Notes under the pieces: generated by a model
Told to the model about the DNA's origin: nothing
The model's input: only the letters and a program-made list of their open reading frames with translations
The model's database searches: none
Source of the DNA: a bacterium
GTDB lineage: Bacteria > Margulisbacteria > Marinamargulisbacteria > JAHFDA01
NCBI GenBank assembly: GCA_023249225.1
Contig: JAHFDA010000026.1
Location: 1,057-37,905 of the forward strand
Reading direction: 5' to 3'
DNA length: 36,849 bases
Part shown: one piece after another, positions 1-36,849 of the stretch
Layout of the letters: every line of letters begins with the position of its first letter
Numbering within the stretch: the first letter of the stretch is position 1
Translations under genes and position numbers: made by a program

Positions 1-1
1 A

Positions 2-1588
2 CAAAAGCAGTTTAAAAATGCTTTTGCGTATGTGTCAGACCAAGACAAAAAATTTATCAATTACGCCGATTGGTTTTCGCAGCTGCACTTTGGTGATCCA
101 CTAGAGGAGCTGCGTTGCCAAACCTTTAAGGTAGAGGCCTTGAATCTGGTTGCATTGTCAGCCGACAGCGCCCGTGTCGAAGCAACCGTGCAGATGATCG
201 ACCTGAAAAAAGTAGGTGAGCTGATCCAGTTGCCTGAAAATTCTCCGGGCTATACCCCTGCTTTGGTTGAAAGATCAGAATCGTTGATCAAGTGGTTTAG
301 ACAGCCTAAAACATCGGTGATATACGTTCACGAATTGGTGCTTGAGACGGGTCAGTGGAAACTGATGGTCTATGGCGAGCTGAAACCACTCAAGCGCCGT
401 GTCACAGAACTTAAAAAGCAGGGATCCCAGGAGCTCCCTGCCCAAATACAGGCGCTGACCGAGCTTAAAGCACTCTACGAAAAGGCAAACCATATCCGTG
501 CAGGGACATATCCCGTTTCTGAAATTGACGCAGTTTCGCGCTCACTGACCGAATTAACGACACAGCGTGATGGCGTGGCTGCCAGGCAGCAACAGCTTGA
601 AGCCGAACGTTTGGCAGCACTACAACGCGCCGAAAAAGAGCAACGGCGCATTCAAGAAGCCAGCCGAATGGCAGAACAAGCCCGCCGGGCAGACCAGGAT
701 CGCCGACAGCGTGAACAACATGATCGCGATTGGCAGATGGCCCTGCATGATTACCAACAGTTTGCTTTTAGCCCAGAGACTTGGAGTTATGACTGGGTAC
801 AGCAGCGCTTAAACGTGGGTCTCAAGAACGCTGGGCCTGTGGCTGTAAACGGATTGGCCGGTGTTGTGGCCATCAGCGATGCCAGCAGCAATAGGGTGGA
901 ACAAAAAGAATTAGAAATGGAGTTTAAAGAAACTGCATGGCGGAGTGGTCAGAGTTACCATGTGTCTTTTGATTTTACGTTAACGCCCGACAGTCGTTAC
1001 GCTTTACTGTCTTTTACTGCGTTGCGCGTTGATCATGATCCCGCAGAGCCTTCTGTATCTGAAAAAATTTTGCAGGGTTGGAAAAATGGACTTTGGCCGA
1101 CCCGTTCCGCCACAGTACACATGGGTGATCTGTCGGCGGCGTACGAAGGCTATGTCCAAAAATGTTTTCGACTTACCTCTGTCAGCCGTATCCAGCGGGG
1201 TAATAACGACATGCTTACCATGACATTACTGCACCAGGGTCCGTTGGATGTTAAGAATATCCGTGTTCAAATTCGCATTAAAGATGGCGAACAACGCGTC
1301 ATTGACGAAAGCCCGCTAACAGCCCAGTTGCTGCTTAAGGCTGCCCTGGGTATTCAAAATCCCAATATATATTGCTTTGAGTATCCGCTCTATCTATTGC
1401 CGTCCAGCACAGATGCAGCGCTCGCCAGGATGGGTTTCGAAATCAACGTGGCCGCGATAGATTTTTGGCCTTCGGGCCGGGAAACCCTGGTCAAACTTTG
1501 GAATAACACCCGCTTTAAAGGCTATATTTCAAACCTATCAAAATTATTTAACTTTCCGGATAGGGGACAGTCTTACAATACGATTTAG
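2..1588 (+). CDS. Coiled-coil protein of unknown function, 5'-truncated by the window edge
   Basis: The reading frame is open from base 2 with no stop. The first possible start inside the window is a GTG at 32, but the frame upstream of it reads as plausible protein (QKQFKNAFAYV) and no ribosome binding site precedes the GTG, so the true start most likely lies outside the window. Counting from the GTG there are 518 residues. The N-terminal ~160 residues look globular. Residues ~165-235 are very rich in Q, E, R and A and should form a long charged coiled coil. The remaining ~280 residues alternate hydrophobic and polar positions in a way that suggests beta-rich domains. I see no catalytic motif, and any signal peptide would be off the edge. 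The stop overlaps the stop of the convergent gcvPA by 4 nt. I do not recognise the family. That it is a real gene is clear from its length; its function is unknown. Confidence 0.75.
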   Translation, partial: QKQFKNAFAYVSDQDKKFINYADWFSQLHFGDPLEELRCQTFKVEALNLVALSADSARVEATVQMIDLKKVGELIQLPENSPGYTPALVERSESLIKWFRQPKTSVIYVHELVLETGQWKLMVYGELKPLKRRVTELKKQGSQELPAQIQALTELKALYEKANHIRAGTYPVSEIDAVSRSLTELTTQRDGVAARQQQLEAERLAALQRAEKEQRRIQEASRMAEQARRADQDRRQREQHDRDWQMALHDYQQFAFSPETWSYDWVQQRLNVGLKNAGPVAVNGLAGVVAISDASSNRVEQKELEMEFKETAWRSGQSYHVSFDFTLTPDSRYALLSFTALRVDHDPAEPSVSEKILQGWKNGLWPTRSATVHMGDLSAAYEGYVQKCFRLTSVSRIQRGNNDMLTMTLLHQGPLDVKNIRVQIRIKDGEQRVIDESPLTAQLLLKAALGIQNPNIYCFEYPLYLLPSSTDAALARMGFEINVAAIDFWPSGRETLVKLWNNTRFKGYISNLSKLFNFPDRGQSYNTI

Positions 1589-2919
1589 ACTTCTACCAAT
1601 GTTTTGCTGAAAATTTCGTGTGCCGCTTTTAAAAATTTTTCAATGTGCTCGTCCAACGTAAGTTCGGTACAGCAAAAAATCATCTGCCGGGCGCGGTCTG
1701 GGTAAAACTGGCCCACGTCCAGGCCACCCAGGATTTCGCGTTTATTCAGTTCTGCCAAAAAGTGGCTGGCCGACATGGGCAACTCCACCGTGAACTCATG
1801 GAACACCGGCAGCTCGTTGAGCACGCGTAAATGATTGATTTTCTGAAGTTCAAGCATCAGTTTTTTGCTTTGCTCCACGCTACGCTCGGCCACCTTACGC
1901 AAACCCTGCGGCCCAAGCAAGCTTAGATAAAGCGTGGCCCGCAAAGCCATAAGACCTTGGTTAGTGCAAATGTTGCTCGTGGCCTTTTCACGCCTTATAT
2001 GTTGCTCGCGGGTTTGCATGGTTAGCACAAAGCCACGTTTGCCTTCGTGATCCACCGTTTGCCCCACAATGCGTCCGGGCATCATGCGTAGATATTCTTG
2101 CTTGGTGGCAAACAAACCCACACAGGGTCCACCCAGCGACGGGGTGATCCCCAGCGGCTGGCCATCTCCCACCACCACATCGGCACCATAGCTGGCCGGG
2201 GGCTTAAGCAAGGCGAGCGACGTGGGGTTTACAGATACGATGAACAGGGTGCCATTGGCATGAGCCCGTTCGGCGATTTTTCGGTAATCATGCACGCTGC
2301 CCCAAAAATCGGGCTGCGCCACCACCACGGCAGCATATTCGCCTTGCAAGGTTTCTAGCTGAAACTCATGCAAAACCTCAACGCTGTAATTACACGCCCA
2401 GGCATACGTTTTAAGCACGTCGATATACCGTGGGTGGAGACCCTGGCTGACCGCGACTTTCTTACGCTTGTTTACCGAACGCGCCAGGTTGACCGCTTCG
2501 GCCACGGCGGTAGATCCGTCGTAGAGTGACGCATTGGCAATATCCATGCCCGTCAGAGCGCAAATCAAGCTCTGAAATTCAAAGATCACCTGCAAGGTGC
2601 CCTGACTGACTTCGGGTTGATAGGGAGTGTAAGACGTTAAAAACTCTCCTCGGCTCGAAATGGCGTCTACCACCGATGGAATAAAGTGCCGGTAATAACC
2701 TCCGCCGATAAAGCCGGGCCATTCTTTGGCGGTTTTGTTCTTGGACAAGGTAGCCTCAAGTTCGGTCAGCAGTTCCTGCTCGCTTTGCGCCGGCAACCAG
2801 TCACGCGAATCAAAACGCTGGTTGACGGGAATATCCTTAAATAATTCATCAATGCTGTTAACGCCAATGGCGGCCAGCATTTCCTTGATATCCGAGTCAG
2901 AGTGCGGCGTGTAAGGCAT
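1585..2919 (-). CDS. gcvPA: Glycine dehydrogenase (decarboxylating) subunit 1, GcvPA
   Basis: This is the N-terminal-half subunit of the split P-protein of the glycine cleavage system. With GcvPB it decarboxylates glycine and passes the aminomethyl group to the lipoyl H-protein GcvH in the cytoplasm. The 444-residue length is typical for GcvPA. Family hallmarks are visible: N-terminal MPYTPHSDSDIKEML, GGGYYRHFIP near residue 67, TSYTPYQPEVSQGTLQ near 95, and NASLYDGSTA near 129. In the split enzyme the PLP lysine lies on GcvPB, so its absence here is expected. gcvPA usually sits between gcvH/gcvT and gcvPB. Here it is bordered by a convergent gene and by phosphoglucomutase, so it is isolated from its partners. 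The ATG at 2919 has no clear Shine-Dalgarno sequence, but it is the start conserved in the family. Confidence 0.93.
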   Translation of the reverse strand: MPYTPHSDSDIKEMLAAIGVNSIDELFKDIPVNQRFDSRDWLPAQSEQELLTELEATLSKNKTAKEWPGFIGGGYYRHFIPSVVDAISSRGEFLTSYTPYQPEVSQGTLQVIFEFQSLICALTGMDIANASLYDGSTAVAEAVNLARSVNKRKKVAVSQGLHPRYIDVLKTYAWACNYSVEVLHEFQLETLQGEYAAVVVAQPDFWGSVHDYRKIAERAHANGTLFIVSVNPTSLALLKPPASYGADVVVGDGQPLGITPSLGGPCVGLFATKQEYLRMMPGRIVGQTVDHEGKRGFVLTMQTREQHIRREKATSNICTNQGLMALRATLYLSLLGPQGLRKVAERSVEQSKKLMLELQKINHLRVLNELPVFHEFTVELPMSASHFLAELNKREILGGLDVGQFYPDRARQMIFCCTELTLDEHIEKFLKAAHEIFSKTLVEV

Positions 2920-2933
2920 GAGACATTATTTTA

Positions 2934-2968
2934 GCAATGCGGAATGCAGAATGGCGAATATGGAATGG
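2934..2968. repeat. Five degenerate heptads related to NGAATGN
   Basis: Between the gcvPA start and the phosphoglucomutase stop the sequence reads as five consecutive 7-mers: GCAATGC, GGAATGC, AGAATGG, CGAATAT, GGAATGG. A sixth related unit (AGAATGC) lies a few bases further on. It looks like a decayed short tandem repeat filling most of a 51-nt gap. No function is evident. It could also be chance in a short spacer. Confidence 0.45.
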
Positions 2969-2970
2969 GT

Positions 2971-4734
2971 TTAGAATGCCGTCGGCTTATATGGATCCGG
3001 TTGATTGGCATCCGTAAACTTGTCAGCCCGGCTTTCAAAGCCATTGGCTGCTAAAAACGCATTAAAAGCAGCTTTCATCGGCTGCGTTATTTCTGACTTG
3101 ATTAGGTCATACCGACGGTCAAATTTTGAGCCGTACACTCTAAGCAGATAACCTCCCGAACCGGTACCCGAAAAACGCGCTTTAACAGTGACTCCGTCAC
3201 TAAACTTAAGCACCCAGGCTGCATTGCGATCAACCACCTGGCCGGTGACTGGATGGGTATAATCCCAGCTTTCGGCAGCTTCTAGTGTTAGTCCGGCAAA
3301 CTTTTGGCCAATCCTTTGGGCGGCACTATTTAAAATCTCGGTCAAACGCACCTGACCCTGTGGGTCATTACCTGAAACCTCGCCACGGGTAAAGTACACC
3401 CGGCCAGTTTCCTTCCAGATTTCTTCCATCAACTGTTTGGCAGTCTGACCCGTCCTAAGCATGATCTTTAAAAGAAAGGTGCTGGCAAAGATGCCATCTT
3501 TTTCGCGCAGATAGGGGTTGCCAACGCCGTTGCTTTCTTCGACACCCCAGTTTCCCAGATCAGCAATCCACTTAAAGCCAGTCGGAGTTTCTACAATACG
3601 GACTTTATATCCGTCCTTGGCATAATGCGCCGAAAGCCAGGGTTCCATTAAATCAATGGCGTGCGCCGTTACGGTAGAGCGGCAAAAATAAATTGTGCCA
3701 GCATCTTCTACTTTATGGGTAAAAAGATTTTTGATGCCGATCAGGTCGCCATATTTGGCAAACAACGCAAACTCGTCGGCAGACTCTAGCCAAAAACCCG
3801 TGCCCCCATTAAGGCGCCGGTCTACGTCCGCATCCCAGGCAGAGACCAAGTCGTATTTAAGGGTGGCGTTAAGTTTGATGAGTTCTGGAATAAAATCAAA
3901 ATCTGGTTCGGGGTGCAAAGGATGCCCTTGCGCGTTGTTGCCACCCAGGTATTCGTCCGGCTGTTCCCGCAGGATGGTAGGGTGCAGGCCAAGGCGCTTG
4001 CCAAAAATCTCGCGGGCAAAGGGGCCGGCCGCTCCGGCCATGGCATCAAAGGCCAAACGGGGCGTGCGGCCATGACGGCTGATGTATTCCACCAGCAACC
4101 GCTGCATGTCTTGAAAGTCAAAAATGCTGTCTAAAAGGTTGGCATAAAGCTGGATGGCGTCAAATTCAGTCACCATTCCGGCCGACACCGCTTGGGCATA
4201 ATCCACGCGGCAAAAGTCGCGGACCTCATTTTGCAGTTGATGGACGGCATTTACGGTGTTTTCAAGCGCGGGCGCGCCGCTTGCCATGTTGACCTTAACA
4301 CCCACATCGGTCCAAGGGTTGTGGCTGGCGGTTAAGATTACGCCTCCCAGCGCTTTGGCATGCCGGATGGCGTGAGACATAGCCGGTGTGCTCGCCAAAC
4401 CCTCTTTGGCAACCTGTACCTTAAAACCATGTGCGACCAGTATTTCAGCCGCTTTTAATACACGCTCGGTATTGCCCTGACGCGGATCACCGCCAATCAA
4501 GATGGTGTTGTTGCCACGGGCGCGTTCTTCGCTTGGAACAGACTCAAAATAACGAGCGATGCCTTCGATAAACTGTTCAAAAAAAAGTGGACGGTTGTAG
4601 TCGTCTTGCGTCAGTCGCAATCCCGAGGTGCCCATTTTTTTAACATCGTGGGGCTTAGTAAGCCTGACGTGGTTGTTCTTGATTCCCAACGCAGACAAGA
4701 TTAAAGACTGTTGAGCACTGCGATGCATTTGCAT
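2971..4734 (-). CDS. pgm: Phosphoglucomutase, alpha-D-phosphohexomutase family
   Basis: A cytoplasmic enzyme interconverting glucose 1-phosphate and glucose 6-phosphate, linking glycogen or polysaccharide synthesis with glycolysis. I chose the ATG at 4734 (587 aa) because an AAGGAGGAG Shine-Dalgarno sits 6 nt upstream. The in-frame ATG at 4758 would place that Shine-Dalgarno inside the gene. Numbered from this start: GTSGLR at ~35-40; the active-site loop TASHNP at 135-140 with phosphoserine S137; the metal-binding loop DADVDRR with D301, D303 and D305; a sugar-specificity loop EESNGVG; and a C-terminal phosphate-binding RFSGTGSGG. The EES and SGTG loops point to the PGM1/alpha-PGM branch rather than ManB/GlmM, although substrate preference is inferred. 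A -10-like TATAGT lies just upstream, so it may have its own promoter after the peptidase gene. Confidence 0.9.
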   Translation of the reverse strand: MQMHRSAQQSLILSALGIKNNHVRLTKPHDVKKMGTSGLRLTQDDYNRPLFFEQFIEGIARYFESVPSEERARGNNTILIGGDPRQGNTERVLKAAEILVAHGFKVQVAKEGLASTPAMSHAIRHAKALGGVILTASHNPWTDVGVKVNMASGAPALENTVNAVHQLQNEVRDFCRVDYAQAVSAGMVTEFDAIQLYANLLDSIFDFQDMQRLLVEYISRHGRTPRLAFDAMAGAAGPFAREIFGKRLGLHPTILREQPDEYLGGNNAQGHPLHPEPDFDFIPELIKLNATLKYDLVSAWDADVDRRLNGGTGFWLESADEFALFAKYGDLIGIKNLFTHKVEDAGTIYFCRSTVTAHAIDLMEPWLSAHYAKDGYKVRIVETPTGFKWIADLGNWGVEESNGVGNPYLREKDGIFASTFLLKIMLRTGQTAKQLMEEIWKETGRVYFTRGEVSGNDPQGQVRLTEILNSAAQRIGQKFAGLTLEAAESWDYTHPVTGQVVDRNAAWVLKFSDGVTVKARFSGTGSGGYLLRVYGSKFDRRYDLIKSEITQPMKAAFNAFLAANGFESRADKFTDANQPDPYKPTAF

Positions 4735-4768
4735 AACCGGCTCCTCCTTAAGGATCATGACGGGCTCT

Positions 4769-4774
4769 ACTATA
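4769..4774 (-). promoter_or_regulatory. Possible -10 element upstream of phosphoglucomutase
   Basis: On the minus strand this reads TATAGT, a good -10 hexamer, ~35 nt upstream of the pgm start in the 78-nt gap after the peptidase gene. The matching -35 is weak, so this is only a candidate. Confidence 0.3.
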
Positions 4775-4812
4775 TCGCAGGGTTACTAAAAATGTTGCAG
4801 AAAAAACGAGAC

Positions 4813-5991
4813 TTACAGAACGTTCAATATGACCGTGACAGGTTCACCCACTTTGACGGCTGGGGCTTCGGCCGGGTCGTAGGTGTTTTCGTCCAGATAG
4901 GCCACCACCTGGTATTGGTAGCTGTAACTGCCCTTTTGCCTGGGAGCTTCAAGCATTAACGCAAATGTTCCAGTTTGTCCCTGTTTAACTGTGTACTCGC
5001 GCAGGCCACAGATTTTTCCGTTTTGCTGTGCCTGATCATAGGCTTTGCTTTCGCCATCCATGCGTGTTAACCACAGTATGCGTGGAACGGTTTCGACTTG
5101 GGCAACACGGTCAAGTTTAGGAGAGTACCAGGGTGCAGCGCCCGTGTTCTTGAGTTGTATGCCACATTCCACCTGGCTACCCGCAGTGGCGTTGACCAGG
5201 TAACGGGTCTGGGCGGGAGTAGCCGCATAGTTGTTTTTAGTCGTGTCTTCAAAAATACCGTGCTTGGCAAACGAGTAACGAATCGTTTTAGAGTCAACGT
5301 CATCCACCAGTTTTCCGTTCCAATTGCCAAAATACCGATCATTGCTTTTTAACAGGGCCAGCAAAACTTCATTAAAACTGGTCATGGGGTACTGCATGGC
5401 CTTAACCAGGAGGGCATCCGTTTTTTCTTGTCCCACCGCTTGACGCAGATCCCACAGGGTACTGATCAATATGCGGCTGTCGTGATAGGTATTAAAGGTG
5501 TAATCCAGCGGATAGTTCAAGTCTTCATTAATATCCACCATTTCGTTTAAAAACTCGTAGCGCTCGGTGTCATGTATGCTGCACGCCAAATATTGGGCCA
5601 CGCCTTCTTCGACACTACGTTGTTGCGACTGACGTGAGGCAATGCCCGTGGGATTCTGGCGTTCCATCAGGGCATGAATATATTCGTGTGTGATCACCAG
5701 GGGATCTTGAGCGCGGTCATAACGAATAGAAATTTCGCCATCGCGGTAAAGGCGCGAAAAGGGCTGGTATAAACCCGAAGGTGCAGAATCTTTATCTACA
5801 ATTTTAAGATTTAAATTTTTAGGCAGACTGGCCACCTGATAGGGTACCGATTCAAAACGCGCATTCAAACGGTCGACGGTGTTGTGCAACTCTTGAACCA
5901 GATCGGTTTCTGCAAAGGCCACATTAAAAATCATACTGGCGGCAATGGCCAGCAAAGAGAAATACGGCTTTTGCAGCAGCGCTTCGGGCAT
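4813..5991 (-). CDS. Secreted HExxH zinc metallopeptidase with C-terminal Ig-like domain
   Basis: Residues 1-27 look like a signal peptide: a basic residue, a hydrophobic core, and cleavage after FAFA-like residues around A27. The catalytic helix HEYIH places zinc ligands at H102 and H106 with E103 as the general base. A second motif, EEGVAQYLA, about 25 residues on supplies the likely third ligand E129. This arrangement is that of gluzincin-like peptidases in the peptidase-MA clan. Residues ~270-392 form a separate beta-sandwich, with KNTGAAPW and a later GQTGTFALMLEAP, reminiscent of NBR1-type Ig-like domains found in bacterial surface proteins. That similarity is from memory and is an inference. 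The protein probably acts in the periplasm or outside the cell; its substrate is unknown. It lies upstream of pgm on the same strand with a 78-nt gap. Confidence 0.72.
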   Translation of the reverse strand: MPEALLQKPYFSLLAIAASMIFNVAFAETDLVQELHNTVDRLNARFESVPYQVASLPKNLNLKIVDKDSAPSGLYQPFSRLYRDGEISIRYDRAQDPLVITHEYIHALMERQNPTGIASRQSQQRSVEEGVAQYLACSIHDTERYEFLNEMVDINEDLNYPLDYTFNTYHDSRILISTLWDLRQAVGQEKTDALLVKAMQYPMTSFNEVLLALLKSNDRYFGNWNGKLVDDVDSKTIRYSFAKHGIFEDTTKNNYAATPAQTRYLVNATAGSQVECGIQLKNTGAAPWYSPKLDRVAQVETVPRILWLTRMDGESKAYDQAQQNGKICGLREYTVKQGQTGTFALMLEAPRQKGSYSYQYQVVAYLDENTYDPAEAPAVKVGEPVTVILNVL

Positions 5992-6071
5992 GCCTTAGAC
6001 ATTCCCTTAAAAGCATCCGGATAAACCTGGAACTGCCGAAGGGGTAAAAATTTACAAAAACCAGTGGGTTT

Positions 6072-7301
6072 TCACCGACGGAAAAACACTCTTGATTCTT
6101 TTGACAGTTCATACTGTATCAAGTCTAAAACACCTCTGATCTTAGAACCCGCTATGTGTGCCAGAGCTTGGTCCTTGTTTTCCAGTGCACCAAAAAAACC
6201 AAAAATATTCACGCCAATGAATTCGCCGGCCGTGTTTGCCAGCACCCCGCCGCTAAAGCCCCTCATGCCTAAGGCATTGGTTTTAAAAGCATCTTTAATT
6301 TCGTCTGTTTTTTCAGGGGCGATATTGAAACTGCTTTCCGTAATGGCTCCCAATGTAGAATAACGTGTGCCCTCGCGGAAACCAAAAATATGCACCTGTG
6401 TATCTTTTTTGTAGGGGTCGTCCTCTAACGGCAACAATATGCGCGCGGGTCGAAAGTCACGGGTACTTACGCAGCATTGGCATAAGGCCAGGTCTTTGTC
6501 TTTAATGTATTTGATCGACCCAGGGATCACCTCAAAGCTGTGCCGTCCGATCCGCACCTGTGCAAAGGCATTTCCATTAAATACTTCTCGCAGCACATGC
6601 GCTGCGGTCACGATGTAGCCATCAGAAGTAATCGCCAGGCCCGAACCTGTTCCAATTTTTTCTAGCCGGATTTTTTTGGGAATGCGACCTAGCCAGGTTT
6701 GGCGCCAGTCAAAATTTCTTTCGGGGTTTTTTAAATTCGGATCGGTGGGAGCATCCGGTCCAGTGACATCGGGTTTATCCGGTTCATCACTTAACCATTT
6801 GGAAAGCGACTTAAAAAATTCTTTGGGCGAATTTGCCCGTAGCGTTACGGTGCGTCCGTTAAGCGTATGCAAAACCCAATGAAGTATTTCAATTTGCACC
6901 AGATTGGCCTGGATATTCGCAAGCGATGCATTTGCGTCAACGCCACGGTCTTTGTTTGAGCATTGCGCAAAGGCCAGCAGTGCTGCCAGCGATCGTGCCT
7001 GGCGATGGCGTGAATCAGTCAAAAAAAGCTTCGAAAGCACAAGATGAAGAGCCACCACAGCCAGACTGGCGCTGATACCCAACGCGATCTTGATCCATAG
7101 CGCTCCCGCGTATAAACCCTGAAAATATTCCAACATGAACATCCCAGTGGCAGTCAGTCCGGCAAGGTATAAAGCGCTATAGAAGCATCGCTCCCACGGA
7201 TTTTTGATGGGTGGTTTTTTTAAAACCGCCTCACCGGCGGGACTGGATTCTAATGGATCGGTCAGGGTTTCGTTGGCGGCGGCAATGCGTTTTGTAAGCA
7301 T
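6072..7301 (-). CDS. Membrane-anchored trypsin-like (HtrA/S1C-type) serine protease, no PDZ domain
   Basis: The full catalytic triad is visible: H235 in VTAAHVL, D270 in KDKDLAL and S350 in RGFSGGVL. An upstream GTGSGLAITSDGYI is the typical strand before the histidine. Two hydrophobic segments (~41-59 and ~66-90) precede the protease domain and form a membrane hairpin or anchor. They are joined to it by ~110 residues including a D/P-rich linker at ~171-195. Unlike DegP/DegS there is no room for a PDZ domain after the catalytic serine, since only ~59 residues follow it. The triad implies activity. Which side of the membrane the domain faces is not settled: with two spans both ends would be cytoplasmic, with one span it would be periplasmic. 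It is divergent from ileS across 114 nt. The ATG has no strong Shine-Dalgarno, but the frame is closed by a stop shortly upstream. Confidence 0.8.
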   Translation of the reverse strand: MLTKRIAAANETLTDPLESSPAGEAVLKKPPIKNPWERCFYSALYLAGLTATGMFMLEYFQGLYAGALWIKIALGISASLAVVALHLVLSKLFLTDSRHRQARSLAALLAFAQCSNKDRGVDANASLANIQANLVQIEILHWVLHTLNGRTVTLRANSPKEFFKSLSKWLSDEPDKPDVTGPDAPTDPNLKNPERNFDWRQTWLGRIPKKIRLEKIGTGSGLAITSDGYIVTAAHVLREVFNGNAFAQVRIGRHSFEVIPGSIKYIKDKDLALCQCCVSTRDFRPARILLPLEDDPYKKDTQVHIFGFREGTRYSTLGAITESSFNIAPEKTDEIKDAFKTNALGMRGFSGGVLANTAGEFIGVNIFGFFGALENKDQALAHIAGSKIRGVLDLIQYELSKESRVFFRR

Positions 7302-7415
7302 GTCAGGTGAACCAGAGCTTATCGTTTAATCAAGCACAGATTCTCCTTCAATATAATCGAGATTCGTTTTTTGGTTTCCCTTTTTTAAGGCAGACGTCTA
7401 GAATCATAATGTTTT

Positions 7416-10220
7416 ATGGCTGGGGACAATCAAAATCCATATCAAAATACCGTCAACCTGCCCAAAACTTCCATTGCCATGCGGGCGGGGCTTGCGCAGC
7501 GCGAACCCGAACTTTTAAAACAATGGTTCGAGTCCAAGCTATATCAAAAAATCCTCGATGCCCATAAAAACGACCCGAAATTCATTTTGCATGACGGCCC
7601 GCCTTACCCCAACGGCGATATTCATATTGGCCATGCGCTCAATAAAATTCTCAAAGACTTTGTGGTGCGTTCCAAAGCCATGGCCGGGTATTACGCGCCT
7701 TACATTCCCGGCTGGGATTGTCATGGGCTGCCGATCGAAACCCAGTTGCTCAAGGAACTGCAAAAAACCGGCGAAGCGGCCAGACGTTCCGACGTGGTCT
7801 GGTTCCGCGAAAAATGTCGTGAATATGCCTTGCGTTATGTTGATATCCAGCGTGAGCAATTCAAGCGCTTGGGAATTTTAGGCCAGTGGGATAAACCTTA
7901 CCTCACTTTAAATTCGGAATACGAATCTAAAATCGTAGAACTGATCGGCGAAATTGCCGACCACGGACTGCTTTACCAAGGGCGCAAGCCGATTCATTGG
8001 TGTACCGAGTGCCAGACTGCACTGGCGGAGGCGGAGATTGAATATGAGGATCATCGGTCGCCGTCTATTTACGTTAAATTTGCCATAGAACCCCTCGCCC
8101 CAAGAGGTGAGGGGTTGGAGGAGAGGGGGTTTCTCCAGCTAGAGGGTCTGTCCTTACTTGTTTGGACCACTACCCCATGGACTTTACCCGCCAACGTGGC
8201 GGTAGCAGTGCATCCCGATTTTAAATATGTGCTTTTTAGGTCGGGCAGTAAACATATGATTGCGCTTGAGGACTTGCTCGAAAAGGTCTCCGCCACTACG
8301 GGTCTTGTGGTTGACGAAAAGATCCGCACATTTAAAGGCCACGAACTCGAAGGTCTTAAGTTACGGCATCCTTTTTTTGATCGCCCTTCCCCAATAGTCT
8401 TGGCCGATTACGTTACCGCCGAAGATGGCACCGGTGCAGTTCACATCGCTCCCGGCCATGGTGCCGAAGACTACCGCGTGGGCCAGCAATACAAGCTGCC
8501 CATGGTGATGCCCGTTGATGATGCCGGAAAAATGGTTTCGCAAACACAAGCGGGCGAAGAAATTTATCTTGGACAAAAAGTTTGGGAAGCAAACAAAACC
8601 ATCACCAAGAAAATGGAAGAACTTGGGACGCTGGTAAAACTTCTGTTTTTAAACCACAGTTATCCACACTGCTGGCGCTGTCATTCTCCGGTGATCTTTC
8701 GGGCAACAAAACAGTGGTTTATTTCTGTAGATAAACCCGTCCGGAATGCCAGTGGGACACTGCGCGAAACTGCATTGAATGCAATTACAAACATAGCTTG
8801 GATCCCCGACTGGGGCCAAAAACGCATCACTGCCATGGTGGGTAACCGGCCAGACTGGTGCATCAGCCGCCAGCGTTCATGGGGTGTGCCGATTCCGGCT
8901 CTGCATTGTGAAGCGTGTGGCGAGGCTTTTGTGTCCGGCGCAGTCAATAAAAAAATTGCCGCCATCTTTGCGGCCGAAGGCTCGGGCAGCTGGTTTAAAC
9001 ACGAAGCTGCTTATTTTGTACCCGACGGATTCAATTGTTCTAAATGCCAGGCCACACAATTTCGCAAAGACAGCAACATCATGGATGTGTGGCTTGAATC
9101 GGGCGCATCACATAACTCGGTACTCACTCTGAACCCTGACCACACCTGGCCGGCAGATATGTACCTCGAAGGCTCGGATCAGCACCGGGGTTGGTTTCAA
9201 AGTTCACTGCTGGCGGCCCTGGCAGCTAAAGGAGCCCCCCCGTACAAATCTGTGCTCACGCACGGTTTTATCGTCGACGACAAAGGCGAAAAAATGTCCA
9301 AATCCAAGGGAAACGTGGTCGATCCTAACAAAGTCATCCAGCAATATGGCGCCGACATTCTGCGTTGGTGGGTGGCGCGTACCAATTTCCGTGACGATGT
9401 CAGCGTGTCCCAGGGTTTAATTCAGCAAGCCATTGATTCCTTTCAAAAAGTGCGCAACACGCTGCGGTTTTTACATTCCAACTTGTTCGATTGGGATTTT
9501 TCCAGGGATGCGGTGCCTTACCAACAGTGGTCGGAACTTGACCGGTGGATTTTGCAGCGTTTTGAAATTTTACGTCAGGAAGCACTCAAAGCTTATTCTG
9601 CCTACGAGTTTCATGTGGTGGCACACAAGATCCAGGAATTTTGCGCCATCGACCTTTCGGCCCAGTATTTTGACATGACCAAAGATTGTCTTTACTGCGA
9701 TGCCCCGGCCAGCGCAAGCCGTCGCAGCGTACAAAATGCCATGGCGCTGATGTTTCAAAATTTGATCCGCCTTTTGGCACCCTTGCTGGTATATTCGATG
9801 GAAGATCTTTCCAAAGTTGGCGGAAGCCTGTTTCCGGACAGTGTACACCTGCAAAACTTTCCGCTCGCCCCCCTGTGTCCTCCAGATACTGCGCTGCTTG
9901 CGCGCATGGACGCTTTGTTGGGGGTACGTGCCCAGGTCAATCTTGCCCTTGAAAAACTACGCAACGAAAAAGTGATTGGTGCCTCGCTGGAAGCTTGTGT
10001 CAAACTTCCAGCTGCGCTGCTGCCAGAGTTTTTAGAACGCGAGCTGGCAAGATATTTTATTGTTAGCCAGGTCGAACGTATGGCTGGTTCTGAAATCTCT
10101 GTGTCCAAAGCCACCGGCGAAAAGTGCCCGCGCTGCTGGCGCTATGATCAGCTTGTAGGAAATTTGTGCCCGCGCTGCGAAAAGGCTATTCAGCTCGCAG
10201 CAACCCCAGCGTTAGATTAA
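7416..10220 (+). CDS. ileS: Isoleucine--tRNA ligase
   Basis: A class I aminoacyl-tRNA synthetase charging tRNA-Ile, 934 residues, the usual bacterial length. Visible motifs are HIGH at 70-73; the editing-domain entry WTTTPWT near 252; KMSKS at 626-630; and a C-terminal zinc site made of two CPRC pairs near residues 906 and 923. The catalytic and editing motifs are intact. The region just before WTTTPWT contains an unusual P/R/G/E-rich stretch (residues ~226-243) encoded by a palindromic repeat at 8091-8137, described separately. The ATG at 7416 has no obvious Shine-Dalgarno but gives the N-terminus expected for the family. A TATAAT at 7352-7357 could be the -10 of its promoter, though the -35 is poor. 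The gene converges with the cytochrome gene, sharing 4 nt at the stops. Confidence 0.97.
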   Translation: MAGDNQNPYQNTVNLPKTSIAMRAGLAQREPELLKQWFESKLYQKILDAHKNDPKFILHDGPPYPNGDIHIGHALNKILKDFVVRSKAMAGYYAPYIPGWDCHGLPIETQLLKELQKTGEAARRSDVVWFREKCREYALRYVDIQREQFKRLGILGQWDKPYLTLNSEYESKIVELIGEIADHGLLYQGRKPIHWCTECQTALAEAEIEYEDHRSPSIYVKFAIEPLAPRGEGLEERGFLQLEGLSLLVWTTTPWTLPANVAVAVHPDFKYVLFRSGSKHMIALEDLLEKVSATTGLVVDEKIRTFKGHELEGLKLRHPFFDRPSPIVLADYVTAEDGTGAVHIAPGHGAEDYRVGQQYKLPMVMPVDDAGKMVSQTQAGEEIYLGQKVWEANKTITKKMEELGTLVKLLFLNHSYPHCWRCHSPVIFRATKQWFISVDKPVRNASGTLRETALNAITNIAWIPDWGQKRITAMVGNRPDWCISRQRSWGVPIPALHCEACGEAFVSGAVNKKIAAIFAAEGSGSWFKHEAAYFVPDGFNCSKCQATQFRKDSNIMDVWLESGASHNSVLTLNPDHTWPADMYLEGSDQHRGWFQSSLLAALAAKGAPPYKSVLTHGFIVDDKGEKMSKSKGNVVDPNKVIQQYGADILRWWVARTNFRDDVSVSQGLIQQAIDSFQKVRNTLRFLHSNLFDWDFSRDAVPYQQWSELDRWILQRFEILRQEALKAYSAYEFHVVAHKIQEFCAIDLSAQYFDMTKDCLYCDAPASASRRSVQNAMALMFQNLIRLLAPLLVYSMEDLSKVGGSLFPDSVHLQNFPLAPLCPPDTALLARMDALLGVRAQVNLALEKLRNEKVIGASLEACVKLPAALLPEFLERELARYFIVSQVERMAGSEISVSKATGEKCPRCWRYDQLVGNLCPRCEKAIQLAATPALD
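8091..8137. repeat. REP-like palindromic element translated in frame within ileS
   Basis: Bases 8091-8099 (CCCCTCGCC) pair with 8106-8114 (GGTGAGGGG) around a 6-nt loop, giving a 9-bp stem with one G-T wobble. A second purine-rich part follows, GGAGGAGAGGGGG and then TTTCTCC, which can also pair internally. The composition differs sharply from surrounding ileS codons and matches a style of intergenic palindrome common in environmental bacteria. The frame is kept, adding roughly 15 residues in a variable loop ahead of the editing-domain WTTTPWT motif. No second copy was seen in the window. Confidence 0.6.
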
Positions 10221-10579
10221 AGTTCCAGTTTTTCCGCGTTGGCATGGCATAGCATGCACTCATTAGAGGCTTTGTTAGACTCGCCGGTATGGCAGCTTAA
10301 ACAATAGGATTCGGCCGGGCGCACGCCTGCATGTGGATCTTGGGTATGACAGTCCACGCAGTTAAGATTTTTTTGTGAATAAGAATGCGTGGAATGAAAA
10401 AAAATGAGTTCGGTTTTTCCACGGGCCTTTTCGCTAAGCTTGTCGTCTTCGAGCATCTGGGCATGGCATTCCAGGCAGGTGGCCGTGGTGCGGCTTTGCC
10501 GACGCGATAGAAAAACACCAAAAACCATGGAAAGGATGGCTAGAAACAAAAATACAAAGATAATATGTGTCTTTTTCAT
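10217..10579 (-). CDS. Small membrane-anchored tetraheme cytochrome c
   Basis: A 120-residue protein with an N-terminal signal anchor (residues 5-24, hydrophobic after MKKTH) and four CxxCH c-type heme sites: C35-H39, C74-H78, C93-H97 and C108-H112. Several other histidines (H62, H65 and H83, for example) could be distal ligands. It is presumably tethered to the inner membrane with its hemes in the periplasm and carries electrons there. The redox partner is not in the window. It resembles small NapC/NrfH- or c7-like carriers in size, but I cannot assign a subfamily. It follows mnmE on the same strand by 24 nt and converges with ileS. No Shine-Dalgarno precedes the ATG. Confidence 0.85.
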   Translation of the reverse strand: MKKTHIIFVFLFLAILSMVFGVFLSRRQSRTTATCLECHAQMLEDDKLSEKARGKTELIFFHSTHSYSQKNLNCVDCHTQDPHAGVRPAESYCLSCHTGESNKASNECMLCHANAEKLEL

Positions 10580-10585
10580 CTTGTG

Positions 10586-10608
10586 AATAAGTTGTGGATT
10601 AACTTATT
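10586..10608. other. AT-rich inverted repeat at the mnmE stop
   Basis: AATAAGTT (10586-10593) and AACTTATT (10601-10608) form a perfect 8-bp stem around a 7-nt loop. The element spans the mnmE stop codon and the short gap before the cytochrome gene. The loop side contains a DnaA-box-like TAATCCACA on the minus strand. It is too AT-rich for a classical terminator. It could tune expression between the two genes or be fortuitous. Confidence 0.35.
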
Positions 10609-11962
10609 TTCCAACACAAAACCTAGAAAATATACTATCTAAAATCGCCTCTGTTACATTTTCTCCAGATATATTGGAAAGTGCCTGTACGGCTGATCTT
10701 AATCCGATTGTCCACAAATCAATCGGGTGGCCTGTGGATAAGTCTCCTTTGAGTACGTTCAAATCGTTAAGGCTTGCTTGAAGGTGTCCTAATTGCCGCT
10801 GATTTAATAAATAAGCGCCTGTGTCTTGAAGATAATTTTTTTGCACCAATTCCACAATACGTGATTTTAATGTCTCCAGGCCACTCGCTGTTTTGGCGCT
10901 GATAAAAATCCCTTCCGAAGCAACCTTTGTTTGGGTACTTACACTTAAATCGAGTTTATTGAACACCAGCAGCCTGGGAATATCGTATTCGTCCACACGT
11001 TGAATCCAGGCGCGGTCTTCGTCCTGAATGCCTTTTGATACATCCACCACATAAAGCACCACGCTTGCGGTTGCCAGCGCCTGTTTGGTTTTTTCAATGC
11101 CCATTTGCTCAACCACATCAGCGGCTTGGCGCAATCCGGCCGTATCAACCAGACTAAGCCTGAACTCATCGATCAAAACATCCGCTTCTACCTGATCGCG
11201 CGTGGTACCCGGCGTTTCAGCAACCAACGCCCGGTGTTCGCCTAACAGTGCATTGAACACAGAGGATTTTCCGGCGTTTGGCTGTCCGGCAATGACGGCG
11301 CGTACCCCCTGCTGTAAATGCAAAACCTTTGATTGGCCCGCCATCAATCCTTTAAGCACAGCACCACATTGATCCACACACTCTAGTAACATTTGACGCA
11401 AACTGTCGGTGGAGTGCTCTTCGGGGTAATCCAGGCTGACTTCAATACGCGCCAGCATTTCCAGCAACCTTGAACGAATATCGCCTAACTCACGTGAAAG
11501 ATAGCCTTGGTGTTGGCGCACGCTACGCCGCAATATCTCTGCGCTGCGCGCTTCGACCATGGCTTGCACACTTTCTGCTTGCAGCAGATCCATTTTACCG
11601 TTTAAAAATGCGCGCCGGGTAAATTCTCCGGGCGCCGCTAAGCGCACGCCTGTATCCTGAAGTTTGCCTAGAATGCTATGCAAAATGACCGGGTTTCCGT
11701 GCAGATGCAACTCAAGCACATCCTCACCGGTATAGCTAAAAGGTGCCTTAAAATAAACCAGTAAACCCTGGTCGAGGATCATGCCATCATGTGGATCCGC
11801 AAATGAAAATCCCAGCATGGTGCGTGGCTGGGCCTTGACCTTTGATAGTAAGGCCTTTGAAACAAAGGGCGCAACGCTGGCCAGGGCCTGGGGCCCTGAA
11901 ATACGGATAATTCCCACGCCCCCCACACCGGGCGCAGTGGCGATCGCCGCAATGGTGCCCAT
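10604..11962 (-). CDS. mnmE: tRNA modification GTPase MnmE (TrmE)
   Basis: The GTPase half of the MnmE-MnmG complex, which installs the cmnm5 group on the wobble uridine of certain tRNAs. The 452-residue length is standard. The N-terminal tetrahydrofolate-binding domain begins MGTIAAIATAPGVGGVGIIR. The helical domain is interrupted by a G domain with Walker A GQPNAGKSS (226-234), DTAGL (273-277) and NKLD. The C-terminus is FCVGK, with the conserved catalytic-region cysteine C449. The ATG at 11962 follows an AAAGG element by 6 nt. The gene is downstream of khpB in the usual order, but mnmG is not adjacent. Confidence 0.97.
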   Translation of the reverse strand: MGTIAAIATAPGVGGVGIIRISGPQALASVAPFVSKALLSKVKAQPRTMLGFSFADPHDGMILDQGLLVYFKAPFSYTGEDVLELHLHGNPVILHSILGKLQDTGVRLAAPGEFTRRAFLNGKMDLLQAESVQAMVEARSAEILRRSVRQHQGYLSRELGDIRSRLLEMLARIEVSLDYPEEHSTDSLRQMLLECVDQCGAVLKGLMAGQSKVLHLQQGVRAVIAGQPNAGKSSVFNALLGEHRALVAETPGTTRDQVEADVLIDEFRLSLVDTAGLRQAADVVEQMGIEKTKQALATASVVLYVVDVSKGIQDEDRAWIQRVDEYDIPRLLVFNKLDLSVSTQTKVASEGIFISAKTASGLETLKSRIVELVQKNYLQDTGAYLLNQRQLGHLQASLNDLNVLKGDLSTGHPIDLWTIGLRSAVQALSNISGENVTEAILDSIFSRFCVGK

Positions 11963-12011
11963 GATAAACCTTTCGAGTTAAAGCAATCCGAAGACGCTTG
12001 TCTGCCCGCGT

Positions 12012-12599
12012 CTAACGATTTCCGTGCGACTCCGAAGAATAAGCGTAAGAGTCGTCTGCGGCTTCGGGGGCATAGTCTCCGGTATCACGAAAACTTTCTT
12101 GCGAACGTACTTTGCCCGGGGCAATCACCACTCGGCGGTCTGCACCCTCACCCACACTATAAGTATGTACGTTTTCTTCATTAGCCAAGGTCATGTGAAT
12201 GATCCGGCGTTCTACGCTATTCATGGGCTTAAGCTGTACCTTGCGCAGCGTTTTTTCGACACGCTCCACTGCAGCGTATGCAGTATCAATCAAAGCTTCT
12301 TCGCGTTTAAGCAAATAGTTATCGGCATCTAGGATCAGCATGGCTTTTTTATCAAAACGTTTGACGACCAGCACGCGCAATATCGTTTGTAAGGCACGCA
12401 GGGTATTGCCTTCTTTGCCAATCAAAAGCCCCAGGTCTTCTCCGCCCACAATCTCCAGTAAAATATGCCCGTCTTCTCTGATGCGCGCTTCTGCCTTGGC
12501 GCCAAAACCCATGCGTTCGATAATAGTCGCAAGCTTTTCGCGGCAAAATTCCATCATTTGCTGTGTTTCTTCCGGCGTTAAACTTTCTTCTCTATCCAT
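12012..12599 (-). CDS. khpB: RNA-binding protein KhpB/Jag (SpoIIIJ-associated), KH and R3H domains
   Basis: A cytoplasmic RNA-binding protein conserved beside yidC in many bacteria. Residues ~40-90 carry a KH domain with the loop GLLIGKEGNTL (57-67). Residues ~125-165 carry an R3H domain with R131 and H135 in RRIIH. The N-terminal Jag-N domain of Firmicutes is absent, so the 195-residue protein is the short form, starting with a short acidic N-terminus. The start is firm: AAGGAGGA precedes the ATG by 6 nt. It sits 30 nt downstream of yidC and ~50 nt upstream of mnmE, in the classic rpmH-to-mnmE order. Confidence 0.93.
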   Translation of the reverse strand: MDREESLTPEETQQMMEFCREKLATIIERMGFGAKAEARIREDGHILLEIVGGEDLGLLIGKEGNTLRALQTILRVLVVKRFDKKAMLILDADNYLLKREEALIDTAYAAVERVEKTLRKVQLKPMNSVERRIIHMTLANEENVHTYSVGEGADRRVVIAPGKVRSQESFRDTGDYAPEAADDSYAYSSESHGNR

Positions 12600-12629
12600 A
12601 TTGTTCCTCCTTGTGCGTTAACAACCGCG

Positions 12630-13310
12630 TTATGCGCGGCCGCTTGGTTGCAGCATAGAAGCAGCCTGTGGCCGCATGGCTAAATATTGCTGTACCGTGC
12701 TTAATAACTGACTTACCGCAAGGTACAGGCATACGCCCGCCGGAAGATTAATGCTGATAAACAGCATAAACACAGGCATATACATCATGATCATTTTTTG
12801 GGAACCTTCGGGTGCCGGTCCAGAAACTCCCAGCTTCTGTGGCAGCCATGTCAGGAGTCCGATGAATACCGGTAGTACATACCACGGATCCTTTCTTGAT
12901 AGATCCATGATCCAAAAAAAAGAAGCGTGTACGCCCTCTGTTCGAACCAGGCTAATAAACTGCTGGTGTGTCAGGGCATAAAAAAGCGCGATCAGCACTG
13001 GCATTTGCACCAACAGCGGTAGGCAGCCGCTTAAAGGGTTGACCTGGTGCCGCTTGTACAGCGCCATCATTTCCTGTTGCATACGCTTGGGATCGCTTTT
13101 GTATTTGTCTTGCAACACCTTGAGCTCGGGTTGCAAGGCCGACATTTTTTTCATGGAGCTGAATTGTTTTTGTGTCAGCGGAAAAAAAACAACTTTAACC
13201 ATGACCGTAAGCAAAATGATGGCCACGGCGTAATTGGCATAAATGTTGTCATACAAAAACTGAAGCAATGGCAGAATAATATGCTGAACTAAAAACGTAA
13301 TCGGGTTCAT
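12630..13310 (-). CDS. yidC: Membrane protein insertase YidC, short form without periplasmic P1 domain
   Basis: It inserts and folds inner-membrane proteins with or without SecYEG. The 226-residue product has about five predicted membrane segments and the conserved cytoplasmic loop (KMSALQPELKVLQDKY, QQEMMALYKRHQVNPLSGCLP), ending with LPAGVCLYLAVSQL. The large periplasmic domain and the N-terminal first helix of proteobacterial YidC (~540 aa) are missing. There is no room for them, because the start codon overlaps the yidD stop as ATGA. The hydrophilic-groove arginine (R366 in E. coli, R73 in B. subtilis SpoIIIJ) aligns with lysine K39 in LTVMVKVVFFPLT, which keeps the positive charge. Confidence 0.93.
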   Translation of the reverse strand: MNPITFLVQHIILPLLQFLYDNIYANYAVAIILLTVMVKVVFFPLTQKQFSSMKKMSALQPELKVLQDKYKSDPKRMQQEMMALYKRHQVNPLSGCLPLLVQMPVLIALFYALTHQQFISLVRTEGVHASFFWIMDLSRKDPWYVLPVFIGLLTWLPQKLGVSGPAPEGSQKMIMMYMPVFMLFISINLPAGVCLYLAVSQLLSTVQQYLAMRPQAASMLQPSGRA

Positions 13311-13591
13311 GCTAATGTCACGCTCGCTGTATCCGGTACCGGATCATATCCGCCAGAGTGGTATGGATGACATTTTAATAAGCGCCGTGCAAAAAAGTAA
13401 GTGCCCTGGCGCAAACCGTACTTTTGGTAGGCCAAAAGTGCATAATCAGAACACGAAGGGTAAAAGCGGCAACGCGGCCCCAGCAAGGGTGAAAACACGC
13501 GCTGATAAAAGCGGATGCCCGTCTTAATGAGGATCTTGGCCAAGTTGCTGGCGTAGTATCTCAAAAACCTGTAACCGTTTTTCATAATCAA
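13307..13591 (-). CDS. yidD: Membrane protein insertion efficiency factor YidD
   Basis: A small membrane-associated protein that assists YidC-dependent insertion. Family signatures are GIRFYQRVFSP, the cysteine motif CRFYPSCSDYA, and a late GGYDPVP. With the ATG at 13591 it is 94 aa and overlaps rnpA by 68 nt. A TTG at 13543 would give a 78-residue protein starting (M)[13 protein letters not shown], closer to the usual YidD N-terminus and length, with a 20-nt overlap. Neither start has a strong Shine-Dalgarno, so the start is uncertain. The stop overlaps the yidC start as ATGA, which suggests translational coupling. Confidence 0.93.
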   Translation of the reverse strand: MIMKNGYRFLRYYASNLAKILIKTGIRFYQRVFSPLLGPRCRFYPSCSDYALLAYQKYGLRQGTYFFARRLLKCHPYHSGGYDPVPDTASVTLA

Positions 13592-13961
13592 GCTCCAATA
13601 ATGTGGCCCGGGGAATAATCACCAGGTCTAACGGCTCTTTCATTTGGCGCCCGTAACTGCGGAACCATTCACGGCATATCCGTTTTAAGCGGTTCCGCCG
13701 GTTGGCCTTGCCCAGCTTGCGAGAAACCACAACACCCAAACGACTGGCTCCGCCCAACGCCGGAAGCCAAACCGCCGTAAAGTAAGCTCCTCGCTGGCGC
13801 TTACCGCTTTTTAAAACTTCAGCGAACTCCTTGGACTTAAGAAGGCGTTGCGACTTTAAAAAGCGGTAAGATTTAGGCGGAAAGCTTGGCTCTGCCTTTG
13901 GCACGACGTCTAGAAAGCACGCGCCTTCCCCCGGGGGAAGACATTCGTTCGCGAAAACCAT
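13524..13961 (-). CDS. rnpA: Ribonuclease P protein component
   Basis: The protein subunit of RNase P, which helps the RNA subunit trim the 5' leader of pre-tRNAs. The family core is clear: [35 protein letters not shown] with the RNR motif, and a late DLVIIPR. Starting at the ATG at 13961 gives 145 aa and an 89-nt out-of-frame overlap with rpmH. A GTG at 13904 gives 126 aa, close to the usual length, and still overlaps by 32 nt. After the rpmH stop there is no ATG, GTG or TTG in this frame before the conserved core, so some overlap is unavoidable. The exact start is unresolved. Confidence 0.93.
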
Positions 13962-14007
13962 GGACTTTCTTGCGGGCCCGTGATTTAGGCTGAAAAGTTC
14001 TTTTCAT
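13873..14007 (-). CDS. rpmH: 50S ribosomal protein L34
   Basis: A 44-residue ribosomal protein: it begins [18 protein letters not shown], continues [17 protein letters not shown] and ends AKGRAKLSA. This is a near-perfect match to the bacterial L34 pattern. AAGGAAGG lies 8 nt upstream of the ATG. It is the first gene of the leftward block rpmH-rnpA-yidD-yidC-khpB-mnmE, and its 3' two thirds also encode the N-terminus of RnpA in another frame. A -10-like TATACT lies on the minus strand at 14072-14077, about 65 nt upstream. Confidence 0.97.
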
Positions 14008-14353
14008 AAGCGCATCCTTCCTTCAATCAATTATCCAGTTGTCACTGTCAATACGTTGAAATTCGTAGATCAGTATAACAGAAGGTCTTGGCCGATAAAT
14101 TGCAATTCAGAAATTAACATCCCGGTAGTACACTTTGTCAGCTTTTAAAGGGTTGAGTTTACTTATCCACTAAAAGCATAACGATTTGTGGATTATCTAT
14201 GAAACAGCCGGGGGCCTCTGCACAACAAAATCTTCTGTCTTTAGTTGTTGCAATGCGGAAATTCATAGTTATAAACAGCTTATCCAAAGAATACCTACTC
14301 TGTGTGCGTAACTTGTGTATATCCCAAAATTTCCTGTGTATGGAAGGACAAAA
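14008..14353. other. Non-coding rpmH-dnaA divergent region, possible part of oriC
   Basis: This 346-bp stretch separates the divergent rpmH and dnaA genes. Against the DnaA-box consensus TTATNCACA it has four sites with one mismatch: TTATCCACT at 14163-14171; TGTGGATTA at 14187-14195 (reverse); TTATCCAAA at 14280-14288; and TGTGTATAT at 14314-14322 (reverse). A weaker one, TTATCCAGT, is at 14031-14039. Divergent promoters for both genes should lie here. The rpmH/dnaA gap is a known origin position in many bacteria. Whether initiation occurs here or downstream of dnaA cannot be decided by eye. Confidence 0.55.
14248..14275 (+). promoter_or_regulatory. Candidate dnaA promoter
   Basis: TTGCAA (14248-14253) and TATAAA (14270-14275) are separated by 16 nt, a fair sigma-70-type pair ~80 nt upstream of the dnaA ATG. 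A near-consensus DnaA box (14280-14288) sits immediately downstream of the -10, which would suit autoregulation by DnaA. That regulation is inferred. Confidence 0.35.
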
Positions 14354-15772
14354 ATGACTATTGTAACCACAGAAATCGAACAAGTATGGTCTATCATCAC
14401 CGAAGGACTCAAAGAACGCCTTTCTATGCCTGGTTATGAAACTTTTCTAGCAACTGCTGCGCCTATTTCATACTCCGATGGAGTGCTGGCACTGGCTGTG
14501 CCCAACCCATTTTCAAAAGAATGGCTAAAAGAACGTTGTGAGTCACACATCCTTCAAATTCTTCATGAAAAACTCCAGCAATCCGTGTTAATAGACCTTC
14601 ATATCCAAAAGTCCACGGCTCTCGTGTCCGACGATGAGGTGTACATCAGTCCCCAGGTCAGCGCACCTTCAGTTTCTGGAAACCCAGTTTCACCGCCTGT
14701 CGCTGCTGGCCATCATTTCGGTCAACAAAATTACCCGCCTACCCATCTCAACCCCAAATATACCTTTGAAACTTATGTCGAAGGCAACAACAACCGCATG
14801 GCACATGCTGCTGCTGTGGCAGTGTCTCAAGCACCTGCGCGCGCTTATAATCCCCTTTTCATTTATGGGGGTGTCGGCTTGGGCAAAACCCATCTAATGC
14901 AGGCCATTGGACAAAAAACCTTGCAGCTTAACCCCAAACTAAAAGTCACTTACGTCAGCACAGAACAATTTACCAACGATCTGATCAATGCCATCAAAGA
15001 CAAGCAAAATCATTTATTCCGCAGTATTTACCGCAGCACCGACATTTTGTTGATTGACGACATTCAATTCATCGCCGGTAAAGAACGCACGCAGGAAGAA
15101 TTTTTTCACACGTTTAATACCCTTTACGAAAACAACAAGCAAATTGTGATCTCCTCCGACCGGCCTTCGCACGATATCCCTACGCTCGAAGATCGTTTGC
15201 GCTCACGTTTTGAGTGGGGCTTAACGGTCGATATCCAGCCCCCCGACCTCGAAACCCGCATGGCCATTCTTAAAAAGAAAGCTGATCAAGAAAATGTTGA
15301 TTTGGGAAATGATGTGCTTGAGTATCTGGCCGGCCAAATTCCGTCTAATATTCGCGAGCTCGAGGGCGCACTCACGCGTCTGCTGGCCTGCTCTTCTTTG
15401 TTCAAGCGCCCCATCGATATGGAATTCACCATGGACACGATTAAAACCATGTTCAAGCCCTCACAGCGCAAGCCCGTCACCATTCCAGCCATCATGCGTG
15501 CGGTATCCGAAGAATGTGGTGTCACCACCGAAGATTTATGCAAAAAAAATCGCACCAAAGAACTGGCCCATGCCCGCCAAGTGGCTATGTATCTGGCCCG
15601 GGAACTTACCAAAAGCAGTTTGCCCAAAATTGGCGATAGTTTTGGTGGGCGCGATCACACCACCGTTATGTATGCCTGCGACCGCATCAAAGAAGAGTTG
15701 CAGAGCGACCAAAACCTTAAACATATCATCGACCACATTATCCACAGACTTGAGCACAGCACCGCTGAATAA
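14354..15772 (+). CDS. dnaA: Chromosomal replication initiator protein DnaA
   Basis: A AAA+ ATPase that binds DnaA boxes, opens oriC and recruits the helicase. I chose the ATG at 14354 (472 aa) over an upstream GTG at 14315. GGAAGG precedes it at a good distance, and the product starts MTIVTTEIEQVW, like typical DnaA domain I. Domain II is a short P/S/V-rich linker. Domain III begins at NPKYTFETYVEG, with Walker A GGVGLGKTH (~172-180), Walker B LLIDDIQF and sensor/arginine motifs (EDRLRSRFEWG). Domain IV contains GGRDHTTVMYA, the DnaA-box recognition signature. A perfect DnaA box lies in its last codons. Confidence 0.97.
   Translation: MTIVTTEIEQVWSIITEGLKERLSMPGYETFLATAAPISYSDGVLALAVPNPFSKEWLKERCESHILQILHEKLQQSVLIDLHIQKSTALVSDDEVYISPQVSAPSVSGNPVSPPVAAGHHFGQQNYPPTHLNPKYTFETYVEGNNNRMAHAAAVAVSQAPARAYNPLFIYGGVGLGKTHLMQAIGQKTLQLNPKLKVTYVSTEQFTNDLINAIKDKQNHLFRSIYRSTDILLIDDIQFIAGKERTQEEFFHTFNTLYENNKQIVISSDRPSHDIPTLEDRLRSRFEWGLTVDIQPPDLETRMAILKKKADQENVDLGNDVLEYLAGQIPSNIRELEGALTRLLACSSLFKRPIDMEFTMDTIKTMFKPSQRKPVTIPAIMRAVSEECGVTTEDLCKKNRTKELAHARQVAMYLARELTKSSLPKIGDSFGGRDHTTVMYACDRIKEELQSDQNLKHIIDHIIHRLEHSTAE
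15738..15746 (+). promoter_or_regulatory. Perfect DnaA box within the 3' end of dnaA
   Basis: TTATCCACA, the full consensus, overlaps the codons for the last residues of DnaA. It stands at the left end of the dnaA-dnaN gap, which contains further near matches. It is the best single box close to the gap. Perfect boxes also occur by chance in coding sequence of this window (8660-8668, 10733-10741, 19201-19209), so one box alone proves little. Confidence 0.5.
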
Positions 15773-16007
15773 CATGTGTACAAATCAGCCCTTTAATTAT
15801 TCCGCTTACTTTTCCACATTCTCAACGGATTTATACCAATCTAATACACAAACCCATCAAAGTCATTTTTATGATCACCATAAGCAAATTTTGCCTTATC
15901 CCTGTATTCACAGGCTCTACTACTATGACGACTAATTAAAAAAATAAAAAGCTTTAAAAGCCTTGCTGTGTGTAAGGTGGTTTAATTAATAATGAGGAGG
16001 AAAATTT
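15773..16007. other. Non-coding dnaA-dnaN gap, candidate oriC with AT-rich tract
   Basis: A 235-bp AT-rich gap. It holds near-consensus DnaA boxes TGTGTACAA (15775-15783, reverse), TTTTCCACA (15810-15818) and TGTGTGTAA (15967-15975, reverse), next to the perfect box at 15738. There are strongly AT-rich runs at ~15935-15960 and ~15977-15992 that could act as an unwinding element. A small hairpin, CCTGT-ATTC-ACAGG, lies at 15901-15914. The gap ends with the strong dnaN Shine-Dalgarno (GAGGAGG, 7 nt before the ATG). A dnaA-dnaN origin is common in bacteria, so this and the upstream gap could form a bipartite oriC. Confidence 0.55.
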
Positions 16008-17156
16008 ATGTTATTTAAATGCTCGGTAGAAGAATTTTCAAATGCGATTCAAACCGTTGAGCGTGGTGTTGCGCAACGCAGCACCATTCCCGTGCTTTCA
16101 AATATTTATCTTGAGGCACGGTCAGACCACACGCTGATTTTGGCAGCAAATTCTCTTGATATGGGAATTCAGGTTGAACTTAAGGCAGAGGTAAAAAAAC
16201 CTGGCCGGGTATTGGCTCCGTCTAAAATTATTTCTGGAATTGCCACTAAGCTTCCCCACGGAGAACTTACTTTTGAGTCCAGTCCCCAACACCACATTCG
16301 TGTCGAGGCAGCATCAAGCAAATTTGTGGTGCATGGCTTGGGCGCCGAAGAATTTCCTCAATTGGTGCTACCCAAGCAACCTACGCGTTGTGAGCTACCT
16401 TCTGCCACGCTGGTGTCCATGCTGCGTCAAACCATTTTTGCAGTGAGTACCGACGAAAGTAAGCCGTTTTTAAATGGAATTCTTTTTGAAGGAAGTGAGA
16501 ACGGTCTTAAATTAGTGGCCACTGACGGATATCGCCTGGCATTACGTTCAGAACAGCTGCCCTTGCGTGACAAGTTTAAAGTGATTATCCCATCAAGGGC
16601 AGTCAATGAGGCGCTCAAACTGATATTGGCCTATCCCGATGAGGAGCATGTTGTGATCGAGCTATCCTCGGATCTTGTGGTATTCAAAGTGGCCCAGGTG
16701 GTGGTGGTCAGCCGCTTGATTCAAGGGCAGTTTCCGGACTATCAACTGGTTATTCCGGCGCAAAGCGACACCAAGATCAGTTTGCCACGCCGGGTTTTTC
16801 AAGAATCCGCCGAACGTTGTTCCGTAGTGGCCAGTAGAAGCAACAACATCATTGTGCTGGAACTTTCTGAAGACCACCTGTTACTTTCGGCCAATACGCC
16901 CGAAGTCGGTGATGCCAGTGAAATGGTTAAAGTAGAGGTAAAGGGCATCAATAAAAATAAAATTAGTTTTAATGTGCGCCTGCTGCTAGAGATCCTAAAA
17001 AATATGCCAGAGGGAGATATTCAACTGGAGTTATCGCGCCGCTTGTCCCCGGGTGTGTTGCGACCCAAGGGCCAGGAAAATCAGTTCCTGTATATCATTA
17101 TGCCCATTAAGACTGCCGAGCCAGTCGAAGCTGAACGGGAGCTGGTGACGGCCTAG
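16008..17156 (+). CDS. dnaN: DNA polymerase III sliding clamp, beta subunit
   Basis: The ring-shaped processivity factor that tethers polymerase III and other DNA enzymes to the template. The 382-residue length fits three clamp domains. Recognisable stretches are the N-terminal RGVAQRSTIPVLSNIYLEA, FAVSTDESKPFLNGILFE in the middle domain, VATDGYRLAL, and a C-terminal end reading LYIIMPIKT, which resembles the clamp end YVIMPMR of other species. The last ~14 residues are an acidic tail. A strong GAGGAGG lies 7 nt before the ATG. recF follows with no gap. Confidence 0.97.
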   Translation: MLFKCSVEEFSNAIQTVERGVAQRSTIPVLSNIYLEARSDHTLILAANSLDMGIQVELKAEVKKPGRVLAPSKIISGIATKLPHGELTFESSPQHHIRVEAASSKFVVHGLGAEEFPQLVLPKQPTRCELPSATLVSMLRQTIFAVSTDESKPFLNGILFEGSENGLKLVATDGYRLALRSEQLPLRDKFKVIIPSRAVNEALKLILAYPDEEHVVIELSSDLVVFKVAQVVVVSRLIQGQFPDYQLVIPAQSDTKISLPRRVFQESAERCSVVASRSNNIIVLELSEDHLLLSANTPEVGDASEMVKVEVKGINKNKISFNVRLLLEILKNMPEGDIQLELSRRLSPGVLRPKGQENQFLYIIMPIKTAEPVEAERELVTA

Positions 17157-18269
17157 GTGTTTATTGAAAGCATTGAGTTAAACGCCTTTCGAAACTTTAC
17201 ACAATTTTCAAAAGAGTTTCGCGATGGTCTTGTATTGCTCACAGGGCCTAATGGGGTCGGAAAAACCAATGTTCTTGAAGGTATTTCGTTTTTAGCGCGA
17301 GGACGCATGTTGCAGGAAGCGCTCGAATACCGGCATGTTGTTAAATGGGGTGAACGGCACAGCAGGCTGGCGGCAATCTTTACCAATAGCCGTAGTTTTT
17401 CGACCCAGGTGGCGGTAGAACTGGGCTTGGCGGGTGTCGAAAAGGTTTTATTAAATGGCAAGCCTGTGGGGCGCTTGAGTGCTTTGCTCGGAAAAGTTCC
17501 CCTGCTTTATCTGGGGCCAGAAGATATTGCCCTGTTTTCAGGCTCACCTCGGCTGCGGCGTAAGTTTTTGGACACGGTTTTGTCCCAATGGGACCCAGAA
17601 TATCTTTATGCCCTGGTCCGTTATCAACGTGCGCGGCGCCAGCGTACTCTAGCCTTGGCGCAAAGCCCACTCACGGCACGCAGTTTTGTGCCCACGCTGA
17701 TCAACGAGGGCTTTGTGCTCACCTGCAAACGCCTGGCCTTTGTGGCAGACATCCGGACAGCCTTTGATGAACTTATTAAAGATTTGCTGATGCTTAAAGA
17801 TGCGCCCGTACTCGAATATAAAAGTGCGGTGCAGTCCAACCTTGCCGAGGCAGGGCCCGGCTTTGATACTTATGCCCAGGCTTGTGAACGTAGCTTTGAA
17901 CAAGCGAGCGTCGGATTGATGGAGTCAGGCCCGCACCGCGATGATCTGCGGCTGCGGATTTTGGATGGACGCTCTTTTCGTGACACGGCTTCGCAGGGCG
18001 AATTGCGGGCGGCAGCGGTGGCGCTAAAGCTGGCCGAGTTATTGTGGGTCGAACACAAAGCGGGCGAAAAAGCCATCGTCATGATTGATGAGGCCCTGCA
18101 CGAACTTGAAAGTGCGCGGCAATTTAAGGTGTTGGCATGGGTCGCGCGCGAGCGCCAGGTGCTGTGGGCCGGCACACAAGCACCCGAGGCACTCCAGCGC
18201 TTAACGCATCAGGGACAAGCTTGTCAGACGATTGCGCTGACGCATGTGACGCCGGTTGCGGCAAGTTAA
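17157..18269 (+). CDS. recF: DNA replication and repair protein RecF
   Basis: An SMC-like ATPase that loads RecA at gaps via RecOR. Features: an N-terminal FIESIELNAFRNF strand, Walker A GPNGVGKTN (30-38), an ABC-type signature SQGELRAAAVALKLAE near residue 281, and Walker B VMIDEALHELE. The start is a GTG directly after the dnaN stop (TAG then GTG), implying translational coupling. At 370 aa it is of usual length. The signature has SQGE, as in RecF. It is followed 2 nt later by the dciA-like gene. Confidence 0.95.
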   Translation: MFIESIELNAFRNFTQFSKEFRDGLVLLTGPNGVGKTNVLEGISFLARGRMLQEALEYRHVVKWGERHSRLAAIFTNSRSFSTQVAVELGLAGVEKVLLNGKPVGRLSALLGKVPLLYLGPEDIALFSGSPRLRRKFLDTVLSQWDPEYLYALVRYQRARRQRTLALAQSPLTARSFVPTLINEGFVLTCKRLAFVADIRTAFDELIKDLLMLKDAPVLEYKSAVQSNLAEAGPGFDTYAQACERSFEQASVGLMESGPHRDDLRLRILDGRSFRDTASQGELRAAAVALKLAELLWVEHKAGEKAIVMIDEALHELESARQFKVLAWVARERQVLWAGTQAPEALQRLTHQGQACQTIALTHVTPVAAS

Positions 18270-18271
18270 GC

Positions 18272-19021
18272 ATGGCCAGGCCCGAATCTGTATTTGAAAT
18301 CCTAAAAAAGATCTCCGGGAGCGACCCGGTTTTAAGATCCTTGCTTAAAGAGGAACAGCTCAAAATCCATTGGCAGAGCCTGGTCGGAAAAAAACTGTCC
18401 GAGCATAGCCAACCGGACAAGGTTAAAGGCGAGGTGCTGTGGGTACGCACTGAACATCCGGCCTGGGGCCAGGAGCTGTTGTTTTTAAAGCAGCACATCC
18501 TTGGCAAGTTGAGCGAGCTCGACAGCCGCTACGCGCGAGTAAAAGATATCCGCTTTCTACAAAGTGTCTCTCTGGTTCAAGGAGTTGAAAAAACCGAAGA
18601 TGCCAGCGTTAGTATCCCAAAGCAACCCTGTCGGCACTGTGGATTTTTATCAGAGACGGCGGAATGCGCTTTGTGCCGCAATAGCCAGTACGAACGTGAA
18701 AAATCCAAACTTGCGGCCCTGTTTTTAGAAGCACCGTGGCTGAACTGGGAGCAGTACATTAAATACTATCCCAAGGCGACCCTGACAGCAGATGATTTTT
18801 CTGAAATCAGGCGCAACATGATGCACCGTTTAAAGGATGATTTAGACCGCTGGCGCTTTGAATTTTCGAGAAATGGCAGCAGTCCTTTGGGACGCGAAAA
18901 AGCAAGAAAAATAGCGGTTTTATATGCTACAATTAAGCTTGCGCGCAGGCCCGATAATTTATCCCCACAGGATGTCAGAGGGGCCTTGGGAAGTTGGCGT
19001 TTTGATGCCCTTTTTAAATAA
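18272..19021 (+). CDS. dciA: DciA/DUF721 family protein with added zinc ribbon and C-terminal domain
   Basis: DciA-type (DUF721) proteins are the ancestral loaders of the DnaB helicase and are often coded near recF and gyrB. The start is the ATG at 18272 (249 aa), 2 nt after recF; a longer frame opening inside recF is antisense-like composition and is rejected. Residues ~1-98 match the DUF721 pattern (LKIHWQSLVGKKLSEHSQP, GEVLWVRTEHPAWGQELLFL). Residues 120-135 form a zinc ribbon C-x2-C-x8-C-x2-C (C120, C123, C132, C135). Residues ~140-249 are an additional helical, basic region (FSEIRRNMMHRLKDDLDRW) that I do not recognise. The helicase-loader role is inferred from the family. Confidence 0.82.
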   Translation: MARPESVFEILKKISGSDPVLRSLLKEEQLKIHWQSLVGKKLSEHSQPDKVKGEVLWVRTEHPAWGQELLFLKQHILGKLSELDSRYARVKDIRFLQSVSLVQGVEKTEDASVSIPKQPCRHCGFLSETAECALCRNSQYEREKSKLAALFLEAPWLNWEQYIKYYPKATLTADDFSEIRRNMMHRLKDDLDRWRFEFSRNGSSPLGREKARKIAVLYATIKLARRPDNLSPQDVRGALGSWRFDALFK

Positions 19022-19039
19022 GAAAGACCAGTGAAATAG

Positions 19040-21097
<2,058 letters not shown>

Positions 21098-21099
21098 CC

Positions 21100-23550
21100 A
21101 TGGCTGAAAAACAATCCGATCTTTTTAAGGATCGTAACTTAAAGGCTATTGATATTACGGATGAAATTCGTACCTCCTACATGAATTACTCCATGTCGGT
21201 GCTGGTGGGCCGGGCCCTTCCGGATGTACGTGACGGCCTTAAACCGGTGCATCGGCGAATCTTGTATGCCATGCATGAACAAGGTTTTACCGCCGACAAG
21301 CCGTATAAAAAAAGCGCCCGTATTGTGGGCGAAGTGCTGGGCAAATATCACCCGCATGGCGATACGGCGGTGTACGACAGTCTGGTGCGCATGGCCCAAA
21401 ATTTTTCGCTGCGTTACCCGCTGATCGATGGTCAAGGTAACTTTGGCTCGGTAGACGGCGATAATGCCGCAGCCATGCGTTATACCGAAGCGCGCATGCA
21501 CCGTATCGGCATGGAAATGCTCGATGACATCCGCAAAGAAACGGTCGATTTTGTGCCAAATTTTGATGAGTCGCTGCAAGAGCCTACGGTGTTGCCGGGA
21601 CGCTTACCGGCCCTGTTGGTCAATGGCACGTCGGGTATTGCCGTAGGCATGGCCACCAGTATTCCGCCGCATAATTTATCTGAAGTGATCGACGCAATTC
21701 AAGCCCTGATTGACAATTCAGATATTGAAATCAAAGAACTGTTAAAACACATCAAAGGCCCGGATTTTCCGACGGGCGGGGTGATTTGCGGGCGCGCAGG
21801 CCTTAAAGAGGCTTACGCCACTGGACGCGGCAAGGTGATCTTGCGGGGAGTCAGTAAAGTAGAAGAAAGTAAAAAAGGCGACAAGCAAGCTATTGTGATC
21901 ACCGAAATTCCATATCAAGTTAACAAGGCATCGCTGATCATAAAAATCGCTGAACTGGTCAACGAGAAAAAACTTAAAGGCGTGGGCGACTTGCGCGACG
22001 AATCTGACCGCAAGGGTATGCGCATTTATATCGAAGTTAAGCGTGACTCTAGCCCGGAAATTGTTTTAAACCAGCTCTACAAGCACACACCGCTTCAGAA
22101 CACATTTAGTTGTAATTTTATTGCCCTCGACGACGGGGTGCCGCGGCAGCTGAACCTAAAACAAATGCTCGAGCGTTACCGCGACCACCGCGTACAAGTC
22201 ATTACGCGGCGTACCCAGTTTGACCTGCGCAAGGCCGAAGAGCGCATGCATATTGTCGAAGGTTTGCGCATTGCGGTACAAAACATCGACGCCGTTATTA
22301 AGATTATCCGCAAGTCCAAAGATACGGCTGAAGCGCGCGAAGCGCTGATGAAACAGTTTAAGCTTAGTGAAATTCAATCCAATGCCATTTTGGATATGCG
22401 CCTTGCAAAACTCACCAGCCTTGAAATCGACAACCTAGAAAAAGAACATAAAGAACTGTCTGACAAAATCAAGGATTTGCAAGACATCTTAAAGCGCAAA
22501 GAGCGTGTGCTTAAAATCATCGTGAGCGAACTGGCCGAACTCAAAGAACGTTATGGTGACAAGCGGCGCACCGGTTTTGCCGAAGAAGCGCGCGAGCTGT
22601 CGATGGATGAACTGGTCGAAGAAGAAACAGTGGCCGTGATTATGACCAAGCAAGGCTTTGTCAAACGCCTGCCGATTGACGCGTTTCGCAGCCAGTTGCG
22701 TGGCGGACGCGGTGTCAATGCCATGGCCACGCGTGAAGAAGACATCATTGAAAAGCTTTTTATTACGTCGACGCATAGTTATCTTTTGTGCTTTACCAAT
22801 TGGGGCAAAGCCTACCGCTTTAAGGTCTATGACGTGCCCGATGCCAGCCGTCAGAGCAAGGGCATTTCGCTGGCAAACGTGCTGCAGCTTAAAAAAGACG
22901 AGCGTGTCACGGCGGCGGCGGCGGTGGATAACTTTGAAGATGAAAAAACATTATTGGTGATGGCCACGCGTATGGGCACCGTTAAAAAAGTATCAGTCAA
23001 TGATTTTCGCAATCTGCGCAATGTGGGTATCACGGCCATTACGCTCGACCAAAACGACGAACTCCTTTTTGTGTCCAAGTCTACCGGCGATCGTGACGTG
23101 TTTTTGGCAAGCTATGGCGGCATGGTCATTCGTTTTGCCGAAAAAGACGTGCGCCAAATGGGCCGCAATGCGCGGGGTGTGCGTGGAATAAAACTTAAAA
23201 AAGACGATCAAGTGGTATCCATGGACATCGTCGAAGACAAGTCGCAGTTTTTTGTCATTACCTCAAGCGGGCGCGGCAAAAACACGCCGATATCCGAATA
23301 CCGTGCCCAAGGCCGCGGGGGCCAGGGTGTGCGTTTGATTACTTTAAAGGGCAAGGACAAGGTGGCCGCCGCGCGCGTGGTAAAAACAGGCGATGAGCTT
23401 TTAGTCATCACCGAAAACGGAACCGTGTCGCGCCAAAAAATCGGCAATATCTCGGTCCAGGGCCGCCAGGCCATGGGCGTGCGTGTGCAGCGCGTTGACG
23501 AAGGCGACCAGGTGGTGGCTATTGGACGCGTGATGACGGAAGAAATTTAA
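21100..23550 (+). CDS. gyrA: DNA gyrase subunit A
   Basis: The DNA-cleaving subunit of gyrase, 816 aa. The catalytic tyrosine is Y128 in [10 protein letters not shown]. The quinolone-resistance region [13 protein letters not shown] has threonine (T89) where E. coli has S83 and keeps the acidic D93 at the D87 position. The coiled-coil region with [14 protein letters not shown] leads to the beta-pinwheel C-terminal domain, whose GyrA box reads QLRGGRG rather than the canonical QRRGGKG, which still supports gyrase rather than ParC. The stop is followed 22 nt later by an accessory gene. Confidence 0.97.
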
Positions 23551-23572
23551 CCCGCAACTTTTTTAGCACAAC

Positions 23573-24757
23573 GTGAAAGAGAAACGTATTAAAAAAATGG
23601 CCCTGGGTGGGCGGACCGGGTCTTTTAATGCCAAGAAAAGCCTGTTTGGTGAATGGAAGACCACGCTGGGTTTTATGGCACGGGGAATTTTATTTATCGT
23701 CGGTCTTTTTACCCTCGACCACAGTTTAAAATTTTTACTCCACCCTCTTTTTCAACGTGCTCTCATATTCGATGAGTATTCGGGCAACATGGCACACCTG
23801 GCAGCCAAGTCTGAAGCGGATATTTATGTGTTTGGCGACTCGCGCGCCCAAAGTTTCTACGACCCGGATATTATTCAAAAAGTAACCGGCCAAACGGTGT
23901 TTAACGGAGGCCTCCCAGCCCGGTATATGCTGTACTACAGCATGGCAGCCACGCTGATTGAGCGACATCATCATGCCAAGTATTACGTCATCAACATTTC
24001 TCTCAACGAATTTGAACATCGCAATATTGAACAACGTATACTGCCTGATATAAGCGCGTTTTTGCCGTACCAAAATGAGTTGAGTTGCTATCAAGAAGTT
24101 CTGGGAAAACTAAAAGAATACGCTGTGACCTTGCCATTGAAAGAGTATATTGGACTGCAATTTGCACTTGCAAAATATACACATATTGTTGCTTACCGAT
24201 ACAACCGCAGTATGGTGCCGATCTTACGTCAGGCCATGGGACAATTGCCTGAAAGCAAAAATGGATTCATTCCACAGCTTGGTATGTTGTCACCAAGTTC
24301 CAAAGCACTTCCAGCACTCGCATTAGAACCTGAATTAGATGCCTATGCCATTGAAGTATTTGTTGATTTTATTAAACGATCCCAGGAAAACGGCATCCAT
24401 ATCATTTTGTGCATTGGCCCAGCCTATCGGCAATCCAATGATTTTAAGCTGAATGCAATTGAACAGCGCAATTTACTTTTAACCCGTGAGCTAGCCCAAA
24501 TTATGAATGTTCCTATGATTGAACTATTTGAGTCAGATTATAGTGAGTTTTGTGACCCCAGAAATTATAGCGATGTGTTTCATCTCAACCGCAAGGGCGC
24601 CACTATTTTTAGCCAAATATTTGCGGAAAAATTTATGGAATTATTGGCAATCCGCAACCCCGAAGAATATCGGCATTCACCCTTTTTTCCTAAAATCAGG
24701 CGCGAACAATATTTGGAACAAGTTCCGTTTTTAGTTGAAAGTAGGGGACATTCATGA
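23573..24757 (+). CDS. Membrane-anchored SGNH/GDSL-hydrolase-like protein
   Basis: 394 residues from a GTG start. An in-frame ATG at 23597 is an alternative, and neither has a good Shine-Dalgarno. After a basic N-terminus a single membrane helix spans ~32-50, so the rest should be periplasmic. Block I of the SGNH fold is YVFGDSRAQS (nucleophile S90). A block-V-like D334-x-x-H337 in SDVFHLNRKGA supplies the remaining catalytic pair. Such membrane-tethered SGNH proteins often add or remove acyl groups on cell-surface polysaccharides (the DltD and AlgX/AlgJ types), but there are no polysaccharide genes beside it, so the substrate is unknown. The second half looks richer in A and T than gyrA, a hint of different origin. 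It ends inside a 32-bp palindrome. Confidence 0.68.
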   Translation: MKEKRIKKMALGGRTGSFNAKKSLFGEWKTTLGFMARGILFIVGLFTLDHSLKFLLHPLFQRALIFDEYSGNMAHLAAKSEADIYVFGDSRAQSFYDPDIIQKVTGQTVFNGGLPARYMLYYSMAATLIERHHHAKYYVINISLNEFEHRNIEQRILPDISAFLPYQNELSCYQEVLGKLKEYAVTLPLKEYIGLQFALAKYTHIVAYRYNRSMVPILRQAMGQLPESKNGFIPQLGMLSPSSKALPALALEPELDAYAIEVFVDFIKRSQENGIHIILCIGPAYRQSNDFKLNAIEQRNLLLTRELAQIMNVPMIELFESDYSEFCDPRNYSDVFHLNRKGATIFSQIFAEKFMELLAIRNPEEYRHSPFFPKIRREQYLEQVPFLVESRGHS

Positions 24758-24770
24758 ATGTCCCCTACTT
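24739..24770. repeat. Perfect 32-bp palindrome containing the stop codons of two convergent genes
   Basis: AAGTAGGGGACATTCA is followed directly by its exact reverse complement, giving two 16-nt arms with no loop. The TGA of the SGNH gene (24755-24757) and the TAG of the phosphatase-HD gene (24765-24767, minus) both lie inside. The GTAGGGG...CCCCTAC ends are like those of dispersed REP/MITE-type palindromes in environmental bacteria. It could serve as a bidirectional transcription stop, although no T-run follows. On either reading it contributes the last few residues of both proteins. Confidence 0.8.
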
Positions 24771-26402
24771 AATCACCGGATAAAACTCCCAGCGCGGTGC
24801 CCTTTCGGCCAGTTCAACGGCCAGTCGTTCCAACAGCGCGACAAGTTCTGCATAGTTTTTTTTGATTAATAGCGGATTACTACGCAAAGCTTTTAGGTAC
24901 AGAGGTATCAAGTCTATGTATTTGTTTGCCAGGTAATCGTAGTGTGGGTCGTCGGCAGAGCCAAGCACCAGGCGCTGGGCGTTGTTGAGGTTGTCTGAAA
25001 GTTTTACCACCAAAACATCGGAATCCTGAATCACATGGCGTACATGTAAAAAGTAATCATTAATGCGGCGATGCTTTTGCTCCTTTTTAGACAGGGCAGT
25101 TTTGGCCACAGGGTCTTTTGGGGGGTTGCTTACAGCGGCAACAATTTTGGCTACCCGTTTGCCAAACAAGGTTTCTATCGTATCAAGCGATGCAGGATCT
25201 GGATGGTCTTCATGGGTGTCGTGCAAAAGTGCTGCAATCACCAGTTCTGGCTCGTCAATGCCCAGGGTTTCAATCAGTGTTAGCGCGACTTCAAGTGGAT
25301 GCAGCACGTAGCTTTCGCCGCCATGTTTTAAGTCACGCGCATGCACCGACAACATAAATTGAATGGCCTGCCAGACTTGTGGATATTTTTCTTTTGAAAA
25401 ATGACCTTCAATCTTGCCGATGAGTTCTTCGGCATCCCTTAAGGACGCTAGAAAAATTTCGGAGTGTCCGGACGTATTTTGCGACCAGATATGATTGAGC
25501 AGTGGATAAGCAAAAAAAGGCCGGTCTTTAAAACGCTGCGCAAGTGACTCCAGGGTTAAGGGGGCAAATGGATTTTGCTTAAAATCCTTTTCGTTTCCGT
25601 AAACCAGCGCATCCCAACCCAGCAGGCGGGCTAGTCCGCCACGCAACGGGCCTTTGATGGCAGTAAGCCCGGCGTTCGGAAACCAAAAATGGTTGTGAAA
25701 AAAATAAAAGTCCGCCAGGGTCTGGCCCCATAGCATGGCCAATAGTTGCCGCAGGGTGGTGGAATGGGCAAAAAGCATCACGCGCTTGGCACCAAAATCC
25801 TGCAAGTGTTCCAAGGCATGATTAAGCTGCATACGGTGGTCATACAGCGATTGTCCGGCCAGAGGGCGACGGTATTCCGGACTGCTGCGCTGGGTACGCT
25901 CGAGCAACCGGGCATAGCCAGGCAGAATGTGATGCAGGCCTGACTGGCCAAAATAATGTTGATAGCCGGCGTCGCATTCGTTAAAGGCTTCGTCGATGAT
26001 AATTTTGGAATGTGTAATGCCGGCAGCGGTTAAGTAGTGATAGGCAGTTTCATGCGTGCGGTCCAATCCGGTAAGGATGACAAGCTGTGGAGGAGCCAAA
26101 CCCAGGCGCGCAAATTTCTCACCACCCAAAACAGCTTCGCGTACGCCTTCGGGTGTCAGCGGAGAGTTATCCATACCGGGCATCTCATCAAGCGGTCTGG
26201 CGGGAACAAAATATTCTGAAAACAAATTGTGGTCGGACTGTCCGTGACGCACAAGGTAAAAGAGTTTAGGCAAAACCAGGTTTCGCTGCGGGTGCCACCT
26301 TCCATAATGATCCTCAATTTCCCTGGCCCAACGGTTCATGGCTTGCACGCTAAAATGGGTCTCGTCGTGCCAAACGGTGGCCAGGTGCTTATGGGCTAAC
26401 AC
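24765..26402 (-). CDS. Fusion: histidine phosphatase domain plus SpoT/MESH1-like HD hydrolase domain
   Basis: A 545-residue cytoplasmic protein with two catalytic modules. Residues ~45-260 form a histidine-phosphatase (phosphoglycerate-mutase-like) domain: LVRHGQSDHN with the phospho-acceptor H53, R115 in GLDRTHETA, an acidic NECDAG near 141, and the second histidine H213 in LFAHSTTLR. Residues ~310-540 form an HD domain of RelA/SpoT hydrolase type: H368 in YVLHPLEVA; HDTHED (H394, D395, E398, D399) matching the HDxxED of ppGpp hydrolases; and VKLSDNLNNAQ with D470, matching KLADRLHNM. No synthetase domain, TGS or ACT domain is present. All the key residues look intact. The likely substrate is ppGpp or a related nucleotide, with a second phosphate removed by the other domain, but this is inference. 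It converges with the SGNH gene. Confidence 0.8.
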   Translation of the reverse strand: MLAHKHLATVWHDETHFSVQAMNRWAREIEDHYGRWHPQRNLVLPKLFYLVRHGQSDHNLFSEYFVPARPLDEMPGMDNSPLTPEGVREAVLGGEKFARLGLAPPQLVILTGLDRTHETAYHYLTAAGITHSKIIIDEAFNECDAGYQHYFGQSGLHHILPGYARLLERTQRSSPEYRRPLAGQSLYDHRMQLNHALEHLQDFGAKRVMLFAHSTTLRQLLAMLWGQTLADFYFFHNHFWFPNAGLTAIKGPLRGGLARLLGWDALVYGNEKDFKQNPFAPLTLESLAQRFKDRPFFAYPLLNHIWSQNTSGHSEIFLASLRDAEELIGKIEGHFSKEKYPQVWQAIQFMLSVHARDLKHGGESYVLHPLEVALTLIETLGIDEPELVIAALLHDTHEDHPDPASLDTIETLFGKRVAKIVAAVSNPPKDPVAKTALSKKEQKHRRINDYFLHVRHVIQDSDVLVVKLSDNLNNAQRLVLGSADDPHYDYLANKYIDLIPLYLKALRSNPLLIKKNYAELVALLERLAVELAERAPRWEFYPVIK

Positions 26403-26438
26403 AGGAATTTATCGCTGCCAGTAAAAATTAATTGCAGT

Positions 26439-27740
26439 TTAAAAAGTTAGCAATGCCTGCACAATGAACGCCAGACTGTAACCGCTTAATAGATATTCTG
26501 AACTGGCATCGCCGTAATACAGGGCCAGGCTGGGACTCATCTGGAAGCCGTCCGTGATACTTTGGTTTAAACCGAGGACAGCAATGCCCGAACCATCGAT
26601 GGCATTTTGAATAAGATTGAACGACAGGCTGCTTGAGCGCCCCGGAAATTCCGACACCGAAACAAAAGCAGCTCCGTATAATTTTGAAAGATAATTGGCC
26701 CGGTACAAGCCGCTGGCAATCAACAGGGCTTTTTTATCGGCACGTAAAAGAATATTGTCGCCATAACCATCGCCGTTATAAAACAATTCAGCGCGCAGAT
26801 TAATGCGGTTGGGGCGCTCCCAGTGCAACTGCCGCGAAAGACCCAGGACCGCAACAGGGATCCATTGTCCTTGAGTTGAAGCCAACACCAATGAGCTGCC
26901 AGACTCAACGATCTTGTTTTGATTGGAGCCATAGGATAAGACCAGTTCACCGCTGCCATCAAAGCCCCAGAGAGGGCTAGAAAAATCCAATCCATAACTA
27001 AATGTTTTTTGATTAGCGCCCCATACCGAACTGCCAATTTCGGTTGCTCCCATCAGCCAGTCGGCACGGGCTAAAAAGGCAAAGTCATCCAAATTGTTGG
27101 CGTTGGTCATATCTATAAACAAGTAAGCATTATGATCTTGTCCAAAAGGGGCGTGGACACGGACGCCGTAGACGCCCGAACGCACAGCATTCAGGTTAAA
27201 AAAGTTGCGCTGTTCCCGGTTGATAAAATCAACCGGGTTCCAAAAGTAAGCCCGACCCCATTGTATAAATTGTTTGCCAGTGCGCACGTAGATGCTGCGA
27301 TCCAGGTTAAAATCGATGAACATTTCCTTAATATCAAAGGCCACCGTACTGGCGCTGGCGGTGGAAACAGCCGCTGGCAGATTGGTCAGACTGACATCGG
27401 CAAAGGCTTTAACACCCTTGGGCAGGCGCACATCTAAAAACAAGTCGGCTTGGGTGTAAGTCAAAAGAACATTGCTTGCAAAAGATCCAGTGCCCGCCAG
27501 CCACTGACGATTAACACCATAGGTGCTAAAGGAGTCTAGCCTGCCCGAAAAAGCCACCGAGTGCTGGTCGCCAAAAACCGCAATTTCACCGGGGTTGGCG
27601 CTTGTGACCAGGCTAGACTCGTCCGCAAACAAGGCCGATTCATCGGGTACTTGGTCGAGTAGGTTTTCACCACAAGCAGGGGAGACCAGAACGAAAAAGG
27701 TGACAAGGCTTAATGACAGTAATCTTAAAAAGGAAATCAC
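26439..27740 (-). CDS. Outer-membrane beta-barrel protein of the ABC export cluster
   Basis: 433 residues. A signal peptide covers ~1-24 (hydrophobic SFLRLLSLSLVTFFVLVSPACG). The mature part is long, rich in aromatic-alternating strands (for example FSGRLDSFSTYGV, INLRAELFYNGDGYG), and ends in phenylalanine (ALLTF), the usual signal for BAM-mediated outer-membrane insertion. A central stretch, RTGKQFIQWGRAYFWNPVDF, is shared with barrel proteins encoded beside LolA-like and FtsX-type genes. The GTG start overlaps the preceding stop as GTGA, so translation is coupled to the LolA-like gene. It probably forms the outer-membrane end point or receptor of the export route. The cargo is unknown. Confidence 0.72.
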   Translation of the reverse strand: MISFLRLLSLSLVTFFVLVSPACGENLLDQVPDESALFADESSLVTSANPGEIAVFGDQHSVAFSGRLDSFSTYGVNRQWLAGTGSFASNVLLTYTQADLFLDVRLPKGVKAFADVSLTNLPAAVSTASASTVAFDIKEMFIDFNLDRSIYVRTGKQFIQWGRAYFWNPVDFINREQRNFFNLNAVRSGVYGVRVHAPFGQDHNAYLFIDMTNANNLDDFAFLARADWLMGATEIGSSVWGANQKTFSYGLDFSSPLWGFDGSGELVLSYGSNQNKIVESGSSLVLASTQGQWIPVAVLGLSRQLHWERPNRINLRAELFYNGDGYGDNILLRADKKALLIASGLYRANYLSKLYGAAFVSVSEFPGRSSSLSFNLIQNAIDGSGIAVLGLNQSITDGFQMSPSLALYYGDASSEYLLSGYSLAFIVQALLTF

Positions 27741-28516
27741 TTACTTAGGTTTTCCAGGTAAGCCTTGCTAAAAGTTTCATCCGGAAGTTTTTTAAACGAA
27801 ATATCCGTAATGTCCCACAAGGTTTTGTTGCCTTTTTCAAATTCGTCCACCACCAGTTGCTTAACGGCAATGTAGTGGCCGTTGATTTCGGAATACTTCA
27901 GGTAGTACTGCGTGTTCATCAAGGTTCCTGACAGGCTAAAGCTTTGTTCTTTAAGGGGCAGGTAATTATCTTGACGCACCCACAAGATTTTTTTTGGGTA
28001 ATCCACATCGGGCACGGACGAAACGATTTCTATTTTGTAAACAGGAACCTTGCTCAACAGTTCTTCGCTTACCCGCTCCTTGCCATCAGGCTCCTTGGCG
28101 GCGGTGTATTGCAGCTCGTACTTGGGCGCTTCAAAATCTCCGGCGTTGGCGTCTGTTCCAGAAATACTTTCGGAACGACCCACGTGCTGAAAGGTGCGGG
28201 TGTTGCGCCGGTACATCCAAAAGTTTTTTCCGGATTTTAAGTAGCCGTTGCCTTTTTCAGACTCGGGCTTGGTCATCACCATTAAAAAGGTGTCATCCAA
28301 ATCCTTGGCAAAGTAGACGGCCTCGATCAATTTATCGCCTTGTTCGGCATCGCGCATGGCCATCTGTACTTTGGCAGTCACGTCCTCGTGAATCTTGCGC
28401 AGGCCGTCGAGGGTACGCAAGACGTCTTTCACGACCACGTCTGTGGCCGAGGCTTTTATGTGTGTAAAGAGGATTAAAACCAGGACCAGCCATAGTTTCA
28501 TACGAGGTGACTGCAT
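27737..28516 (-). CDS. Outer membrane lipoprotein-sorting (LolA-like) periplasmic protein
   Basis: 259 residues with a signal peptide (~6-24, LWLVLVLILFTHIKASA). It carries the hallmark block of the LolA-like outer-membrane lipoprotein-sorting family: GYLKSGKNFWMYRR, then FQHVGRSESISGTDANAGDFE. The fold is a half-barrel that shuttles acylated or hydrophobic cargo across the periplasm. The ATG at 28516 is preceded by AAGGAT at a good distance, so I prefer it over the ATG five codons later. It lies 3 nt after permease 2 and overlaps the barrel gene by 4 nt. Position and family suggest it hands cargo from the FtsX-type permeases to the barrel protein. Confidence 0.85.
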   Translation of the reverse strand: MQSPRMKLWLVLVLILFTHIKASATDVVVKDVLRTLDGLRKIHEDVTAKVQMAMRDAEQGDKLIEAVYFAKDLDDTFLMVMTKPESEKGNGYLKSGKNFWMYRRNTRTFQHVGRSESISGTDANAGDFEAPKYELQYTAAKEPDGKERVSEELLSKVPVYKIEIVSSVPDVDYPKKILWVRQDNYLPLKEQSFSLSGTLMNTQYYLKYSEINGHYIAVKQLVVDEFEKGNKTLWDITDISFKKLPDETFSKAYLENLSK

Positions 28517-28519
28517 ACG

Positions 28520-30235
28520 TTATCCTTTCGCGTGCCCAAAGGCCGAGGCCGGACTTAAGTTGGCGGCCTGCCGGGCAGGCAAATAAGCGGCGCCCAACAT
28601 GAATACCAGCAACAAGATCAGATTTTGCGCCGCGTGCCAGAAAGTCGGAATAAAATACAAGCGCCGGTCGACCATGATCATGTTAAGCGGGTTATCGACG
28701 CCAAATTGAATCAGCATCAGCAGTTTAATAATCACTGCGGATACCAGGATGCCGGCCGTCCAGCCAAAAATAGCCAGGAAAAAAGCCTCCCATAAAAAAA
28801 GCCATTTTACTTGCGAACGTTGAATTCCGATGGCGCGCATGGCGCCAATTTCTTGCACGCGTTCGCGGATGGTCATGCGCAAAGAATTAAGCACGCCCAC
28901 CATGATAATAAAGAGCAGCACCGAAGCGCCAATGAGCGCGGCCGCATTAAGCACGCCTTCCATGGCCACCACCTGGCTGGCTACCTCATACATGGTGGCC
29001 ACATCGGTAATGGGTTCGGCTTGCGGAAACTTCATGATGGACTTCATTTTTTTGTCAAAGCCATCATAGTTGTGGGTGCGCTCAAGCAGCGTCCACTCGG
29101 GCGCAACCAGTCTCGCGATTTCACCGGACGATGCCGGGAGCCATTGTTTTAGAGGGGCTGTGTTGGCCGGAAGCTGGTAGTTATAAACTTTAAAAAAATC
29201 TTCATTGTTCATAAAAATCAAATCACCCGACAGTGTGGGCGGAAAATCAACCACGGCAGCCACGGGCAGGGTAAATAAAGCAGGCTCGGTCTGAAATTTA
29301 GCTTGGTAACTTAACGTGAGCAAGTCTCCAGGATGTTTTTGCAGACGGGCGGCCAGCAGGGAACTTAACAGACATCCTTTTGATTCAGGCGACCAGTGCG
29401 CATCTGATACTGGAAAATGTTTAAGTACATGGTTTGTCGAAGCCTCCAGCGCAAAAGGTGCCACGGCTACAGACGTGCCCACAAGATTTGCGGCAATATA
29501 CGCAGGCTGGGGCTTAAGTGCTTGCCACAGGTGATCCGCTTGCGCGGGAGCGAGTTTGGGTTTTTTAAGCAGCACACGCAAGGCGCCCGTTTCGTGTGGT
29601 CGGTAACCCATGATGGCCTTAAAATCGTTTTGGGGCATAAAGATGGCCCAGTCCATCCACACATTTTGGCTTTTCATGATGGCGGCTACTACCAGCGTGG
29701 CGGTGTTGCTCTGGCCATAGATATTTTGAAAACGCAGATGGATGGCGTCGCCCACTTTTACTTTAAGACCTTTGGCCTTTTGTTCTGAAAGCAACACTGG
29801 GTTTGGATAACTGGGGTGGATAAAGTCGTTGTAGCTGCCTGTGTTAAGCACAAAAGATTCAGTAAATTTCTGATTAATTTCCAGGCCCACCAGGTACACA
29901 TAGTCACCTTTGCCGTTGCCTACCGCACGGGCCAGGGTGCCGGTCGATTCCTCAACCCGCATAATGCCGTCAACGTTCTTGTGAATAGCATCCAGGAAAC
30001 GGGCCTTGTCGCGGATGACCGGCGACATAAAACGACCCTGTTCTACCACGTTAACCTGTACGTGGCCGGACATGTAAATCACGATGCGATTTAAGATCGT
30101 GTCGGTCAGGCCCTCGGTAAAGGCAAATGAAACGGTCAGTACCATGATGCCAAAGGCAATGGCACTGCCCAGCAGCAAATTACGCCGCCGTTGCCGCAGA
30201 AAATTTCGGAATGCCAAAAATACAAGGGTTTTCAC
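28520..30235 (-). CDS. FtsX-like (MacB/LolC-type) ABC transporter permease 2
   Basis: 571 residues with the four-helix MacB/LolCE architecture: TM1 at ~20-40 after RNFLRQRRRNLLLG, a large periplasmic domain to ~residue 405, then three C-terminal helices. The cytoplasmic coupling motif RERVQEIGAMRAIGIQRSQV follows TM2, and the last cytosolic residues are PARQAANLSPASAFGHAKG. It should pair with permease 1 and the ATPase as a mechanotransmission-type transporter that moves substrate within the periplasm instead of through the membrane. The gene is 7 nt downstream of permease 1. Confidence 0.88.
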   Translation of the reverse strand: MKTLVFLAFRNFLRQRRRNLLLGSAIAFGIMVLTVSFAFTEGLTDTILNRIVIYMSGHVQVNVVEQGRFMSPVIRDKARFLDAIHKNVDGIMRVEESTGTLARAVGNGKGDYVYLVGLEINQKFTESFVLNTGSYNDFIHPSYPNPVLLSEQKAKGLKVKVGDAIHLRFQNIYGQSNTATLVVAAIMKSQNVWMDWAIFMPQNDFKAIMGYRPHETGALRVLLKKPKLAPAQADHLWQALKPQPAYIAANLVGTSVAVAPFALEASTNHVLKHFPVSDAHWSPESKGCLLSSLLAARLQKHPGDLLTLSYQAKFQTEPALFTLPVAAVVDFPPTLSGDLIFMNNEDFFKVYNYQLPANTAPLKQWLPASSGEIARLVAPEWTLLERTHNYDGFDKKMKSIMKFPQAEPITDVATMYEVASQVVAMEGVLNAAALIGASVLLFIIMVGVLNSLRMTIRERVQEIGAMRAIGIQRSQVKWLFLWEAFFLAIFGWTAGILVSAVIIKLLMLIQFGVDNPLNMIMVDRRLYFIPTFWHAAQNLILLLVFMLGAAYLPARQAANLSPASAFGHAKG

Positions 30236-30242
30236 TTGACCC

Positions 30243-31769
30243 TCAATCGCGCGACATGGCGTCGAGAGGCGTAATTTTACGCGCCACAGACACCGGGTAC
30301 AGCACCGCTAAAAAAGTCACAAAACACAGCAAGATGGCGCAGAGCAGTAGATCGACCAGATCCAGCCGGGGTTGAAAAGTGTCGCCTCCGTAAAAGATTT
30401 GCAGAATTTCATTTTGCGTGGACAGGTGCAGCATGGCCAGCAGCCGTACCAGCAAGCTTCCGGCCAAAATTCCCAGGCCACCAAAAAAAGCCGCCAGAAT
30501 GCCTGTTTCGGCCACAAACATGTTTGACACAAAAGCACGCGGGGCACCCACGGCGCGCATCATGCCGATTTCGGTGATCCGTTCCATGGCGGCAATGCTT
30601 AAAGTATTCATAATGATGATGACCGCCACAAAAAAAATAAAGCTGACAAAAACCAGCAGCGCGCCTTTCATAATGAGTGCCATCTGGCCCAGCATGCCAA
30701 TGGCCTGACTCCAGCGGATGGCTTTTAAGGGAATCCGCTCGCTTTTAAAAAACGCCGTCAATTCCTTAACCGCTTCTTTGGGGGAATAACCGGGCTTCAG
30801 CTTAACCATGATGGCGTTAAAGGTGCCGTCCTCCCAGTTTGCAGCAGGGGTTTTGGAAACAGTTTTCTGAACTGTAAAAAGTTCCTTGGATAGAGGTTTG
30901 CCTCCGCTTAAAGTTGCGCCAGTATCAAAATCAAAAGATTCTTCTAGCGTGCCCGCTTCCGCTTCGAGCAATTTGGATTGGGCCGTGGTAGGGGCCACCT
31001 TTTTGGTTTCGGCATTGAAATAGCCCACACATTCGCGCAGCGACTCTATATCAAGCAGGCTGTAAAACCCCAGCAGTTTATTGAGTTCTTTAAACTTAAA
31101 TACGCCTAAAACTTCGCTCGGAATATCCAAGCTGGCGTTTTTTTGGCTTAACCCTAAAAACACCAACTGCTGACTTAGCCTTAACTTGTCGCCATCCTGT
31201 CTGGCGGCAGGGCTTAGATGATGGGTGTTAAGCGCCTGTCCTTTAGGAATAGCCCAAAATCCAGAAAAGTCATAAATACGTTCGCGGATGGTGCTGCTTA
31301 AAAGCACACCCTGCTGGCCAGCGTCTGGGTAGCTTCCTTCAAGCACAGCTAAATTTTCGCCGTAAAAATTGCGGTAAGCGTTAAAGTTAACCCCCAGCAA
31401 ATAATGATCCACGGGCTGACCGGATTCATTCAGCACCCAAACATAACCCACTACCACGGGCAAGATCTTTTGAATATAAGGCAGCGCAAGCAACTTTGGC
31501 TTGAGGGTTGGGTAAGCGGTAATGGACTCCAGGGTTTGTCCGGACATGCTGGCCAATACAGATTCATTGATCTGCTTGTCAGCGGCAAGAATGACATCAC
31601 CGCTAAAGCCTTCGACCACGTTTTTTTGTAAACCCTCATTAAGTCCGGTAATAATGCCATTGCCTACGGTCAGCACCAGCGATCCTAAAAACAAAATGAA
31701 ACCGATTACAAGGGTCTTGCCCTTGTGTCGAAAAATATTGCGCCAGGCGATACGGAAAATAAGACCCAT
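30243..31769 (-). CDS. FtsX-like (MacB/LolC-type) ABC transporter permease 1
   Basis: 508 residues and the same plan as its neighbour: N-terminal RIAWRNIFRHKGKTL and TM1 at ~20-40, a periplasmic domain to ~370, then helices near 378-400, 428-450 and 475-497. The coupling motif reads MERITEIGMMRAVGAPRAFV. The C-terminus PVSVARKITPLDAMSRD is typical of LolC/E-type subunits. It starts 5 nt after the ATPase stop and differs enough from permease 2 to suggest a heterodimer, as in LolCE. The substrate is not known. Confidence 0.88.
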   Translation of the reverse strand: MGLIFRIAWRNIFRHKGKTLVIGFILFLGSLVLTVGNGIITGLNEGLQKNVVEGFSGDVILAADKQINESVLASMSGQTLESITAYPTLKPKLLALPYIQKILPVVVGYVWVLNESGQPVDHYLLGVNFNAYRNFYGENLAVLEGSYPDAGQQGVLLSSTIRERIYDFSGFWAIPKGQALNTHHLSPAARQDGDKLRLSQQLVFLGLSQKNASLDIPSEVLGVFKFKELNKLLGFYSLLDIESLRECVGYFNAETKKVAPTTAQSKLLEAEAGTLEESFDFDTGATLSGGKPLSKELFTVQKTVSKTPAANWEDGTFNAIMVKLKPGYSPKEAVKELTAFFKSERIPLKAIRWSQAIGMLGQMALIMKGALLVFVSFIFFVAVIIIMNTLSIAAMERITEIGMMRAVGAPRAFVSNMFVAETGILAAFFGGLGILAGSLLVRLLAMLHLSTQNEILQIFYGGDTFQPRLDLVDLLLCAILLCFVTFLAVLYPVSVARKITPLDAMSRD

Positions 31770-31774
31770 ACTTT

Positions 31775-32449
31775 CTAGGTGATCAGCAGACCATCCCTAA
31801 TTTTGACAATGTTGCGGGCGTATTTGAGTACTTCCGGATCATGGGTGGAAAAAATAAAAGTGGTGCCTTGCTCTTCGTTTAAACGCTGCATCAGCGAGAG
31901 GATAGCGTTGCCGGTTTCGGAATCCAGGTTGGCCGTGGGCTCGTCTGCCAGCACAAGTTGCGGCTGGGTTACCAGGGCACGGGCAATGGCCACACGCTGA
32001 CGTTGGCCGCCCGAAAGTTCCGAGGGGCGATGCTGCATGTGGCTTTCCATTTGCACATGGCGCAACATGGTCTTGGCACGTTCGCGGATTTCAGAGGGTT
32101 TGCCAGAATGCATCAGCAGCAGCGGAAACTCAACATTTTCTAAAACCGAAAGTACCGGAATCAGGTTAAACGATTGAAAGATAAAGCCAATCTTATAAAG
32201 GCGCAGCCGAGTCAGGTCTTTGTCGTTTAATTTTGAAACATCCTGCCCGTCGACCAACAGCGTACCAGCCGTGGGTTGGTCGACGCAGCCCATTAAATTG
32301 AGTAAGGTCGTTTTGCCGCTACCCGAAGGACCCACGATAGACATAAAGGCACCTTTTTCGATAACCATGCTCACGCCCCGCAGGGCCCTGACGCTGGTAT
32401 TGCCCAGGGGATATTCCTTAGAGATGTCTTTAAGTTCGATGAGGGACAC
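31775..32449 (-). CDS. ABC transporter ATP-binding protein, LolD/MacB type
   Basis: 224 residues with a complete nucleotide-binding domain: Walker A GPSGSGKTT (~40-48), Q-loop FIFQSFNLIPVLSVLENVEFPL, signature LSGGQRQRVAIARAL, Walker B LVLADEPTANLD and the H-loop STHD. The FNLIPVLSVLENVEFPL stretch is typical of the LolD/FtsE/MacB subclass that partners FtsX-type permeases. It starts with GTG, 15 nt after the transglycosylase gene, and leads the two permeases, the LolA-like gene and the barrel gene. It is unlikely to be the housekeeping LolD because of these neighbours. Confidence 0.92.
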   Translation of the reverse strand: MSLIELKDISKEYPLGNTSVRALRGVSMVIEKGAFMSIVGPSGSGKTTLLNLMGCVDQPTAGTLLVDGQDVSKLNDKDLTRLRLYKIGFIFQSFNLIPVLSVLENVEFPLLLMHSGKPSEIRERAKTMLRHVQMESHMQHRPSELSGGQRQRVAIARALVTQPQLVLADEPTANLDSETGNAILSLMQRLNEEQGTTFIFSTHDPEVLKYARNIVKIRDGLLIT

Positions 32450-32464
32450 GCAATGCAGATTTTA

Positions 32465-33277
32465 TCATGGTGTCGCTTCCCAATTCAGCCCGTGTTCCGC
32501 GCCGACCTTTTGTAAAATGGGCATCAAACCCTGAAACACGCGGTGCAGGTACGCCTTGGAGGTCTGACTGCTGATGCGTGATTTTTGGATTCCGGTTTCA
32601 ACCAGCCAGTCTTTGGCGCGGTTGGGGCCAGCGTTGTAGGCCAGAATCAAGGCGGGTTCCAGGTGGCTTTGACCGGGTTCGGGGACATGTTCAAAATTTG
32701 CATACGGGGCTGTGCTGGCAACATCATGCAAATACAGGGCAGCCAGGATCAGGGCGTCTGGTAAAGACGTACGATCAAGCCAGGAAATATCTTGTTCGGA
32801 GCCCTGTGCGTAAACAAATTGCGTGGGAGCATGGGCATTGTAGGTTTGAAAAAAATCTTCAACCCAAGCATGTTCTGTGCTTTCGGGAACATTGTATTTT
32901 TCGATCAGCATGCGTGTGGTGTCGGGGTTCATTTGCATGGGGCCGTCGATATGGCCTTCGACCTGTCCGCCTGATTCTTGCAAAAAAATGGCCGGAACAA
33001 AGTACGGAGAAAAACCGGCTGCTTCTGAAACAACACCGGCCACTTCTAAATAGGGCAGGGCGGCTTTAAAGCTGTGTTGCAGATATTGCACCAGATTGGC
33101 AGCCGGAACAGTATTCCAATCGGCCTTGGATGTTTCGGTGTTCCAGGTGAGTTTATCAATGGCTTCCCAAGCGCCGCGATTACTGGGATTTCCGGCATTT
33201 CTTAAGTCTCTGCTTTTGTCGTAAGGCAGACATTTGCCTTGTGATCTAAAGCTGACATTGGGGTCGCAACTGACCAT
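32465..33277 (-). CDS. Lytic-transglycosylase-like (SLT fold) protein
   Basis: 270 residues. The SLT signature is present: FLQESGGQ with the probable catalytic glutamate E101, GPMQMNP at 112-118, and AYNAGP at 213-218. These place it with soluble lytic transglycosylases, which cleave peptidoglycan with formation of 1,6-anhydro ends. No signal peptide is visible, and an in-frame stop lies just upstream of the ATG. It may therefore leave the cell by an unusual route or be misannotated at its start. The N-terminal ~60 residues are polar with two cysteines. It is first in the leftward ABC cluster, 15 nt before the ATPase gene, and may open the wall for the trans-envelope complex (inference). Confidence 0.72.
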   Translation of the reverse strand: MVSCDPNVSFRSQGKCLPYDKSRDLRNAGNPSNRGAWEAIDKLTWNTETSKADWNTVPAANLVQYLQHSFKAALPYLEVAGVVSEAAGFSPYFVPAIFLQESGGQVEGHIDGPMQMNPDTTRMLIEKYNVPESTEHAWVEDFFQTYNAHAPTQFVYAQGSEQDISWLDRTSLPDALILAALYLHDVASTAPYANFEHVPEPGQSHLEPALILAYNAGPNRAKDWLVETGIQKSRISSQTSKAYLHRVFQGLMPILQKVGAEHGLNWEATP

Positions 33278-33390
33278 GGTTTTCTATTCCCGTCATAGGC
33301 ACTAAATGAAACCCAGTAAATTTTAGGGCAAATAAGCCTCACCCCTGGTTTTGTTTAATCTAACCCTGTAAAGGGAATTTAGATTTTATT

Positions 33391-33864
33391 ATGTTTCGCA
33401 CATGTAAACCTTATTTATGGGTGGCATTGGCGTGTCTCTTATGGCAAAACGTAGGAGGAGCTTATGATTTTCAAATGCTGCTTGAGCGTCCGGAATTTGG
33501 TCCGGTGCACGTGACTCGTTTTTTTGTGGATCCTACCTTTATGGCTAAAACCCGTTCGATTATGGGCGGTGTGGCTGAAGAACAAAAAAAGATCAAAGGA
33601 TTTGAGGTTCAGGCCTACCAGGTTGAACCCTATTACTATGAGGTTGGAGTCTTTCCGCTGTTTCCTACCGACCAGGCCAACGGCTATGCGTTGGTGCTTC
33701 CGGCTGAACATGTCAAACGTGGCATTGGCACTTACCGTTATCGGCTGATAGCCATTTACAACGATGGCAGCAAAGAAGAAATGGGTGTGCGTGAACAGCA
33801 GCTTGAACGTACCTGGCTTGAGGGGGTACGTCCGCTACGGGTGGAGTGGAAGCTTACGCAATAA
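33391..33864 (+). CDS. Small secreted protein of unknown function
   Basis: 157 residues. The first ~23 form a likely signal peptide (LWVALACLLWQNVGGA). The mature part is mixed charged and aromatic, with an alternating pattern in its second half (YYYEVGVFPLFP, GTYRYRLIAIYNDGS) suggesting an all-beta domain, possibly Ig- or lipocalin-like. I do not recognise the family and see no catalytic motif. It is divergent from the transglycosylase gene across 113 nt of unremarkable sequence. GGGA lies too far upstream of the ATG to be a good Shine-Dalgarno. Confidence 0.7.
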   Translation: MFRTCKPYLWVALACLLWQNVGGAYDFQMLLERPEFGPVHVTRFFVDPTFMAKTRSIMGGVAEEQKKIKGFEVQAYQVEPYYYEVGVFPLFPTDQANGYALVLPAEHVKRGIGTYRYRLIAIYNDGSKEEMGVREQQLERTWLEGVRPLRVEWKLTQ

Positions 33865-33890
33865 ATGGTGAAAAGTGAAAAGAGTCTTTT

Positions 33891-33925
33891 AACCCGCACT
33901 ATTCATACTTTACTCGTAGCGGGTT
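33891..33925. terminator. Weak inverted repeat between convergent genes
   Basis: AACCCGC (33891-33897) and GCGGGTT (33919-33925) form a 7-bp stem with a 21-nt loop, in the 103-nt gap between the small secreted gene and the WYL regulator. On the minus strand it is followed by a moderately T-rich stretch, so it could end transcription from the WYL operon. The long loop and broken T-run make this uncertain. Confidence 0.25.
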
Positions 33926-33967
33926 CCCGTGTGTAATAGTCCGCTTCATATGCGTGAATAATCCGGG

Positions 33968-34945
33968 TTAAAGCTTGCGTGCCATTAGCTTCAGTAGATT
34001 TTTTAAGTCCTGCCGCAATTTTTCGGGATGCAGTACCCTGACGCCGGGCCCAAAACCCAGAATCCAGCGCGTGATTTCCTCGAGACTGGAAACCGTGAGT
34101 GTCATTTCGAGGGCACCGTCCTGACGCGGGATCAATTTTTGGCTGGGATGCCAGGTGCGGTCGCCAACGTAGTATGCAGCAGCGGAATCGAAAAGCAAAC
34201 GAAGCTCCTGCGGCGCACCCACAAAGACACCCCAACTGTGCTTGAAATATTCGGCGGGATTGAAGGGCTGCTTATGGATCGCAGGCTTTTTAAGAATGCC
34301 AGCCCTGGAAATATTTTTGACAAAGAACAGCCGCAATTCCTTATGCCGATGGCAGTAGGCTACCAGATACCAGCCGCCAAAGGCATAACGCAGATGCACC
34401 GGTTCCACCGTACGCACCGTGCTGCGCCGATCATGCAGGCGCTGATAAACCAGCTCGACCTGCCTGGGCCTGGTAATGGCTTCGGCCAGTTTTCCAAAAA
34501 TCGAGGCCTGCGCCTTGCTTAAATGGTTCACGGGCATGGATCCAAAAGAAACCGTATGGCGCTGCAGGCGCGCATCCACGCTGATTTGCGAGGGCGTTAA
34601 GAGTTTGATCTTGTCAATGGCCGCCGTTAAATACTGTTTAAGGCTGCCTGCAACCACATCTTTAATGTGGTCGTAACCCAGCAGCAATGCGGCCAGCTCA
34701 TCCGAGGTCAGGTTGGCCTGCGCCTGGGTCAAATGAAAATTTTTGTCGGCATAGTAATAACCGCCGTACTTGCGGCTGTACTTAAGCGGGGCATTGAGCG
34801 AATCTTTAAGTGCCTCAATGTCACGGGCAAGCGTGCGTACGCTATAGGCTCCCAGTTCCCGGCGTAGCCGGTCAAGGTTGGGATACCGCAACTCGCGGAT
34901 GAGCTTGTCGATCTTAACAATGCGCAGATAAGTATGCCGATCCAT
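33968..34945 (-). CDS. WYL-domain transcriptional regulator (HTH-WYL-WCX)
   Basis: 325 residues. An N-terminal winged helix covers ~1-70 (LDRLRRELGAYSVRTLARDIEALKD). The WYL domain is at ~160-240, with VELVYQRLHDRRSTVRTVEPVHLRYAFGGWYLVAY carrying the W-Y-L core, and a C-terminal WCX-type extension ends near residue 320. WYL proteins sense ligands such as nucleic acid fragments and regulate many phage-defence and DNA-repair loci. The start overlaps the stop of the DUF2779 gene by one base (TGATG), so the two are translationally coupled. Repression of this operon by its own product is a reasonable guess, not shown here. Confidence 0.92.
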   Translation of the reverse strand: MDRHTYLRIVKIDKLIRELRYPNLDRLRRELGAYSVRTLARDIEALKDSLNAPLKYSRKYGGYYYADKNFHLTQAQANLTSDELAALLLGYDHIKDVVAGSLKQYLTAAIDKIKLLTPSQISVDARLQRHTVSFGSMPVNHLSKAQASIFGKLAEAITRPRQVELVYQRLHDRRSTVRTVEPVHLRYAFGGWYLVAYCHRHKELRLFFVKNISRAGILKKPAIHKQPFNPAEYFKHSWGVFVGAPQELRLLFDSAAAYYVGDRTWHPSQKLIPRQDGALEMTLTVSSLEEITRWILGFGPGVRVLHPEKLRQDLKNLLKLMARKL

Positions 34946-36426
34946 CAGACTGCCAGTTTTTCCAGCGCTTTTAAGAGCGCCACCATGGCCTCGGTATCTT
35001 GCTTGCAGTAGGCCAGCAAATTTTTACGGACGGCTTTTTTGTCGGATGCCTCGCCCAGGTAATGCGTGCGTAGATATTCGCGGCTGGCAGCGCCGCCTTC
35101 GGCGATTTCCAGATTGTCGTAACGCATAGGGGTCAGCGCCGGAAGCACATTTTTAATTGAACACGATCCGCCCTGATCCGGGTGGTAGTAATCAAAATTT
35201 CGAAAGGGCACGATCAGATCCAGCATGCGTTTTAGAACGTCCTCCACCCATTTTGCATATTGCGGCAAAAGTTCCGCAGCTTCTTTGAGGCGTGCGGACT
35301 CAAAGGGTTTGTTGAACGCCAGCACAGAACCGCGACCATCGAGGCATTCGAAAAGTTTTTTCATCAGTTCCGGCCGCGGGTCGTCTGATCCATCGTAAAG
35401 AAACTCATGGTGCTCCGGCTTTGCGCCCGCTTTAGCCAATACATGCAACGAGTACTGAAAGGGAATTTGCTGAAAGGGCCGGGTACCGTCGATGACCGGG
35501 ATGGCCGGAAAGATGGTTTCGAAGTCTAAAAAACAGGCCGGGTAACGGATGCTTTTTAAAAATTCACGAATGCCGGTTTTGTTGACCTGGGGTCTGCCCT
35601 GGGTGGCGGCGCGGAACTGCACCTTTTGGTTGTCGGTCAGCTTAAAGTCTGTCGGGATGTCCGCCAAACTCGTAATGCCAGCATCCATCAGCATGGATGC
35701 CTTTTTTCCACCACGATCGCAATAAAGATCAAATACGTTATGCTCGGGCAAAAAGGCCCAGCAGGTTGTAGTCATGGGGCAGGCGTAGGGGTGGGAACAG
35801 TGCGGGCCGATCTTGATTTTGGGCGCGCTTTTTAGCTTGAGCGTGGCGTGCATTTCTTTGAGTTTTTGGGGAACGTGTTTGATGGCCTCGGCCACCTCGG
35901 CATTGATGTTGACTTTGGTGAAAAACTTTTTCGGATCAATTTCTCCGTGTTTAATGTACTGGTTATTGACGTGCATCAAATACACGTCGCGGATTTTTAG
36001 CCCGGCGTTGCGGTACACGTAAAGTTGCAAGGCAGCGTCGTCATAGTTGTGTTCTTTTACCTCGGCGCTGCTTTTAACCTCAATGACATCCCACTGGTCT
36101 TTGAGTACCGGCAGCAGCAAATCCGCAATCGCCAGTGCCCCGCCATAAGCGAAGCCCGCCTCGAAAAGCGGAACCCGTTTTTTAATCAGCTCCTGGCTTT
36201 GCTTTAACCCAAGGGCGAGATTGCGGTTTTTGCCTTCAACCCATTCGATTTCAATTCCCCCCGGATAAAGCTTTTTCGCCAACGCGCCCACCGCATCCCC
36301 GGCGTCAAAAATGGCCTGGGTTTGCGCATCCGGCGGGGGTACCTCGGCTTTGGCGTTGACCTCGTACCACAAACGCTTGTGGCATTGCAGGCCGGAAAGG
36401 TATTTGGATTTGGAGATGCTGGTCAT
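34945..36426 (-). CDS. DUF2779 protein: Cas4-like PD-(D/E)XK nuclease plus DEDD exonuclease-like domain
   Basis: 493 residues from the ATG at 36426, chosen over 36441 because GGGAAG lies 7 nt upstream and the start overlaps the preceding stop as ATGA. The N-terminal half resembles Cas4/RecB nucleases: C15 in LQCHKRLW, D102, the core D113-x2-E116-x-K118 in DVIEVKSS, and QLYVY at 134-138. A cysteine trio C210/C216/C222 with C15 could hold a 4Fe-4S cluster. The C-terminal half is RNase-H-like: D301 and E303 in FLDFET, N372 in AFNKPFE, and Y473-x3-D477 in YCKQD. This fits DEDDy exonucleases, with the second acidic site uncertain. The YYHPDQGGSCSIKNVLPAL stretch is diagnostic of DUF2779. Biochemical function of the family is not established to my knowledge. 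Confidence 0.87.
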   Translation of the reverse strand: MTSISKSKYLSGLQCHKRLWYEVNAKAEVPPPDAQTQAIFDAGDAVGALAKKLYPGGIEIEWVEGKNRNLALGLKQSQELIKKRVPLFEAGFAYGGALAIADLLLPVLKDQWDVIEVKSSAEVKEHNYDDAALQLYVYRNAGLKIRDVYLMHVNNQYIKHGEIDPKKFFTKVNINAEVAEAIKHVPQKLKEMHATLKLKSAPKIKIGPHCSHPYACPMTTTCWAFLPEHNVFDLYCDRGGKKASMLMDAGITSLADIPTDFKLTDNQKVQFRAATQGRPQVNKTGIREFLKSIRYPACFLDFETIFPAIPVIDGTRPFQQIPFQYSLHVLAKAGAKPEHHEFLYDGSDDPRPELMKKLFECLDGRGSVLAFNKPFESARLKEAAELLPQYAKWVEDVLKRMLDLIVPFRNFDYYHPDQGGSCSIKNVLPALTPMRYDNLEIAEGGAASREYLRTHYLGEASDKKAVRKNLLAYCKQDTEAMVALLKALEKLAV

Positions 36427-36737
36427 TTTATTACTTCCCAATGGCCGCCCTTGGCCGGGCCGATGCGCTTGATACAGCCTTGCGATTGCATGGCTTTAAG
36501 GTGATTTTCAATAGCGCTGGTTCCCAAGCCGAGTTGCGCAGCCAGTTGAGTAATCGTGACCCGGGAGTTGATCATCATGGCTTCGATCATTTTTTGTCGC
36601 TTGGCCAGGAGGGAGGAGCCCCACTTTTCACCCCACTTTTCACCCCACTTTTTCTCCGCAGCCACAGCCGGCAAATGGGCGGGGTTGGCTTGGAACGTCA
36701 ACATGAGGCCCGACATTTCGAAATCGTAAAGAGGCAT
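36423..36737 (-). CDS. Winged-helix protein, probable C-terminal piece of an AlbA_2/RecG-like regulator
   Basis: 104 residues. The last ~65 form a winged helix (TITQLAAQLGLGTSAIENHLKAMQSQG) ending in RIGPAKGGHWEVIK, typical of the C-terminus of ATP-binding Schlafen/AlbA_2-type regulators, often labelled RecG-like. The first ~20 residues (LYDFEMSGLMLTFQ) also resemble the strand preceding that linker in the same family. The ~400-residue N-terminal AlbA_2/ATPase part is missing. So this is either a free-standing truncated gene or a remnant. A GGAG lies 10 nt upstream of the ATG. The stop overlaps the DUF2779 start (ATGA). Residues ~29-38 are a W-G-E-K tandem repeat. Confidence 0.6.
   Translation of the reverse strand: MPLYDFEMSGLMLTFQANPAHLPAVAAEKKWGEKWGEKWGSSLLAKRQKMIEAMMINSRVTITQLAAQLGLGTSAIENHLKAMQSQGCIKRIGPAKGGHWEVIK
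36619..36654. repeat. 12-bp tandem repeat, about three copies, coding for W-G-E-K
   Basis: The unit CCCCACTTTTCA occurs twice exactly (36619-36630, 36631-36642) and a third time with altered end (36643-36654). On the coding (minus) strand it gives the repeated tetrapeptide E-K-W-G in the linker before the winged helix. Such short in-frame repeats can change copy number by slippage without breaking the frame. Confidence 0.85.
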
Positions 36738-36776
36738 CTCACAGAATCTCCAGGGTTTTCTCAGCCTGCTCGATTA

Positions 36777-36848
36777 CTACTTGTACAAAAATCTGACCAG
36801 CCCTCTTTTCGGATCATTTACCTCTTTGTACTTCCATTGAAAGCTCAT
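36777..36848 (-). CDS. Possible 3' end of a gene running off the right edge
   Basis: A minus-strand frame is open from the window edge to a TAG at 36777-36779. It encodes 23 residues ending WKYKEVNDPKRGLVRFLYK. The composition is protein-like and it lies ~40 nt upstream of the winged-helix gene on the same strand. It could be the tail of the preceding gene in the same operon. It is too short to identify, and another minus frame in the same stretch also reads plausibly, so this is tentative. Confidence 0.3.
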   Translation of the reverse strand: MSFQWKYKEVNDPKRGLVRFLYK

Positions 36849-36849
36849 A

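Follow-up and report, generated by a model that had tools for sequence, protein, structure and literature searches.

The window analysed here, a stretch of 36,849 nucleotides, lies on a 37.9-kb contig that also carries gyrA, gyrB and recF, and contains a gene in which a histidine phosphatase domain and a RelA/SpoT-type HD domain are joined in one chain. The gene starts with GTG (the next ATG corresponds to M22), with no clear Shine-Dalgarno sequence upstream of this start, and its frame has no internal stop and runs continuously across the domain junction. The features of the locus are the following:

24739-24770, no strand: perfect palindrome of 32 bp, spanning the stop codons of the fusion gene (minus) and of its convergent neighbour (plus)
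24765-26402, minus strand: fusion gene, 545 aa
24768-24968, minus strand: helical C-terminal extension, residues 479-545, with a (K/R)YxxLIPLY motif
24969-25367, minus strand: RelA/SpoT-type HD domain, residues 346-478 (Pfam HD_4, 7.8e-16; TIGR00691, 3.7e-19; also structural model, Foldseek and alignment)
25443-25526, minus strand: junction or linker, about residues 293-320, with the low-confidence start of the model and then the first HD helix
25527-25655, minus strand: C-terminal tail of the phosphatase half, residues 250-292, with the motif F(K)xNPFxxxTxExxxxx
25656-26261, minus strand: histidine phosphatase branch-1 domain, residues 48-249 (Pfam PF00300 His_Phos_1, 1.1e-17)
26439-33277, minus strand: tightly spaced run of genes upstream of the fusion gene, the last of which ends 36 bp before it

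The upstream run encodes an SLT-like lytic transglycosylase, an ABC ATPase, two FtsX/MacB permeases, a LolA-like protein (2.3e-36) and a beta-barrel-like protein without Pfam match, and has the appearance of a transport set directed at the outer membrane. A scan around the fusion gene gave nothing above chance, with neither a promoter-like site nor a convincing terminator between it and the run, and the fusion gene is possibly co-transcribed with the run; a functional link between the two is not evident. At the other end, the palindrome, whose 24-base core occurs once in the genome, is possibly a bidirectional terminator lacking a T-run. The gene that follows gyrA (23573-24757, plus strand) encodes a 394-aa protein with no Pfam match, which by eye resembles the SGNH family (FGDSRAQSFYDP ... 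DVFHLNRKGA) and has a GC content of 0.42, against about 0.50 in its neighbours.

The His_Phos_1 and HD_4 scores are both well over the Pfam curated cut-offs and far exceed what chance would produce, and the base composition of both halves is within the range of the adjacent genes. The spoT_relA model of NCBIfam matches the protein (3.7e-19) solely in its hydrolase part, so that synthetase, TGS and ACT domains are absent. The first-pass annotation had described a single 545-residue chain carrying both domains and devoid of synthetase or regulatory domains, and in this it was right; the profile searches in Pfam and NCBIfam further identify the C-terminal half as a RelA/SpoT-type HD domain and not a generic HD. 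The residues it had named (H53, R115 and H213 in the phosphatase half; H368, HDTHED at 394-399 and D470 in the HD half) are all at these positions. In the phosphatase half they belong to a catalytic set formed by R52, H53 (the nucleophile), N59, R115, E142 (the general-acid candidate) and H213, that is, the RHG histidine, second arginine, second histidine and acidic general acid of branch-1 histidine phosphatases, while the metal-binding and catalytic set of the HD half is complete (H368, H394, D395, E398, D399, D470 and N474).

Searched against the PDB, the HD half matches RSH enzymes at 7e-12 as a single sequence and at 4e-53 as a profile. Its AlphaFold model, built on a 28-sequence alignment, has a pLDDT of 89.5 and a pTM of 0.88, with helix 1 of the HD fold starting from about residue 315, and the top 43 Foldseek matches to this model in the PDB are RSH proteins throughout; they include SpoT, Rel, RelH, the small alarmone hydrolase (SAH) of P. 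aeruginosa, a (p)ppApp hydrolase and MESH1 with NADPH or with PAPS, the last of which ranks first. Alignment-based modelling covered the HD half only, and the full-chain model, built without an alignment, is poor (pLDDT 40.5). In the HD-domain tree, the fusion HD falls in one clade (99/99) with free-standing SAHs of actinobacteriophages, Actinomycetota and Saccharibacteria, outside a separate group (100/99) of long Rel sequences that includes the Rel of the source genome itself. The fusion HD also has in common with this clade the motifs HDTxEDHP, V(S/T)NP and (K/R)YxxLIPLY, the last of which lies in the C-terminal extension and is common to the phage and actinobacterial SAHs.

Like MESH1, C. 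glutamicum RelH, XccSAH and P. aeruginosa SAH, the fusion thus has the HD_4 fold and the H..HDxxED..D..N site and no synthetase or regulatory domain; those SAHs, however, have a single domain and about 180-200 aa, whereas the HD of the fusion forms the C-terminal half of a chain with a second enzyme domain, has a longer helical C-terminus and carries a lysine at the position of RelSeq R44. The nearest proteins by sequence are the actinobacteriophage and actinobacterial 'SpoT-like' SAHs (Microbacterium phage Cece gp236 and its kin; 1e-16 over residues 323-506), which share HDTxEDHP, VSNP and (K/R)YxxLIPLY with the fusion but are free-standing, of about 240-260 aa, and have no phosphatase domain. 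The long RSH enzymes (Rel, SpoT) have a homologous hydrolase domain, placed at the N-terminus and not, as in the fusion, at the C-terminus, and possess the SYNTH, TGS and ACT domains that the fusion does not. The C-terminal half is therefore an SAH-type domain in a fusion, rather than a plain SAH.

The main departure from the family is K359, which occupies the position of the HD motif 1 arginine (RelSeq R44), an arginine in all 27 relatives of an alignment that is ungapped there. In RelSeq this residue contacts the guanine and N148 and pairs with D78, and the R44Q substitution abolishes hydrolase activity (PMC13299517). In addition, H397, within the HDxxED motif, stands where the relatives have V, I, L or a similar hydrophobic residue. 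The RelA/SpoT site had been annotated as intact, which holds for its metal-binding and catalytic residues but not for these two positions. Because of K359, ppGpp is uncertain as the substrate of the HD half, which is probably catalytically active. The proposed ppGpp specificity is weakened accordingly, and so is the use of HDxxED as a signature of ppGpp hydrolases, since XccSAH acts on (p)ppGpp, pGpp, pppApp and NADPH (PMC9765508), and MESH1 also hydrolyses the 3'-phosphate of CoA (PMC13221220).

The setting of the phage relatives bears on the same question. In Cece (positions 132000-150000; locus L182, and likewise L039, L043 and L048), the SAH gene lies in a cluster with genes for a PRPP transferase-like protein, NAPRTase, the PnuC transporter and a NadR-like adenylyltransferase, and this NAD-salvage cluster is followed by a CCA/polyA-head gene. 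The cluster suggests NADP(H), rather than ppGpp, as a possible substrate of the phage SAHs, hinting at NADP(H)-type substrates for the HD half of the fusion, which is about 30-37% identical to the phage proteins.

The phosphatase half is less closely connected to characterised enzymes. Searched alone against the PDB, its best match is at 0.018; with a four-sequence profile the best match is glucosyl-3-phosphoglycerate phosphatase (4pz9, 8.7e-17), and many other structures match too. It shares RHG, the arginine, the glutamate, the second histidine and the His_Phos_1 domain with branch-1 enzymes such as PhoE, glucosyl-3-phosphoglycerate phosphatase and the phosphoglycerate mutase family, but the kinship is distant, and the fusion alone is joined to an HD domain. 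Because the relation is only distant, no substrate can be named for this half, which is on sequence grounds a predicted phosphatase. It aligns with phosphatases of Pseudarthrobacter and of large phage contigs having a YYRPPGGES-like stretch, which in the fusion reads EYRRPLAGQS; a histidine phosphatase of the YYRPPGGEN type is found near a CCA-adding enzyme in large phage contigs (L174, 1852-4678). The NPFxxxTxE tail (about residues 274-292) also ends a free-standing 290-aa phosphatase in another genome of the phylum (G033, locus L037), which places the junction at about residues 293-314, directly ahead of helix 1 of the HD model; for both halves, relatives that stand alone stop or begin near this point. 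The G033 phosphatase relative is 2 bp downstream of another ORF (L037, 473-1360 and 1363-2235), which has no Pfam match and by eye resembles a nucleoside 2-deoxyribosyltransferase (GLGLELGWADILGIPIICL).

Free-standing relatives thus exist for each half, and their combination is very rare. Among 74 genomes of the phylum, none of the 73 others has a second copy, and about 1,570 further genomes (13 named, 380 Patescibacteria, 392 Planctomycetota, 396 Actinomycetota and 400 Chloroflexota, the phylum names being inferred from the named locus taken as the centre of each set) gave only separate HD or phosphatase matches, with a limit of 1e-18 for the last three phyla, at which only a good full-length relative would register. 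Plasmids and phages gave HD or phosphatase matches singly, the defence library gave no match to the fusion, and peptide-pattern scans with the whole protein found nothing in genome contigs or in viral contigs (IMG/VR). An HD pattern scan of 84,980 species, based on the alignment with the phage SAHs, recovered 266 HD relatives; in the best 80 of these the match is confined to the HD half, and a motif search, which as a control recovered eight of nine known phosphatase loci, detected no RHG-type phosphatase within roughly 6 kb of any of the 80. Likewise, none of 83 loci around HD relatives contains an adjacent phosphatase and HD gene pair. These negative results mark limits of sensitivity and are no proof of absence. 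As no examined relative has both genes adjacent, there is no independent tie between the two activities.

No precedent for a fusion of a histidine phosphatase with an RSH hydrolase was found in the literature searched, in agreement with the first-pass annotation, which had named no characterised example of the architecture. The fusion looks real and, as far as could be tested, undescribed. To our knowledge, this would be the first RSH hydrolase domain seen in one chain with a histidine phosphatase.

The source genome encodes one long Rel, on another contig than the fusion, which is full-length with the usual hydrolase motifs and is available for housekeeping ppGpp turnover. No other SYNTH domain was found in the genome (assembly 97% complete), and no toxic SAS gene lies alongside the fusion gene or elsewhere in the genome. 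An antitoxin role of the toxSAS type was thus rejected, the genome having no small alarmone synthetase. Because the long Rel holds the only synthetase domain, such a role is unlikely and the SAH-type domain is an 'orphan', which also weakens the suggestion of a toxin-nucleotide detoxifier.

With the reading frame, the two families, the catalytic residues, the HD fold and the SAH-like placement established, the account that we favour, and hold to be fairly probable, is a true fusion of two enzymes, a branch-1 phosphatase and an SAH-type metal-dependent hydrolase, that arose recently or very locally and in which we infer that both active sites are functional. The N-terminal half would remove a phosphomonoester via phospho-H53, and the C-terminal half, dependent on a metal (probably Mn2+), would act on a nucleotide or nucleotide cofactor of the class of (p)ppGpp, (p)ppApp, NADP(H), CoA or PAPS, releasing either a 3'-pyrophosphate or a 2'/3'-phosphate. 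The protein, in which two known families are arranged in a new way, would most likely be a bifunctional phosphohydrolase whose substrates resemble nucleotides or cofactors. Three points speak against this account, namely K359, which could reduce or abolish hydrolysis, the fact that the fusion is a singleton in a draft assembly, so that no conservation points to selection on both sites, and the poor quality of the full-chain model, which bears on the geometry of the two sites. A mis-joined or contaminant contig might have produced the fusion, given 121 contigs, 2.67% contamination and its occurrence in no second genome, but the frame is unbroken across the junction, the contig bears the gyrase genes and recF and the composition of the gene resembles that of its neighbours, which makes an assembly or binning artefact very improbable. 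One half might also be catalytically silent, for example if the HD, with K359 in place of an arginine invariant in the aligned relatives and essential in RelSeq, and with H397 in place of a hydrophobic residue, bound a nucleotide uncut and regulated the phosphatase. This we regard as unlikely: every metal-binding and catalytic residue is retained, the change from arginine to lysine is conservative and the HD1 motif is absent from entire SAH subgroups, pbcSpo, pbcSpo2 and divSpo (PMC5954133).

Further readings concern what the two-enzyme fusion would act on. If a MESH1-like HD trimmed NADPH, CoA or PAPS and the phosphatase worked on a related product, this would agree with the NAD-salvage neighbourhood of gp236 and its kin, with the NADPH hydrolysis of XccSAH, with CoA as a substrate of MESH1 and with MESH1-PAPS as the top structural match. 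Yet the NAD setting belongs to one kind of phage and not to the source genome, no NAD genes were recognised beside the fusion within the window and the identity to the phage proteins is low, so that this reading is possible but rather unlikely. The two-step breakdown of alarmones suggested by the first-pass annotation, in which the HD would cut the 3' end of (p)ppGpp or (p)ppApp and the phosphatase strip the product towards the nucleoside, suits two fused domains that both remove phosphate groups, one of them SAH-like; it has to contend with K359, with the closest characterised phosphatases by profile being sugar-phosphate and phosphoglycerate phosphatases and not nucleotidases, with the missing gene pair at all 83 loci and with the complete Rel already present, and seems to us quite improbable. 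More generally, that the phosphatase and the SAH-type HD work one after the other on the same phosphorylated nucleotide or cofactor, by a route not previously described, is an idea we hold as doubtful.

The substrates of SAHs are debated, with ppGpp, pppApp, NADPH and CoA all cut by members, as is their physiological role, and a natural fusion of an SAH with a phosphatase offers a rare hint at the substrates of these enzymes. As the two activities would reside in one protein, they would be separable by single point mutants.
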